A stretch of 55,312 bases of DNA, taken from NCBI GenBank assembly GCA_017406985.1, contig JAFQXL010000001.1:1-55312 (forward strand), read 5' to 3'. The stretch's first letter is position 1; each line of letters starts with the position of its first letter. Origin of the DNA: Candidatus Saccharimonadota bacterium (GTDB taxonomy: Bacteria > Patescibacteriota > Saccharimonadia > Saccharimonadales > Saccharimonadaceae). Shown piece by piece: positions 1 to 55,312 of this stretch. The position numbers and the translations under genes were made by a program. The notes under the pieces were generated by a model. The model was not told the DNA's origin, ran no database searches, and saw only the letters and a list, made by a program, of their open reading frames with translations.

Positions 1-5
1 ATACC

Positions 6-158
6 TCAGAACTCGCACGGCATCAGCACTGGATAATCTTTCTTAGGTATAACCTTGATCTTCGCAGTGTATTCGGGGTGGTCAATACACCAGTCTACCA
101 CCATGCAAAGCCGAGCAACAACGTCTACTCGCCCCTCACCAAATGAAGAATTTATTGC
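6..158 (-). pseudogene. Open C-terminal gene remnant, unknown family
   Basis: A minus-strand frame is open from an in-frame stop near 159-161 down to a TGA at 6-8, about 50 codons. It reads like real protein, ending with DHPEYTAKIKVIPKKDYPV and a few more residues. The only ATG lies midway and has no convincing ribosome site, so this is more likely the tail of a lost gene than a complete one. I do not recognise the family. It sits downstream of the AbiTii operon in a region that looks acquired. Confidence 0.3.
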
Positions 159-175
159 TCAAAACGCTAATCTTT

Positions 176-349
176 TCAAGATTGCAAATTTAGTAGATTC
201 AAACAAATTGCTAATATGATGCCACCTATCACGGTTGCGACAATAGTTATTATTATTTCTTTAGCAGCACTCTTGTCGTTTTGTTTTGTGTTATTATTGC
301 CAATAGTTGACTGATTTATCTTATTTTTGTCGCCTATGCTAATGTTCAT
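176..349 (-). CDS. Small single-pass membrane protein (57 aa) of the Fic-AbiTii operon
   Basis: The frame starts with ATG at 349, overlaps the last 11 bases of the AbiTii-like gene, and ends at TGA 176-178. Residues 1-30 are polar and contain GDKNKINQSTIGNNN, which closely matches the C-terminal tail of the upstream protein (GDKNKIDSSILGDNN). Residues of about 33-55 are a strongly hydrophobic helix (IIITIVATVIGGIILAI), so it should be a membrane micro-protein with a short outside or inside tail. The overlap implies translational coupling. The function is unknown. The shared motif suggests that it partners the AbiTii protein or was once fused to it. Confidence 0.65.
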   Translation of the reverse strand: MNISIGDKNKINQSTIGNNNTKQNDKSAAKEIIITIVATVIGGIILAICLNLLNLQS

Positions 350-1025
350 TGTTATCTCCTAAGATGCTACTATCGATTTTATTCTTGTCTCCTACCTTGA
401 CGCTGTTATCATTGTAAATAATGTTTATAATTGTCTTGCTCGTTGTGTCCTTATCTTTTTTATCTTTAAAATCAATTGTATAGTCGTCTAAATTACCATA
501 CATGTTTTCGAGTTCCATTAATATGTCGAGAATTTTATTCTTAACAGAGTTGGTTATTTCGGAGAAACTTGCAGGAGCTATAGGGAGCCAAGCGCCCATT
601 ATCTGGCACATCTCGCTCAAATTCATGTCGGCTATTTGGGACGCTATTCTTAGATCAAATGGCATTTTTTTGTCAGACGAACCCTCTTTTGCCCATTTTT
701 CTACGGCGGATATATTATCCTTCATCTTAAATTCTAGAAGATTAAGGTGCTTTGTTTTTACCGGTATCTGCATTTTGCGGTTTATTAAACTTCCGCCACT
801 ATAATATTGGATTTCACCATAAAGGGGAGACTTAAGGATTCTATATGGCGGTACACTATTGCCGTCCTTGTATCCTTCCAGTTCTGAATTTATCCAATTT
901 ATTATTGAATTGTCATTTAGGTCAGAAATCAGTAGTTTTAATTGGTATAACGCATCAGAAACAGAAGTCTTATTTTTTATTAAGTCTATTATGATTTCAC
1001 TGTGTTTTGTTTTCTTAGCTACCAT
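339..1025 (-). CDS. AbiTii-domain protein (putative abortive-infection/defence factor)
   Basis: The protein is 228 aa from the ATG at 1025, which has GAGG 8 bases upstream inside the fic gene; upstream TTG/ATG starts at 1052 and 1049 are possible. The N-terminal half has the AbiTii hallmark WINSELEGY followed by VPPYRIL and a glycine-rich strand with a later QIPV-like segment. The family is known from abortive-infection and conflict loci, but its biochemical role is not established. The C-terminus carries a GDKNKI..S.LGDNN motif of the kind often seen near membrane effectors. The start overlaps the 3' end of fic and the end overlaps a membrane micro-protein, so the three are one operon. The assignment is by motif reading only. 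Confidence 0.75.
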   Translation of the reverse strand: MVAKKTKHSEIIIDLIKNKTSVSDALYQLKLLISDLNDNSIINWINSELEGYKDGNSVPPYRILKSPLYGEIQYYSGGSLINRKMQIPVKTKHLNLLEFKMKDNISAVEKWAKEGSSDKKMPFDLRIASQIADMNLSEMCQIMGAWLPIAPASFSEITNSVKNKILDILMELENMYGNLDDYTIDFKDKKDKDTTSKTIINIIYNDNSVKVGDKNKIDSSILGDNNEH

Positions 1026-1911
1026 CAACTTGTCCTCGATATTCTCCATCAATCATCCAATGCCCTCTAATCTTAAACGCCGGAATAGTACCACGGATAG
1101 CCTTATTGGTTGCAGATTGGAGATTAACACCATTATTCTTGGCCCAGTCGGCAACTGGAATAATCTTTTTGGCTGTAAGCTTAGCAATACGACGATATAG
1201 CGCCTCAATCAAAAGGCTCGCAAATAGCTCAGTTAGCTTATCTGCTTTATTGGTTTTTGTATATTCGTCAAGAGCAGGGTAATACTCATCGAATTTCGAT
1301 TTATTCGGGATAATAATTGGTGGTAAACCAAGCATATCTAGTTGTTCGTTCGTAAGTAAACGCCCAATACGGCCATTGCCATCGCCAAAAGGGTGAATGT
1401 TTTCGAACTCAGCATGGAAGTAAGCAATTTTTTCCAAGAAATATCCATCGTTATCGGAGTTATAATCTCTAACCAAATCATGCATAAAACCGTTTACAAA
1501 TTCTGGATTGGCACCAATATGCGTACCGACACGTACCCACTCTTTACCGGAACGAAAACGACCAGCGATCTCGTCACGAATATTTGTAAGTAGGGTTTTG
1601 TGCAATTTCAAGATTAACTCTACGGAAATCTCTTTTTCTGGGTTATCCATCAGATATTCTATGGCGCTAGCGAGGTTCTTTGCTTCATAAATCTCGCGAA
1701 TTTCGTGATCAGTGCGGATTTGGTTGCGAATTAGAATATCTTCAGTATCTTCAAGCGTAAGAGTAGAGTTTTCAATAGCGTTTGAGTTATAAACCATTTC
1801 TGGTAGTTCAGAAAGAGTGAGCTCTTTAATGGCTTCCTTGTGTTTTATGGCTAGTTTACGATATTTCTCAGATAAGCTATTAATTCTATCTCTTGTAACT
1901 TGATTTATCAT
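1015..1911 (-). CDS. Fic family protein (putative AMP transferase) with C-terminal HTH-like tail
   Basis: The 298-aa protein has the full Fic active-site motif HPFGDGNGRIGR at residues 173-184. The inhibitory-helix motif S/T-x3-E-G/N is present as SNAIEN at residues 43-48, which marks an N-terminally autoinhibited (class II) Fic protein. Fic enzymes normally transfer AMP, or another nucleotide moiety, to a target protein hydroxyl. Residues of about 245-298 resemble a small winged or excisionase-like DNA-binding tail (RGTIPAFKIRGHW). The gene is first in a three-gene overlapping operon with the AbiTii-like protein. The ATG is 6 bases after a TATAAT box, so the mRNA is probably leaderless. The target is unknown. 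Confidence 0.92.
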   Translation of the reverse strand: MINQVTRDRINSLSEKYRKLAIKHKEAIKELTLSELPEMVYNSNAIENSTLTLEDTEDILIRNQIRTDHEIREIYEAKNLASAIEYLMDNPEKEISVELILKLHKTLLTNIRDEIAGRFRSGKEWVRVGTHIGANPEFVNGFMHDLVRDYNSDNDGYFLEKIAYFHAEFENIHPFGDGNGRIGRLLTNEQLDMLGLPPIIIPNKSKFDEYYPALDEYTKTNKADKLTELFASLLIEALYRRIAKLTAKKIIPVADWAKNNGVNLQSATNKAIRGTIPAFKIRGHWMIDGEYRGQVDGS

Positions 1912-1974
1912 ATCTTTATTATATCAAACTTTACGTTAAAAATCAATGTTATGGATAATTTTAAACGTAAAGTT
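1912..1974 (-). promoter_or_regulatory. fic operon promoter with palindromic operator
   Basis: On the minus strand the promoter has -35 TTGATT, a 17-base spacer and -10 TATAAT (1918-1923), ending 6 bases before the fic ATG. Two exact 11-base arms, AACTTTACGTT and AACGTAAAGTT, lie at 1927-1937 and 1964-1974. One lies within the spacer and the other upstream of the -35 box. A dimeric repressor could bind both; autoregulation through the Fic C-terminal tail is an inference. Confidence 0.7.
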
Positions 1975-2003
1975 GGTAGTATTGGGCTATTGATGTCCGT
2001 TTT

Positions 2004-2399
2004 TTATTTTTTATTATTTACTATTAGATAGCTTTTCTCAATTAGCTCGAAGATTGCGTCGTTTTCTAATTTGCCGTCTAATAATATTGAATACCAGTTG
2101 TTCTTGTTCATATGATAGGCAGGGAAGAAGTTCTCGTGAGAGGAGGTAAAGTCTAAGGCTTCGTGGCGGTCGAAACGTAGGTTTAACACCTCGACGTTGT
2201 CGTTATGTTCTAGGCCGAGCTGTCTTGTGGTTATTTGCGTGATTAGTGCGAACCATTTTTTATTACGATCGTTTCTAAAAATACAGAATCCTGGATATTT
2301 TTCCCATAGAAACTCTGGTTTAGCATCATACGCATCAGTAATGTGTTTTATAATGTCTTTTGTTTGTTCCTGTTTATAGATGTCTATCTCAGTTTTCAT
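2004..2399 (-). CDS. MmcQ/YjbR family protein
   Basis: The 131-aa protein ends with the family signature PAYHMNKNNWYSILLDG followed by a LIEKSYLIV-type helix, and has WFALITQ and EVLNLRFD strands earlier. Proteins of this family have a double-wing, CyaY-like fold and are often annotated as DNA-binding, without proven function. The length fits the family (about 115-130 aa). Its ATG lies 7 bases after a TATAAT box (2407-2412, minus strand), so it is probably leaderless. It is divergent from the flavodoxin remnant. Confidence 0.85.
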   Translation of the reverse strand: MKTEIDIYKQEQTKDIIKHITDAYDAKPEFLWEKYPGFCIFRNDRNKKWFALITQITTRQLGLEHNDNVEVLNLRFDRHEALDFTSSHENFFPAYHMNKNNWYSILLDGKLENDAIFELIEKSYLIVNNKK

Positions 2400-2461
2400 T
2401 AAGATAATTATATCATAAGTGCAAGGTGGTATAATTCATATAAAGATGTTAGCGAGGGAGG
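2400..2461. promoter_or_regulatory. Divergent promoter region, MmcQ gene / flavodoxin remnant
   Basis: TATAAT on the minus strand at 2407-2412 serves the MmcQ gene without a leader. TATAAT on the plus strand at 2430-2435 is followed by a leader with GGGAGG at 2456-2461 ahead of the flavodoxin start at 2466. Confidence 0.6.
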
Positions 2462-2465
2462 AAAA

Positions 2466-2829
2466 ATGAAGTCAGGAAATACACTTGTAGTTTATTATTC
2501 AAGACCGGATGAGAATTATAATGTCGGGACGGTCGAGGTGGGGAATACTGAGCTTCTTGCGAAAGAGATGACCGAACAATCTCGTCCAGAATATATTGGT
2601 GATATCGATATCTCTAAATACGACAATATCTTTTTAGGGTATCCGATTTGGTGGGGAGATCTGCCGATGATTGTCTATACTTTTCTCGATAAACATGATT
2701 TTTCAGACAAGACAGTAATTCCGTTTAATACGCATGATGGTTCGTGGTATGAAGGCGCGAACGGAAGAGGGAATTAGGGCGCTAGACGAGTGGACAGAAA
2801 AGATAAAATGTGATATAATAAAGGTATAG
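2466..2829 (+). pseudogene. Decayed flavodoxin (internally shortened and frameshifted)
   Basis: The readable frame (2466-2777, 103 aa) has the flavodoxin hallmarks LVVYYSR, GNTELLAKEM and FLGYPIWWGDLPM, so it derives from an FMN-binding flavodoxin-like protein. The usual 30-odd residues between the FMN loop helix and the second strand are missing, and the frame ends abruptly after PFNTHDGSW. The next frame continues for about 30 codons to 2829 with a sequence like the family C-terminus (EEGIRALDEWTEKI). A frameshift near 2745-2755 plus an internal deletion explains both. The good ribosome site GGGAGG before the ATG means a short product may still be made. Confidence 0.7.
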
Positions 2830-2881
2830 TAGTACATTTTGGTAACTGTCAACTGTTTCATAAAAAGTGGAGGTATAGGGA

Positions 2882-3154
2882 ATGATGCGTAGACTAAGGG
2901 AAAATTTTTTTGAGGACAGCGACGACGATATCTTCGTCAATGACTATGACGAGGACGATATCTACGAGGATGACGACGACTATGATGGACACAGCGACCG
3001 GAATATTTACGGGATTATCGAAGACCTGAAAGGCGATTTATGTTTCTTCTCGTTTATATTCGTCATTGTATCGGTATTTGTTGGGGGAATTTATTTGATC
3101 GGTCGGTTCGTTATGTATCCGTTTGTAAAGAAAATCGTGGAAGATTGGGATTGA
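2882..3154 (+). CDS. Asp-rich single-pass membrane protein, unknown
   Basis: The 90-aa product starts at tandem ATGs (2882/2885) preceded by GGAGG, with a TATAAT box at 2814-2819 giving a leader of roughly 60 bases. Residues of about 10-35 are dominated by Asp and Glu (a run of DDDDYD type), followed by one hydrophobic helix at about 58-80 and a short basic tail. I do not recognise a family. It is followed by a hairpin terminator shared with the convergent capA-like gene. Confidence 0.7.
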   Translation: MMRRLRENFFEDSDDDIFVNDYDEDDIYEDDDDYDGHSDRNIYGIIEDLKGDLCFFSFIFVIVSVFVGGIYLIGRFVMYPFVKKIVEDWD

Positions 3155-3186
3155 GATTATGAAATAGGCTAGTTAGAGAAAAATAA

Positions 3187-3216
3187 AGGGCTCGGAAATT
3201 ATTCCGGGCCTATTTT
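3187..3216. terminator. Bidirectional hairpin terminator
   Basis: GGGCTCGGAA and TTCCGGGCC form a stem around ATTA, followed by a T run on the plus strand and flanked by A-rich sequence for the minus strand. It separates the convergent genes at 2882 and 3199 and overlaps the 3' end of the latter. Confidence 0.7.
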
Positions 3217-4320
3217 TCCGGTTTCGTCGATATGGGCGTTAACTGACCAACTATTTAGATTGTCGATTATGCGTTGTTTTTCGGAGCCTTCAAGAAGTTC
3301 GGTTCTAGAATCTTTTTGGAGAGCGGGAAGCATATAGTATTCCATAGAACCATCACTTTTTAATTTAATCTGGAAAAGGGCAGTATCGACGATTTCGGCG
3401 TTAAAGAGGAAATTCCCAAGATTATAAATAATCGGCTTTTCACGATAGATTTCGACGCCTTGGAGGACGTGGGCGTGGTGTCCGACGATAACATCAGCGC
3501 CGGCATCAAGATAAGCCTTGGCGCTTTCGACTTGGGCCTTTTCGAGGTCGTGTGAATTTTCGCGACCAAAATGGATGAGCGGGATAATAAAATCAATATC
3601 GTCTCGCGCGCGGAGTTCTTTTATCTTATTTATAACGTTAGTCGGGTCGTAGCACCAGAAGACTCCGGGGGTAGAGTCGGTCGCGCCAGGGGTATAGACA
3701 TTTTTCTCCGCGCGAGAAGCACCAATAAAGGCGATTTTAAAACCGTTAATTTCGGTGATATATTCTTTACTAGCTTCGGCTAAATTTTTGCCGGCGCCGA
3801 CATGAGGAATTTTATATTCGTCGAAGGCGTCTAGCATATCTAAAAAGGCATCTTTTCCGTAGTCATAAACATGATTATTAGCGAGAGAAATAAGATCAAC
3901 TCCCATTTCATAATAAATGCTTAATCGTTCAGGTTTAGCGCGAAAAGTATACATTTTTCCGTTTAAGGCGGAGCCGCGATTACTAACAGTAAATTCGGAG
4001 TTTACGACCATAAAGTCACTTTCTGTCATAGTTTCTAGCATATTTTCGCCGAGAATCCCGGAGATTCCACCGGCACGATCGTATTTCGGGGCAATATGCC
4101 AGTTGTCCGCCAGGGAGACGTCGCCAGTAAAACTAAGTGTGGCGATTTTTGGTTCTTCTTTAACTTCTTCGGAGTTCTTAGAAATCTCTTCGGTATGATT
4201 TTCTTCGCTCGGAGCATTTTTGGGCATAACGAAAAAGAAAATGAGTATAGTCGCTCCGACAATGAGCATAAAGAAGATAATAAAAAGCGTAATTTTTAGG
4301 GGCTTATTTAACCTTTTCAT
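3199..4320 (-). CDS. CapA family (PGA_cap) metallophosphatase-like protein
   Basis: The 373-aa protein has an N-terminal membrane anchor (residues about 10-30) and a Glu-rich linker. It then has the CapA/PgsA fold motifs FTGDVSLAD, VVNSEF, SLANNHVYDYG, IPLIHFGREN, GHHAHVLQG and YNLGNFLFN. The family is a calcineurin-like phosphoesterase domain linked to poly-gamma-glutamate capsule synthesis in bacilli. No other cap genes are nearby here, so it may act on another envelope polymer. The ATG follows a TATAAT box (4328-4333, minus strand) by 7 bases; the bases from that box to the ATG are identical to those of the MmcQ gene. Confidence 0.9.
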   Translation of the reverse strand: MKRLNKPLKITLFIIFFMLIVGATILIFFFVMPKNAPSEENHTEEISKNSEEVKEEPKIATLSFTGDVSLADNWHIAPKYDRAGGISGILGENMLETMTESDFMVVNSEFTVSNRGSALNGKMYTFRAKPERLSIYYEMGVDLISLANNHVYDYGKDAFLDMLDAFDEYKIPHVGAGKNLAEASKEYITEINGFKIAFIGASRAEKNVYTPGATDSTPGVFWCYDPTNVINKIKELRARDDIDFIIPLIHFGRENSHDLEKAQVESAKAYLDAGADVIVGHHAHVLQGVEIYREKPIIYNLGNFLFNAEIVDTALFQIKLKSDGSMEYYMLPALQKDSRTELLEGSEKQRIIDNLNSWSVNAHIDETGKIGPE

Positions 4321-4388
4321 TAAGATAATTATAGCATTTTAAAACGGTTAAGGTTTAGAAAAGTAGGGAAATATGATACAATTCTAAT

Positions 4389-4478
4389 ATGTCTAAAAGA
4401 AATAAGAAAGTTGTAGTTGCGAAACTTAATCGCAATAATAACCATAAGCATAGCGAAAAACGCAAACACAACGACTAA
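4389..4478 (+). CDS. Very small basic protein (29 aa), unknown
   Basis: This ORF runs from ATG 4389 to TAA 4478 and encodes a Lys/Arg/Asn/His-rich peptide starting MSKRNKKVVVAKLNRN. A TACAAT box at 4377-4382 lies exactly 6 bases before the ATG, and a strong hairpin terminator follows at 4485-4516, so the ORF is a complete monocistronic unit. Its composition resembles a small ribosomal or nucleic-acid-binding protein, but no family is recognised. The promoter and terminator argue strongly that it is expressed. Confidence 0.6.
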   Translation: MSKRNKKVVVAKLNRNNNHKHSEKRKHND

Positions 4479-4484
4479 TAATAG

Positions 4485-4516
4485 TTCCGCTCTTCTAAAA
4501 ATAGAGCGGAATTTTT
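4485..4516 (+). terminator. Hairpin terminator of the 29-aa gene
   Basis: TTCCGCTCT and AGAGCGGAA form a perfect 9-bp stem followed by TTTTT. The next promoter (TATAAT 4519-4524) starts immediately after. Confidence 0.85.
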
Positions 4517-4530
4517 GATATAATGAAAAT

Positions 4531-4911
4531 ATGGAAGACAAAATTCGTGAGTATGAAAAATTTATTAAAGAAAAAACAGATGGGCATATTGGACCGATTG
4601 AGCGGATGAAGCTAGCGGAATATCATAAAGAGATGGTCTCGAATTTTCAGCATGAAAGATTAATTCATCTTTTAGTGACGTTTTTCTTTGGGTTTCTTGA
4701 TTTTATATTTCTGATTGCGCTTGGGATAAGTTTTGGAATGTATGGAGTTAAACTTGAGTTTATTCCGTTATATCTCCTAACGGCGATTTTAACGGTTTTA
4801 GAATTTTTCTATGTAAAACATTATTATTTCTTAGAAAATCACGTTCAGGCGCTTTATAAATATACAAAAAAGTTAAGGCTTGGCCCGAAAGATTTAGCCG
4901 AAGAAGACTAG
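4531..4911 (+). CDS. Two-helix membrane protein, unknown
   Basis: The 126-aa protein has a charged N-terminus of about 45 residues, then two hydrophobic segments (about 48-75 and 80-100) and a charged C-terminus. It is not assignable to a family by eye. The ATG lies 6 bases after TATAAT (4519-4524), so it should be leaderless. Its 3' end overlaps the convergent transporter gene by 18 bases. Confidence 0.75.
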   Translation: MEDKIREYEKFIKEKTDGHIGPIERMKLAEYHKEMVSNFQHERLIHLLVTFFFGFLDFIFLIALGISFGMYGVKLEFIPLYLLTAILTVLEFFYVKHYYFLENHVQALYKYTKKLRLGPKDLAEED

Positions 4912-5820
4912 AATTACAAGCGGTAGAGTTACGGCGGAGAGAAGAGTTGAGATAACGACGAGCTCGGAAGATTCAACTTGGTTTCCGCCGTATTTTTCGG
5001 CGAAAAGACCAAGAGAGGTTGCGGTCGGGAGAGCTTGGATAAGAGTACAAATTAAGACGACTTCGGCCGGAAAATTTAAGGCGGAAGTAATGAGCCAAGT
5101 GATGGTCGGAGCAAGGATGAGCTGGAGCGCGGCGATAATGGCGAGGCGCCAGCGTTTTGCGATGTTCTTAAAGTCTGCGCGACTTAACATATAACCGATA
5201 CAGATAAGGCTAAGGGGAGTAGTTGCGGCGGCGACATAAGAGATGGCGCTAGAAACTGGCGAGGGGAGAGAAATTCGGGCGAGGAAGAGAATTGCGCCGA
5301 TAAAAACAGCAAGGATGTTTGGGTTTAAAATTAAATCTTTGAGGAATTTTAGAGAGATTTTTCGTTCGAAAAGCCAGACGCCATAAGAGAAAAGAGCAAG
5401 ATTAAAAGCAACGATAAAACCGCAGTAGGGGATAATTCCGGTCGAGCCGAAAGCGGTAGAAATTAAGGGGTAGCCGAGGAAAGTTGCGTTATTAAAAATG
5501 AAAGCGAATTTAGCTTCGAAACGGAGTTCGCCTTTAAAGAAGACTTTTGAGAAAACGACTTGAGAAACGAAAATCATTCCAAGCATCGTAAGAAGACCAC
5601 CGATAAAACCTTGTGAGAAAAGAGAAATTGAATTTTCGGAATAGGTATTTGGAAAAGCGTTTAAAAGAGCTGCTGGCATAAAGACGGAAAGGAGAAGATT
5701 TACGAGATCTTTATTTGTAGCTTCGCTAATTAGGCGCTTTTTTCCGAGAAAGAAGCCGAGGATGATAATTAAAGCGATAGTAATAAGAGAGAAATAAAAG
5801 GTTTGTAAGTCGATATTCAT
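4894..5820 (-). CDS. AEC (auxin efflux carrier) family transporter
   Basis: The 308-aa protein has about ten hydrophobic segments in the two five-helix halves typical of AEC family permeases (usual length 300-320). The N-terminal half contains LISEATNKDLVNLLLSVFMP and FLGYPLI, both characteristic. Members carry organic acids or other anions; the substrate here cannot be told. The ATG is 6 bases after a minus-strand TATAAT (5827-5832), back to back with the promoter of the M15 peptidase gene. Confidence 0.88.
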   Translation of the reverse strand: MNIDLQTFYFSLITIALIIILGFFLGKKRLISEATNKDLVNLLLSVFMPAALLNAFPNTYSENSISLFSQGFIGGLLTMLGMIFVSQVVFSKVFFKGELRFEAKFAFIFNNATFLGYPLISTAFGSTGIIPYCGFIVAFNLALFSYGVWLFERKISLKFLKDLILNPNILAVFIGAILFLARISLPSPVSSAISYVAAATTPLSLICIGYMLSRADFKNIAKRWRLAIIAALQLILAPTITWLITSALNFPAEVVLICTLIQALPTATSLGLFAEKYGGNQVESSELVVISTLLSAVTLPLVILVFFG

Positions 5821-5861
5821 AGGGTTATTATATCATAAGCGTGATATAATAACTAAAAGGA
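5821..5861. promoter_or_regulatory. Divergent promoters: AEC transporter / M15 peptidase
   Basis: Minus-strand TATAAT at 5827-5832 is placed for leaderless transcription of the transporter. Plus-strand GTGATATAAT ends at 5850 and is followed by AAGGAG (5856-5861) ahead of the TTG start at 5871. An ATAAGCG motif lies between the two boxes. Confidence 0.65.
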
Positions 5862-5870
5862 GTTTTTGGT

Positions 5871-6836
5871 TTGAAGATTTTTAAGCGTTCGAAAAAAGAC
5901 AAGGTTTCGAAAAGATTGCTTTTTTCGATAATTTTTGTGTTCGCGGTAGTAGTAGGAGTTTCGACGTTTTTAATTATTCAGGGGGTCCAGAAGGCGGAAG
6001 CGGAAAGAATTGAGGCGGAGAGAATCGTGGAAGAGAAAAGGCTTGAGGAAGAAAGATTAAAGGCGGAAGAAGAAGCGCGGAAAAAGGAAGAAGAGACTTC
6101 TGAAGAAAGTACCGAAGAGACTTCCGAAGAAACGAGTACAAACTCTAGCTCTAATTCTAATTCTAATTCTAGCTCGATGAACGGAGGGAACTGTACAACT
6201 TCGTTTGGGAATTTAATGCTAATAAACCCGAATTTTACGGTTTCGACTTCGTGGATTGCGAGTAGAAAAACGCAATTAATTTCGGTTTCAAAAACTTATG
6301 GAATCTCGGAAGCGAAAGCGAGTAATGGGGATAATTTAATGGATGCGGAAGCGGCGAAACACTTGGGCGAGATGGTTAAGGCTTATGAGGCGTATAATTC
6401 AGGTCATACGATGCAGACGCGAAGCTGTTTTAGACAAGTGGGGACGACTTGTGGGAGACTTTGCGCGAAAACTGGGACGTCAGATCATCATACGGGGCTG
6501 ACTTGCGACTTAATTGACTCGACTTACGGAACGGATTTAAACACAGATGACTATTCAAAACATAAAGAGTGGCAGTGGCTAAAAGCGAATTCATATAAAT
6601 ATGGGTTTATAGATAGATTTCCAGAAGCGTGGGCGGGAGGTTCGATGAGTGAGCCGATAAATGTCGATGCGAACGGTTCGACGGGGCTGTTTGAGACGTG
6701 GCATTATCGATACGTCGGAGTGACGGTGGCGACGGAGATTGCGACAGGAAAGTATAATAATGGAAAATACGATAGTTTAGAACATTATTTAAAATCAATT
6801 AAGAAAGTGAGTGACCTTAAAAATGGGAAATGCTGA
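5871..6836 (+). CDS. D-Ala-D-Ala carboxypeptidase, VanY/M15 family, membrane anchored
   Basis: The 321-aa protein starts at TTG 5871, placed 9 bases after AAGGAG. Residues of about 18-40 form a membrane anchor, followed by a Glu-rich coil (about 42-95) and a Ser/Asn linker. The C-terminal M15B domain has the zinc and catalytic motifs SDHHTGLTCDL and ETWHYRYVG. It would trim the terminal D-alanine of peptidoglycan stem peptides outside the membrane. It overlaps the next gene, a second DD-carboxypeptidase of a different fold. Confidence 0.9.
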   Translation: MKIFKRSKKDKVSKRLLFSIIFVFAVVVGVSTFLIIQGVQKAEAERIEAERIVEEKRLEEERLKAEEEARKKEEETSEESTEETSEETSTNSSSNSNSNSSSMNGGNCTTSFGNLMLINPNFTVSTSWIASRKTQLISVSKTYGISEAKASNGDNLMDAEAAKHLGEMVKAYEAYNSGHTMQTRSCFRQVGTTCGRLCAKTGTSDHHTGLTCDLIDSTYGTDLNTDDYSKHKEWQWLKANSYKYGFIDRFPEAWAGGSMSEPINVDANGSTGLFETWHYRYVGVTVATEIATGKYNNGKYDSLEHYLKSIKKVSDLKNGKC

Positions 6837-8013
6837 TGGATTAGAGCGACGAAGTAAGTTTCCGATTTGGAAGGTGGTAGGCTTTTTGGTGATTTTATTT
6901 ATCGCTTTTGTGGTTTTTCGGATGGCAACGATGGAGGCGGATGTAAATTTAGTAATGACTTACCAAGTTCCAGAGGGGGTGTCGTTAGAATCGGTGGGGA
7001 ATGCGCTTTCGAATAATCAATGGGCGGTAGCGGTAGATGGGAGAGTCGTAACTTCGGGTTCTGATACAAAGGTTCAGCCGACGGCTTCGACCACGAAAAT
7101 GATTTTAGCGCTGGCCGTGATGGAGAAGAAACCGTTTGAAAAAGGTTCAGACGGAGAGACAATTATGATTACGAAAGAGATGTATGATAAATATGCCTGG
7201 TACATCGCGAATAACGGTTCTAATACGAAAGTGGAAGTTGGGGAGGAGATTTCGGAAAGAGATGCGCTAATTTCGGTAATGCTTGCATCGTCAAATAACA
7301 TGGCGGATTCGCTCGCGATTTGGGCATTTGGATCGATAGAAGAATACCAGGAATATGCGACAGAGATGCTAAATAGACTTGGGGTTTCGAATACGACGAT
7401 TGGGACGGTTGATGCGAGCGGATATGACGAATCGACGACTTCGACGCCGGAAGATTTAGCGGTTATCGGGTATTATGTGATGAAAAATCCGGTGTTAGCG
7501 GAGATAGTTGGGCTAAAGTCGGCGACAGTACCGGTTGCGGGTGAGATTTCTAATACAAATAAGCTACTTGGGCAGTTGGGAATTGTGGGCGTTAAAACTG
7601 GCTATATCGGAGAGCCCAGCGGGTATTGTATTATTTCGGGATACCTTGAAGGTGAACATATTATGACAGTTTCACTACTTGGTTCGGCAACTAGAGAAAG
7701 ATCGTTTAATGGAAATTTGGCGGTGGTTGAGGATTTACAGGAAGTTTTAAAGTCAGTTTTGTTAATTTCGAAAGGGGAAGAAGTCGGATATTACAGGGGA
7801 TGGTGGCTAGAGAAAGTGCCGATAACAGCGGCGGAAGATTTTTCGGAAATTAATTATAAAGGTGCGTCCTCGAGTGCAGAGATTTTAGTAAATGCTTTAG
7901 AAATGAAAGTTGAAGGAAAAAGCTATAAAATAGAGTTAAGTGTTCCGGATTTTTCGAGAAAACCGTCGCTTTTACAGAGATTTTTACACGTTTTTGGATG
8001 GGAAGTTAGATAA
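6823..8013 (+). CDS. dacA: D-alanyl-D-alanine carboxypeptidase, S11 (PBP5-like)
   Basis: The three penicillin-binding-protein motifs are present: STTK (catalytic Ser), SSNN (SxN) and KTG. A single N-terminal transmembrane helix (about residues 15-35) anchors the domain, unlike PBP5, which uses a C-terminal helix. I chose the ATG at 6823, which overlaps the M15 gene by 14 bases; a GTG at 6811 would add four residues. It should remove terminal D-Ala from stem peptides and so limit cross-linking. A symbol is given by family resemblance. Confidence 0.88.
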   Translation: MGNADGLERRSKFPIWKVVGFLVILFIAFVVFRMATMEADVNLVMTYQVPEGVSLESVGNALSNNQWAVAVDGRVVTSGSDTKVQPTASTTKMILALAVMEKKPFEKGSDGETIMITKEMYDKYAWYIANNGSNTKVEVGEEISERDALISVMLASSNNMADSLAIWAFGSIEEYQEYATEMLNRLGVSNTTIGTVDASGYDESTTSTPEDLAVIGYYVMKNPVLAEIVGLKSATVPVAGEISNTNKLLGQLGIVGVKTGYIGEPSGYCIISGYLEGEHIMTVSLLGSATRERSFNGNLAVVEDLQEVLKSVLLISKGEEVGYYRGWWLEKVPITAAEDFSEINYKGASSSAEILVNALEMKVEGKSYKIELSVPDFSRKPSLLQRFLHVFGWEVR

Positions 8014-8111
8014 TTTTTTCCATTTTCATTTTGGTTGTGGTAAAATAGAAATAACTAGAGGTTTTATAATAATTTAATCAGAGTGTGGGCGAAAGGAGAG
8101 AGGTAGCCCTA

Positions 8112-9794
8112 ATGGTTAATAATAAAAAAAATAAAAATTGTAAATATATCTTTGTGACCGGTGGAGTTCTTTCGGGGGTTGGAAAGGGAATTACGGCGGC
8201 ATCGATGGGTGCGATTTTGAAGGCGAAAGGATATCGGGTAACGATGCAGAAGTGCGACCCTTACCTTAATGTCGATGCAGGGCTTTTAAATCCGGTTGAG
8301 CACGGGGAATGTTATGTTACGCATGACGGAGTTGAAACGGATTTAGACCTCGGACATTATGAAAGATTCCTTGATTTTGAAACTTCGAAATATTCAATTA
8401 CTCTTTCGGGTTCGATTAATAAGGAGCTAATCGAGAAAGAACGAGCGGGCGGGTTTCACGGAAAAACGGTTCAGCTCGTTCCGCATTTCACAAACTTAGT
8501 TCAAGAGAAAATCGAAAAAGCTTCGGTTGACTCGGATATTCATATTGTAGAAATCGGGGGGACGGTAGGGGATTATGAGGGGCTTTCGTTCCTAGAGGCG
8601 ATTAGACTTTTTGCGAACCGAGTTGGGCGAAGAAATTGTCTTTATATCGATGTAGTTTATGTACCTTGGATTAATACTTCGAAAGAGCTAAAGACAAAAC
8701 CGGCACAGAACGCATTAAAAGATTTACGTGGGTTCGGGATTATTCCGGATATTGTTTGTGTGCGTACGGAGAAGCCGGCGGGGCGCGAGATTTGTGAGAA
8801 AATCGCGAGATTTGCGGGGATTGCGGATGATGCGGTGGTAAATTTACCAGATATTGACTCGGTTTATGACGTGCCGTTTAATGTTTTGAAATCGGGAGTT
8901 CTTAATATCTTGAACGATTTTGTTAATGATGATTCGGAGCCGGATATGAGCCGATGGGAAGATTTTTCGAGACGACGTGCAAAGAAATATAAGAAGACGG
9001 TTAAAATTGGATTAGTCGCGAAATATGTTGGGAATGAAGATACTTATATTTGTGTGACGGAGGCTTTGAAAGCGGCGGGGGCGTGGAACGAAGTGAATGT
9101 TTTGATCGATTGGATCAATGCAGAAAAGTTAGGAGATGGAGATAAATCTGAACTTGAACTACTAAAGAAAGTGGATGGGATTGTGGTTCCAGGCGGATTC
9201 GGTGCTCGAGGAGCGGAAGGGAAAATTACCGCGGCGACTTATGCACTTGAAAACGATAAACCTTATCTTGGACTATGCCTCGGACTTCAGATGGCTTGTG
9301 TCGCGGCGGCGAGACGCGGTGGTATATCGAAAGCGAATTCGGAAGAATTTGGAGCTAAAGACGGTGAGAACGTAGTTTATATTATGGAGGGGCAGAAAGG
9401 GAAAGAATCGACTGGGGGGACGATGAGACTCGGAGATTATCCGGCAGTGCTTAAGGCGGATTCGAAGACGGCGGAGATTTATCGAAACGCGATTGATAAA
9501 ATGAAATCGGGGAAAGTTTCGGGAACGAAAGATTGGTGGGGAACGTATAATAAAAGCGGTGCGGTTTCGACAGTTGAGAGACATCGTCATCGTTATGAAG
9601 TTAATCAGAAATTCTTAAAGGAAATTGAAAAAGGTGGAATCGTAGTTTCGGGAACGTCGCCGGACGGGAAGCTAGTTGAGTTTGTTGAGGCGCCAGATTG
9701 TAAATTCTTCTGTGCAACGCAGGCACATCCGGAGTTTAAGTCGCGACCTTTGACAGTTCATCCGCTATTTAATGAATTCGTAAAAAATCTTTAG
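8112..9794 (+). CDS. pyrG: CTP synthase
   Basis: The 560-aa enzyme makes CTP from UTP with ATP and glutamine. The N-terminal synthetase domain opens with YIFVTGGVLSGVGKG, and DPYLNVDAG and EIGGTVGDYE follow. The C-terminal glutamine amidotransferase domain has GLCLGLQ (nucleophile Cys) and the HPEF region. I prefer ATG 8112 because AAAGGAGAGAGG lies just upstream; a GTG at 8085 lies upstream of that site. This is the only nucleotide biosynthesis enzyme in the window. Confidence 0.97.
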   Translation: MVNNKKNKNCKYIFVTGGVLSGVGKGITAASMGAILKAKGYRVTMQKCDPYLNVDAGLLNPVEHGECYVTHDGVETDLDLGHYERFLDFETSKYSITLSGSINKELIEKERAGGFHGKTVQLVPHFTNLVQEKIEKASVDSDIHIVEIGGTVGDYEGLSFLEAIRLFANRVGRRNCLYIDVVYVPWINTSKELKTKPAQNALKDLRGFGIIPDIVCVRTEKPAGREICEKIARFAGIADDAVVNLPDIDSVYDVPFNVLKSGVLNILNDFVNDDSEPDMSRWEDFSRRRAKKYKKTVKIGLVAKYVGNEDTYICVTEALKAAGAWNEVNVLIDWINAEKLGDGDKSELELLKKVDGIVVPGGFGARGAEGKITAATYALENDKPYLGLCLGLQMACVAAARRGGISKANSEEFGAKDGENVVYIMEGQKGKESTGGTMRLGDYPAVLKADSKTAEIYRNAIDKMKSGKVSGTKDWWGTYNKSGAVSTVERHRHRYEVNQKFLKEIEKGGIVVSGTSPDGKLVEFVEAPDCKFFCATQAHPEFKSRPLTVHPLFNEFVKNL

Positions 9795-9802
9795 GAGTTT
9801 TT

Positions 9803-10396
9803 ATGGGAGAGTTAGTTAGAAAAGCTATTTTAGCTAGTTTATTGATTGGGCTTGGGAATTACGTTCTACTTAAAATCGGAACGCCGGTTGGACCGTTTTT
9901 ATTCTCGCTAGGACTACTGGCGGTTTGTTATATGGGGGCGAATTTATTTACGGGGAAATGTGGATTCTTATTTGAAGATAATATAAAGTTAACTGATCTG
10001 GGCATAATTTTAGCGGTAAATTTAATTTCGGGATATCTACTGGGCGCGATTTTCGGGCTAGCGGACGCGGATTTAGTTTCGGTGGCGACTTCGAAAATCT
10101 CTGGCTGGGAATTTTCGTTTCCGTTTTTAGTCAAGGCAGTTTTATGTGGAGTCGTGATGTTTGTTGCGGTCTATATTTATCGAAAGGGAAGTCCGTTCGG
10201 GGTCTTAATCGGAGTTCCGCTTTTTATCTTCGCGGGGTTTCAACACTGTATTGCTAATGTAATTACGATGGGAGTAGCTCTTAGCTTTGACTGGTCGATT
10301 TTTCTCGCAGTAGTAGGGAACTTTGTCGGTTCGATTTTAGCGTGGTGGCTGTTTAGGTCGAACAGATGTGTAAAAACTGAACAAAAGAGGTTATAA
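9803..10396 (+). CDS. Formate/nitrite transporter (FNT) family channel, short form
   Basis: The 197-aa protein shows FNT signatures: GANLFTGKCGF in the first half and FAGFQHCIANV in the second, the latter holding the central His. FNT pentamers pass small monovalent anions such as formate, nitrite, lactate or hydrosulfide. It is shorter than typical FocA (about 280 aa), with short loops and about six helices. It starts 8 bases after pyrG with AGGAG upstream, so the two are cotranscribed. Substrate unknown. Confidence 0.8.
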   Translation: MGELVRKAILASLLIGLGNYVLLKIGTPVGPFLFSLGLLAVCYMGANLFTGKCGFLFEDNIKLTDLGIILAVNLISGYLLGAIFGLADADLVSVATSKISGWEFSFPFLVKAVLCGVVMFVAVYIYRKGSPFGVLIGVPLFIFAGFQHCIANVITMGVALSFDWSIFLAVVGNFVGSILAWWLFRSNRCVKTEQKRL

Positions 10397-10403
10397 TTTA
10401 AAT

Positions 10404-10937
10404 ATGAAATTATATGTTGTAAGGCATGGACAGACAGATTGGAATTTAAAAGATTTAGCGCAAGGTCGGGCGGATATTCCTTTAAACGCGAGGGGAATTA
10501 AACAGGCGGAAGAACTAAAAGAAAAAATCCGTGACCTAAAATTCGATATTTGTTATTCGTCGCCGCTCTTAAGAGCGAAAGAAACAGCGGAAATTATTGT
10601 CGGAGATAAATGTAAAATTATCTATGACGATAACTTAAGAGAGAAGGATTTTGGCAATTTAGAAGGGACAGATTCAAAAACTTGGGAAGAAGATGACTAT
10701 GACCTTAGACTTAACTCTAGCTACGGAGGAATGGAACCAATTTTAGACGTTTTTAAGCGTTCAAAAAAGGCATTAGAGAGGATTAAAACGGAAAATCCGG
10801 AAGATGCGCGAGTTTTAGTGGTTGCGCACGGAACATTTTTAAAAACTCTACACTTTAATATTGTCGGATATAATTTAGATACGGATATAACGACTTTTAA
10901 GTTAGAAAACGGGGAAATAAGAGAATATGAAATTTAA
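10404..10937 (+). CDS. Histidine phosphatase family protein (phosphoglycerate mutase-like)
   Basis: The 177-aa protein begins with the catalytic RHG motif in VVRHGQTDWN. It also has the SSPLLRAKETAEI helix and VVAHGTFLKTL with the second catalytic His. Members dephosphorylate phospho-sugars, phosphoserine or nucleotides; specificity is not predictable here. A TATAAT box at 10392-10397 lies 6 bases before the ATG, so it can be transcribed separately from the upstream channel gene. A strong hairpin terminator follows the stop. Confidence 0.88.
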   Translation: MKLYVVRHGQTDWNLKDLAQGRADIPLNARGIKQAEELKEKIRDLKFDICYSSPLLRAKETAEIIVGDKCKIIYDDNLREKDFGNLEGTDSKTWEEDDYDLRLNSSYGGMEPILDVFKRSKKALERIKTENPEDARVLVVAHGTFLKTLHFNIVGYNLDTDITTFKLENGEIREYEI

Positions 10938-10938
10938 A

Positions 10939-10964
10939 AATAAGCCTCTTTCGAGGCTTATTTT
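10939..10964 (+). terminator. Hairpin terminator
   Basis: AATAAGCCTC and GAGGCTTATT form a 10-bp stem around TTTC, followed by T residues. It lies between the convergent phosphatase and pyrophosphatase genes and can serve both strands. Confidence 0.85.
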
Positions 10965-10977
10965 GTGGTGGTTATAG

Positions 10978-11508
10978 TTATTGATCGTTCCAGCGCTTAA
11001 TGGCGTCAGCGATAACTTTTTTCGCTTCTTCGATACCCTCAAAAGCTTTAACGGTAGTAGTACCAGGCTTTTTAAGATCTTTATAGTGGTTGAAATGAAA
11101 TTCGATTTGTTCGATAAGACGCTTTGGAAGATCTTCAAGTGTTTTGTAACGATCGCCATTATTTCTATCGTCGGCCGGGACAGCGATAATTTTATCGTCA
11201 ACTTCGCCATCATCAACAAATTTCATAACGCCGAGAACACGTGCGCTTGTATAGATTCCAGTTGTAAGAGGCTGGTCGGTAATCATAAGAACATCAAGTT
11301 CGTCGCCATCTTCATCGAGAGTCTGGGGAATAAAACCATAGTTACAAGGTTTTGCGAAGGCGATTGGCTCGATTCGGTCGAGCATGAAACAAGCATTTTT
11401 TCTATCCCATTCAATTTTATGGTTAGAACCGGTCGGGATTTCGATTACGACGTTAATTTCGCCATTTTCATAATCACCAGGGGTGAGGATTTTGTTAAAA
11501 TCTGCCAT
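10978..11508 (-). CDS. ppa: Inorganic pyrophosphatase
   Basis: The 176-aa enzyme hydrolyses pyrophosphate to phosphate. The family I signature is present: EIPTGSNHKIEWD, NYGFIPQTLDEDGDELDVLM (metal-binding Asp cluster) and PADDRN. I chose ATG 11508 because AAAAAGGAGTTAAT precedes it; the longer open frame upstream to 11640 is promoter and leader. A TATAAT box lies about 30 bases upstream, so this gene uses a leader with a ribosome site. Confidence 0.97.
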   Translation of the reverse strand: MADFNKILTPGDYENGEINVVIEIPTGSNHKIEWDRKNACFMLDRIEPIAFAKPCNYGFIPQTLDEDGDELDVLMITDQPLTTGIYTSARVLGVMKFVDDGEVDDKIIAVPADDRNNGDRYKTLEDLPKRLIEQIEFHFNHYKDLKKPGTTTVKAFEGIEEAKKVIADAIKRWNDQ

Positions 11509-11581
11509 ATTAACTCCTTTTTCTTTTAACTCTTTAATTATAACATATAAGGACAATAAAGACGAATGCGTGATTTTAAAG

Positions 11582-11612
11582 TTGATAAAACATAAGCATT
11601 TTGTGTTATAAT
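11582..11612 (+). promoter_or_regulatory. Promoter of the anchored lipase-like gene, with ATAAGCAT motif
   Basis: TTGATA (11582-11587) and TATAAT (11607-11612) flank a 19-base spacer containing AAACATAAGCATTTT. The TG extension before TATAAT may compensate for the long spacer. Confidence 0.55.
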
Positions 11613-11689
11613 GAAGAAAATAGGTTGTATATAAAAACATAAAAAAGTCTTCATGTTTAAGCTCGGTGGAGACTGAAAGGATGAAATAA

Positions 11690-13504
11690 GTGGCAAAAAT
11701 AAAAAGAGTTATATTCGCGGGACTGAGTTTAATGGCTTCGTTCAGCGTGGCTGTTGCGCCAGTTTATAATACCTATGCAACCTCAGATAAAATTACTGTT
11801 ACTTATCCATATTATGGGTTTGTTGAAGATCCAGAAAACCCCTGGTCTTCGGTTTATGACGCGCTAGATGAAACAGATACAATAGAATATAGCGATGAGT
11901 TTTTTTCAGAGCCGTCTCCTGGGGACCATCCAGAGCTTCGAGCGATGTCTTATGCTTTAGCGTTAGCAGGTTTTGAGAACTTGGCGGACGGGTATCCTTC
12001 GACGAGCACTTTAGCTAATCCAAAATTAACTAATTTATTAGACCAGATGGGATTTTCGGATTATCAAAATTGGGATGCGATTTCGGAAGAAGATGGACAT
12101 TCTATGGGGACGACAATTGGACATAAGACTCTTTCTAGCGGGGAAGAGTTAATTGTGGTTGCTCCAAGAAATTATAACTATATGACTGAATGGTTATCTA
12201 ACTTTAATGTTGGAGATTCTGGAGATCATGCAGGATTTTTAGAATCGGCAGATTTAGTTGTCGATAGGTTTAATGAATATGTTTCAAGTCGTGATTTCTC
12301 AAATTATAAGGTTTGGGTAGTTGGATATTCTCGAGGCGGGGCAGTGATTGACTTATTTGCGAAGAAAATTAACGAGAATATTGATAGTTATGATATGGCG
12401 GCGGAGGATTTTTATGTTTATACTTTTGGGGCGCCGAGAGCTAGTGTGACGGAGACAAACTACTCAAATATTCATGATGTAAAAGATGGAAATGATTTAC
12501 TACTTGGGTATGTTTTTCCGGAAGTTTGGGGATTTTATAATACAGGCGTTTATGAAGAAATCCATCCAGCAGATCTAAATATCACTGGTTCGGTAGTGGA
12601 TATTTCCGATTTAGCGGATAGTTCAAGAGCGCTTGGCTTACTTGCATCTAATAACGGATTGACGAAAGATGTTAGTACGATAAACGGTAGGGAGTTTATG
12701 GATAGCTGGACCCAATTTGTTACGGATAAAGGATTAACGCGTGAATACTTTAATACTGAAGTTAAGGCGCCTCTATCGGCGATTATGAAGGCATATCAGC
12801 TTCGAACTTTAGACAAACAAGGCGAGTTTACAGGCTTTATTACGGATATTGATAAAGGCTTAGCAGGAATGATTGCGGGGAGTGCATTCTCTGATTTAAT
12901 GAGCGGAGATTATGGAACTACTATAGAGGAGGCTTTAGCGAATTTTCCGCCATATCAGGATATCGTGAAGATTTTAAAGGGAACAGCGGTAGACGCGGAT
13001 ATTGACGAACTCCTAACATTTATAGTGCGATATATGGGGAACTATGAGGATTATGAAGATAGATTTGGAGAGGCTCCGGCGGTGTCGGAAGAGGAGTTTT
13101 CGATTTTGAAAGAGAATTTACCGAAGGCGGTCAAGGCGTTAGCACCGATTATAATAGCTGATGCTGAATATACTCAGGCTACTTTTGGCGAAGAATATTC
13201 TTTGTTTTATACTTATACGTTAGCTTCGAATGCGGAAAAACTAGTAATCGGGCATATTCCTGAAAGTATTATGCCGATTCTAAAGAGTCTTATACCAGAG
13301 GATTCTGGTGACGATTCGGGCGACTCTGATTTGGACGACTCCGACTCTTCGGAAGTGCCGGGAGTGCCGGATACGGGAGATGGAATAGAAACGCAGGCAA
13401 ATTCAGCATTAAACATCTCTGTAGGAACTTTAACTATTGTATTGGCTTTATGTGGCGGTGCTTTATTTAGTATCAAGAAAATTTCGGCTAGATTTAAAGG
13501 CTAG
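11690..13504 (+). CDS. Secreted lipase-like alpha/beta hydrolase with C-terminal wall/membrane anchor
   Basis: The 604-aa protein starts at GTG 11690 after an AAAGG site and has a clear signal peptide ending near YATSD. A lipase class 3-like domain follows: GYSRGG with the nucleophile Ser at about residue 214, an FGAPR strand, DGNDLLLGYVFP and an EIHP segment that can supply Asp and His. The C-terminus has a Ser/Asp-rich linker, then VPDTGD, a hydrophobic helix and a basic tail, which looks like a divergent LPxTG sorting signal. It may act on host lipids at the cell surface; the substrate is an inference. Confidence 0.75.
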   Translation: MAKIKRVIFAGLSLMASFSVAVAPVYNTYATSDKITVTYPYYGFVEDPENPWSSVYDALDETDTIEYSDEFFSEPSPGDHPELRAMSYALALAGFENLADGYPSTSTLANPKLTNLLDQMGFSDYQNWDAISEEDGHSMGTTIGHKTLSSGEELIVVAPRNYNYMTEWLSNFNVGDSGDHAGFLESADLVVDRFNEYVSSRDFSNYKVWVVGYSRGGAVIDLFAKKINENIDSYDMAAEDFYVYTFGAPRASVTETNYSNIHDVKDGNDLLLGYVFPEVWGFYNTGVYEEIHPADLNITGSVVDISDLADSSRALGLLASNNGLTKDVSTINGREFMDSWTQFVTDKGLTREYFNTEVKAPLSAIMKAYQLRTLDKQGEFTGFITDIDKGLAGMIAGSAFSDLMSGDYGTTIEEALANFPPYQDIVKILKGTAVDADIDELLTFIVRYMGNYEDYEDRFGEAPAVSEEEFSILKENLPKAVKALAPIIIADAEYTQATFGEEYSLFYTYTLASNAEKLVIGHIPESIMPILKSLIPEDSGDDSGDSDLDDSDSSEVPGVPDTGDGIETQANSALNISVGTLTIVLALCGGALFSIKKISARFKG

Positions 13505-13532
13505 AATGTGTTAAAATAGGGGGTAACAGGTT

Positions 13533-13609
13533 GGGTGATTAGCTCAGTTGGCTAGAGCGTCTCGTTTACACCGAGAAGGTCGGGGGTTCGAGCCCCTCAT
13601 CACCCACCA
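13533..13609 (+). tRNA. tRNA-Val (anticodon UAC)
   Basis: Full cloverleaf: acceptor GGGTGAT/ATCACCC, D arm GCTC..GAGC, anticodon stem TCTCG/CGAGA with loop TTTACAC giving TAC, T arm GGGGG-TTCGAGC-CCCTC. The CCA end is encoded. It is followed by a palindromic terminator element. Confidence 0.97.
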
Positions 13610-13718
13610 AATTTCGAATTGAGAGCGTCCATCTGGACGTTTTTTGGCGTTCGCTCTATCGTAAATAGCGCTTCACGTCAAGAAAACACCCATCTGGAGT
13701 GCTCTCATCTTCGAAATT
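13610..13718 (+). repeat. Palindromic tail element A with terminator, attached to tRNA-Val
   Basis: A 109-base nested palindrome begins at the base after CCA. The outer arms AATTTCGAA and TTCGAAATT are perfect, and the next arms are GAGAGC (13621-13626) and GCTCTC (13701-13706). Inside lie GTCCATCTGGAC plus a T run that works as a terminator, and a second CCATCTGG copy near the far arm. Related elements follow tRNA-Ser (30395-30482) and tmRNA (43324-43374). Confidence 0.75.
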
Positions 13719-13747
13719 ATCATTGAACTGTGATACAATAAGAGTGT

Positions 13748-14272
13748 ATGAGAATTATATTTTTAGGAGGGCCTGGGTCTGGAAAGTCAACGGTAGGAAA
13801 CCGACTGGCGGAAGATCTGAAATGGCCTTGGATTTCTTCGGGGGAGATTTTAAGACAGAGTAAAGAACCTTGGGTAATCGAGAAACTAAAAACAGCGCAG
13901 CTTTTTGATGATGAAATGATAGCCGGATTAGTTTTATCGAGACTCACAGGGGTTCCAAATGCGATTTTAGACGGATTTCCGAGAACTTTCAAACAAGCAG
14001 AGATTATGCTCTCAAGAGGAGAAAAAGTCGATTTAATCGTTGAGCTAAATGTTCCACTTGAAGAAGTTCAGAAACGATTATTTATGCGCGGACGAGATCA
14101 AGATACGAAGGAGATTGTTGAGGAGCGACTCGCGATGTATGAGCAGTCTAAAACAGAGATTCTGGCGTATCTCGTAGGAAATGGTGCGAAGCTGATTACG
14201 ATAGATGGGATGGGCTCTCCGGATGAGGTTTATATGAGGGTAGCTAAAGCAATTCAAGAGGCAATAAAATGA
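13748..14272 (+). CDS. Adenylate kinase-like nucleoside monophosphate kinase 1
   Basis: The 174-aa protein has the P-loop GGPGSGKST, an ILDGFPRT NMP-binding strand and a short LID (RGRDQD) with no zinc cysteines. It should phosphorylate a nucleoside monophosphate, most likely AMP. A TACAAT box at 13734-13739 lies 8 bases before the ATG, so almost no leader is made. It overlaps a second kinase of the same fold by ATGA. It is shorter than bacterial Adk (about 210 aa) because the LID domain is minimal. Confidence 0.85.
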   Translation: MRIIFLGGPGSGKSTVGNRLAEDLKWPWISSGEILRQSKEPWVIEKLKTAQLFDDEMIAGLVLSRLTGVPNAILDGFPRTFKQAEIMLSRGEKVDLIVELNVPLEEVQKRLFMRGRDQDTKEIVEERLAMYEQSKTEILAYLVGNGAKLITIDGMGSPDEVYMRVAKAIQEAIK

Positions 14273-14790
14273 TTATGATTTATGGTCCGGCAGGTTCCGG
14301 AAAATCGACGCAGGGGGAGTTATTAGCTTCAAAAATCGGCGGGAAAGCGCTTTCGGTCGGGCAAATTTGTCGGGATAAGTTTTTTGAATATACAAAGACG
14401 GCGGCGATGGTTCCAGAGGACGAACTAGCAAAGGCGGTTTTAGCCGAAGTTTCTAATTTTGAAGATAAGGAAATCCCAGTAATTTTAGACGGGCAACCTT
14501 GGAGTAGGGACAGTAAAGGCTCAGAGATTTTATCAAGCGCAACTTCGGGGGTAATCGTAATAGATGTCCCGAGGGAAGAGAGTATAAAAAGATTATCTAG
14601 CCGAGGGCGAGATGACGACGAGCTTTCGAACTGGAATAAAAAGCTTGATATGTTCGAAGAGAGGATGCCGGAATATGAAAAAATGTTAACTGAGAAGAAC
14701 ATACCGGTTTATCACGTCGACGGAGTGGGCGAAATCCCGGAAATAACAGAGAGAATCTATACTTTGTATACAAAAATTGTTCAAAATTAA
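14269..14790 (+). CDS. Adenylate kinase-like nucleoside monophosphate kinase 2
   Basis: The 173-aa protein has P-loop GPAGSGKST and VILDGQPWSRD in place of the usual DGFPRT, plus a short LID segment RGRDDDE. It follows kinase 1 with a 4-base ATGA overlap and is probably a diverged tandem duplicate. The changed NMP-binding strand suggests a different substrate or a regulatory partner, such as a hetero-oligomeric kinase. It is convergent with map, with a 4-base overlap. Confidence 0.75.
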   Translation: MIMIYGPAGSGKSTQGELLASKIGGKALSVGQICRDKFFEYTKTAAMVPEDELAKAVLAEVSNFEDKEIPVILDGQPWSRDSKGSEILSSATSGVIVIDVPREESIKRLSSRGRDDDELSNWNKKLDMFEERMPEYEKMLTEKNIPVYHVDGVGEIPEITERIYTLYTKIVQN

Positions 14791-15545
14791 TTTCTAGGGC
14801 AGTTCGGGAGAGTTAAAACTTCGTGCCCGTCTTCGGTGACGAGGATTGTATGTTCACAGTGACAACCGACCGAGCCGTCTGAAATAATAACGCTCCAGCC
14901 GTCTTCTTTATCGACGAAGTTATTTGGTTTTCCGAGGGAAGACATCGGTTCGATACAGATACAGTCGCCCGGTTTTAAGACATAACCTTTACCGCGTTTT
15001 CCGTAGTTCGGAACTTCAGGGGACATATGCATTTCTTTGCCGATACCGTGGCCGATATAATTTTCGATTACGCCGAGTTTACCTTTTCTTAAAACTCTTT
15101 CGACTGCGAAGCCAATATCGCCGATATGAACACCCGGAGCGACAGCATCAATACCTGCCCAGAGGGCTTCTTCGGTAGTTTTTACCATCTGTTTTACCGC
15201 GGGATTAGCGTGTCCGACGATAGTCGAGAAAGCGGCATCAGTATGGTATCCCTTGTATTTAATTACGAGGTCGAAACTAACTTTATCGCCGTCTTCAAGC
15301 TCATAATCGCTGTCAGGAGCGCCATGAACGAGCTCTTCGTTTACGGAAATACAGATACAGCCTGGGAAGTTTTCTTCAAGTTCGTCATAAGAACAGGTCG
15401 CGCCGCGAGACTCGATTTTCTGTCTTGTCCAGCGGTCTAACTCGCGTTTTGTCATACCGACTTTTACATAATCACGAAGCTCGGCGAGAATTTCGCCTAA
15501 AATCTTACCGCCTTCGCGCATCGCTGTAATTTTTTCTTGATCCAT
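14787..15545 (-). CDS. map: Methionine aminopeptidase, type I
   Basis: The 252-aa enzyme removes the initiator Met from new proteins. The metal ligands are visible in order: Asp in SFDLVI, Asp in YHTDAAFS, His in GHGIGKEMH, Glu in CIEPM and Glu in HCEHTI. The length fits type Ia enzymes without an extra N-terminal domain. The ATG lies 6 bases after minus-strand TATAAT (15552-15557), so the transcript is probably leaderless. Confidence 0.96.
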   Translation of the reverse strand: MDQEKITAMREGGKILGEILAELRDYVKVGMTKRELDRWTRQKIESRGATCSYDELEENFPGCICISVNEELVHGAPDSDYELEDGDKVSFDLVIKYKGYHTDAAFSTIVGHANPAVKQMVKTTEEALWAGIDAVAPGVHIGDIGFAVERVLRKGKLGVIENYIGHGIGKEMHMSPEVPNYGKRGKGYVLKPGDCICIEPMSSLGKPNNFVDKEDGWSVIISDGSVGCHCEHTILVTEDGHEVLTLPNCPRN

Positions 15546-15602
15546 AGGAATATTATATCATATCTATTTGCGAAACTAAAACGCTTGTGGTATATTAGAG
15601 AT
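15546..15602. promoter_or_regulatory. Divergent leaderless promoters of map and ftsA
   Basis: In 57 bases there are two -10 boxes: minus-strand TATAAT (15552-15557) 6 bases before map, and plus-strand TATATT (15591-15596), preceded by TTGTGG, 6 bases before ftsA. There is no space for a ribosome binding site on either side. Confidence 0.75.
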
Positions 15603-16820
15603 ATGGAAGAACAATCGAAATATGCCTTCGGAATCGATGTTGGTACTGAGACTGTTCGAGCCGTCGCTCTAGAGATAAAGGGCGAGGATTCTGTTTCTGT
15701 GATTGGCTATGGAGAAGCGAAAAATGAACGGGGGATGCATAAGGGAATTGTGACGAATCTTGCCGGTCCGGCGGAAGCGACGGATAAGGCTTTAAAATCG
15801 GTCGAGAGTATGAGCGGGGTGAATGTTGACTCGGCTTATGTTTCGATAAATGGGGCGCATATTGCTTCAGAAAAGGTAAGTGGGATGATTGCGGTTTCGT
15901 CGACAACGCCGATTTCAAATAGTGATTTAGATAGATTAGAAGATACTGCGATGTCGGGGAGGATTACGACGAACAGGGAAGTTTTAGACGTTGTACCTCT
16001 GAATTATATTTTAGACGGACAAGGCGGAATTAGAAGTCCGCTCGGAATGACGGCGAATAAGATAGAGATTGTCGCGAACGTTGTTTCGGGGCTTCGGCCG
16101 AGCGTAGACGCGCTAGGAAGAGCGATGTCTTCGGCGAACTTGCATGTTCTGAGGTTTTTACCGACTTCGATGGCGGCGGCGAGAGCGGTTTTATCGGAGA
16201 AACAAATGGAAAACGGGGTAGCGGTAATCGACCTTGGGGCTTCGACGACTTCGGTTGCGGTTTATGAAGAGGGAGATTTACAATATATCGGAGTAATTAA
16301 CGCAGGGGCGAATAATATTACGAAAGATTTAGCGATTTCGCTTGAAATAAATACGGATGCGGCGGAAGAGATTAAATTAAAACACGTTACGGCGGAGTTT
16401 ATGCCGACGGCGAAAGAAGTAACAATGAAAGTCGGAGGGGAGAGCGTTACTTTTTCGAAAGCAGAAGTAAATGAAATCGTAAAAGATAGATTAGTAGATA
16501 TTTTTGAACACGTTTCGGAACATCTCGCGAGAGCGGGATATGCCGGAAAATTACCGGAAGGAGCGGTAATTGTCGGGGCGGGGGCGAAAATGAAAGGCCT
16601 AGCTGGATTCGCGAAAGAAACGCTGAAAATGGCGACAAGGATCGGCGTTCCTGGAATGGGACTAACAGGGGTAATTGAAGATATTGAGAAGCCGGAATAT
16701 GCGACGGCGTTAGGATTAGCGCTCTCGATGGCGGACGATGGAAAAACTTCAGAATTTGAAGAAAAAGAGAAAAAAGCCTTCTCTCTGTTTGGGTTTTTAA
16801 AGAAAAAGAAAAAAGCGTAA
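15603..16820 (+). CDS. ftsA: Cell division protein FtsA
   Basis: The 405-aa actin-like ATPase links the FtsZ ring to the membrane. Seen motifs are GIDVGTETVRA (phosphate 1), VIDLGASTTSVAV (phosphate 2) and VIVGAGAKMKGL (adenosine region). The C-terminus FGFLKKKKKA is a short amphipathic membrane-targeting tail. I chose ATG 15603 because it sits 6 bases after the -10 box; the frame is open further upstream to 15537 but that covers the promoter. ftsZ follows after 80 bases, the classical order. Confidence 0.94.
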   Translation: MEEQSKYAFGIDVGTETVRAVALEIKGEDSVSVIGYGEAKNERGMHKGIVTNLAGPAEATDKALKSVESMSGVNVDSAYVSINGAHIASEKVSGMIAVSSTTPISNSDLDRLEDTAMSGRITTNREVLDVVPLNYILDGQGGIRSPLGMTANKIEIVANVVSGLRPSVDALGRAMSSANLHVLRFLPTSMAAARAVLSEKQMENGVAVIDLGASTTSVAVYEEGDLQYIGVINAGANNITKDLAISLEINTDAAEEIKLKHVTAEFMPTAKEVTMKVGGESVTFSKAEVNEIVKDRLVDIFEHVSEHLARAGYAGKLPEGAVIVGAGAKMKGLAGFAKETLKMATRIGVPGMGLTGVIEDIEKPEYATALGLALSMADDGKTSEFEEKEKKAFSLFGFLKKKKKA

Positions 16821-16837
16821 GATTACAGGGAAAACAC

Positions 16838-16866
16838 TTGAATACATTTTTTATATGTGTTAAACT
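16838..16866 (+). promoter_or_regulatory. Possible ftsZ promoter
   Basis: TTGAAT (16838-16843), 17 bases, then TTAAAC (16861-16866) preceded by TGTG. The leader of about 28 bases carries GAGGAA before the ftsZ ATG. Confidence 0.45.
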
Positions 16867-16900
16867 GGAAGTAGTTTTATATTAAAGTGAGGAAAATAAG

Positions 16901-18088
16901 ATGCCTGAGATAAAACCTACAGAGGTGGAAAGTACAGCAAGCATTAAAGTTGTGGGCGTTGGCGGAGCCGGTGGTTCTGCGATTAACCGAATGAAAGAAG
17001 TCGGGTTAAACGGTGTTGAGTTTGTCGCGATTAATACCGATGCACAAGCGTTACATCATTCCGAGGCCGATACGAAAGTCCATATCGGACAAGGGCTTGG
17101 AGCTGGCGGTGATCCGGAAAAAGGTCGCGAGGCGGCGGAAGAGAGCCGTGAGAATATCGGAAAAGCGCTCGAAGGGGCGGACATGGTCTTTATTACGCTC
17201 GGTGCGGGCGGTGGAACTGGCTCGGGAGCCGGTCCGATTGTCGCGAAAGAAGCGAAAGATAGAGATATTCTAACGGTTGGAGTTGTTACGAAGCCGTTTA
17301 CTTTCGAGGGTGCGCAAAGAAAAAATAACGCAGATATTGCGGTCTCGGAACTTTCTTCGGAAGTTGATGCGCTTATTACGATTCCGAATGATAGATTACT
17401 TCAGACAATTGACCCGAGAACTCCGCTTCTTGAGACCTTTAAGATTGCGGACGACGTTCTACGTCAAGGCGTTCAAGGGATTTCAGAACTTATTACTGAA
17501 CACGCGTTAATTAACCTCGACTTTGCCGACGTTAAAGCGATTATGAAGAACGCTGGTTCGGCTTTGATGGGAATCGGACGTGCTTCCGGCGAGAACCGTG
17601 CGAAAGAAGCGGCGCGACAAGCGATTGAATCGCCACTAATTGAGGTTAAAATCGATGGTGCGAGAGGCGTCCTCTTCTCGGTTGCGGGTGGATATGATAT
17701 GTCTATGAGCGAAATCCAAGAGGCGGCAGAAGAGATTACTGGGGCGGTTTCGCCAGACGCAAACATTATCTTCGGTGCTTCGATTCGCCCTGAACTTAAC
17801 GACGAAATCGTTATTACGGTTGTTGCGACAGGATTTGACTCGGATTATTATCGCCAGAAACGCGCTGAAGAAGCAATTATGGCGGAAAGAGAAGAAGTTG
17901 AGCGTGAAGCTAGTAGTAGTTATGGTGTTTCTAGTAGCGTTGAGGCGGAAGCTCCGCGAATGAGCGAGCCGGCGCCAGAGAAGCGCGAAGAGACTTCGAG
18001 TTCGGCGAGCGCTTGGGATAAACAAGACGAGGACGATGATCTAGATATACCCCCATCTTTGAGGGCTAGATTACGCGGCAAAAAATAA
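16901..18088 (+). CDS. ftsZ: Cell division GTPase FtsZ
   Basis: The 395-aa tubulin homologue forms the division ring. The GTP-binding signature GAGGGTGSGAGP, the early GVGGAGGSAINR, and the T7 loop NLDFADVKAIM are all intact. A linker rich in Ser and Glu (about residues 325-375) leads to the conserved C-terminal peptide DIPPSLRAR, which binds FtsA. GAGGAA precedes the ATG. nrdR follows 15 bases later with its own AAAGGAG. Confidence 0.98.
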   Translation: MPEIKPTEVESTASIKVVGVGGAGGSAINRMKEVGLNGVEFVAINTDAQALHHSEADTKVHIGQGLGAGGDPEKGREAAEESRENIGKALEGADMVFITLGAGGGTGSGAGPIVAKEAKDRDILTVGVVTKPFTFEGAQRKNNADIAVSELSSEVDALITIPNDRLLQTIDPRTPLLETFKIADDVLRQGVQGISELITEHALINLDFADVKAIMKNAGSALMGIGRASGENRAKEAARQAIESPLIEVKIDGARGVLFSVAGGYDMSMSEIQEAAEEITGAVSPDANIIFGASIRPELNDEIVITVVATGFDSDYYRQKRAEEAIMAEREEVEREASSSYGVSSSVEAEAPRMSEPAPEKREETSSSASAWDKQDEDDDLDIPPSLRARLRGKK

Positions 18089-18103
18089 TAGAAAAGGAGT
18101 TTC

Positions 18104-18568
18104 ATGGTAAAAAGCATCAATATCGGAGACAGTAAAGTCCTCGAGAGCCGTGAGACGCCTGATGGAACAATGATTCGTCGACGTCGGGTTACGCCGGAAG
18201 GGCGTAGGTTCACGACGTATGAGCGGATAGAGATGCCGGCCTTGGTTGTCCATAAAAGTAGCGGAAATAGAGAGCCTTTTGACCGTGATAAACTCCTCAC
18301 AGCGGTTAGAAGGAGCGTTGGAAAATTCTTTAATTCCGATATGGAAGTCGAAGATGTTGTAAATAGAGTAGTTGATAAAGTCTATGACCTTGGACAAGAC
18401 GAAATCGAGTCGAAACAGATAGGCCAAGCAATTTTAGATGTTTTAGCAGAGGTAAACGAAGTAGCTTATGTTAGGTTTGCTTCGGTTTTCCTTGAGTTTA
18501 AGACGCTTGAAGACTTCGAAAATATTATTCGAAGACAGAGAGAAATGAATATTAACGGAGAAAATTAA
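18104..18568 (+). CDS. nrdR: NrdR-type ATP-cone regulator lacking the zinc ribbon cysteines
   Basis: The 154-aa protein matches NrdR across its length: an SRETPDG..IRRRR segment, RRFTTYERIE, and a full ATP-cone (residues about 48-140) with FDRDKLLTAVRRSV. NrdR represses ribonucleotide reductase genes when dATP fills the cone. All four cysteines of the N-terminal zinc ribbon are missing: the usual C..C at residues 3-6 is KSIN here, and the second pair is replaced by VTPEG. DNA binding must work without zinc or be altered. It is transcribed with ftsZ. Confidence 0.85.
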   Translation: MVKSINIGDSKVLESRETPDGTMIRRRRVTPEGRRFTTYERIEMPALVVHKSSGNREPFDRDKLLTAVRRSVGKFFNSDMEVEDVVNRVVDKVYDLGQDEIESKQIGQAILDVLAEVNEVAYVRFASVFLEFKTLEDFENIIRRQREMNINGEN

Positions 18569-18582
18569 GAAAGGGCGAAACT

Positions 18583-18849
18583 ATGAAGGTGGTAATGGTA
18601 ACGCGTCAAGATACGGATTATACGAGAGAATCGATGGATTGGATCTCGGAATTCGAGAGAGAAACAGGGATAGAAGTTTTGATTGAGGATCCAGAGACAA
18701 TTTCGGGGGAGCTATTCGCAACACATCATGACATTGTTCAATATCCTTGTGTTTGCGTTTTAAGAGATGATGACTCTAAAGTGATTGCGAAGTGGGCAGG
18801 GAAGTTACCGCAGATACAAGAAGTAACTTATACTTTAAGGGATGCATAA
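18583..18849 (+). CDS. Thioredoxin-fold protein without CxxC
   Basis: The 88-aa protein has the pattern of a small thioredoxin-like fold: MKVVMVTRQD strand, helix, a cis-Pro-like YPCVCVLRDDDSK segment and a WAGKLP turn. No CxxC active site is present where the first helix begins, so a disulfide reductase role is unlikely. It sits between nrdR and an HD protein; a link to ribonucleotide reduction is only a guess from position. Confidence 0.6.
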   Translation: MKVVMVTRQDTDYTRESMDWISEFERETGIEVLIEDPETISGELFATHHDIVQYPCVCVLRDDDSKVIAKWAGKLPQIQEVTYTLRDA

Positions 18850-18869
18850 TTTGTGATATAATTAGGGGG

Positions 18870-19535
18870 ATGAATTACAGGGAAAAAGCAGATAGGCTGT
18901 TTTCTTGGGCGCTTGAGAAACCGCGTGCGTCGGAAAGTTGGCAGAGACACTCGAAAGATATTGCGAGAGTCTGCGCGGAAGTCGCGAAGAAGGCAGGAAT
19001 GGACTCGGACCTCGCTTATGCGAAGGGGCTTTTACATGATTTTTATAAAGCGATTGAGCGGGATACTGAGGTTAAGGTAGGGATAAACAGGAAGATGGTC
19101 GAGCGAATGACACATCCGTTTCGAGGATATGAGCTTTTAATGGAGAAAGATTTTCCGGAAGCGGCGCGAACTGCCTTAACGCATACTTTTTATAATGTAG
19201 AAGAAGTTTATAACGGGGGATTTGATAAGAGATTATTGCCGGAGGATAAGAAGTTTTTGCTTGATTTTCTCTCTAAAAATGAATATGACGATTATGATAA
19301 ACTGGTCCAGCTAGCGGATAATATGGTGAGCTGGAAGGGCGTAATGACGATTGACGATAGATTCTGTGATATTTTATTGAGACATCCGGTTTCGAATCCA
19401 CAATCTGGACTAACGAAACTTTATGAGCTAAAAGATTATTTTGACGAGAAAATTAAGGGGAACGTCTATGAACTGTTTAGAGACGAGATATGCGAGGTCG
19501 CAATTATGGAGCCTACGAGAAAGGAGATTTTATGA
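18870..19535 (+). CDS. HD domain protein
   Basis: The 221-aa protein has the metal-binding HD pattern: His in WQRHSKDIARV, HD in GLLHDFYKA, His residues in the THPFRGYEL and ALTHTF segments, and Asp in LVQLADNM. Such enzymes are phosphohydrolases or nucleases acting on nucleotides. The ATG at 18870 follows TATAAT (18857-18862) by 7 bases; an earlier start at 18792 would overlap the previous gene and the promoter. It overlaps ileS by ATGA. Confidence 0.8.
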   Translation: MNYREKADRLFSWALEKPRASESWQRHSKDIARVCAEVAKKAGMDSDLAYAKGLLHDFYKAIERDTEVKVGINRKMVERMTHPFRGYELLMEKDFPEAARTALTHTFYNVEEVYNGGFDKRLLPEDKKFLLDFLSKNEYDDYDKLVQLADNMVSWKGVMTIDDRFCDILLRHPVSNPQSGLTKLYELKDYFDEKIKGNVYELFRDEICEVAIMEPTRKEIL

Positions 19536-22432
19536 AATATAAAGCAGGACAGAGAAGAAGAGCTTTAGAGTATGAAAAAGCGATTTTAGAGTTTTGGGAA
19601 AAAGACAAAACTTTTGAGAAGTCGGTAGAAAATCGAGACGTCGATAAGAGTTATGTATTTTATGACGGACCTCCGTTTATTACCGGAAACCCGCATCACG
19701 GAACGCTTCTTTCGTCGATTGTAAAAGATGCGGTGCCGAGATTTTGGACAATGAACGGATATCGAGTCGAGAGACGATGGGGGTGGGACTGTCATGGGCT
19801 TCCGGCGGAGAATTTTGTCGAAAAACAACTCGGAATTACGGATAGAAGACAGATTGGCGGAGACGCCGATAAAGATCCGAAGGCGATTTCGCTTGAAACT
19901 TATATTAATAAGGCGAGAGAATCGATGGTGGCGAATTCGGAGACTTGGGAGTCGACGATTGCACGCGTTGGGCGATGGGTGAACTTTAAAGGTGCTTATC
20001 GAACGATGGATAAGGATTTTATGGAGAGTGTTTGGTGGGCGTTTAAAACTTTATACGAAAAAGGCAAAATTTATGAAGGCCGTAAAGTTTTAATGTATGA
20101 TACGAAATTTTGTACACCGGTGTCGAAGGCGGAAGTGACGATGGACAACGATGCATATCAAACTGTTACTGACCCATCAGCATATGTATTATTTAAGAGC
20201 GAAATGGGTTATCTACTTGCGTGGACTACTACTCCTTGGACGCTTCCGGCGAACTTAGCGCTTGCGGTTTCACCGAAGTTAGAATACGGAATTTATGAAG
20301 TTGAGGGTAAAGAAGTTATTCTTGCAACAAAATTAGCCTCGAAATTATTTGAAGATATTAAACCTGAACAAAAATTTAAAGGCTCGAAGTTAGTCGGACT
20401 TTCGTATGAGCCAATTATTGAAACAGTTCCGGAGAAAGAGAGAAAAGAGGGGACTTATAAAGTTCACGGGGCGGAATTTGTTTCGAGCGAAGAGGGTACA
20501 GGAATTGTTCATATTGCGCCAGCTTATGGGGAAGACGACTATGCGCTCGGAACGGCAGAAGAAGTCGATTTTGTTGATGTTCTAGATGAAAACGGATATT
20601 ATCTTCCGGAGATGGCGGAAAAACTACATGAGCTCGGAGTACGCAATACGGATGAGAACGGAATGGAGATTTGGGCGGCGAACAAATTTATTGCAAAAGT
20701 CTTAGAAGAAAAAGGAATTGTTTATAAAATTGAGTATATTAAACACGAATATCCGTTTAATCCGCGTTCAAAACAGAGGATTATGTATCGAGCGTTCCCG
20801 AGCTGGTTCTTTGATGTTACGGGTTCGAAACCTTTAATGCTCTCTGAAAATGAGAATATAAATTGGTTCCCGGAACATTTAAAACATGGGCGATTCGCGA
20901 AAAATATTGAAGCGGCGCCGGATTGGAATCTGTCGCGAGATAGATTTTGGGCGACAGCTATGCCGGTTTGGAAAGGTGATAGGGGAACGGTTAAGGTCGT
21001 TGGCTCTTATGATGAGTTATATGAGCTTTCGGGAGTTCGATTAGAAGATTATCATAGACCTTGGGTGGATGAAATTGAATTTGAGATAGACGGGGAACAC
21101 TTTAAGAGAGTTGATAAAGTTTTAGATTGTTGGTTTGAATCTGGCTCAATGCCGTTTGCACAACTTCATTATCCGTTTGAGAATAAAGAGAAATTTGAAA
21201 AGAACTATCCGGCAGACTTTATTGTTGAGTATGTCGGGCAGGTTCGGGCGTGGTTCTATTATGTACACGTTGTGAACACGGCGCTTTTCGGACATAATGC
21301 GTATAAAAATGTGATTACGACGGGGACGCTCGCGGGGAATGATGGTAGGAAGATGTCGAAATCTCTCGGGAATTATACCGACCCGAACGAGTTAATGGAT
21401 AAGTTTTCGGCAGATAGCTTAAGATTCTTACTTTTATCTAGTCCGGTGCTTGCGGGAGAAGATTTTGCGCTGCTTGATAAGGACGTGTCGGATGTGGCTC
21501 GTAAGTTATCGATGGTCTGGAATGTATATGATTTCTTTACAACCTATGCGGAGATTGACGGCTTTGACTCTGACAATGCGATTTCTCCTTCGAAATTCGA
21601 GAATATCCTTGATAAATGGATTGTCTCGAAAGTTTATCAGTTAAGAGATCAAATCGATACAGGAATGAGAGAATATAATGTTCCGAAAGCGATAGAGGGG
21701 GTTTTACCGTTTATTGACGACCTTTCGAACTGGTTTGTAAGGCGCTCACGTCGTCGTTTCTGGAAGTCGGAAGACGACGGAGATAAGCTTGAGGCTTATT
21801 CGACGCTCTATTTCGTTTTAGTTTATCTTTCCCAGATTTTAGCGCCGTTCGTGCCGTTTCTTGCGGAAGAATTATATCAGAAAATGACAGGTTCTTCGGA
21901 GTCGGTTCACTTATTAGACTGGCCGAAGGCAGGGAAGATCGATAAGGTAGTAATCGAAGAAATGGCGAGGACTCGCGCAGTTATTACTGAAGGATTAGCG
22001 CTTAGGATGCAAAAAACCGAGACGGAAGAGCAAGTAAAAGTGCGTCAGCCGTTATCGGAGCTAGTTTATGACGGGAAGAAACTCCCAGAGTTTTATGAGA
22101 CGATTATTGCGGAGGAGGTAAACGTTAAACGCGTTACGAACGGTTCGGCAATGGAATTAGATAAAGAGCTAACGGAAGAGTTGCGTCAAGAGGGATTTGC
22201 GCGCGAACTAATCCGCTTTATTCAAGCAGGGCGTAAAAAAGCCGGACTTAATGTCGACGATAGAATTAAACTTTCGGTCTCGTGCTTCGTTTCGGAAGAA
22301 ATGAAAGAGGTTATTTCTAACGAAGTTCTAGCCGTTGAATTTTCGACGGATGTTTCGGCGGGGAACTATGAATATGATGAAATCGTCAAAATTAATGGGG
22401 AGAATATAACGATTTCACTCGAAAAAGCCTAG
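19532..22432 (+). CDS. ileS: Isoleucyl-tRNA synthetase
   Basis: The 966-aa class I synthetase charges tRNA-Ile. The start ATG 19532 overlaps the HD gene stop and is preceded by AAAGGAG. Visible are DGPPFITGNPHHGT (HIGH region, residues about 45-58), WGWDCHGLPAE, editing-domain TTTPWTLPANLAL, and GRKMSKSLGNY at about residue 607. The layout resembles the eukaryote-like IleRS clade. The HIGH box reads HHGT, with the last His replaced by Thr. A terminator follows at 22488. Confidence 0.97.
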   Translation: MKYKAGQRRRALEYEKAILEFWEKDKTFEKSVENRDVDKSYVFYDGPPFITGNPHHGTLLSSIVKDAVPRFWTMNGYRVERRWGWDCHGLPAENFVEKQLGITDRRQIGGDADKDPKAISLETYINKARESMVANSETWESTIARVGRWVNFKGAYRTMDKDFMESVWWAFKTLYEKGKIYEGRKVLMYDTKFCTPVSKAEVTMDNDAYQTVTDPSAYVLFKSEMGYLLAWTTTPWTLPANLALAVSPKLEYGIYEVEGKEVILATKLASKLFEDIKPEQKFKGSKLVGLSYEPIIETVPEKERKEGTYKVHGAEFVSSEEGTGIVHIAPAYGEDDYALGTAEEVDFVDVLDENGYYLPEMAEKLHELGVRNTDENGMEIWAANKFIAKVLEEKGIVYKIEYIKHEYPFNPRSKQRIMYRAFPSWFFDVTGSKPLMLSENENINWFPEHLKHGRFAKNIEAAPDWNLSRDRFWATAMPVWKGDRGTVKVVGSYDELYELSGVRLEDYHRPWVDEIEFEIDGEHFKRVDKVLDCWFESGSMPFAQLHYPFENKEKFEKNYPADFIVEYVGQVRAWFYYVHVVNTALFGHNAYKNVITTGTLAGNDGRKMSKSLGNYTDPNELMDKFSADSLRFLLLSSPVLAGEDFALLDKDVSDVARKLSMVWNVYDFFTTYAEIDGFDSDNAISPSKFENILDKWIVSKVYQLRDQIDTGMREYNVPKAIEGVLPFIDDLSNWFVRRSRRRFWKSEDDGDKLEAYSTLYFVLVYLSQILAPFVPFLAEELYQKMTGSSESVHLLDWPKAGKIDKVVIEEMARTRAVITEGLALRMQKTETEEQVKVRQPLSELVYDGKKLPEFYETIIAEEVNVKRVTNGSAMELDKELTEELRQEGFARELIRFIQAGRKKAGLNVDDRIKLSVSCFVSEEMKEVISNEVLAVEFSTDVSAGNYEYDEIVKINGENITISLEKA

Positions 22433-22456
22433 AGCTAACTCTTGGCAAAAAAGCTC

Positions 22457-22514
22457 GCTAGCGTAAGCTAGCAAGCTAAACCGCATAGATAGTCGCCTGG
22501 ACGGCTATCTTTTT
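22457..22514 (+). terminator. Tandem hairpins ending the ileS operon
   Basis: GCTAGC-GTAA-GCTAGC (22457-22472) is followed by GATAGTCG and CGGCTATC (22488-22509), an 8-bp stem around CCTGGA, ending in TTTTT. The second hairpin is the likely terminator. Confidence 0.8.
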
Positions 22515-22629
22515 ATGTCTTTATTATACTAAAATGGATTTTAAAAAGCAATGGCTGGGCGAGTTATTAGGAAAAATTATTTTTATCTCTGTTGATTTGC
22601 GGAATTTGAAAAATGTGGTTTAAAAAGTG

Positions 22630-22658
22630 TTGACAAATAAGCATAAGTATGATACACT
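22630..22658 (+). promoter_or_regulatory. Strong sigma70-type promoter with ATAAGCAT spacer
   Basis: TTGACA (22630-22635), a 17-base spacer containing AATAAGCATAAG, and TACACT (22653-22658). It drives a leader of about 435 bases up to the 38-aa ORF. Confidence 0.8.
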
Positions 22659-22664
22659 TAAGAC

Positions 22665-23099
22665 AAGTTAGACAAGAAAATAAATAAAAAATCAAAAAAA
22701 TCTAGCCTAACAAAGCGGTCGAACGATAAAACCCAAAACTAACCATTTAGGTCAAACAATGGTGTATGTAAAAGAAAGGACAAAGTAAGGATAAATAAAT
22801 ATAAAACACTAAGAATAAAAGGAAAGAACCAATGTAAAACATATATAAAAACTAATCGGGTGCAGCAACCGACCTTAATAAATATATCGGTTTAAAACGA
22901 ACCGGCGAGAAATTAGGAAAAAGAGTTATACAAGAAGCTGTATACAAAAATTATACAAAAGCGAGAATAAGATAAGAATAGGGAACGGTAGTAAAAAAGT
23001 TGAACAAGGTGGAAAGAAAGTAGAGCAGCGGAATTAAAAAAGTAGTTCAAGTACATTAAATAAATTAGACAACTAAAAACAAAAAAACAAGGAGAAAAA
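22665..23099 (+). other. Long A-rich leader region, no coding sequence seen
   Basis: This stretch is rich in A and poor in T on the plus strand, with no ORF of note. Small possible hairpins occur (for example CGGGTGCAGCAACCG near 22858-22872). ATTATACAAAA-type repeats occur around 22925-22963. It is bounded by a strong promoter and by the SD-preceded 38-aa ORF, so it is probably an untranslated leader or a stable RNA. Confidence 0.5.
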
Positions 23100-23216
23100 A
23101 TGAGTTTCGAATTTTTCGAAAACGAAGCTGATTATATATCGAAGCAAGAGATCTCTCCTGAAGCTAAAGCACTTATAGCTAAAAGATTAGGACATCTTGC
23201 GACGATAATAAGCTAA
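23100..23216 (+). CDS. Small protein (38 aa), unknown
   Basis: ATG 23100 to TAA 23216 encodes an acidic-then-basic 38-residue peptide beginning MSFEFFENEADYISKQEI. AAGGAG (23089-23094) is ideally placed 5 bases upstream, and a perfect terminator palindrome follows at 23231. Together with the strong promoter at 22630 this makes a complete, probably highly expressed unit. No family is recognised. A leader-peptide or small structural role is possible. Confidence 0.65.
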   Translation: MSFEFFENEADYISKQEISPEAKALIAKRLGHLATIIS

Positions 23217-23230
23217 AAACACTTTAAAAC

Positions 23231-23266
23231 ACCAAAAAACCGCGCGATTGCGCGGTTTTTTGGTGG
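23231..23266 (+). terminator. Perfect palindromic terminator
   Basis: The 16-base arm CACCAAAAAACCGCGC pairs without mismatch around GATT, and the second arm contains TTTTTT. It ends the 38-aa ORF transcript. Confidence 0.9.
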
Positions 23267-23283
23267 AGAAATAAAAAAAGTTG

Positions 23284-23312
23284 TTGACAAATATAAGCAT
23301 AAGCGTTAGAAT
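23284..23312 (+). promoter_or_regulatory. Strong promoter of the surface-protein operon
   Basis: TTGACA (23284-23289), a 17-base spacer with ATAAGCATAAGC, then TAGAAT (23307-23312). It is of the same design as the promoter at 22630. Confidence 0.8.
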
Positions 23313-23373
23313 GGGGGCAGAAAAGTCATATATTTTAAATAAAAAACACTAAAAAGAAAGGTTTCTCCACACT

Positions 23374-23772
23374 ATGACACCACAAGAAGACGAAAAACTA
23401 ATCAGGCTCTTTGAGCAAGTCAAGAACCTGCCTGAGGGACAAGAGCTCCCAGAAGAAATTATCAATGAGTTAACTCAAGATCAGTTAACAGCTGTTTATA
23501 TCGAGAAAATGATGCTCGATAAAGGTGTCGAACCAAATGATTCCTTACGCGCAGTTTTAAGAGAAAAACTTGACGATGCGGTTAACCGTAAACTTGTTAA
23601 TGCTTTACCGGCAGAATCGGCGAAGAAATTAGAGAGCGCAATTGATAACGGCGCGAATGACGAAGAACTCGAAAACATTATTGCGGAATCGGGAATTGAT
23701 GTGGAGAGAATTACTGAAGAAGCAATGACGGCCTTTCGCGAGAAATACTTGAGCTTAGAGGAGGTAGCATAA
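23374..23772 (+). CDS. Acidic helical protein of the surface operon, unknown
   Basis: The 132-aa protein is rich in Glu, Asp, Leu and Ala and looks entirely helical, with no signal peptide or membrane segment. An AGAAAGG site lies upstream of ATG 23374. The next gene starts one base after its stop and has its own GAGGAGG inside the end of this ORF, so the pair is tightly coupled. It may be a small family specific to this lineage. The function is unknown, perhaps a chaperone or assembly partner for the large protein that follows. Confidence 0.75.
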   Translation: MTPQEDEKLIRLFEQVKNLPEGQELPEEIINELTQDQLTAVYIEKMMLDKGVEPNDSLRAVLREKLDDAVNRKLVNALPAESAKKLESAIDNGANDEELENIIAESGIDVERITEEAMTAFREKYLSLEEVA

Positions 23773-23773
23773 A

Positions 23774-26700
23774 ATGAATAATAATGAATTTAAACCTGGA
23801 CAATCGATAAATACGGATGATGCGATGAACGATATGCCAACATTTGCAGAGCGCGTGAAGAATAATGTTCCGGAAGCGCTTGAATACTTAAACCAACACC
23901 CAGAGTTAAAACAGAAATTAACACACGCAACTTCTTTACTTGAAAGCCTAAGCGGAATGAGCGACGAAGAACTCGAAGCGGAAGCAGAGAAGAGCGGAAC
24001 CTTCCTTTCGACAGTCGAAACATTTAACGAGATTGCTCGTAGAAATGCGGAACGCGCGGCGGCGAAAGACGAACTTGAGACTCGTAAACTCGATAGTAAT
24101 CTAGACAATCGAGAAGAAAACGGAGTTCTTGAATCTGACGAACAAGCTTATAAACGCCAGATGGAAGAGATTAATGCGAAATATGGCGCAGAACAGAACG
24201 CTGAGAATATTCTAGTTGCAAGTGAAGTCGATAACCAGAGAGAAACGATTCAGCTTGAAATTTCTGATCTTCAGAAAGCACTTGAAGGTCTTGAAATGCA
24301 GAAAGACGACGGGAATATTTGGGGTGAGGAATATGATAAACAGAAAACGGAACTCGAGGCGAGACTCGCAAATGCGCAAGCTAGACTCGAAGCGATTTCG
24401 GGCGGAGTAAATGCTCAAGAAGCTACGAACGAAGAAATCGAAAAAGCTTTAGCAGATAAATTAGACGACCTCGATACGCGTAGACTTGATGGCGAATTAT
24501 CGCCTGAAGAATATGCTGAGGAAGTCGCGAAAGCGCAACAGGCAGCGGCAGAAGGTAGAATCGATGCGCTTTCTAATCGCGCAGAAGCGGAAGCGGGAAA
24601 TAGCGCAATTCTAGACCAGATTATCGAAGACGGTAAGAAAGCGCTTGAAAATGCAAACTGGCTTAAAGACGACGATGCATATAACTCTGAAGAGGAATAT
24701 CAAGAAGCTGTAAGAGCGGCGCAGGATAAAATCAATAATCCGGCGAAATATCTTGCGGAATATTCGGCGAAAGCACAAGCAGCGAATACGACAGTAGATG
24801 TAGATACAAACAAAAAACCAGATTTAACCCCAGAAGAATTAGAAGCGAAAGATATTCTAACGAGGGCAAACTGGTATGCTGAGCAAGATTTAGCGCAGAG
24901 AGAGATGGCGGCGGCGATTGCGAAAGGCGATCCGGCGGCGTTAGACTGGCTTGAGCGACATCCGATGTTTAAAGAAGATATGGATAAGCTTATCCAAGAA
25001 CGTAACGATAATCTTAAGAAAGCGGAACTCGAAGGGGATAAAAATTGGGAAGCGTTTTATGCTGAAAAAGCGGCAGACGAAGAGTTTAGAAAACACTTTG
25101 GCAGCCAAGAAGCGTTTGATAATGCGATACGTCAATTATATGAAGACGAATTAAATAGAAAAGCAGATGATTCTGATAAGATTAAAGAAGCCGAACAAAG
25201 AAAACGTGCTGAAGAAATCGGCAGAATGATGGAAGAAGACGGAGATGACGTTGAGGAAGAGAAGAAAGGTCTTTTCTCGAAGATTAAAGGATTCTTTGGG
25301 CGTTCGAAACGAGCTAAACAAGGTAAGAAGAACGCGGTAGGCGGACTCCGCGGACTAAAGAAAGCACTTTATAGTACGATACTCGGGGTATGTACCTTTG
25401 TATCGCTTGTAAGTTGTGGAATCAAACCGAATAATAATTTGAATCAGCTCCCGCAAGAACCGACAGCTCAGGCGACAGAATATGTCGAGAACACTGACGG
25501 AGCGCAAAACGACGCAGAAGCGCAAAGACAAGAACAGCTACTTCAAAAAGCGGCGGAACAGAAATTAAACGTAGTCGATATGGATGCGGAAGAGGGCGAG
25601 AAATTCCCAGAGACGATTAAAGTTATGTATGACGGGGAAGAAATCGAGATTAATACGACGAAGAATAACTGGGACGGCGAATCGACTTTCTACGACGAAG
25701 TCGGTAAAGAAATGGGAATGAAGTCGGGTAGATATAACCTAACGGCAATGAACTACGACGTTTATAATACGGATGAAATGAATGCGGATACATTTAAAGA
25801 AGCTATAGAAAATGTTTATGGCTATGCGGCGGAAGATATTTCTCCGTCTGGACAGTATGCGCTTCTCGCGGGACAAGATTTCTTAATCGACGGTGATACG
25901 GACGGAATTACGAGCGTTAACGAAATGAACGAAGTCGCGAAATATGCGATGTCGGACGAAGGAAACCGTCAGCTTTTCGGAGAGAACTCGCATAGTGTTC
26001 TCGACGAGGTATTAGGCGGGGAAGAAGCAGAGATAATTGAATGTGCGGAAGGTAGCTCTCATGGTTCGCTCTATGGGGTAGATATCGACGGAACGTTTGA
26101 ATATCACTGGTCGAACGAGACTACTCCGGCGGACGCAAAGTTTTATGCGGTTACTACGGAAAAACTTAACTCGAACGAAGCGGGCGGATATAAGGATAGG
26201 TTCCTCCGCGCGGTCGGCGTAATCCCAGAAGGCGCATCAGAAGAAGAAGCGCAGAAGATTATGGATAAATATGACATGGCGATTTCGCTTAAATGTGGTC
26301 AGGTAATTATCATTGACTTAAATCCGGATACGGGAACAGAAAATGAAACTGGAACTGGCACGGAAAATGAGACCGGAAACGAAAACGAGACAGGAACCGA
26401 GAATGAAACCGGAAATGAGGACGGAACTGGTACCGAGAATGAAACAGGTAATGAAGATGGTACCGGAACAGAGAATGAGACCGGTACGGAAGATGGCACT
26501 GGAACAGAGAATGAGACCGGTACAGAAGACGGAACGGGAACTGAAGACGAAACTGGAACTGAAGATGGTACGGGGACGGAAAATGAGACGGGAACCGAGG
26601 ACGGTACAGGTACAGAAAACGAGACAGGAACTGAGGACGGAACTGGTACGGAAGACGAGACCGGAACGGAAGATGGCACTGGAACAGAGAATGAGACCGG

Positions 26701-27172
26701 TACAGAAGACGGAACGGGTACAGAGGAAGAAACTGGTACTGAAGACGGTACAGGAACTGAAGAAGAAACAGGTACGGAAGATGGCGACGGTAAAACGGAT
26801 ATTCTTCCTGGTGAACCTGGTGACGGTTGGGATCAACAAGATGTTACCCCGGAAGATAATACACCAACGAGCGAAGCTGGGGATGAAAATGGCTGGCAGA
26901 ACGATAACACCCCTGGAAGCTCTTCGGAAGATGTAACAATTCCAGTAGAAGATAAGAATGAAGACGTAAACGAACCGACAGACGCTAACTATTCTGATGA
27001 TACTTCGGGATGGAGAGACGAGCCAAGCGAGGAGCCGGGAACACAGAATATTGAAGAACCGAGCGCTCCGGAGACAAACGACACGGAAGCAAATCAAGAA
27101 TCGGCAGAAGATAATAATACGCCAGAAGAAAATCAACAAGACGTCGATACGGCGATGGATAGAATTGGATAA
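23774..27172 (+). CDS. Large coiled-coil and repeat protein with one internal membrane segment
   Basis: This 1132-aa protein has a Glu/Ala/Lys-rich, mostly coiled-coil region (about residues 20-500). A basic stretch (KRAKQGKKNAVGG) follows, then a hydrophobic segment at about 530-547 ending LVSCG, which looks like a lipobox with Cys548. A globular part (about 590-840) comes next, then an acidic GTEDGT/GTENET repeat (about 852-1005) and an acidic Pro/Thr/Asn tail. The likely topology is coil inside and repeat stalk outside. There is no sorting motif. GAGGAGG precedes the ATG. It may be a structural or host-contact protein; no family is recognised. Confidence 0.8.
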   Translation: MNNNEFKPGQSINTDDAMNDMPTFAERVKNNVPEALEYLNQHPELKQKLTHATSLLESLSGMSDEELEAEAEKSGTFLSTVETFNEIARRNAERAAAKDELETRKLDSNLDNREENGVLESDEQAYKRQMEEINAKYGAEQNAENILVASEVDNQRETIQLEISDLQKALEGLEMQKDDGNIWGEEYDKQKTELEARLANAQARLEAISGGVNAQEATNEEIEKALADKLDDLDTRRLDGELSPEEYAEEVAKAQQAAAEGRIDALSNRAEAEAGNSAILDQIIEDGKKALENANWLKDDDAYNSEEEYQEAVRAAQDKINNPAKYLAEYSAKAQAANTTVDVDTNKKPDLTPEELEAKDILTRANWYAEQDLAQREMAAAIAKGDPAALDWLERHPMFKEDMDKLIQERNDNLKKAELEGDKNWEAFYAEKAADEEFRKHFGSQEAFDNAIRQLYEDELNRKADDSDKIKEAEQRKRAEEIGRMMEEDGDDVEEEKKGLFSKIKGFFGRSKRAKQGKKNAVGGLRGLKKALYSTILGVCTFVSLVSCGIKPNNNLNQLPQEPTAQATEYVENTDGAQNDAEAQRQEQLLQKAAEQKLNVVDMDAEEGEKFPETIKVMYDGEEIEINTTKNNWDGESTFYDEVGKEMGMKSGRYNLTAMNYDVYNTDEMNADTFKEAIENVYGYAAEDISPSGQYALLAGQDFLIDGDTDGITSVNEMNEVAKYAMSDEGNRQLFGENSHSVLDEVLGGEEAEIIECAEGSSHGSLYGVDIDGTFEYHWSNETTPADAKFYAVTTEKLNSNEAGGYKDRFLRAVGVIPEGASEEEAQKIMDKYDMAISLKCGQVIIIDLNPDTGTENETGTGTENETGNENETGTENETGNEDGTGTENETGNEDGTGTENETGTEDGTGTENETGTEDGTGTEDETGTEDGTGTENETGTEDGTGTENETGTEDGTGTEDETGTEDGTGTENETGTEDGTGTEEETGTEDGTGTEEETGTEDGDGKTDILPGEPGDGWDQQDVTPEDNTPTSEAGDENGWQNDNTPGSSSEDVTIPVEDKNEDVNEPTDANYSDDTSGWRDEPSEEPGTQNIEEPSAPETNDTEANQESAEDNNTPEENQQDVDTAMDRIG
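26327..26790 (+). repeat. Tandem repeat coding for GTEDGT/GTENET units
   Basis: Units of 18 bases, often in pairs of 36, encode alternating GTENET and GTEDGT hexapeptides. Third-base variation between units shows that the protein repeat is kept by selection more than by recent copying, though a few longer stretches are identical at DNA level and could recombine. Confidence 0.85.
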
Positions 27173-27235
27173 AAAACAAAAACGCAGGGGGAATTAAGTT
27201 AGGTTCAAATTAAAAGGGAAGAAAGGAGCCCGAAA

Positions 27236-28513
27236 ATGCGAACAAAAACAAAAACAAAAACCTGGGAGACGATGAGACGTTCAGCTCGTCGTATCCTACC
27301 GGCTTTGTTGCTCCTCGGCGGAGTTGCGGCGGTATTACCGTTTAGCAATAACGCTAGTGCGGCATCAACAGCCTGGGGCCCAGAACGTACCACTTATACG
27401 TGGGCGGAACCGGCCGACAAAGTAACATTTAACTCAATTACCGATAACCCGAAAATCGGCGATGAGCGGAACTTCGTCCGTATTAGGAAAGCCAATACGG
27501 AAGATACATTGGTCGATAAAGTTGAACTAGAAGTTGGGCAGGAATATGAAGTCTCAATCTGGTTCCATAATAACGCAAAGTCAAAATTAAACACTAAAGA
27601 ATACGGTGGCGTAGGTATTGCAACAGACGTACGTCTTCGTGTTGAGGCGCCAGAGATTATTAACGCCGGAACAAATGGTATCATTAAAGGTATCATTTCT
27701 TCGACAAACTCTGACCCAAGCGAGGTTTGGGACATTGCTTATGCATACTCTAAATCAACTGTCTTAACTCGTTACGTGGCTAATTCGGCAACAATTCATA
27801 GCCTCGGTAATATCGACGGACAGATTTTAAGCTCCGAAGCGATGTTTGGGGAGCAGGGCGCAAAACTCGGATATTGGAATGACCTTTGGGGAACTCTTCC
27901 TGGTTGTAACGAATATTCGGGTTATGTAACTTATCGCTTTGTAGTCGATCAACCAAACTTTGATATTTCGAAAACTGTTTCGAAAGAAAAAGAACAAAAC
28001 TATGTCGAGAAAATCACAGTTAATCCTGGAGATACATTAGATTTTAGAATTGACTATAAAAATACCGGTACCATCAATCAGAAATCGATTATCGTTTATG
28101 ACCAGATGCCAAATGGCTTAAACTACATTAACGGAACTTCGTTCTTTACGGCTTCGTTTAATGAATCTGGAAACTTTGTCTCGGATAAGTTATTCGACGG
28201 GGGAATTAACCTTGGTGATTATAAACCGGGTGAATCGATGTATTTAACTTATAAAGTTGAAGTTGCTGACGATAAAACTATCTTCCCATGTGGAGATACG
28301 GTCGTCTATAATAACGCTTCGGTCGCGACGGCGAACGGAACGGGATATGACAAAGTTGAGATTACAGTCCATCGTGATTGTACTCCGGAAGAACTTCCGA
28401 AAACTGGTCCGACAGAAATCGTCATGGCTTTAATCGTTGTAACTGGAATCGGTGTTGGGGGTGCATATTACATCGCTTCTCGTCGACAATTAAATAAGAT
28501 TTCTTCGAAATAG
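27236..28513 (+). CDS. LPxTG-anchored surface protein with DUF11/pilin-like isopeptide domain
   Basis: The 425-aa protein has a basic N-terminus and a signal peptide ending near NASAAS. A beta-rich region follows, and then a DUF11-like domain (about residues 240-390) with FDISKTVSKEKEQNY, PGDTLDFRIDYKNTG and MPNGLNYINGTS. The C-terminus is a textbook sortase signal: LPKTG, a hydrophobic helix and a basic tail. It should be covalently attached to the wall by a sortase, which is not in this window. GAAAGGAG precedes the ATG. It follows the large coil protein by 63 bases and may be its external partner. Confidence 0.85.
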   Translation: MRTKTKTKTWETMRRSARRILPALLLLGGVAAVLPFSNNASAASTAWGPERTTYTWAEPADKVTFNSITDNPKIGDERNFVRIRKANTEDTLVDKVELEVGQEYEVSIWFHNNAKSKLNTKEYGGVGIATDVRLRVEAPEIINAGTNGIIKGIISSTNSDPSEVWDIAYAYSKSTVLTRYVANSATIHSLGNIDGQILSSEAMFGEQGAKLGYWNDLWGTLPGCNEYSGYVTYRFVVDQPNFDISKTVSKEKEQNYVEKITVNPGDTLDFRIDYKNTGTINQKSIIVYDQMPNGLNYINGTSFFTASFNESGNFVSDKLFDGGINLGDYKPGESMYLTYKVEVADDKTIFPCGDTVVYNNASVATANGTGYDKVEITVHRDCTPEELPKTGPTEIVMALIVVTGIGVGGAYYIASRRQLNKISSK

Positions 28514-28529
28514 TATAGATTACTAATTA

Positions 28530-28599
28530 CTCCTTTCAAAAACTGCAAAGAAAAGGAGCATGGATGCTTTTCAAGTTGTGCGTCCGTGCTTCTTTTTGT
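28530..28599 (+). terminator. Terminator with overlapping alternative hairpin
   Basis: CTCCTTT (28530-28536) can pair with AAAGGAG (28552-28558). Alternatively AAGGAGCATGGATGC (28553-28567) pairs, with G-U wobbles, to GCGTCCGTGCTTCTT (28580-28594), followed by a T run, which is a classical terminator. The two stems share AAGGAG and exclude each other. Confidence 0.65.
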
Positions 28600-28630
28600 T
28601 TTAAAATTCTTATGTTATAATGAATATATT

Positions 28631-29884
28631 ATGGGTGAGAAAATAGAAAAGAGATTGACGATTGTTGAAGGCCGAGAAATGAATAAAAATATGGCTCAGC
28701 AGTTAGTAGATGCGGCGAAAGCGGCGGGATTTAGTACGAGATGGATTAGGAAAATTGACGAAAGTAAGATTGCGGAAGGGAAGCTAGACGAAGTTTTTTC
28801 GGATATGATTCTTTGGCGTAGTCCGACGGGATATACTTCGGCGGAAGCGATAGAAAGAGTTGAATATTGGGTTAATAAAAATCGTAAAATTACGATTAAT
28901 ACTCATTCTGCCGGCGGGAGAATGTATAACTCAAATAAGTTTTTCCAACACGAAATGTTTATGTCTGATCCGATAACAAGACCTTGTACATTGCCTTGTT
29001 ATCCGGCGTTTTCGAAGAAATTTATTTTAAAGTTAATTAAAGATAAAAGAATCGACTATCCGTTCGTTCTAAAACCGAATTTAGGCTCGAGAGGCGAGGG
29101 AATTAAGCTAATTCGAAATGAAGACGAGTTAATGAAATTTAACGGGACATATTCGATTTATTCGGTAGAGAAATTTGTTTCGTCGAAATATGACTGGAGA
29201 GTGTTCGTTCTCGGGGGAGTAGCGCTCGGAGTAATGAAAAAGTTAGGAAACGAAGATAATCCGGCAGATTTTATCGCGAAGTCGGCAGGGAAGAAACGCT
29301 GGTCGGAAGAAGATTTAAGCCTTGCGGAAGAAGTAAAAAATATCGCAATCCAAGCTTCGATGACCTGTGGACTAGAATATTCGGGAGTAGATCTAATTCG
29401 AGACGACGAGACTGGACAGTTTGTTTTACTTGAGACTAACGTAGCCGGAGGATGGCAGAACGGGTTTTATGAAGCGACCGGAGTAGATGTTCCGACAAAG
29501 ATTATGGAGTGGTTTTTAGACCGGATGGAACTGTTTAACGGAACGGTTTATAATGCGGTTTCTAAATATGTTTCGAGGCGTTTAGAGCTACTTTCGAGGG
29601 ATGCACAAGCAAAATATAAAGAGATTTTAGAGTTTTCGTATAAGCCGGGAGTTTTAGACTTAAGCCAAGCGAAGACATTAGAAGAGAAGCTTCGAAGCGC
29701 GTATATTATGATTCAAAAGCCGGATTTAAGTGAAGTCGAGAAAACGAGGGTTTCTGACTTAATTTCGGCGGTAGAGAACTATGAGATTTCGGGATATGGA
29801 AACTTTATCGGGAAAGATTCAGGCTCTCTAGAAGAATCGCTCGAGAGAACGGCGCTTTATCTTGCAATTTCTTCGAAAATGTGA
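28631..29884 (+). CDS. ATP-grasp domain protein (RimK/glutathione synthetase-like)
   Basis: The 417-aa protein has ATP-grasp features: FVLKPNLGSRGEGIKLI (phosphate-binding loop), a VEKFV..YDWRVFVLGG strand, and GVDLIRDDETGQFVLLETNVAGG with the Mg-binding Glu and Asn. Such enzymes ligate an acid to an amine with ATP, for example adding amino acids to proteins or peptides. The C-terminal 120 residues are helical and unassigned. I chose ATG 28631 because TATAAT (28616-28621) lies 9 bases upstream; the frame extends to 28586 only through the terminator. Confidence 0.8.
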   Translation: MGEKIEKRLTIVEGREMNKNMAQQLVDAAKAAGFSTRWIRKIDESKIAEGKLDEVFSDMILWRSPTGYTSAEAIERVEYWVNKNRKITINTHSAGGRMYNSNKFFQHEMFMSDPITRPCTLPCYPAFSKKFILKLIKDKRIDYPFVLKPNLGSRGEGIKLIRNEDELMKFNGTYSIYSVEKFVSSKYDWRVFVLGGVALGVMKKLGNEDNPADFIAKSAGKKRWSEEDLSLAEEVKNIAIQASMTCGLEYSGVDLIRDDETGQFVLLETNVAGGWQNGFYEATGVDVPTKIMEWFLDRMELFNGTVYNAVSKYVSRRLELLSRDAQAKYKEILEFSYKPGVLDLSQAKTLEEKLRSAYIMIQKPDLSEVEKTRVSDLISAVENYEISGYGNFIGKDSGSLEESLERTALYLAISSKM

Positions 29885-29890
29885 TAGAAT
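29885..29890 (+). promoter_or_regulatory. -10 box of rplU
   Basis: TGTGATAGAAT overlaps the stop codon of the ATP-grasp gene. It gives a leader of about 33 bases with GAGGAA (29921-29926) before the L21 start. Confidence 0.55.
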
Positions 29891-29930
29891 GGTTATCAGT
29901 TTATAAAAATTTAATTTTTTGAGGAAAATT

Positions 29931-30239
29931 ATGAAGAAAGCAGTTGTACTCATCGGCGGGAAACAATATACTGTCGCTGAGAAAGAGACCCTCCGTGTGG
30001 ACCTCCTCCCGGCAGGAACAAAGACGCTCGAAACTGGTGCTTTACTTGTGATCGACGGAGACAAAGTCTCGGTCGGGACTCCAGAAGTAAAAGGCGTAAA
30101 AGTTTCAGCTAAAGTAGTTGAAGAAAAAGTTTCTGGAGAGAAAGTTCGTGTTATTCGCTATCATTCGAAGAAGCGCGTGCATAAGGAAAATGGTCATCGA
30201 CAAAAGTATTCGATGATTGAGATTACTAAGATTGGATAA
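29931..30239 (+). CDS. rplU: 50S ribosomal protein L21
   Basis: The 102-aa protein matches L21: AVVLIGGKQYTVAEKETLRVD at the start, VIRYHSKKRVHKENGHRQ in the RNA-binding loop and SMIEITKIG at the end. ATG 29931 is chosen for its GAGGAA site. L27 (rpmA), the usual neighbour, is not here; a terminator follows at once. Confidence 0.96.
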   Translation: MKKAVVLIGGKQYTVAEKETLRVDLLPAGTKTLETGALLVIDGDKVSVGTPEVKGVKVSAKVVEEKVSGEKVRVIRYHSKKRVHKENGHRQKYSMIEITKIG

Positions 30240-30264
30240 AAAATCGCCCTACGGGGCGATTTTT
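30239..30264 (+). terminator. rplU terminator
   Basis: AAATCGCCC and GGGCGATTT form a stem around TACG, followed by T residues. Confidence 0.88.
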
Positions 30265-30304
30265 CCTACGAACTTAAATAATATGTGGTATAATAGATAA
30301 ATAT

Positions 30305-30394
30305 GGAAGGGTGTCCGAGTGGTTTAAGGAGCACGCCTGGAACGCGTGTATAGGGGAAACCCTATCGGAGGTTCGAATCCTCTCCCTTCCGCCA
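30305..30394 (+). tRNA. tRNA-Ser (anticodon GGA)
   Basis: Acceptor GGAAGGG/CCCTTCC, anticodon stem CACGC/GCGTG with loop CTGGAAC giving GGA, long variable arm (ATAGGG-GAAA-CCCTAT), T arm GGAGG-TTCGAAT-CCTCT and encoded GCCA. A TATAAT box (30289-30294) lies 10 bases upstream. Confidence 0.97.
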
Positions 30395-30482
30395 TCAGAG
30401 CGTCCATCTCGGCGTTTTTCGCTTCTCGCTCGTCGATAAAGACGCGCTTCGAAGCGAGAAAACACCAATCTGAAAGCTCTGA
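30395..30482 (+). repeat. Palindromic tail element B between tRNA-Ser and tRNA-Leu
   Basis: The outer arms TCAGAGC and GCTCTGA start right after the tRNA-Ser CCA. The next bases CGTCCATCTCGGCGTTTTT match the terminator core of element A. An inner hairpin CGCTTC/GAAGCG and a second partial CAATCTG copy follow. The element ends just before tRNA-Leu. Confidence 0.7.
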
Positions 30483-30488
30483 CGTTTT

Positions 30489-30573
30489 GCCCGGATGGTG
30501 GAACTGGTAGACACGTATGCCTTAGGAGCATATGTCTTATGACGTGCAGGTTCAAGTCCTGTTCCGGGCACCA
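30489..30573 (+). tRNA. tRNA-Leu (anticodon UAG)
   Basis: Acceptor GCCCGGA/TCCGGGC, anticodon stem TATGC/GCATA with loop CTTAGGA giving TAG, a class II variable arm, T arm GCAGG-TTCAAGT-CCTGT and encoded ACCA. Confidence 0.97.
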
Positions 30574-30598
30574 AAAATCGTCTGTTTGGCGAATTTTT
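30574..30598 (+). terminator. tRNA-Leu terminator
   Basis: ATCGTC and GGCGAAT pair around TGTTT, followed by TTTTTT. It also touches the 3' end of the convergent gene at 30598. Confidence 0.7.
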
Positions 30599-31032
30599 TA
30601 ATCATTTGTGCAAATTAGGTTAAATTCGGCGTCGTAGTCAGTTTTTCCGAACGGGGAACGAGGGACGAATTTAGCGGTAGACGAGTTAGTATCACAAGAG
30701 AAATTATTACCCTCGAAAACTGAACGATAATCATTATTTTTATTTAAGAATTCATAATTTAAAATCTGGCGGAGGCGGACGGTAAAACCGTTATTTTTAT
30801 ATTTTTCGAAAGCAGACTCTAGACTTTCGTTTTTATGTTCTTCGATAAATTCGGGGTAAAGAACTTCCTCATAATAACTTTTTGAGAGGGATTCGAATTT
30901 TTGATTAACGAAAAAGTTTTTATCTTGGAGATTTTGAACAAAGATAGCGATAATAACCGTAAGGACGGTAATAAAAATTAAAGCGATCATAATGTGCGAA
31001 GTAAAACGACTGTGCTTTTTCGCGATTTTCAT
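30598..31032 (-). CDS. Membrane-anchored extracytoplasmic protein, unknown
   Basis: The 144-aa protein has a basic N-terminus, one hydrophobic helix (residues about 15-38) and a polar domain of about 100 residues with two Cys (CDTN, ICTND) that could form a disulfide outside the cell. No family is recognised. The ATG is 6 bases after minus-strand TATAAT (31039-31044), so it is probably leaderless. It is divergent from the LTA synthase-like gene, which suggests an envelope role. Confidence 0.75.
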   Translation of the reverse strand: MKIAKKHSRFTSHIMIALIFITVLTVIIAIFVQNLQDKNFFVNQKFESLSKSYYEEVLYPEFIEEHKNESLESAFEKYKNNGFTVRLRQILNYEFLNKNNDYRSVFEGNNFSCDTNSSTAKFVPRSPFGKTDYDAEFNLICTND

Positions 31033-31138
31033 AGTTCTATTATATCATAAAAACATAAGCGTTTTCAGTTAAGTTAAAAAATAAAATTGTAAAGCTTTTT
31101 AAAATTTGGTAAAATGGATTTAAATTAGAGTTGGAAAA

Positions 31139-33109
31139 ATGAAAGAGAAATTAGGAAAAATCTTCAAACATAAAGCGACAAGAGCCTTTTTTAGGCTAGT
31201 TTTTATCGCGCTAACGGCGATTTTAATTATGTTTTTTATAGAGATGAAATATCTCGGTAACGATTTTAATAAAACGATTGAGTTTATGACGGGGTGGAGA
31301 ACTGAAGTTTTCTTTTATAGCGCGCTAATTATTTTCTTTTTAGAGCTCATTATTTCGGCGCCGTTTAAGACGGCTTTTACGGGACCGGCGATTACGTTTA
31401 TTTTAGCGATTATTTTATCTTATATTTCAAATACGAAGATGGCGTTTAGGGGACAGCCACTTCTTCCGGAAGACTTAAAACTGGCGGATCAGGCGGGGAC
31501 TTTAACGAGATTTATCGATGTTCCGAGCGTTATAAAGCTGGTTTTAGGCTGTATTCTAGTAATGGTGCTCGCGATAGTCTTAAATATCGTAATGAAAAAG
31601 ATTTTTGGCTCGGTTAAAGAGGAAGAGGGGAATAAAATCTTTAAGAATTTTAGGTTGTATCGAGTTTTAATTTTAATAGTCGGGGTAGTCGGGTTTATGG
31701 GCTCGGCGAATTTTGCGATTAATCATAATCCTAAAGAATCGGAAGAACAAATCCCTTGGCTTAAAACGAACTTTTTAGCGTGGAACCAGAGAGGGAATTA
31801 TGATTTAAACGGTCCAGTTTTAGGATTTTTATATAATATTAAGAAAGTTTCTTTAGAAGAGCCAGAGGGATATTCGAAAGAAAAAATCGCGGAAATTAAG
31901 AAGAAATATAGTGAAGATTCAGGGGAGAAACTATCGAATAGCGACGTAAATATTGTAATGATTTTAAACGAAACGTTTTATGATATGGATATAATAGCGA
32001 ATTATTATCCGGTTTTTAAGAATAAAGATTTAAGCGTTAATTCGATGGGGGTTCCGGTAACGGAAGAGATAATTCCGACAGTAAAGAAATTAATTAGAGA
32101 AGATAAGAAAAACGCGAAAGTCGCGACGGGGCAGATGTATTCGATGGATTATGGCGGGGGAACGGCGAATATTGAGTTTGAGGCGGACACGAGTATGTCG
32201 AACTTTTGGATGAATTTAATTCCATATACAGATGTTTTGTCGCACGTAGATAGCGTTCCGTCGGTTGCGTCGGTCGCGAAGAGCGCCGGATATGATACGG
32301 TGGCGATACACCCGTTTAACGGCGGAATGTATAAGAGGAGCCTTGCACTTTCGAAAGAGGGATTCGACGAGTTTATAACAGAGAGCGAAATGAGATTTGA
32401 CGAAAAGGACGAGAACCGCCCATATATAAACGACCGAGCGGCGTATAAAGAGACTATGAAAGTTTTAGAGGAACATGAAGAAAAGACGCTAATTTCGCTC
32501 ATTACGATGCAAAATCACATGGGGTATGGGGAAGAAGAATATTCGACGAGAAGTTATCAGTTAGCGGGAGCGCCGAAAGCAGGGGAAGATTTATCGCCGT
32601 TTACGGAAGAAGAAAAGACTGCGGTAGAAGTTTATTTAGAGACATTACATAATTCGGATTATTATCTAGCAGAATTTTTAGATAATTTATCGAAATCGGA
32701 TGAAAAAACGGTAGTTTTATTCTATGGAGACCACGCGCCAGGGATTCTTTCGAGAGTAAAAGAGGCGGAAGATAAGAATATTTCCGACCTTGCGCAGGTT
32801 ACGCCATATTTCGTCTGGGCAAATTTCGAGTTAGAAGAGAGCGAAGAGGTAACTTCGAAGAATTTTGGCGGGATTTCGGGAACGACGCTTCCGACGATAA
32901 CGCCGAACTGTTTTGTTCCGACAATGTTTAATCTTCTAGGGGTTTCAAAGCCGAGCTTTATAAACTTAACTTCTGAGGTTTGTAAAGTAGAGCCGATTTT
33001 AACGCGAACTTATTTCGGGAGCGAAAAACCGAAAGATTCAGAGGTCTTATCAGATTATGAACTTTATATTTATGATATTTTAGGCGGGGAAAGGTTTTGG
33101 TATCAATAA
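31139..33109 (+). CDS. LTA synthase family protein (sulfatase fold)
   Basis: The 656-aa protein has about five N-terminal transmembrane helices (residues 15-190) and an extracellular sulfatase-fold domain. The catalytic and metal sites are visible: NETFYD (Glu), GGGTANIEFE (nucleophile Thr), HPFNGGMYKR and FYGDHAP (Asp-His). Enzymes of this family polymerise glycerol phosphate from phosphatidylglycerol or transfer phosphoglycerol to glycans. The product here may be a teichoic-acid-like polymer. The upstream AAACATAAGCGTTTT at about 31052 repeats a motif found near other promoters. Confidence 0.9.
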   Translation: MKEKLGKIFKHKATRAFFRLVFIALTAILIMFFIEMKYLGNDFNKTIEFMTGWRTEVFFYSALIIFFLELIISAPFKTAFTGPAITFILAIILSYISNTKMAFRGQPLLPEDLKLADQAGTLTRFIDVPSVIKLVLGCILVMVLAIVLNIVMKKIFGSVKEEEGNKIFKNFRLYRVLILIVGVVGFMGSANFAINHNPKESEEQIPWLKTNFLAWNQRGNYDLNGPVLGFLYNIKKVSLEEPEGYSKEKIAEIKKKYSEDSGEKLSNSDVNIVMILNETFYDMDIIANYYPVFKNKDLSVNSMGVPVTEEIIPTVKKLIREDKKNAKVATGQMYSMDYGGGTANIEFEADTSMSNFWMNLIPYTDVLSHVDSVPSVASVAKSAGYDTVAIHPFNGGMYKRSLALSKEGFDEFITESEMRFDEKDENRPYINDRAAYKETMKVLEEHEEKTLISLITMQNHMGYGEEEYSTRSYQLAGAPKAGEDLSPFTEEEKTAVEVYLETLHNSDYYLAEFLDNLSKSDEKTVVLFYGDHAPGILSRVKEAEDKNISDLAQVTPYFVWANFELEESEEVTSKNFGGISGTTLPTITPNCFVPTMFNLLGVSKPSFINLTSEVCKVEPILTRTYFGSEKPKDSEVLSDYELYIYDILGGERFWYQ

Positions 33110-33112
33110 AGT

Positions 33113-33213
33113 GTGATATAATAGGGGATATGGGGCGTTTCCGGCTCTTCGAGCCTCTCGCCCCGGCATTCGCAGAAGCTATAAATGTAAACATTTATGA
33201 CTTCTGCTCATTT
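33113..33213 (+). promoter_or_regulatory. Promoter and two-hairpin leader of tRNA-Ala/thrS
   Basis: GTGATATAAT ends at about 33122. The leader forms one hairpin with GGGGCG/CGCCCC enclosing GGCTC-TTC-GAGCC, and a second with GCAGAAG/CTTCTGC enclosing ATAAATGT/ACATTTAT. The first begins GGGGCGTT, the same as the tRNA 5' end. It may guide tRNA processing or control the downstream synthetase; no T-box sequences are seen. Confidence 0.6.
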
Positions 33214-33290
33214 GGGGCGTTAGCTCAGTTGATTAGAGCGCTTCAATGGCATTGAAGAGGTCATGAGTTTGAGTCTCATACGCTCCACCA
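33214..33290 (+). tRNA. tRNA-Ala (anticodon GGC)
   Basis: Acceptor GGGGCGT/ACGCTCC with one G-U pair, D arm GCTC..GAGC, anticodon stem CTTCA/TGAAG with loop ATGGCAT giving GGC, T arm ATGAG-TTTGAGT-CTCAT and encoded ACCA. The T-loop TTTGAGT has T in place of the usual C. The acceptor G3 faces T, so the Ala identity pair G3-U70 is present. There is no terminator before thrS. Confidence 0.95.
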
Positions 33291-33314
33291 CGATAGGATA
33301 ATTGGGAAAATAAA

Positions 33315-35069
33315 ATGGAAAAAGAGACAGAGAAAGTCATGAAAATGCGCCATACGCTTAGTCACGTAATGGCGGCGGCAGTAAAACAGATGTATCCGGA
33401 AGCGAAGTTCGGGATTGGCCCGGCGATCGAGAACGGATTTTATTATGACATTGATTTCGGTTCGACAAAAGTGACAGAGAGCGACCTGAACCGAATTGAG
33501 AAGAAAATGCGTGGAATTATTAGCCGAAAACTCCCGATGGCTCGTCGTGAAGTTTCAAGAGAAGAAGCGCTCAATTGGGCGATTGACGAGAAACAAGATT
33601 TAAAGAAAGAATTGATCGAAGAACTCCCAGAGGGCGAGACGATTTCGTTTTATGATATGGGAGAGGTTTTTTCTGATTTATGTAAAGGTCCGCATGTTGA
33701 AGATACAGGGAAATGCGGTCCGTTTAAGCTAATTCGTGTTGCGGGGGCGTATTGGCGTGGAGACGAAAAGAGACAGATGTTAACGCGACTTTACGGGGTA
33801 GCGTTCGAAACGGAAGAAGAATTAGAAGAATATCTAAAACGTCAAGAAGAGGCGAAAGCGCGCGACCATAGGAAACTTGGAAATTCGCTCGACTTATTCT
33901 GTTTTTCAGATTTAGTCGGGGCGGGATTACCGCTGTTTTCTCCGCGCGGAACGATGCTTCGAGATTTAATGGCGAATTATTCTTTAAGTTTAAGGAAGAG
34001 AGCAGGATTTGAACGAGTTTGGACGCCACATATTACGAAAGTTGACCTTTATAAAGCGTCGGGGCATTATGCGAAGTTCGGCGACGAGCTATTTATGGTT
34101 CATTCGCAGGTTAACGGGGAAGAATTCGCGCTTAAGCCGATGAACTGCCCACATCACGCACAGATTTTTGCTTCGAGACCGAGAACTTATCGCGAGATGC
34201 CGGTTCGATATATGGAGCCGACAACGGATTATCGCGACGAGAAAACAGGGGAACTCGGAGGACTTTCGAGAGTGCGCTCTTTAACTCAAGACGATTCGCA
34301 CGTTTTTTGCCGAAAGAGCCAGATTAAAGAGGAAATTCAGAATTTAGTCGCGATTGTTAGGGAACTTTATTCGACGGTCGGGATGAGTAAGCTTCGCGCA
34401 AGGCTCTCTTACCGAAACGAGGAAGATAAATATCTCGGCGATAAAAAGCTTTGGGAGATGGCGCAAAAACAGATTAAGCAGGCGGCAATCGACAACAAGC
34501 TTGAATATTTCGAGATGGAAGGCGAAGCGGCGTTTTATGGACCGAAAATCGACTTCATGGCGGAAGATGCGATTGGGCGAGAACATCAAGTCGCGACGGT
34601 TCAGCTCGACTTTGTTCAACCAGAGAGATTTAATCTTGAGTTCGTGAACGAAAAAGGCGAGAAAGAGCGACCGGTCATGATTCACCACGCGACACTTGGC
34701 TCGATCGAGCGATTCTTAAGCGTCTTTATCGAACATACTGGTGGCTGGTTCCCGTTTTGGTGCGCGCCAGAACAGGTAAGAGTCTTAAGTATTAACGACC
34801 AAATTTCGGATTATGTTTCGGAAATTACAGAGGTGTTATCAAGCGTCGTTCTTGATAAACCTTTGAAATATAATGAGCTTCGATTCTCGGTCGATGCTTC
34901 GGACGATTCGCTCGGAAAGAAGATTAAACGTGCGACAGAAATGAAAATCCCTTGTATTTTAATCGTTGGACCGAAAGATAAAGAGGCGGGAGAAGTTTCG
35001 ATTAGGTTACGCGATAAGGAAGAAAAAGTTAAGCTTAAAGGGTTAAAGAAATATCTTGAAAAACTCTAA
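33315..35069 (+). CDS. thrS: Threonyl-tRNA synthetase without TGS domain
   Basis: The 584-aa class II synthetase starts directly with the editing-domain region (MRHTLSHVMAAAV, the HxxxH-type site), so the N-terminal TGS domain of the usual 640-aa enzyme is missing. The catalytic core is intact: FALKPMNCPHHAQIF, PVRYMEPTTDYRDE, RVRSLTQDDSHVF and MIHHATLGSIERF. The anticodon-binding domain closes the protein. It lies 24 bases after tRNA-Ala without a terminator, so it is probably read from the same promoter. miaA overlaps its end. Confidence 0.96.
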   Translation: MEKETEKVMKMRHTLSHVMAAAVKQMYPEAKFGIGPAIENGFYYDIDFGSTKVTESDLNRIEKKMRGIISRKLPMARREVSREEALNWAIDEKQDLKKELIEELPEGETISFYDMGEVFSDLCKGPHVEDTGKCGPFKLIRVAGAYWRGDEKRQMLTRLYGVAFETEEELEEYLKRQEEAKARDHRKLGNSLDLFCFSDLVGAGLPLFSPRGTMLRDLMANYSLSLRKRAGFERVWTPHITKVDLYKASGHYAKFGDELFMVHSQVNGEEFALKPMNCPHHAQIFASRPRTYREMPVRYMEPTTDYRDEKTGELGGLSRVRSLTQDDSHVFCRKSQIKEEIQNLVAIVRELYSTVGMSKLRARLSYRNEEDKYLGDKKLWEMAQKQIKQAAIDNKLEYFEMEGEAAFYGPKIDFMAEDAIGREHQVATVQLDFVQPERFNLEFVNEKGEKERPVMIHHATLGSIERFLSVFIEHTGGWFPFWCAPEQVRVLSINDQISDYVSEITEVLSSVVLDKPLKYNELRFSVDASDDSLGKKIKRATEMKIPCILIVGPKDKEAGEVSIRLRDKEEKVKLKGLKKYLEKL

Positions 35070-35916
35070 AAATCTTGAAAAGTCTAGCGGGGCGGGGGCT
35101 AGATTTTTTGATAAAAGAGGGTATTATATCGGGCCTTCTATCGTCATTGTAGGTGCTACGGCGTCGGGAAAGACTTCGACGGCTGTTGAGTTAGCTTTAG
35201 CGCTTCCGCGCGTTCTAGGGCGTCCTGAAGCGTTAGGAGAGGTAATTTCGGCGGACTCTAGAGCGATTTATAAGTATATGGACATTGGGACGGCGAAACC
35301 GAGTATCCTTGAGAGAAAGGGGGTGTCACATTTTGGACTAGATTTAATTGAGCCGTCTGAGCGATTTACGGTGGCGGATTTTAAAGAATATGCAGTTTCG
35401 AAGATTTCCGAGATTCGCTCGCGGGGGCATATACCGATTATTGCCGGCGGAACGGGACTTTATGTTGACGCTTTAATTTATGACTATAAGTTTGATAATC
35501 TGTCGAAAGATATAAAACATGGGACGCCAGAGGGGAACAAGGAAGCGGTTTTAACGAAAGATAGAGCTAAAGTTTTAGACGAATTTAAGGTTTTTGGGAT
35601 TTCTTGGAGCGCGGAAGAGCTTCGAGAGAGAATCGAGCTTCGAGAAAGACAAATGTACTGTCCGGAACTATTTTCTGAAACAAAATTTTTAATCAAAAAA
35701 TATGGGTGGGGGAGTCAAGCAATGAAGAGCAATATTTATCAATTTGTTGATAAATATTTGCGCGGGGAGCTAACTTTAGACGAAGCGATTGAACAAAATG
35801 TTTATGATGACTGGCACCTCGCGAAGAGACAAATGACCTGGTTTAAGAGAAATAAAGAAATAAAATGGTGTTCAAAAGAGAGGATAGAAGAAGAGATTTT
35901 AAAGATTTTTGCTTAA
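35056..35916 (+). CDS. miaA: tRNA dimethylallyltransferase
   Basis: The 286-aa enzyme adds a dimethylallyl group to A37 of tRNAs that read UNN codons. The P-loop GATASGKTS, SADSRAIYKYMDIGTAKP, IPIIAGGTGLYVDALIY and the C-terminal AKRQMTWFKRNKEIKW are typical. The only reasonable start is TTG 35056, which overlaps thrS by 14 bases and gives an odd N-terminal tail of about 26 residues before the first strand. The protein is shorter in the swing region than E. coli MiaA (316 aa). Confidence 0.92.
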   Translation: MKNSKNLEKSSGAGARFFDKRGYYIGPSIVIVGATASGKTSTAVELALALPRVLGRPEALGEVISADSRAIYKYMDIGTAKPSILERKGVSHFGLDLIEPSERFTVADFKEYAVSKISEIRSRGHIPIIAGGTGLYVDALIYDYKFDNLSKDIKHGTPEGNKEAVLTKDRAKVLDEFKVFGISWSAEELRERIELRERQMYCPELFSETKFLIKKYGWGSQAMKSNIYQFVDKYLRGELTLDEAIEQNVYDDWHLAKRQMTWFKRNKEIKWCSKERIEEEILKIFA

Positions 35917-35981
35917 AAATATTATACATTTATGATAAAATAGTGATAACAGAATAAATAATTTTGAGAAACGGGGTAAAA

Positions 35982-36608
35982 ATGGCGAAAGAAAATAGTA
36001 CACCGCTTGAAAAGCTTTTCGGCTCGAGGACAAGAACAAAGCTCCTAGCGCTTCTTTTTAGTACTCCGGACAAGTCTTATTATGTACGCGAGATGACGAG
36101 AGTGATTGAGGAACAGATACATTCGGTTCGACGAGAGTTAATAAATCTTGAGGGGATAGGGATTGTAAAAAACGAGACTTATGATAATAAGGTTTATTAT
36201 TCGGCGAACATGAAACACCCTTATTCACACGCTTTAGTAGAGCTTTTTTCGACTAAGAGCGTAACGGTAGAAGATGCGGAAGTTAGACCGAGCGGCTGGG
36301 AAGAATATATTAGACCGGTAAAGAACTTCTTAAAATGTTTAATCGTGACGAATCGCTTACCGGGGCAAGAGGGGATTGACCTTCTAATTGTTGGGGATGA
36401 TAAGACGAAAAAACTGACGCATTGGGCGGAAGTTGTCGAGAAAAAACAGGGGAAACCGTTAAATTATGTGATTTTAAGTACGGACGATTTTTCTTATCGT
36501 TTATCGGTTCGAGATAGGTTTGTCGCGGAAGTGATGGCGATGGAAATTTCTGATACCTATGATCCTGACGGAATGTTAAAAGATGTAATTAATAAGGCTA
36601 AAAAATAA
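35982..36608 (+). CDS. Winged-helix (ArsR/MarR-like) transcriptional regulator
   Basis: The 208-aa protein has an N-terminal winged-helix domain: SRTRTKLLALLF, YYVREMTRVIEEQIHSVRREL (recognition helix) and LEGIGIVKNETYDN.VYYSA (wing). The C-terminal 110 residues form an alpha/beta domain (CLIVTNRL..IDLLIVGD) that resembles a minimal nucleotidyltransferase or sensor fold. ATG 35982 is chosen over TTG 35964 because a purine-rich GGGG lies close upstream. It is followed after 14 bases by the beta-lactamase-fold gene. Confidence 0.75.
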   Translation: MAKENSTPLEKLFGSRTRTKLLALLFSTPDKSYYVREMTRVIEEQIHSVRRELINLEGIGIVKNETYDNKVYYSANMKHPYSHALVELFSTKSVTVEDAEVRPSGWEEYIRPVKNFLKCLIVTNRLPGQEGIDLLIVGDDKTKKLTHWAEVVEKKQGKPLNYVILSTDDFSYRLSVRDRFVAEVMAMEISDTYDPDGMLKDVINKAKK

Positions 36609-36622
36609 GATAAGGAGGAAAG

Positions 36623-37075
36623 ATGTTCGAGATTGAGAGTAGAAAGCCAGAAGAAATTACCGTAAAGACCGCGACAAAAGCAATTACTTTTAATATGGAC
36701 GAGTCGACGATTTCGGCGGATTTAGCGGTCGGGGAGTTAAAAGGTCCAGGCGAATTCGAGGTTGGAGAAGCGACGATTCGCGGGATTTCGGTTTTGAATA
36801 ATACAAAGACGATTTATGATGTCATTATTTCCGGAGTTCATATCGGAATTATTGGCGGGGTTGAAGAAGGTTTAGACGACCTCGGAATTTCTGATATTCT
36901 TTGCACAAGTTCTGTACGTGCAGTAAGAGAGATTTCCCCGAAACTGGTAATCGCGACAGGGAACGTAGACGGGATGGTAACTGAACTAAAACTTACCGCA
37001 AGGACGGAAAAGAAGCTAAAAATAAAGAAAGCGGATGACTTACCGCTCGCGCTTGAAGTAGTAGTTTTAAACTAA
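36623..37075 (+). CDS. Metallo-beta-lactamase-fold protein lacking the metal-binding histidines
   Basis: The 150-aa protein has the strand pattern and KGPGEFEVGEATIRGI segment of small MBL-fold proteins found next to DNA or RNA genes in Patescibacteria-like genomes. The zinc motif HxHxDH is absent and only one His (GVHIGII) is present, so it is unlikely to be a hydrolase. AAGGAGG gives a strong start. It follows the winged-helix regulator and ends at a clear terminator, so the two form a unit. Confidence 0.65.
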   Translation: MFEIESRKPEEITVKTATKAITFNMDESTISADLAVGELKGPGEFEVGEATIRGISVLNNTKTIYDVIISGVHIGIIGGVEEGLDDLGISDILCTSSVRAVREISPKLVIATGNVDGMVTELKLTARTEKKLKIKKADDLPLALEVVVLN

Positions 37076-37083
37076 AATTGTTC

Positions 37084-37116
37084 AAAAAGTCCGAGCGGAG
37101 TGTTCGGATTTTTTGA
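37084..37116 (+). terminator. Hairpin terminator
   Basis: AGTCCGA and TCGGATT pair around GCGGAGTGT, followed by TTTTTT. Confidence 0.75.
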
Positions 37117-37301
37117 TTTTAGTAAAAATCGAGCGGAAAATTATTCAAAAATAAACGAGCCGATTTTTTAGGGAAAATGGTTGAACAAAAAATTTATACA
37201 AAATGGTGGATTTTCTAGACAAGTGTCTAAAATTAAACATAAGCATTAAGTTTGTATAAAATCGAGAGTTTTTGAGAATTTAAAAGGCTTTATGATATAC
37301 T
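37117..37301 (+). promoter_or_regulatory. Promoter region of the site-2 protease gene with shared upstream motifs
   Basis: The region holds CGGAAAATTATTCAAAA, TTATACAAAA, a GACAAGTGTC palindrome (AGACAAGTGTCT) and AAACATAAGCATTAAG. These are followed by TATAAA (37255-37260 region) and then TATACT (37296-37301), which lies 6 bases before the ATG. CGGAAAATTATTCAAAA and ACATAAGCATT recur in the same order before the RNA promoter at 43535. Confidence 0.5.
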
Positions 37302-37307
37302 AAATAT

Positions 37308-37940
37308 ATGAATATTGCGGAGATTTTAATTGTTTTCGGGATTATCTTATTTTCGATGGTCTTACACGAGATGGCGCACGCATACGTCGCTTATTTTCTC
37401 GGAGATACAACCGCGAAAGACGAGGGGAGACTCTCACCGAATCCGTTAGTTCATATCGATCCTTGGATGTCGATTGTAGTACCTTTGATGTTATTTATCT
37501 CTGGAGGTCCGATTTTCGGGGGCGCGAAACCAGTGCCGATTAACTCGCGAAACTTAAAAGGCGGGGCGTTCGGAATGGCGCTTGTCGCGTTAGCGGGGCC
37601 AGCAATGAACTTTATTATCGCATTTGTTGGGTTTATGATTGGACATTTTACAGGGGGGATTTATACGACAGGATTAGTTCAGACGTTTTATCTTGAGCTA
37701 GTTTTAGCGAATTTAGGTTTTATGGTCTTTAATCTACTTCCGATTCCGCCGCTTGATGGTTCGAGAGTATTATATGCGATTGCACCGGACGGGATAAGAG
37801 AAGTAATGGAGAGAATGGAACAGACGATTGGGATTATTTTAGTGTTGATTTTAGTAGTATTTTTCGGGACATATCTTTCGCAATTTACCTCTAATATTGT
37901 AATGAATATCTTATATTTCTTTATTTCGCTAGTGTCTTAG
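37308..37940 (+). CDS. Site-2 protease family (M50) intramembrane metalloprotease
   Basis: The 210-aa protein has the zinc site HEMAHAY (HExxH) in the first core helix and the third ligand in LLPIPPLDGSRVL (the LDG motif). About five to six membrane helices fit the short bacterial M50 family. Such proteases release membrane-bound regulators or clear signal-peptide remnants; no PDZ domain is present. The transcript is probably leaderless (TATACT 37296-37301). Confidence 0.9.
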   Translation: MNIAEILIVFGIILFSMVLHEMAHAYVAYFLGDTTAKDEGRLSPNPLVHIDPWMSIVVPLMLFISGGPIFGGAKPVPINSRNLKGGAFGMALVALAGPAMNFIIAFVGFMIGHFTGGIYTTGLVQTFYLELVLANLGFMVFNLLPIPPLDGSRVLYAIAPDGIREVMERMEQTIGIILVLILVVFFGTYLSQFTSNIVMNILYFFISLVS

Positions 37941-37967
37941 AACGAGGTTTTATGTTACAATAGAAGC

Positions 37968-38093
37968 AACCCGGTGGTGATATGATTTTCCTGAATAATC
38001 ATATTTAGGGATTTCGTGGCGTTTCTCCCGTGGGAGAGCGCATAAGATTTTACCCACCTTGTAATTACTACAGGGAAAAATAAGCCATCGGGC
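37968..38093 (+). ncRNA. Unassigned structured RNA upstream of the Nudix-RNase H gene
   Basis: A TGTTACAAT promoter (TACAAT 37956-37961) starts a 126-nt unit. It is closed by CCCGGTGG (37970-37977) and CCATCGGG (38085-38092), 8 consecutive pairs with one G-U. Inside are three hairpins: ATATGATT/AATCATAT (37980-38004), GCG-TT-TCTCC/GGAGA-G-CGC (about 38020-38043) and CCTTGTA/TACAGGG (38057-38075). This forms a four-way junction. It ends a few bases before the next gene, so it could be a riboswitch-like leader or a free RNA. It lacks 5S rRNA, SRP RNA and 6S RNA hallmarks. Confidence 0.65.
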
Positions 38094-38106
38094 CTTGAAA
38101 GAAGAA

Positions 38107-38985
38107 ATGAGTGGGCAGATGAAACAGAGAATAAGAGTAGTCGGAATCGTTTCTAGGGGAGACGATATTTTGCTTTTAAAACGCGCTCAGGGGCGCGTAG
38201 AGGCCGAGCCGGTCTGGGAGCTTCCAACGGGGAAGATTGCGTTTGGGGAACAGCCAGAAGAGGCGATGACGCGGACGATGGAGGAAATGACGGGGATTTC
38301 GATCTCTGATTTAAAATTAAAAGACGTTATAACGTTCGTGGCTCTAGCGGGGGCGTCGAGGCTCTATAATTTGTATATTGTGTTTGAAATTTCAATTCCG
38401 ATTGATGCGAAAGTAATGCTTGGAGACAGATATTCACAGTATAAGTTCTTAAGACAAGGTTCAGACGTAATTTCGGGGATGAGGCTAGAAGACGCAACGC
38501 TTTCGGTTCTCTCGATTGAACTGGGCTCTAACGCGCCGAGAATAGAGACGAGGAACGTTGCAAACGGAGCGACGATTTATATCGACGGGGCGTCAAAAGG
38601 GAATCCTGGGCCTTCAGGAATTGGATATTATATTATTGACGAAAGCGGACATGAGGTAAAACGGGGCGGGGAGTTTATCGGTTTTGCGACTTCGAGAGTA
38701 GCGGAATATTACGCGCTTAAAGAGGGAATTGAGCAGGCGCTAGAGCTCGGGATGAGGTCGGTAAGGTTTGTGTCGGATAATTTAATGCTAGTTAACCAGA
38801 TGAACGGGATTTATAAGGTAAAGAATCAAGATTTAATGCCGGTTTATAATGACGTACAGAGATTAATTCGAGAGTTCGAAGCAGTAGCGTTTGTTCATGT
38901 TAAACGCGGATTTAATCAACAGGCGGACGAACAAGCAAACTTGGCTATCGTAAGACACTTTGAAAAAGAAGATAATGTGATATAA
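38107..38985 (+). CDS. Nudix-like / RNase HI fusion protein
   Basis: The 292-aa protein joins an N-terminal Nudix fold (residues about 8-140) to a C-terminal type 1 RNase H (about 155-285). The RNase H acidic residues are all present: IYIDGASKGNPGPSG, EYYALKEG, VSDNLMLV and QADEQAN, so it should cut RNA in RNA-DNA hybrids. The Nudix box reads GKIAFGEQPEEAMTRTMEEM, with two of the usual Glu residues replaced (RE becomes RT, EE becomes EM), so hydrolase activity is doubtful. The start is uncertain: ATG 38107, TTG 38095 or ATG 38119. Its stop codon lies inside the rnpB -10 box. Confidence 0.82.
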   Translation: MSGQMKQRIRVVGIVSRGDDILLLKRAQGRVEAEPVWELPTGKIAFGEQPEEAMTRTMEEMTGISISDLKLKDVITFVALAGASRLYNLYIVFEISIPIDAKVMLGDRYSQYKFLRQGSDVISGMRLEDATLSVLSIELGSNAPRIETRNVANGATIYIDGASKGNPGPSGIGYYIIDESGHEVKRGGEFIGFATSRVAEYYALKEGIEQALELGMRSVRFVSDNLMLVNQMNGIYKVKNQDLMPVYNDVQRLIREFEAVAFVHVKRGFNQQADEQANLAIVRHFEKEDNVI

Positions 38986-38991
38986 TAGAGG

Positions 38992-39322
38992 TAGCTCAAA
39001 AGACAATCGCTTGTTTTCAAGAGGAAAGTCCGGGCAACATAGGATAAGGTAGTCGCTAACGGCGACCGCGCGTAAGCGTAGGGAAAGTACCACAGAGACT
39101 ATACAACCTTCGGGTTAAAGGTGAAAAGAGTAAGGTAAGAGCTTACAGCGTCTTATGGCGACATAGGACGGAGGCAAACCCTACCTGTTGCAAGGAGTGC
39201 TAGATACGCCTATCCGGCGATGCACGCTCACCGCTAAAGCCGTTCGGCAACGAACGGATTAGATAGATGATTGTCGGTTTATCTCCCGAGATAAATTACA
39301 GAACCCGGCTTACTTTGAGCTA
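38992..39322 (+). ncRNA. rnpB: RNase P RNA (class A)
   Basis: The conserved blocks are in order: GAGGAAAGTCCGGGC, the AAGGTGAAAAGAGTAAGGTAAGAGC loop region, GGCAAACCCTACC and ACAGAACCCGGCTTA. The terminal helix P1 pairs AGCTCAAAAG with CTTTGAGCT. The -10 box TATAAT (38981-38986) contains the TAA stop of the upstream gene. RNase P RNA trims tRNA 5' ends. Confidence 0.95.
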
Positions 39323-39335
39323 AAATTATTGCTAA

Positions 39336-39361
39336 AATTGCCTATTTGGGCGATTTTTGAT
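39336..39361 (+). terminator. rnpB terminator
   Basis: ATTGCC and GGCGAT pair around TATTTG, followed by TTTTT. The next gene's -10 box (39361-39366) begins at the end of the T run. Confidence 0.7.
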
Positions 39362-39372
39362 AAAATGATCTT

Positions 39373-39678
39373 ATGGATAAAAAACTTAAAATTACATTGA
39401 CAATAATATATCAGATAATACTTATCTTTGTCGCAATTATGAGTAAAACACTTACAACCTGTTCGTCTGGGTATGAGGCGTATTGTAGATCCTTCTCTCC
39501 AGTAGTAGTTGCCTGGGTATTATTATCTGGAGAAGGACTTTTTATAACAACTTTATTAATTTTAAGTTGTAAGAAGAAACGGAGTATTTTAAAAGTTGTT
39601 TTTAGTGTGATTTTTGGACTAATAACGGTCTTTGTCTTTTTTGTACCGATTATATGGCTTGTAGGTATTACTCGATAA
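39373..39678 (+). CDS. Small three-helix membrane protein, unknown
   Basis: The 101-aa protein has three hydrophobic segments (about 7-25, 44-64, 75-97). TAAAAT (39361-39366) lies 6 bases before the ATG, so it should be leaderless, and a strong terminator follows. Its codons use fewer TCG/GCG than most neighbours, which may hint at recent arrival. No family is recognised. Confidence 0.65.
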   Translation: MDKKLKITLTIIYQIILIFVAIMSKTLTTCSSGYEAYCRSFSPVVVAWVLLSGEGLFITTLLILSCKKKRSILKVVFSVIFGLITVFVFFVPIIWLVGITR

Positions 39679-39685
39679 TTTTAAA

Positions 39686-39718
39686 AAATAACCCCGTGTT
39701 TCAGGGGTTATTTTTTAT
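39686..39718. terminator. Bidirectional terminator
   Basis: AAAATAACCCC and GGGGTTATTTT form an 11-bp stem around GTGTTTCA with T runs on both strands, between the convergent gene at 39373 and the ribosomal operon. Confidence 0.88.
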
Positions 39719-39724
39719 TGAAGT

Positions 39725-39916
39725 CTATTTAATGAGGCCTTTTTTCTTTAAAGTACGGAGTGCGGAAGCACTGACGTTAACTTTAAGTTTTTTACCGTTG
39801 ACTTCAATTGTTTTCTTCTGAATGTTCGGTTTGAAGACTTTACGAGTCTTGTGCTGAGAGAAGGAAACGTTGTGGCCATACATTTTGCCTTTTCCGGTAA
39901 GTTCACAGATAGCCAT
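39725..39916 (-). CDS. rpmB: 50S ribosomal protein L28
   Basis: The 63-aa protein has the L28 pattern [30 protein letters not shown] and a basic C-terminal helix. It overlaps the L20 stop by one base (TAATG), so it belongs to the infC operon, an unusual position for L28, which is more often alone or with L33. Confidence 0.92.
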   Translation of the reverse strand: MAICELTGKGKMYGHNVSFSQHKTRKVFKPNIQKKTIEVNGKKLKVNVSASALRTLKKKGLIK

Positions 39917-40269
39917 TACTTATCTCCTTTCTTAACAGTTTCGACGATTGCCTTGAAAGCGGCAGGCTCGTTGACCGCGAGGTCAGCGAGGATTTTACGA
40001 TCAAGGTTAATACCTTGTTTCTTCATTCCGTTAATTAACTTCGAATAGCTCATTCCGAGTTCACGAGAAGCGTTATTGATACGGGTAATCCAGAGAGCGC
40101 GAAGATCGCGTTTCTTGTTTCTACGATCACGATAAGCGTAGCGAAGGGCTTTAATAACACCTTGTTTTGCTAAGCGATAGCTTCTAGTGCGGTAATGTTG
40201 CATGCCTTTAGCGGCATTTAAAATCTTCTTGTGTTTTGCGCGTGCAGGGACGCCTCTTTTAATTCTCAT
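39916..40269 (-). CDS. rplT: 50S ribosomal protein L20
   Basis: The 117-aa protein matches L20 throughout: [56 protein letters not shown] and GMSYSKLI. L20 binds 23S rRNA early in assembly and in many bacteria represses its own operon through the mRNA. Confidence 0.98.
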
Positions 40270-40272
40270 GGG

Positions 40273-40467
40273 TTAAACTCCTAAAACTGTCTTAACGTTT
40301 TTAGCAATTTTCCCGTTGATCGACCCAGCAGTTTTCATATTGCGTTTACGGGCTTTAGATTTTTTGGCAAGAATATGGTTGCCAAAGGCGCGCTCGCGGA
40401 TAATTTTTCCGGTTCCGGAAATCTTAACACGTTTTGCGGTCCCTTTATGCGTCTTTAATTTCGGCAT
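40273..40467 (-). CDS. rpmI: 50S ribosomal protein L35
   Basis: The 64-aa protein begins [20 protein letters not shown] and is basic throughout, as L35 should be. A GAAAGGAAATAT site precedes the ATG. The order infC-rpmI-rplT is the conserved one. Confidence 0.97.
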
Positions 40468-40543
40468 ATATTTCCTTTCGTTAAATTATTATTCTTTGCT
40501 CATTTGAGCGAGGTGCGAACGGGGAACCGTGGAAGTAGGAAAT
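40468..40543 (-). other. infC-rpmI spacer with possible autoregulatory stem
   Basis: The 76-base spacer plus the end of infC can form a stem between GGAAGAAGT and ACTTCC on the minus strand. This is the place where L20 or L35 leader control sits in other bacteria. No known leader motif is identified. Confidence 0.3.
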
Positions 40544-41065
40544 TTACTTCTTCCGAATTCCAACCGATAGGTTTCGTCCAGCAAACTGAGGTTTTCCTTC
40601 GACGATGGCGACTTCTTCGAGTTCTTTTAAAACTCGGTTTAAGAGTTCGTTTCCGATCTCTTTATGCGCCATCTCGCGACCGCGGAAGATAATCATAATT
40701 TTTACCTTATCGCCGTCTTCGAGGAAGCCTTTAATTTTGCGGATTTTAATGTTCAGGTCATTATCGGAGATTTTAAGACCGATTTTCATCTGTTTAAGCT
40801 CAGACTGTTTTTCACGAGCTTTTTTACGATTTTTCGCCTCTTCTTTCATCTTTTGATATTGGTATTTACCCCAATCAATGATTTTAACAACAGGCGGGTT
40901 AGCGTTAGCCGCGATTTCGACAAGGTCTACGCCCTGTTTCTGAGCCTCCGAAAGGGCTTCTCGGCTCGACATTATACCGAGCTGTTCACCACTAGAACCG
41001 ATTACACGAACCTCAGGATAGCGAATTTCTCCGTTTAAACGAGTATGCGAATTACGATTACTAAT
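40544..41065 (-). CDS. infC: Translation initiation factor IF-3, AUU start codon
   Basis: The 173-aa protein reads from ATT at 41065: SNRNSHTRLNGEIRYPEVRV then IGSSGEQLGIMSSREALS, which is the complete IF-3 N-domain. The C-domain motifs KIGLKISDNDLNIKIRKI and FRGREMAHKEIG follow. No ATG, GTG or TTG fits; AAAGGA lies 6 bases before the ATT. AUU starts are the classical self-control device of infC, since IF-3 rejects non-canonical starts. The internal ATG at 40972 would remove the conserved N-terminus. TATAAT at 41099-41104 (minus strand) is the promoter. Confidence 0.93.
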   Translation of the reverse strand: MSNRNSHTRLNGEIRYPEVRVIGSSGEQLGIMSSREALSEAQKQGVDLVEIAANANPPVVKIIDWGKYQYQKMKEEAKNRKKAREKQSELKQMKIGLKISDNDLNIKIRKIKGFLEDGDKVKIMIIFRGREMAHKEIGNELLNRVLKELEEVAIVEGKPQFAGRNLSVGIRKK

Positions 41066-41106
41066 GATATATCCTTTCTTTATAACCTTAACTCTTTTAT
41101 TATATC

Positions 41107-41134
41107 AAAAACCTTTCAAATTTACAAGGGTTTT
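41107..41134 (-). terminator. comM terminator overlapping the infC promoter
   Basis: AAAACCCTT and AAAGGTTTT (minus strand) form a stem around GTAAATTTG, followed by T residues and then directly by TGATATAAT of infC. Confidence 0.6.
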
Positions 41135-42703
41135 CTAGGGAAGATCGTTAGAAGTTTTGAGGTCGGCGCGGAACGAAATTGCTTCGGCGATATGGTTCTG
41201 TTTAACTTTTTCGGAGCCGGCTAAATCGGCGAGAGTGCGGGCGACTTTTATCACCTTAAAATAAGAGCGAGCAGAGAGATTAAGTTTATCGGAAGCTACC
41301 CTTAAAAGATCTTCGGCGTCAGGTTCTAGAATGATATATTTTGAAACTTGAGCGGAGGAGAGGGAAGCGTTATAAGTCGTTTCGTCGTTGTAACGAGCGT
41401 GTTGACGAGCAATAGCCTCTGTTATATTATTTTTTACAACGTTTTGGTGGTTAATTTTTGTGTTCAGGCTTTCTACAGAGGTAGAACAGGTATTAATTTT
41501 ATTATTAAAGAGAGCTTCATTCTTAACACGCTCTACATTAACTCTTATATCGATTCGGTCTAAGAGCGGGCCAGAGAGTTTAGCGCGATAACGTTGGATT
41601 TCGTAGTGTTTGCAGGTACACGAACAAGACTGGTCACCGAGATAGCCGCAAGGACAAGGATTCATAGTCGCAAGGAGCATAAAATCGGCTGGATAAGTAA
41701 AACGAGCTTTAGCGCGAGAGATAGAGATTTTCTTATCTTCAAGAGGTTGTCTTAAGGCTTCGATGGTCGAACGAGGAAACTCTGGGAGCTCGTCGAGATA
41801 GAGAACGCCGAGGTGCGCGAGCGAGATTTCGCCGGGGACGATTCTAGTTCCGTCTCCACTACCGATTAGAGAAAGGCGAGTCGAGGTATGGTGAGGAGAG
41901 CGAAAAGGGCGAGTTTCGACGATATGATCGGTTTCGCCGGCGAGAGAGTGGAGCTTTGTGATCTCAATCATTTCTTGTTTAGTTAACTCTGGCATTAGAT
42001 TCAAGGCGGAGCGAGCGAGGAGAGTTTTTCCGGCCCCAGGAGGGCCAGAGAGAAGCAGATTATGTCGACCGGCGACGGCAGTAATTAAAGCTTTCTTTGC
42101 GAGCTCTTGGCCGCGGATATCGTCGAGAAAGACGATATTTTTATCTGTTTTATTATTTTTAACAACATTCGTCTTTGGATTTTGGGTAATTTTCTGACCT
42201 TTAAGATAAAGAATTAACTCCATCAGGGAAGCGACGCCGACAATTTCGACATCGTCGATTAGCGTAGCCTGAGAGACGTTTTGTTTCGGGATAAAGAACT
42301 GGCCAAAGCCATGTCTCTTGCCGGCTTCGATAATGTTGATAATTCCGCGAACGGGGCGGAGGTCCCCATCTAGAGAGAGTTCGCCGATAAAGATACGGTC
42401 TTTCGCATCTGCTTCTGAAAGTTGACCGGAAGCAATCAGAAGGCAAACGGCAATAGGAAGGTCGAAGAAATTACCGTTTTTAACGAGCTCAGCGGGCGCT
42501 AGATTGATAACTATGTGTTCAGCTGGCATAGTTAGCCCAGCGGACTTTATCGCGCTTCTGACGCGCTGTCTAGCCTCAGAAACGGTTTTATCGGCCATTC
42601 CGACGATGTCGAACCGCGGTAAGCCTTTAGTAACGACGCCCTCGACTTCGATTAGATGGCCGTCGTAGCCGAAGGGAATTGATGTATTAACTTTTGCTAT
42701 CAT
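41135..42703 (-). CDS. comM: YifB/ComM family Mg-chelatase-like AAA ATPase
   Basis: The 522-aa protein has the family N-terminus (GLPRFDIVGMADKTVSEARQ, a Lon-like substrate fold), Walker A GPPGAGKT, PFRSPHHTSTRLSLIG, VLYLDELPEF (Walker B) and a Cys-rich MNPCPCGYLGD segment. ComM is a hexameric helicase that aids branch migration during natural transformation. Its presence fits a parasite that takes up and recombines DNA. TATAGT lies 8 bases before the ATG on the minus strand. Confidence 0.95.
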   Translation of the reverse strand: MIAKVNTSIPFGYDGHLIEVEGVVTKGLPRFDIVGMADKTVSEARQRVRSAIKSAGLTMPAEHIVINLAPAELVKNGNFFDLPIAVCLLIASGQLSEADAKDRIFIGELSLDGDLRPVRGIINIIEAGKRHGFGQFFIPKQNVSQATLIDDVEIVGVASLMELILYLKGQKITQNPKTNVVKNNKTDKNIVFLDDIRGQELAKKALITAVAGRHNLLLSGPPGAGKTLLARSALNLMPELTKQEMIEITKLHSLAGETDHIVETRPFRSPHHTSTRLSLIGSGDGTRIVPGEISLAHLGVLYLDELPEFPRSTIEALRQPLEDKKISISRAKARFTYPADFMLLATMNPCPCGYLGDQSCSCTCKHYEIQRYRAKLSGPLLDRIDIRVNVERVKNEALFNNKINTCSTSVESLNTKINHQNVVKNNITEAIARQHARYNDETTYNASLSSAQVSKYIILEPDAEDLLRVASDKLNLSARSYFKVIKVARTLADLAGSEKVKQNHIAEAISFRADLKTSNDLP

Positions 42704-42755
42704 AGTGGGCGGGACTATACTCCGATTTTTTTGAAAGTCAAGCGTAAGCGGGAAA

Positions 42756-42900
42756 TTAACAGGGGTAAAAATCTTTTTATTTAGCGAGCTTAAGCGAGAT
42801 AACTTTAATAGTTATGCTTTATTAGTGTAGATTTTGGCGGGTTTACCCCTGTTAAGAGAGGACAATTTTAGCGTTGTGTTTTTGACAGAAACAGGGGTAA
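42756..42900. repeat. ACAGGGGTAA inverted repeats upstream of tmRNA
   Basis: TTAACAGGGGTAAA (42756-42769) and its exact reverse complement TTTACCCCTGTTAA (42842-42855) are 72 bases apart. A third copy, AACAGGGGTAA, lies at 42890-42900. Between them is only AT-rich DNA with no ORF. Related copies occur at 53095-53109 and 53151-53167. Confidence 0.7.
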
Positions 42901-42959
42901 ATATGGTTATGGTTAGGGGTTGTAATCTGGGGTGGGATGTGATAAAATAGGGGTAAGTT

Positions 42960-43323
42960 GGGGCTGACAAAGCTTAGACGGTTTATTAACAGATATCAAG
43001 CACGACGATTGATACCGTAAGTATTGAATAAATGAAGAAAAAACTTCGAAACATGTGCTTTATGCACCTGTTTATGCCTAGTATTATAATTTTTTAGGCT
43101 GGTTTAGAGGTCGAGTTTCCATAGAACTCTAAATTATCATAAACTTATGGGAATGGGATTTGCCTTTTGACAGGGGTAGATTCGAGATCTAGTCATGGCG
43201 TCTTTTAGGTTTCGTTCTTTGCCGCCTATCTGATAAGCCAAGAATAAAAACAGAGAACTATGCGTGTAGAATGATATCGACTTAATCTATCGGACGGGGA
43301 GGCAGTATCCCCCAGCTCCACCA
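42960..43323 (+). ncRNA. ssrA: tmRNA
   Basis: The 364-nt gene has tRNA-like ends GGGGCTG and CAGCTCC plus encoded ACCA, and the 5' block TTAGACGG. A probable first pseudoknot stem is TATCAA/TTGATA (42994-43014). The most likely tag frame ends at TAG 43079-43081 and reads NEEKTSKHVLYAPVYA, ending in the usual small hydrophobic residues; the resume codon is uncertain. The T stem GGGGA/TCCCC encloses GGCAGTA rather than TTCGANN. A TAAAAT box (42943-42948) precedes it. It rescues stalled ribosomes. Confidence 0.88.
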
Positions 43324-43374
43324 TTTATTTCGAATTAAAAGCGTCCATCTGGGCGTTTTTATCTTCGAAATAAA
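43324..43374 (+). repeat. Palindromic tail element C with terminator, attached to tmRNA
   Basis: The outer arms TTTATTTCGAA and TTCGAAATAAA (11 bp, perfect) enclose CGTCC-ATCT-GGGCG and TTTTT. It is the short form of the elements that follow tRNA-Val and tRNA-Ser. Confidence 0.75.
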
Positions 43375-43464
43375 CCTTTTGTCATTAAAATAAATGAGCG
43401 CGACAACAATGTATCATAAATAGAAAATTGGACTTAGGTGGTTTTAAATATGTGTTCAGGGAGG

Positions 43465-43563
43465 ACGGAAAATTATTCAAAATTTCTGTGGAAAAGTGGG
43501 GTAAAAATTGTACAAAAATTATTCAAAAAATGTATTGACATAAGCATTTTAATGCGATATTAT
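43465..43563 (+). promoter_or_regulatory. Strong promoter with upstream repeats for a stable RNA
   Basis: CGGAAAATTATTCAAAA (43465-43481), TACAAAAATTATTCAAAAAA, then TTGACA (43535-43540), a 17-base spacer starting TAAGCATTTT and TATTAT (43558-43563). The arrangement repeats that seen before 37308. Confidence 0.75.
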
Positions 43564-43569
43564 AGAGGT

Positions 43570-43822
43570 AGCTTCTGAATAAAAAAAGTATTCAGGAGGT
43601 AAAAAACAAAAATAGCCAAAATAACTCCACACTCTACGGATTAAGTCAGTTTTCCTCGCAGTTTAGCTGACTTAATCCAACTAAGAATAAACAAAAACGT
43701 TAAAGAAAAATTAAAAATCGAAACGTTAAAAACAAATCGAAAATTAAAACTTTGTAAAAAGCAACAAAAAACGCAAACTGAAATTTTAAAATGGCGCGGC
43801 TCGGAAAGAGTCGCGTTTTTTG
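43570..43822 (+). ncRNA. Probable small RNA with strong promoter and terminator
   Basis: About 250 nt between the strong promoter and the terminator CGCGGCTC-GGAAA-GAGTCGCG-TTTTTT (43795-43822). It has hairpins CTGAATA/TATTCAG (43575-43595) and a perfect 12-bp stem GGATTAAGTCAG/CTGACTTAATCC (43638-43678), then an A-rich tail. No ORF of note is present. A partial copy of its first half lies at 43867-43937. The family is unknown. Confidence 0.6.
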
Positions 43823-43866
43823 TGCGTAGTGACGAGCAAGGGGAGAACGGTTTTTAAATGTGAGGA

Positions 43867-43937
43867 TATTCAGGAGGCAAAAACAAAAATAGCCAAAAAA
43901 CTTTTCACTCTACGGATTAAGTCAGTTTTCCCCACAG
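43867..43937 (+). repeat. Degenerate partial copy of the upstream small RNA
   Basis: About 70 bases repeat 43589-43661 with most positions matching (TATTCAGGAGG, ACAAAAATAGCC, CTCTACGGATTAAGTCAG). The 3' arm of the 12-bp stem is missing and is replaced by a G-rich sequence. There is no strong promoter directly before it. Confidence 0.75.
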
Positions 43938-44005
43938 AGGGGAGAGGGGGTAGCCGTTCTCGCAGAGGGGGGGGGTAGTTATCATCGTAGCTAGTATAAA
44001 ACGTT

Positions 44006-44119
44006 GTGAAAAAGACAACAAATGTGTTCAACGAAATGAACAGAGGTAGAGCGGGTAATGTTGTAAAAAATACTGTAAAAAATGTATTCAAAAATGCTGA
44101 AAAACTATTGCAATTTTAA
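44006..44119 (+). CDS. Possible small basic peptide (37 aa)
   Basis: The frame from GTG 44006 to TAA 44119 encodes a Lys/Asn/Val-rich, amphipathic peptide with NVVKNTVKNVFKNAEKLL. TATAAA (43995-44000) lies 5 bases before the GTG, a spacing like the leaderless genes here, but no -35 is seen and an internal ATG (44036) is an alternative. The 3' end overlaps the promoter of the large RNA, which weakens the case. Confidence 0.25.
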   Translation: MKKTTNVFNEMNRGRAGNVVKNTVKNVFKNAEKLLQF

Positions 44120-44136
44120 AACGTTTATGGTAATAT
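44108..44136 (+). promoter_or_regulatory. Promoter of the large structured RNA
   Basis: TTGCAA (44108-44113), 17 bases, then TAATAT (44131-44136). Confidence 0.6.
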
Positions 44137-44142
44137 GAAATT

Positions 44143-44640
44143 AGTCGAAAGACAAAAATAAAAACGCGAAACTGTGTGGAACAGAAAAATAAACGCGAAG
44201 AGCAAATTAAAAAAATCAAGATCCTGCGCGAGCAGGTGAGAAGGGAAACTTAGCGAGCCTATAGGTAGTTCCTAGCCATAAATTACACTTCTAGGAAAAA
44301 CTAGAAAGACTAGAAATTACCTAAAGCTCCGCTAAAGCGTTTAACCTATGTAAAACAGACTAACCTCGTTTTAGAGTCCAACCTAAAACAAGGGAAGCTC
44401 AAACGAGCAACAGTATGTTAAACAGGAGGTTAAACTGAAGAGCGTTGAGCGCGTTTTAAACTTCTTTATTAGCACCTTTTAAAAAATAGAATAAAGAAGG
44501 GAAAAACAAGGACATCTGCCCCTCCTTGCGAGGAGCGGTCTCAGCTAAGACGGTGAGAGTTGCGGCTTATAGTAATGTTTTAGCGCCGGATAACTCCCCG
44601 TCCTAGCTCCCTAATTAACTTATATGACCTATTTCTTGTA
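44143..44640 (+). ncRNA. Large multi-helix RNA candidate, unassigned
   Basis: About 500 nt without coding potential contain many good stems in order. CCTGC-GCGA-GCAGG (44223-44236) is a GNRA hairpin. A domain closed by GGTAGTT/AATTACC (44264-44321) holds CCTAG/CTAGG and CTAG-AAAGA-CTAG. A long-range helix GTTTAACC/GGTTAAAC (44339-44435) encloses CCTCGTTTTAG/CTAAAACAAGG and GCTC-AAAC-GAGC. CTTCTTTATT/AATAAAGAAG (44461-44499), CTCC/GGAG and TCTCA/TGAGA (to 44558) follow. The 3' end is uncertain. It does not show the hallmarks of tmRNA, RNase P RNA or rRNA. It may be a new or rare large ncRNA class. Confidence 0.6.
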
Positions 44641-44658
44641 ATAGAGGGAGAGTAATAA

Positions 44659-44700
44659 ATGAAAAGAGCACGATTTTCTCGCAGTTTTCGTGGCTCATAA
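44659..44700 (+). CDS. Possible 13-aa leader peptide
   Basis: ATG 44659 to TAA 44700 reads MKRARFSRSFRGS, preceded by GAGGGAGAG at good distance. The same bases can form a stem GAGC.ACGA/TCGTGGCTC, so the sequence may instead be the terminator of the large RNA. The next gene's -10 box follows at 44708. Confidence 0.3.
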   Translation: MKRARFSRSFRGS

Positions 44701-44719
44701 AATGTGATACAATAAGGTT

Positions 44720-45070
44720 ATGCTTAACCGAGTTATCCTGTTTATATCACTTTTAGCTTCAGTAATTTTAGCATCTATGCTATTTTTCACAACTCCAGCC
44801 GACCTCGGTCCGCTGGGGATTTTTGTGTTTTTCGTGATGGTATATTTTGTCGTTCTCGGGATAACGACGTTTCTGACGAAAGTATTTGTTAGGTTTGTTT
44901 TTAGGAGAAAAACTTTACTCTGGAAAGATTATGCGGACGCGGCGGTTTTAGCGTTTTGGCCGGTTATGGTTCTAGTTTTTATCTCTGTTGGGACGTCGAA
45001 CATGGTCTTTAGTTTAATTGGAGCGACATTTTTCGTGGCTTTAAGTATGTTTTTAATCAAGAAAGTGTGA
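44720..45070 (+). CDS. Four-helix membrane protein of the VirB4-like operon
   Basis: The 116-aa protein has four hydrophobic segments (about 5-22, 28-52, 72-90, 94-113) and little else. TACAAT (44708-44713) lies 6 bases before the ATG. It precedes the acidic protein and the conjugation-type ATPase, so it may be a small inner-membrane component of that machine. No family is assigned. Confidence 0.7.
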   Translation: MLNRVILFISLLASVILASMLFFTTPADLGPLGIFVFFVMVYFVVLGITTFLTKVFVRFVFRRKTLLWKDYADAAVLAFWPVMVLVFISVGTSNMVFSLIGATFFVALSMFLIKKV

Positions 45071-45082
45071 TAAAATAAGCAT

Positions 45083-45520
45083 ATGGATAATGGGAACGGA
45101 GGTCCGGAGAACAGAATAGCTCAAGGATTTGAGAATATTTCTGATTCGGTCGACTTTAACCCAGAGAGATTACAAAACCCGAATCAAAAAGAACAAGTCT
45201 ATCTCGATCCGTCGATGCTCGGGACGGCGACGGTAGAGGCGACACAATATGACGGAGACCTTAATCCGGCGCTTGGACAGGTCGTTTCGGAGGGGGAAGT
45301 CGGAATGAAGAGTCTTTCGGAAGATCAGATTTTAGCGACCGAAACAGGGGTAATGAAGTTTGAGAAAAACGGGGTAACGAAAGAGCAAGAAGAGAGACTA
45401 GATAATCTGAAAAAAGAACCTAACCTCTATCGACAGAGCGTAGAATTTATAAAAACGTCGAAACAGGCGTTATCCTCGAGTTTTTCGGATAGGGCGTATT
45501 TAGCGGGGGAAACGAAGTAA
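45083..45520 (+). CDS. Soluble acidic protein preceding the VirB4-like ATPase, unknown
   Basis: The 145-aa protein is polar, with a disordered-looking N-terminus rich in Asn, Gly, Glu and Pro and a helical C-terminus. TAAAAT (45071-45076) lies 6 bases before its ATG and abuts the TGA of the previous gene, so it can be transcribed alone. Its stop overlaps the ATPase start by one base, which implies coupling and a shared role. The family is unknown. Confidence 0.7.
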   Translation: MDNGNGGPENRIAQGFENISDSVDFNPERLQNPNQKEQVYLDPSMLGTATVEATQYDGDLNPALGQVVSEGEVGMKSLSEDQILATETGVMKFEKNGVTKEQEERLDNLKKEPNLYRQSVEFIKTSKQALSSSFSDRAYLAGETK

Positions 45521-48216
45521 TGGCGGGCTGGGTGGTGTTAATTTTAGTGCTCGCGGTAATTATAGGGGTAATTACGGTTATCGTTAAAAATCTTAACCAT
45601 AAGCGAAAACTAAAGGATTATGAGAGGCAGTTAAAACTAGTTCCGCTTTTAATCCATCTTCCGCCGTCGACTGACGATATTGAGGTAGGAGGAAGGGATG
45701 AGCGCGACGTAAACGAAGAAGCAATTTCGAGTGCGACAGTAATGTATTCGATTATCGCGTCGACTTTAAAGAAAAAAGGCTTCGATACGGCACTCTATGG
45801 GCAAAGATATTTCTCGCTCGACATTGTAACGGTCGAGGGGTTTGTAAAGTATTATGCGGTTGTTCCGGCGGTACTCGAAGAGACGATTAAACAGGCGATT
45901 GTTTCGAGTTATCCGACGGCGAGACTAGAGGAAGCAGACGAAGAGATTATCTTTAAAGACGGGATGACAGCGGAAAATATCGCCGGAGGGGAGTTTGAAC
46001 TTAAGAAAGAATTTGCTTATCCGATTTCGACTTATGAAGATAGTAAATGGGACGCGCAGACGGCGATTTTAAACGCATTCTCAAAGGTAAAACAGAGGGA
46101 AGGGATGGCGATTCAGATTTTATTCCGTCCGGCCGACCCGAAGTGGACGAAAAAAAGTGAACAATTAGCGGATAATATTAAAAATAATAGGACTTGGAAC
46201 GGTAGTAATTTACCGATGCGAATACTTCATTTATTCCTTGATGTAATTAAAGCTCCGTTTGAAGTTCCGAATGAACACAAATATGACGAAGTGAACAATT
46301 CTTTGTCACAGCCAAAACAAGAAGAAATTATGGCAATAGAGAACAAGGCGAAATATCCTGGGTTTGAGGTTTTAATTAGGGTAATTGCGGCGACAGATAC
46401 GAAACAGAGGTCGGAGGCTTTAATCGGGGGGATTGTCGCGTCGTTTTCGCAATTCGATTCACCGGCGTTTAACGGGTTTAAATATAATATATTAAAGAAA
46501 AGCGATCAGCTCGCTTCAGATTATATTTTTCATAATTTCCCGAGAAAAAATAAAAATTGTATCTTAAATACGATAGAACTTGCGTCGATCTTCCACCTTC
46601 CGAGCCAAGCTTCGATTCCGAGTTCGGGGGTCGAGAGGCAGATGACAAAACAAGTTGACGGGCCGGCAAAGCTCTCAACGGAAGGTGTTATTCTTGGAGT
46701 AAACGAATATCGAGGCGAGAAAAAACAGATTAGACTGGCGGAAAAAGACCGTAGGCGCCACACTTATATTATCGGTGCTACTGGTATGGGTAAATCGGTA
46801 CTTCTTAAAAATATCGCTTATCAAGATATGATGGACGGAAGAGGGTTCGCGTTTATCGACCCGCACGGAGATGTAACAGAGGAGCTACTCTCGATGGTTC
46901 CGCCAGATAGAATTGACGATGTAATCTATTTTGACCCGAGCGACCTCGAGAACCCGATTGGAATGAATATGTTTGAGTGTCAAACAGAAGAGCAGAAAGA
47001 TTTTATCGTTCAAGAGGGAATAAATATGCTTTATTCGCTTTATGACCCGGGGCATACGGGTATCTTTGGTCCTCGAGGGGAACAGATGTTCAGGAACGCG
47101 GCGTTACTTCTAATGGCAGACCCGAGAGGTGCGACCTTTATCGACGTTCCGAGGTGTTTTATCGATCCGGAGCTTGTAAAAGAGAAATTACAGTTCGTAA
47201 CAGATAAGAATGTCTATGACTATTGGACAAAAGAGTTCCCAGCGAGTCAAAAATCGAACGACGCGGGAGAGGTTGTAACTTGGTTTGCATCGAAATGGTC
47301 GCCGTTTATCTCGAATATGATGATGAAAAACGTGCTCGGACAGGTTAAATCGGGCTTTAATATTCGAGACGTGATGGACGGACAGAAGATTCTTCTCGTA
47401 AACCTCTCAAAGGGTAAACTCGGGGAATTAAACTCGAAACTGCTCGGTATGATTTTTGTAATGAAGTTTCAGAGTGCGGCAATGAGCCGAGTTGATACTC
47501 CAGAGGACGACCGTAAAGATTTCTGTCTCTTTGTCGACGAGTTCCAGAACTTCTCGACCGAGAGCTTTGAGTCAATTCTATCAGAGGCGAGGAAGTTCCG
47601 TCTTAATCTTGTGGTTGCAAACCAGTTTATGACACAGTTAACAGATAAGATTAGGGAAGGCGTCTTAGGTAACGTTGGTACGGTGATTGCGGGGCGCGTA
47701 GGCGTAACGGATGCGGAAATGCTTGAAAAGGTCTTTACGCCGACCTTTAAGGCGGAAGATTTACATAAACAGCCGAACTTCCATGCGATTACGACGGTAA
47801 TGATGTTCGATATGCCGACGGCGCCGTTTACAATGAACCTAATCCCGCCGATGGGAGAAGAAAAACCAGAGGTGTTCGAGAGTCTAAAGAAATATTCAGC
47901 GACGAAATATGGGCGACCACGAGCAGAGGTAGATAGAGAGATAAATGAGCGAATGACGCCGAAAAAGCCAAAGCCAAAGATGGACGAAGCTGAGGCGGCG
48001 AAAGCGATAGATGCGCTTTCTGGGAAGCCAAAAGAGCCAGTAAGAAGTACGGTAACGCCTCCAGAGGGGGAAGATTTAGTCGGGAACGTCGTAACGCCGG
48101 TAAAAAGAGAAAGTTATCTTGAGAAATGGAAAAAAGCGCCAGAAAAAGTTTCTAAAGAAGCTTCCGAGAAGAAAAATGACCACATGCAAGATGGCGACGT
48201 AATTAAATTGCGCTAA
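45520..48216 (+). CDS. Type IV secretion/conjugation ATPase (VirD4/TraD-VirB4-like)
   Basis: The 898-aa protein has an N-terminal membrane helix (residues about 4-24) and a large N-terminal domain of about 380 residues. A RecA-type motor follows, with Walker A GATGMGKSVLL (about residue 420), FIDPHGDV, YFDPSDLENPIGMN and Walker B CLFVDEFQNF. The TraD/TraG-like DNA-binding domain and SEARKFRLNLVVANQ are typical of conjugative coupling proteins. The C-terminal 100 residues are charged and Pro-rich. It probably pumps DNA or protein across the envelope. No relaxase or VirB channel genes are in the window. Confidence 0.85.
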   Translation: MAGWVVLILVLAVIIGVITVIVKNLNHKRKLKDYERQLKLVPLLIHLPPSTDDIEVGGRDERDVNEEAISSATVMYSIIASTLKKKGFDTALYGQRYFSLDIVTVEGFVKYYAVVPAVLEETIKQAIVSSYPTARLEEADEEIIFKDGMTAENIAGGEFELKKEFAYPISTYEDSKWDAQTAILNAFSKVKQREGMAIQILFRPADPKWTKKSEQLADNIKNNRTWNGSNLPMRILHLFLDVIKAPFEVPNEHKYDEVNNSLSQPKQEEIMAIENKAKYPGFEVLIRVIAATDTKQRSEALIGGIVASFSQFDSPAFNGFKYNILKKSDQLASDYIFHNFPRKNKNCILNTIELASIFHLPSQASIPSSGVERQMTKQVDGPAKLSTEGVILGVNEYRGEKKQIRLAEKDRRRHTYIIGATGMGKSVLLKNIAYQDMMDGRGFAFIDPHGDVTEELLSMVPPDRIDDVIYFDPSDLENPIGMNMFECQTEEQKDFIVQEGINMLYSLYDPGHTGIFGPRGEQMFRNAALLLMADPRGATFIDVPRCFIDPELVKEKLQFVTDKNVYDYWTKEFPASQKSNDAGEVVTWFASKWSPFISNMMMKNVLGQVKSGFNIRDVMDGQKILLVNLSKGKLGELNSKLLGMIFVMKFQSAAMSRVDTPEDDRKDFCLFVDEFQNFSTESFESILSEARKFRLNLVVANQFMTQLTDKIREGVLGNVGTVIAGRVGVTDAEMLEKVFTPTFKAEDLHKQPNFHAITTVMMFDMPTAPFTMNLIPPMGEEKPEVFESLKKYSATKYGRPRAEVDREINERMTPKKPKPKMDEAEAAKAIDALSGKPKEPVRSTVTPPEGEDLVGNVVTPVKRESYLEKWKKAPEKVSKEASEKKNDHMQDGDVIKLR

Positions 48217-48308
48217 AATCGATTTTAAATTTTAGACGGTATAATTTAACTCTTCGGGCCGAAACGCGCCTTAAAACGGCTCTCAATGCGTTAAAAGGGG
48301 AAAATTAC
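48217..48308 (+). other. Spacer with a possible short transcript
   Basis: A TATAAT at 48239-48244 is followed by TTCGG-GC-CCGAA and an AACGC/GCGTT stem. No ORF is present. This could be a small RNA or simply the end of the upstream transcript. Confidence 0.25.
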
Positions 48309-48337
48309 TTGACTTTTGAGTCTATTAGGCTTATACT
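48309..48337 (+). promoter_or_regulatory. gyrB promoter
   Basis: TTGACT (48309-48314), a 17-base spacer and TATACT (48332-48337). A leader of about 70 bases follows, with GAGGAAAGAAG before the gyrB ATG. Confidence 0.75.
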
Positions 48338-48412
48338 TTATGAAGATACAAGAGAGGTAAACGGTGGGATTTTCCCCCGGTATCTGGGATAGAAAGTAAA
48401 AGAGGAAAGAAG

Positions 48413-50389
48413 ATGGCAAAAGAAGAGTATGACAGCTCAGAAATTCAGGTGCTTGAAGGCCTTGAGCCGGTGCGTGTCCGTCCAGGTATGTATATCGGAT
48501 CGACAGGTTATGACGGTCTCCATCACTTGATTAAAGAGATTGCCGATAACGCAATTGACGAGGCAATCGCGGGATATTGTACAAAAGTACAGATTACATT
48601 ATTAAACGACGGCGGGGTAAGAGTCGACGATAACGGGCGTGGTATCCCGGTAGATATTCACCCGAAAACGAAGAAATCGACACTCGAGACAGTCTTAACG
48701 GTGCTTCACGCCGGAGGTAAGTTCGGCGGAGGCGGATATAAGGTTTCGTCCGGTCTTCACGGGGTTGGTTCTTCGGTCGTAAATGCGCTTTCTACGCACA
48801 TGAAAGCGGAGGTTTATAGAGACGGAAAAATCCACCATATTGAATTCGATACCGGAAAACCGACCTCTGATTTACAGGTTACCGGAAAAACAGACAAAAA
48901 CGGAACAAGTATTACTTTCTACCCAGACCCAACAATCTTTAAAGAGACAACAACGTTTGATTATGACTGGGTTTCGCATTACGCAAGACACCAGGCATAT
49001 CTTACGAAGGGAATTTTAATTGAAGTTTCCGACGAGAGAACTGGCGCGAGAGAGAGCTTCTACTTTGAGGGCGGAATTTCGAGCTATGTTAAGAGGCTAA
49101 ACAATGGAAAAGAAGTCCTTGCGGACGGAATTTTCTATGTCGATAAACAGATTTCCGACTCAGAGGTTGAAATTGCAGTACAATATAACGATACTTTCGC
49201 GGAAACAATGAAACCGTTTGCGAATAACGTTCTTACTCCGGATGGTGGAACACACGTAGTCGGATTTAGAACGGCTCTAAACCGTGTTATTAACGATTAT
49301 GCTAGAAAAAATAACCTTCTCAAGGAGAAAGAGGATAACTTAACCGGAGACGATATTAAAGAGGGGCTTGTCGCAGTTATCTCTGTTAAATTACCGAATC
49401 CGGAATTTGAGGGACAGACAAAAAATAAGCTTGGAAATCCAGAGGTTAGAGGTTATGTCGACAAGGTGATGAGCGAATACTTCGGTTATTACCTCGAGGA
49501 AAATCCGGCGATTGCGAAGAAAATTGTTCAGAAAGCAACGCTCGCGGCTCGAGCGCGAAAAGCGGCGCGCGCGGCGCGTGATAACGTTATCCGTAAGGGG
49601 GCGTTCGATGGATTAAATCTCCCGTCTAAGCTCGCCGATTGTAGTTCTAAATCAAGAGATAACTGTGAACTCTTTATCGTCGAGGGTAACTCGGCGGCGG
49701 GTTCGGCGAAAGAGGGGCGCGATTCTTCAATTCAAGCGATTTTACCACTTCGAGGTAAAGTCCTTAATACAGAGAGAGCAAGGCTTGATAAGATGTATGC
49801 GAACGCGGAAATTGTTTCGCTAATTAAGGCGCTTGGAACGGGAATCGGCGACCAGTTCGATATTTCAGGACTTCGATATGATAAAATCGTCTTCATGACC
49901 GATGCCGATGTCGACGGTGCGCATATCTCGACACTACTTCTAACATTCTTCTTCAGATATATGCCAGAACTGATTAAAGAGGGGCATGTTTATCTTGCGA
50001 AACCGCCACTTTTTGGCTTAATTAAGGGAACGGGAAATACTCGTAAGATTGAATATATCTATAATGAAGATGCGCTTGAAGCAACCTTAGAGAAGAGAAT
50101 TAACGAGAAAAAGGCGGCAGGAACGAAGGTTAATGAAGATGATGAACGCTTTAAGCAAGCTGGTTATACCGCCCAACAGCGTTTTAAGGGTCTTGGCGAG
50201 ATGGACGCAAGTCAGCTCTGGGAAACTACGATGAATCCAGAGAATAGGACGATTATCAGAGTTAATATTGAAGATGCAGAAAAAGCAGACGCAATCTTTA
50301 CCAAATTAATGGGACAAGAGGTCGAAATGCGTAAAAACTTCATCCAATCGAGAGCGGCTTCGGTCGATCTAGACGACTTGGACTTCTAG
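48413..50389 (+). CDS. gyrB: DNA gyrase subunit B
   Basis: The 658-aa subunit has the GHKL ATPase motifs (EIADNAIDEA, VDDNGRGIPVD, GGKFGGGGYKVSSGLHGVG), a transducer domain and a TOPRIM domain with EGNSAAGSAKEGRD, PLRGKVLN and DADVDGAHI. Gyrase introduces negative supercoils using ATP. The TOPRIM signature has Asn at residue 426 where Asp is usual (EGDS). The protein is the short Gram-positive-type length. gyrA follows after 12 bases with AAAGGAT. Confidence 0.97.
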   Translation: MAKEEYDSSEIQVLEGLEPVRVRPGMYIGSTGYDGLHHLIKEIADNAIDEAIAGYCTKVQITLLNDGGVRVDDNGRGIPVDIHPKTKKSTLETVLTVLHAGGKFGGGGYKVSSGLHGVGSSVVNALSTHMKAEVYRDGKIHHIEFDTGKPTSDLQVTGKTDKNGTSITFYPDPTIFKETTTFDYDWVSHYARHQAYLTKGILIEVSDERTGARESFYFEGGISSYVKRLNNGKEVLADGIFYVDKQISDSEVEIAVQYNDTFAETMKPFANNVLTPDGGTHVVGFRTALNRVINDYARKNNLLKEKEDNLTGDDIKEGLVAVISVKLPNPEFEGQTKNKLGNPEVRGYVDKVMSEYFGYYLEENPAIAKKIVQKATLAARARKAARAARDNVIRKGAFDGLNLPSKLADCSSKSRDNCELFIVEGNSAAGSAKEGRDSSIQAILPLRGKVLNTERARLDKMYANAEIVSLIKALGTGIGDQFDISGLRYDKIVFMTDADVDGAHISTLLLTFFFRYMPELIKEGHVYLAKPPLFGLIKGTGNTRKIEYIYNEDALEATLEKRINEKKAAGTKVNEDDERFKQAGYTAQQRFKGLGEMDASQLWETTMNPENRTIIRVNIEDAEKADAIFTKLMGQEVEMRKNFIQSRAASVDLDDLDF

Positions 50390-50401
50390 AAAGGATAAAT
50401 T

Positions 50402-53002
50402 ATGGTAGATAAGAAAAATAATCCTGAAGACGAAAAAGATGTTTCGAAAAATACCGGCGTACCAGATAAAGCGGACGACAAAGGGATAGACGAGACGTTC
50501 GGAGAGGTTGCGAAAGTCGGAGGACTAGTTGCGACAGAGGGGGCGGACGGAGTTGAGGAGCTAACCGTCGAGAACGTAATGGAAGACTCGTTTATCCGTT
50601 ATTCGATGTCGGTCATTATCGATCGTGCGCTTCCGGATGTAAGAGATGGTCTTAAGCCAGTAAATAGACGTATTCTTTATGCGATGCAGAAAAATGGCTG
50701 GAAAGCGCCACACGCGACGGTAAAATCTGCGCGTATCGTCGGGGAAGTAATGGGTAAATATCACCCGCACGGTGATTCGTCGATTTATGATGCGATGGTA
50801 AACCTAGCACAGCCTTGGAAAATGAGATATACGCTCGTCGAGGGACAAGGTAACTTCGGCTCGATGGACGGAGACGAGCCGGCGGCTTCGCGTTATACTG
50901 AGGCGAGAATGGATAAGGTCGGGGCGGAACTTCTCTCGGATATTGAGAAAGAGACAGTTGATTTTCGTGATAACTTTGACGGAACAGAGAAAGAGCCGGT
51001 AGTTCTTCCGGCGGCATTACCGAACATTCTCCTGAACGGACAGATGGGTATTGCGGTCGGTATGGCGACAAACATCCCACCACATAACCTATCAGAGGTG
51101 GTTGATGCGACGGTGGCTCAGATTGATAATCCGGAAATCTCGCTTGAAGAGTTAATGAAACACGTTAAAGGACCAGATTTTCCAACAGGAGCGGAAGTCT
51201 ATGGTGGTGAGCCGATGAAACAGGCTTACGCGACAGGTAAAGGTTCGGTAACGATTCGCGCGGTAGCGAATATTGAAGAGAGAAAAGGCGGACGTTATAA
51301 CATTGTTATTACCGAAGTGCCTTACGGAATGAGTAAAGAGGCGTTTATCGAGAAAGTACGTCAGCTTGTCTTAGATAAGAAAATTACGCATATTGCGGAT
51401 GCAAGAGATGAGTCGGCTCGTGGTAAAGTTCGAGTTGTGGTTGAGCTTAAAAAAGATGCGTTCCCGAAGAAAATCTTAAATCAGCTCTTTAAACTAACCG
51501 ATCTTCAGACGACATTCCATTATAACGTACTTGCGCTTGTCGACGGAATTCAGCCGCGAGTAATGGGGCTAAAGGAGATTTTGTCGGAGTTTATTAAACA
51601 TCGTCAGAAAGTAATTCGTCGTAGAACGGAATATGACCTTCGAAAGGCGAAAGAGCGTGCACATATTCTCGAGGGGCTAAAGATCGCGCTTGATAATATC
51701 GATGAAGTAATTAAGACGATTCGTGAATCTTATGATGATGCCGATAAGCAGCTTATGAAGAAATTCGGACTCTCCGAGATTCAAGCGGCGGCTATCTTAG
51801 CGATGCAACTTCGAAGATTACAGGGGTTAGAGCGCGATAAAATCGAGGAAGAACTTAAAGAGCTTCACGCTTTGATTGCGAAATATGAAGAAATCCTTGC
51901 GGACGAAATGAAGATTCTTGCGGTTGTAAAAGAAGAACTATTAGCTCTTAAAGAGAAATATGGCGACGAAAGACGTTCGAAAATCTTTAATCATGAGCTT
52001 GGAAAGTTCAGTGAAGAAGAGTTAATCCCAGAGGAAGAAAGCGTAATTCTTCTAACGGCAGAGAACTATGTGAAACGCGTTTCACAGAACGACTTTAGAC
52101 GACAGAACAGAGGTGGAAAAGGTAAGAGAGGTATGACGACAAAAGAAGAAGATGTGATTTCTCAGATTATTACGGCTTCTTCACACGATTTTCTCTTATT
52201 CTTTACTTCTCAGGGGCGCATGTTTAGATTAAAGGCTTACGAAATTCCGCAGGCTTCGCTTCAAGCAAAGGGAACGGCGGCGGTAAACCTCTTAAATATG
52301 CATCCAGACGAGAAAGTTACAGAGGTGATTAAAGAAGATTCGGGTGTTGCGGTTGATGAGGGATACCTCTTTATGTGTACAAAACGTGGAACGATTAAGA
52401 AAACAGCGATTAAACAATATCTCAATGTACGTTCGAACGGGTTAATTTCGATTAAACTTGATCCGGGAGATGAACTGAAGTGGGTGAAAGCGACGACCGG
52501 CTCGAACGATATTATCATTTCGACTTCGGCGGGACAAGCGATTCGCTTTAACGAAGCAGATGTCAGGGCGATGGGTCGCTCGGCGATGGGTGTTCGCGGA
52601 ATTAGATTACGTCCGAAAGACGAAGTAGTCGGAATGGACATTGTAACGGATCCAGATCAGAAGCTAATTGCGGTTTCGGCGAACGGATATGGAAAAGCAA
52701 CGCTAGTTTCGAACTTCCCGACTCACAAGCGTGGTGGAGTTGGAATTAAAGTTGCGGCGGTAACAGAGAAGACCGGTACGATTGTCGCGGTACATACGCT
52801 TGATCCAGAAGCGAAAGAAGTGATTATGATGTCGACCAAGGGACAGGCAATCCGCGTTGCGGTGAAAGAAATCCCGACGCTCGGACGCGCAACTCAAGGG
52901 GTTCGCATTATGAAAATGGCGGACGGTGATACGGTTGCGTCGCTCGGAATCGTACTTCCAGAAGAGAAGGAAGACGCTGGAGCTACTGAGGCGTCCAAGT
53001 AA
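50402..53002 (+). CDS. gyrA: DNA gyrase subunit A with acidic N-terminal extension
   Basis: The 866-aa subunit cuts and rejoins DNA; the active-site Tyr is in [10 protein letters not shown] (about Tyr165). The quinolone region [10 protein letters not shown] keeps the Ser and Asp of susceptible enzymes. The C-terminal wrapping domain has the GyrA box as QNRGGKG (usual QRRGGKG), which supports gyrase over topoisomerase IV. About 55 residues before the conserved [14 protein letters not shown] start are acidic and Lys-rich, and are not found in typical GyrA. Confidence 0.97.
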
Positions 53003-53022
53003 TCTAGGATTTTTGGGGGGAT

Positions 53023-53050
53023 AAAAAGCGGGTTTAAAGCCCGCTTTTTA
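53023..53050 (+). terminator. gyrA terminator
   Basis: AAAAAGCGGG and CCCGCTTTTT form a 10-bp stem around TTTAAAG. Confidence 0.92.
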
Positions 53051-53064
53051 GTTGGTGAGACGAA

Positions 53065-53167
53065 AAGGGACAATTTTTAGCTATAACGCTTATGTTTCAC
53101 CCCTGTTAATTTTGAGGCTAAAAATACAAAAATGTCCCTTATCTGTTCGGTTTTACAGGGGTGGAAA
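53065..53167. repeat. Interrupted palindrome with ACAGGGGT copies
   Basis: AAGGGACA-A-TTTTTAGC (53065-53081) pairs with GCTAAAAA and TGTCCCTT (53117-53124, 53133-53140). In its loop lies TTTCACCCCTGTTAA (53095-53109), and just after it TTTTACAGGGGTGGAAA (53151-53167). GGACAATTTTAGCG also occurs beside the repeats at 42858-42873. No ORF is present. The element is of unknown function. Confidence 0.6.
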
Positions 53168-53253
53168 TTAAAAAATGTGCATTTCCCTACAACTTTTTGA
53201 GCGAATAGACATAAGCGGGATATTTTTTGACCTCTGTTAGAAAAAGTTTATGC

Positions 53254-53281
53254 TTGACTTTTTTAAGAAAATGCATATAGT
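53254..53281 (+). promoter_or_regulatory. Promoter of the EPVEEP surface-protein gene
   Basis: TTGACT (53254-53259), a 16-base spacer and TATAGT (53276-53281). AAAGGAG precedes the ATG at 53313. GACATAAGCGGG lies upstream at about 53209. Confidence 0.65.
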
Positions 53282-53312
53282 TCCGCGCGTAAATTAACTA
53301 AAAGGAGCAAAA

Positions 53313-54380
53313 ATGGCCTTAAAAAAGAGTATTAAAAATGTAATAGCGGGGTCGGCGTTACTGGCTTCAAGTATGGCGACGCCGAGCGTGTTCGCGGACG
53401 GCGGGATTTCGCCGATTCCGTATGGATTCGACGGTAGGCCGCAGTTTGAGCTATCGTTAATCGATTTAACGAATAACAAACTCGACTTCGGAGTAACGCA
53501 ACCGAGATTATCGTCTCCAGTAGCGAACATGGGGGCTTGGATTGTTGACGAAACAGAGGCGGGTGACGTTTCAGAGTTAACAGATGAGGATTTAATTCCG
53601 GTTTTCTGGACAGATAATATCGAGAATTATTATAAATATGTAAAAGATACAACGAAACATTATGTTTCTCGGGCGGAAGTAAATCTTTTAGAGAGTTCGA
53701 CAGGGAAGATGTTTTATATGGCGGAACTTATGAATGGAACGATTTGGGCACAGTTAATCGACTATAGTGCGTGTTTATCGGGTTGGACGGAAGGGAAAGC
53801 CTGCGCGGCGGATACGTTCGAGAAGGATTCAGATTGGAATATTACAGAGATAAATTATGCATTGGTCGATGTAGAAGTTGATACGGAAGAACCGGTCGAA
53901 GAACCGGTCGAAGAGCCTACGGAAGAACCGATTGAAGAACCGGTAGAGGAGCCTACCGAAGAACCAGTCGAGGAGCCCGTAGAGGAGCCTACCGAAGAAC
54001 CGGTTGAGGCGGAGACGGCTGAAGTAAAGACCGCTGAAGTAGAGGTGGTTACGTCCGAAACTAGTCCGTCGACAAAAGAGGTGGTTGAAGTTGTTAAAAC
54101 AGTTTATTTAAGTAATAACTCGAACGATGATTCGGTCAAAACTGTTGAAGAAGCAGAGAAAGCTGAAACTCTAGAGACTACGGAGACTTCCTCGGAAGAG
54201 GAAACTACTGAAGCTGAAGAGGAGACGCTTGAAATTCCGGAACTCGGGAAGAAAATTGAGACGGAGAATATACTAAATAATTTATCTTGGATTTTATTCT
54301 TTGTTTCGGGAGCGTTACTCGGGACAGTTTCAACTTGGTTCTTACTTTCTGATCATCATAAAATGAACCAGAGAAAGTAA
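53313..54380 (+). CDS. Secreted surface protein with Glu-Pro repeats and C-terminal membrane anchor
   Basis: The 355-aa protein has a signal peptide ending near SVFADG and a compact N-terminal domain (about residues 30-185) with a Cys pair in SACLSGWTEGKACAAD. An EEPVEEPTEEP repeat (about 192-230) follows, then an acidic Thr/Glu/Ser-rich stalk and a hydrophobic helix (about 325-345) before a short basic tail. The end resembles a sortase signal without LPxTG (IPELGKK stands in its place), so a membrane anchor is more likely. The domain is not recognised. A role in host attachment is an inference. Confidence 0.75.
   Translation: MALKKSIKNVIAGSALLASSMATPSVFADGGISPIPYGFDGRPQFELSLIDLTNNKLDFGVTQPRLSSPVANMGAWIVDETEAGDVSELTDEDLIPVFWTDNIENYYKYVKDTTKHYVSRAEVNLLESSTGKMFYMAELMNGTIWAQLIDYSACLSGWTEGKACAADTFEKDSDWNITEINYALVDVEVDTEEPVEEPVEEPTEEPIEEPVEEPTEEPVEEPVEEPTEEPVEAETAEVKTAEVEVVTSETSPSTKEVVEVVKTVYLSNNSNDDSVKTVEEAEKAETLETTETSSEEETTEAEEETLEIPELGKKIETENILNNLSWILFFVSGALLGTVSTWFLLSDHHKMNQRK
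53890..54008 (+). repeat. Tandem repeat coding for EEPVEEPTEEP
   Basis: Units of 12 bases (GAAGAACCGGTC and variants) repeat about ten times, with synonymous differences between copies. They encode a stiff Glu-Pro stalk. Confidence 0.85.
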
Positions 54381-54385
54381 GAGGT

Positions 54386-54456
54386 ACATTTTAGGATTTT
54401 AGTCAGTATGTTTGGCTAAGATTTATTCTGAATCCCGTCTTAGTCCTAAATGTCAT
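54386..54456 (+). terminator. Large imperfect hairpin, probable terminator
   Basis: ACATTTTAGGA and TCCTAAATGT form the outer stem and CTAAGA/TCTTAG an inner one, followed by ATAATTTTTAT. CCCGTCTTAG can alternatively pair with CTAAGGCGGG at about 54484-54493, so a switch is conceivable. Confidence 0.45.
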
Positions 54457-54517
54457 AATTTTTATCCGATAGGTATAATAAAGCTAAGGCGGGACCAAAA
54501 TATGATACAATAGAATT

Positions 54518-54967
54518 ATGGATAGTCTTTATATTCTTTTAGCCTTTGTTTTAGGGTGGCTAATTGCGCAATCGGCAAAGGTAGTTATTACATTAATTCT
54601 CCGAAAGGGAAAACTAAAATTTTCGGAATTTTTAGCGATTATGGCGAAATCCGGAGGAATGCCGTCGGGACATACGGCGAGTTTTGTAGCGGCGACACTA
54701 ACGATTGGGTTCCGGCTAGGATTTAGCTCGGCGATATTTGCGCTTGCGGCCTGTAATACGATAATTATTATCTATGATGCAACGAATGTAAGGTATGCGG
54801 TGGGGCAACAGGGAAAGCTTTTGAACAAAATTGTCGCGGATACGCAACTGGCGAAGCCGCTAAAATTAGTCGAGGGGCATACGGTTGCGCAAGCAATTGT
54901 TGGGTTTATTATAGGGGTTTTAATCGCGGTAGCGATTCAATTTGTGACTTTTGGGAAGATTTTTTAA
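54518..54967 (+). CDS. Divergent PAP2 family membrane protein
   Basis: The 149-aa protein matches the small YuiD-like family related to PAP2 phosphatases: GGMPSGHTASFVAA (phosphatase signature), YDATNVRYAVGQQ and EGHTVAQAIVGFIIG. It has about four membrane helices. It may dephosphorylate a lipid carrier or phosphatidate; activity in this divergent family is unproven. TACAAT (54506-54511) lies 6 bases before the ATG, so it is probably leaderless. Confidence 0.9.
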   Translation: MDSLYILLAFVLGWLIAQSAKVVITLILRKGKLKFSEFLAIMAKSGGMPSGHTASFVAATLTIGFRLGFSSAIFALAACNTIIIIYDATNVRYAVGQQGKLLNKIVADTQLAKPLKLVEGHTVAQAIVGFIIGVLIAVAIQFVTFGKIF

Positions 54968-55289
54968 AAATCTTTGAAAAAAGTCTTGACTTAATTTTAA
55001 AGATGGTATAAGATTAGAAGTATTGAAGACTGCGAGAGAAGTTATTTTAGTAGTCTTTCGACGCGCTTAAGGGTAGCGCGATAAAAATAATCAGAAGTTT
55101 TAACAATTCAGTTGTGCAATTATAATTGAAAATTTTTCAATTTCATCGTCAGTTTATTTATTTTAATTTGAGTTTTATTCTTTAGCTAACGCTAAAGATA
55201 CAGTTCTGCTCATTCTCGGAAAAGAAAATAAATTTTCTTTTCTCTCGAATGTTTGAACAGTCAAATTTTCTTGACTTCTTCGGGAGTCC
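54968..55289 (+). promoter_or_regulatory. 16S rRNA promoter and leader
   Basis: TTGACT (54986-54991) and TAAGAT (55009-55014) form a promoter with a 17-base spacer. The leader of about 270 nt has hairpins TTGAAAA/TTTTCAA (about 55126-55142), TTTAGC-TAAC-GCTAAA and a perfect 11-bp stem GAAAAGAAAAT/ATTTTCTTTTC (55219-55242). The last part is probably the 5' half of the rRNA processing stem. No ORF or tRNA is present. Confidence 0.7.
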
Positions 55290-55312
55290 TTAATGGAGAG
55301 TTTGATCCTGGC
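55290..55312 (+). rRNA. 16S rRNA, 5' end only (cut by window)
   Basis: AGAGTTTGATCCTGGC at 55297-55312 is the universal 16S 5' sequence. By alignment to E. coli numbering the mature 5' end should be near 55290. The rest lies outside the window. Confidence 0.9.

Follow-up and report, generated by a model that had tools for sequence, protein, structure and literature searches.

A structured RNA family found across an order of Saccharibacteria, with an expanded form in one genus

The window, i.e. the whole stretch of 55,312 nucleotides of Candidatus Saccharimonadota DNA analysed here, carries on its forward strand a structured RNA gene (44108-44650) without any match in Rfam. The tmRNA gene lies on one side of it and, on the other, an operon whose products are a membrane protein of 116 aa, a protein of 145 aa and a TrwB/TraG-like ATPase of 898 aa. 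The RNA belongs to an order-wide family that is, in the searches made here, restricted to Saccharibacteria and that is built on a covariation-supported core of a hairpin, a single strand and a rod with a G/GAU loop. The existence and the structure of this family are hardly in doubt. The window's copy would be an expanded, genus-specific form of what appears to be a single-copy housekeeping RNA of the whole order. An RNA present nearly once per genome across an order of ultrasmall epibionts and without Rfam relative amounts to a new RNA class; the set of housekeeping RNAs common to nearly every bacterium is small, and this one would add to it. These epibionts have minimal genomes and therefore few dispensable genes. 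The claim is moreover testable as cultured oral Saccharibacteria exist. The reference for novelty is Rfam 15 together with the open-access literature, a search of which returned no published description of the RNA.

The first-pass annotation had described positions 44143-44640 as non-coding DNA behind a good promoter, folding into a large and possibly new or rare RNA. No open reading frame of 50 aa or more is indeed found within 44091-44720. The promoter agrees with this first description, with the -35 box TTGCAA at 44108-44113, a 17-nt spacer and the -10 box TAATAT at 44131-44136, as read from the sequence; relatives have in common an extended -10 (TTGAWT-17-TGCTAATAT). The limits of the element need only be widened slightly, to include the promoter from 44108 on one side and a 3' end near 44650 on the other. 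The minimum free energy of 44143-44640 is -137.9 kcal/mol versus -108.4 kcal/mol for shuffled sequences (z = -5.2). The + strand is assigned as the RNA because each of the three alignments contains more GU pairs than AC mismatches (129 vs 36, 91 vs 40 and 14 vs 8). Expression of the RNA is predicted from the promoters alone.

The transcript starts with a hairpin, GUC-GAAA-GAC (44144-44153, this and all following parts on the + strand), kept as GTCGARA(T)GAC in most copies of the genus. It is followed by an A-rich leader (44154-44248), in which most relatives have a Shine-Dalgarno sequence and an ORF of 2-13 codons. The window shows no ATG mini-ORF there; a GNRA hairpin, CCUGC-GCGA-GCAGG, occupies the place (44223-44236), which makes two GNRA hairpins where the first-pass annotation had mentioned one. 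The closing helix H1 (10 bp, 44249-44258 / 44326-44336) is paired in 83% of cells, a count in which some alignment rows are shifted by one, and two of its pairs change on both sides. Nested in it, the 12-bp helix H2 (44263-44274 / 44311-44322) includes the closed domain GGTAGTT/AATTACC noticed at first pass. It is 98.5% paired among 62 sequences, with both-sided changes at 5 of the 12 pairs (GC/CG, AU/UA and AU/GC), for example GGUAA/UUACC in genus g1 vs GCUUA/UAAGC in genus g32. H2 opens on a near-invariant loop GCCAUAAAUUACA (44275-44287) kept across relatives, and in the window's copy an additional hairpin is found within the H2 loop. A pseudoknot between this loop and UGUGGC of the rod described below was considered and rejected: the loop is invariant and the rod alternates between GUGG and GCGG without matching change.

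An insert domain proper to the window's sub-clade and absent in most of the genus comes next (44339-44435), closed by the long-range 8-bp helix GTTTAACC (44339-44346) / GGTTAAAC (44428-44435) already proposed at first pass. This helix reads GTTTGATA/TATCAAAC in L002 and GTTTGATAA/TTATCAAAC in L054 and is reduced in L120 to an 8-bp hairpin capped by GAAA; it therefore covaries. Further 3', a short hairpin GCGU-UGA-GCGC (44442-44452) is 92% paired with almost no variation. Helix H3 (44453-44457 / 44503-44507) surrounds H4 (44462-44469 / 44491-44498), and all 13 of their pairs change on both sides. The H5 hairpin combines GAC 44511-44513 / GUC 44538-44540 with 44518-44524 / 44530-44536; it is 99% paired, 6 of its 10 pairs change on both sides, and it corresponds to CGCUC..GAGCG of the compact relatives presented below. 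The rod H6 (44543-44608) is composed of an outer helix 44543-44553 / 44598-44608 and of the segments 44557-44561 / 44592-44596 and 44563-44566 / 44585-44588. It is 97% paired, with both-sided changes at 7 of the 9 counted pairs, and its internal loop, G44562 opposite G44589, A44590 and U44591, is identical in the compact RNA. A putative last helix, CUCCC 44607-44611 / GGGAG 44646-44650, was read off alignments; it takes the form CYYCCA..UGGGGG in relatives and is likely the 3' boundary of the RNA. The sequence ACTTGGGGG preceding the operon was also considered as the operon's -35 box, for which the 17-nt spacing fits some species and not others, and it was kept as part of the 3' helix of the RNA.

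Taken by domain, 91.5% of cells are paired and 7 of 22 pairs change on both sides in the 5' domain (H1-H2, 62 sequences); in the 3' half (50 sequences) 94% of cells are paired and both-sided changes affect 26 of 36 pairs. These paired percentages are inflated since the sequences counted also served to derive the structures. The covariation score of the 3' half reaches 0.49, compared with 0.22 in shuffles, which ignore relatedness, and at most 0.13 in slid controls. The many different pair types found at single positions are stronger evidence than the percentages. A fortuitous structure in an AT-rich spacer, or the remains of a degraded gene, would agree with the A-rich and non-coding nature of the region but not with compensatory changes far above the slid and shuffled controls, nor with conservation over an order and the absence of any protein remnant; its probability is negligible.

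The RNA occupies a constant genomic place. A DNA search matched 34 of 60 related genomes, mostly of the same genus. The 116-aa gene was present at the first 30 loci. At nearly all of them the sequence covered also included yifB/comM, the tmRNA gene and the ATPase gene, in the order yifB - tmRNA - RNA - 116-aa gene - ATPase. The pattern GGTAATTTCTAGCCATAAATTACA, with up to 3 mismatches, was found in 103 of 393 genomes of the order, all of the window's family (genera g1, g32 and g63), while its reversed control gave zero matches. In 108 of 109 distinct copies the 116-aa gene lies downstream on the same strand. Conserved location together with compensatory changes, which the first-pass annotation had named as support for its candidate, is thus what the relatives display. 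A covariance model of H1-H2 (R1) matched 111 of the 393 genomes, weak matches in g42, g52 and g53 included, and with laxer filters also g30 and g38. These weak matches are regarded as real because they sit at the same syntenic place; synteny is lacking for those in L127 and L129, which were taken as chance. The neighbouring tmRNA gene shares the strand of the RNA in 67 cases and is inverted in 30, the flanking genes keeping their orientation. Genome G221 seemingly has two copies of the RNA (contigs C5 and C17), of which the C5 copy also precedes the 116-aa gene; the second copy may come from another strain in the bin.

For each of the other families, the region preceding the ATPase operon was inspected in a single genome, and a compact form of the RNA was recovered at this syntenic place in 27 of the 30 families examined. 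It comprises a promoter (TTGAC[AT]-17-TAnnnT in 25 of 27), a GUAAG..CUUAC hairpin around AAAACAAAAAC, CGCUC-loop-GAGCGGUCAGUC with a near-invariant GAGCGGUCAGUC, and a rod GGACGGUAAGCGCU..AGCGGAUUUACCGUCC in which 7 of 9 outer pairs change on both sides and the internal loop opposes one G to GAU. A match to the corresponding covariance model was obtained in 162 of the 295 genomes searched within the order; they belong to 32 families, and nearly all of them have a single match. The first-pass proposal of a new or rare RNA holds for its first term, as no Rfam family accounts for the element, and fails for the second, the compact relative being present nearly once per genome in most of the order. 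Genus g40, of the window's own family, matched the compact model with an E-value of 1.5e-17; the score of the window's copy is weak, at 12.8 bits (E 0.017 in 46 kb). The proposed link between the window's RNA and the compact RNA rests on place, order of the parts, the shared G/GAU loop and bridge forms, namely L182 (g38) and L181 (g30), where the H1-H2 domain is found together with GAGCGGUCAGU. L197, L199 and L203, which have GAGCGGUCAGUC at the same syntenic place, count among the bridge forms as well, as does g40.

Among 380 genomes of the phylum, strong matches to the compact model were confined to the order, plus one partial match in the same class (L191, E 2e-7); the latter sequence looks related to the compact RNA, although its neighbourhood differs. 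Weak matches in L192-L196, L198, L200-L202 and L204 have no syntenic neighbours and were attributed to chance. An exact two-block pattern searched in 84,980 species genomes was found in 34 stretches. Those with a name belong without exception to Saccharibacteria; the remaining ones come from bins titled only 'bacterium' or 'Patescibacteria group bacterium'.

No degraded gene matches the element, and the comparison with Rfam that had been proposed at first pass gave no known family: at the gathering threshold, none of 4227 families matches the element or its relatives. The same search located tmRNA (42960-43323) and RNase P RNA (38991-39327) in the window, both outside the element as previously reported. 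Sub-threshold matches to STnc250 (E 0.012, at the neighbouring RNA) and to miRNA families were set aside as chance or terminator-like. ARAGORN reported nothing at the element, a program that also misses the real tmRNA. The element could still be a very divergent version of a known housekeeping RNA (6S, SRP RNA, tmRNA or RNase P). The slot of SRP RNA is seemingly open, since RF00169 finds none in 16 genomes (0/16), and 6S RNA is often hard to detect. However, RNase P and tmRNA have their own genes in the window, and no 6S bubble, SRP GGAA/AGCAGC or tRNA-like domain is seen in the element. Furthermore, no SRP RNA is expected where the Ffh M-domain (PF02978) is missing, as in all eight genomes searched (0/8 vs 14/14 controls). 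A divergent known RNA is for these reasons a very improbable identity.

The 6S RNA model RF00013 found nothing in the window's genome and had no match in 13 of 16 genomes. In three genomes sub-threshold 6S-like matches were observed (L239, L240 and L241, families f31 and f19), at separate places some 3-5 kb from the compact RNA. A 6S identity was consequently rejected for the RNA's place. The RNA resembles 6S RNA (RF00013) by its single copy, its putative independent transcription and the similar size of its compact form, and differs from it by the lack of a long duplex with a central bubble. With SRP RNA (RF00169) it has in common a rod with conserved asymmetric internal loops and a GGUCAG sequence, but it contains neither the GGAA tetraloop nor the AGCAGC motif and gives no model match. 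The eight genomes without Ffh M-domain are G000, G091, G168, G185, G050, G065, G040 and G071, and a signal recognition particle seems to be missing from Saccharibacteria, all or most controls being positive in the protein and RNA searches; an SRP RNA identity was rejected on both grounds, model and protein. Like tmRNA (RF00023), its neighbour in the window's family, the RNA associates a structured molecule with a short reading frame, but tmRNA has a separate gene, a tRNA-like domain is absent from the element, and in the relatives the reading frame comes with a Shine-Dalgarno sequence and a start codon of its own. GOLLD, ROOL, OLE and HEARO are large structured RNAs of unknown function. They are likewise large, complex, supported by covariation and limited to certain groups, whereas the element has no Rfam match, a chromosomal housekeeping-like location and a single copy.

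No target or partner of the RNA was found. An antisense target of the invariant loop was rejected: across 40 genomes of the genus, the loop's complement TGTAATTTATGGC is met with essentially only on the RNA's own opposite strand. Complements of the single-stranded segment, TTTGACCGC, GACTGACC and TGACTGAC, are absent from the window.

The constant association with one operon raises the question of whether the RNA is a gene or a leader. The operon (44720-48216, + strand) is a conserved neighbour across relatives; its 898-aa protein is a type IV coupling-protein-like ATPase (TrwB/TraG, Pfam PF10412). A long cis-acting leader would be the 5' UTR of this membrane protein / TraG-like ATPase operon, attenuator or riboswitch-like, with pausing on the mini-ORF deciding whether transcription or translation continues. 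It would explain why the RNA adjoins the same operon throughout the order, why the two keep a common strand in 108 of 109 loci although the tmRNA gene next to them changes orientation, why a leader-peptide-like ORF abuts a helix, and why some compact forms have terminators between the RNA and the operon (intrinsic terminators follow the compact RNA in 7 of 27 cases vs 0.3 expected). Nevertheless, the operon appears to have its own promoter, an extended -10 TGTGATACAAT (44703-44713) right before the start codon at 44720, nearly leaderless (44703-44722) and conforming to the consensus of relatives. TGnTAnAAT is found within 45 nt of the operon start in 107 of 108 copies, for a background of 0.04 per copy, the call being a consensus match and not a mapped start site. 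In the genus a clear terminator after the rod is scarce (5 of 105), which counts against an attenuator as well as against an independent gene. As for an expression platform (a terminator or a switch sequestering the Shine-Dalgarno sequence), terminators follow part of the copies, as counted above, and no switch common to relatives was found. No alternative pairing with the operon start was seen. An order-wide, near-invariant unpaired segment would also be unusual for an attenuator, and yifB is likewise a conserved neighbour, so that synteny alone does not imply action in cis. The RNA is on balance rather likely to be independent of the operon, and a cis-acting leader is a serious but fairly unlikely explanation.

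The mini-ORF of the relatives deserves a separate treatment. In 71 of 83 copies of the genus, a Shine-Dalgarno sequence and an ATG ORF of 2-13 codons ending before H1 were found, vs 5.4 expected from shuffles. In about half of them, a distance of exactly 17 nt separates the stop from H2, which places the stop at the foot of H1. In the reading frame, Lys and Arg account for 55% of the residues and Pro for 11%; the two alternative frames give 29% and 23% for the former and 2% and 1% for the latter. Of the 71 ORFs, 35 end in Pro, 19 in Lys and 14 in Thr. The forms coding for MKYK differ mainly at wobble positions, and the shortest ORF is ATG AAG TAA (L106). Start, stop and Shine-Dalgarno sequence above chance together with residue selection therefore characterize the genus but not the window's own copy, where no ATG mini-ORF is present and a possible GTG ORF has no Shine-Dalgarno sequence and is not kept in L059. 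The mini-ORF is also absent in g32, in the nearest relatives of the window and in the compact forms. It would thus be a genus-level addition, and it is not essential to the core function because it is missing in these groups.

Leader-peptide attenuators and ribosome-arrest leaders are exemplified by TnaC, Erm and the amino-acid leaders. They similarly have a short ORF with selected codons ending beside a helix, and a C-terminal Pro that can slow termination; here, in contrast, about 350 nt of conserved structure take the place of a terminator switch, a separate putative promoter precedes the next gene and related species lack the ORF. The micro-peptide might itself be the product of a small mRNA with a structured 3' UTR. 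The basic composition in frame and the mainly synonymous variation of MKYK point in that direction, but ORFs of down to two codons, sequences and lengths that differ between related species, and a structure kept everywhere, including where the ORF is absent (g32, window and compact forms), make it improbable. One article links a C-terminal Pro, and Thr in some contexts, to slow termination and SsrA tagging (PMC7246954, citing Hayes 2002); the same article found that a C-terminal Pro or Thr had no effect on expression in Mycoplasma (PMC7246954).

The preferred reading, to which we give slightly better than even chances, is that of an independently transcribed, trans-acting housekeeping RNA whose folding would be coupled to translation in most of the genus; its biochemical function is deduced from sequence comparison. 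The RNA would act in trans and would probably be one component of a ribonucleoprotein. The hairpin of the conserved core exposes a single strand, which reads GGUCAGUCA in most families and GGUCAAA in most of the genus, beside the G/GAU rod; this strand and the invariant internal loop resemble a site of contact with a protein or the ribosome. The window's genus and the nearest genera would have gained a second 5' module (H1-H2, loop GCCAUAAAUUACA). In most species of the genus, a ribosome would load on the A-rich leader, translate 2-13 mostly basic codons and pause at a Pro-, Thr- or Lys-stop abutting H1. With its 5' strand occupied by the paused ribosome, H1 should be unable to form during translation, and vice versa, so that the fold would be coupled to ribosome activity. 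The window's sub-clade has a GNRA hairpin in place of the mini-ORF. A translated mini-ORF beside the fold provides a concrete way to approach the possible control of an RNA machine by translation. A bolder version, clearly speculative and rather improbable, holds that a near-universal Saccharibacteria housekeeping RNA working at the ribosome was turned in one genus into a ribosome-sensing machine, in which the paused terminating ribosome of the 2-13 codon ORF holds the entry helix open. In this version the RNA could serve a lineage-specific ribonucleoprotein in organisms where SRP RNA and the Ffh M-domain were not found.

Other features were observed in the vicinity. A second conserved small RNA candidate is found at 43535-43817 of the window, with a promoter TTGACA-17-TATTAT, a hairpin TTCTGAAT..ATTCAGGA, a single strand AGCCAAAATAACTCCACACTCTAC containing an anti-Shine-Dalgarno-like CTCC, a hairpin loop TTTTCCTCGCAGT and a terminator. 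At least 74 of 109 relatives have its motif in the neighbourhood of the tmRNA gene, on one strand or the other. The spacer between the tmRNA gene and the RNA contains a partial duplication, ATTCAGGAGG..CAAAAATAGCCAAAA..ACTCTACGGATTAAGTCAGTTTTCC, at 43585-43680 and 43869-43970. Finally, the loop motif CTCGCAG occurs in hairpins and terminators at 10304, 43655, 43959 and 44678 (+) and at 55030 (-), as well as in relatives, as if terminator loops shared this conserved sequence.
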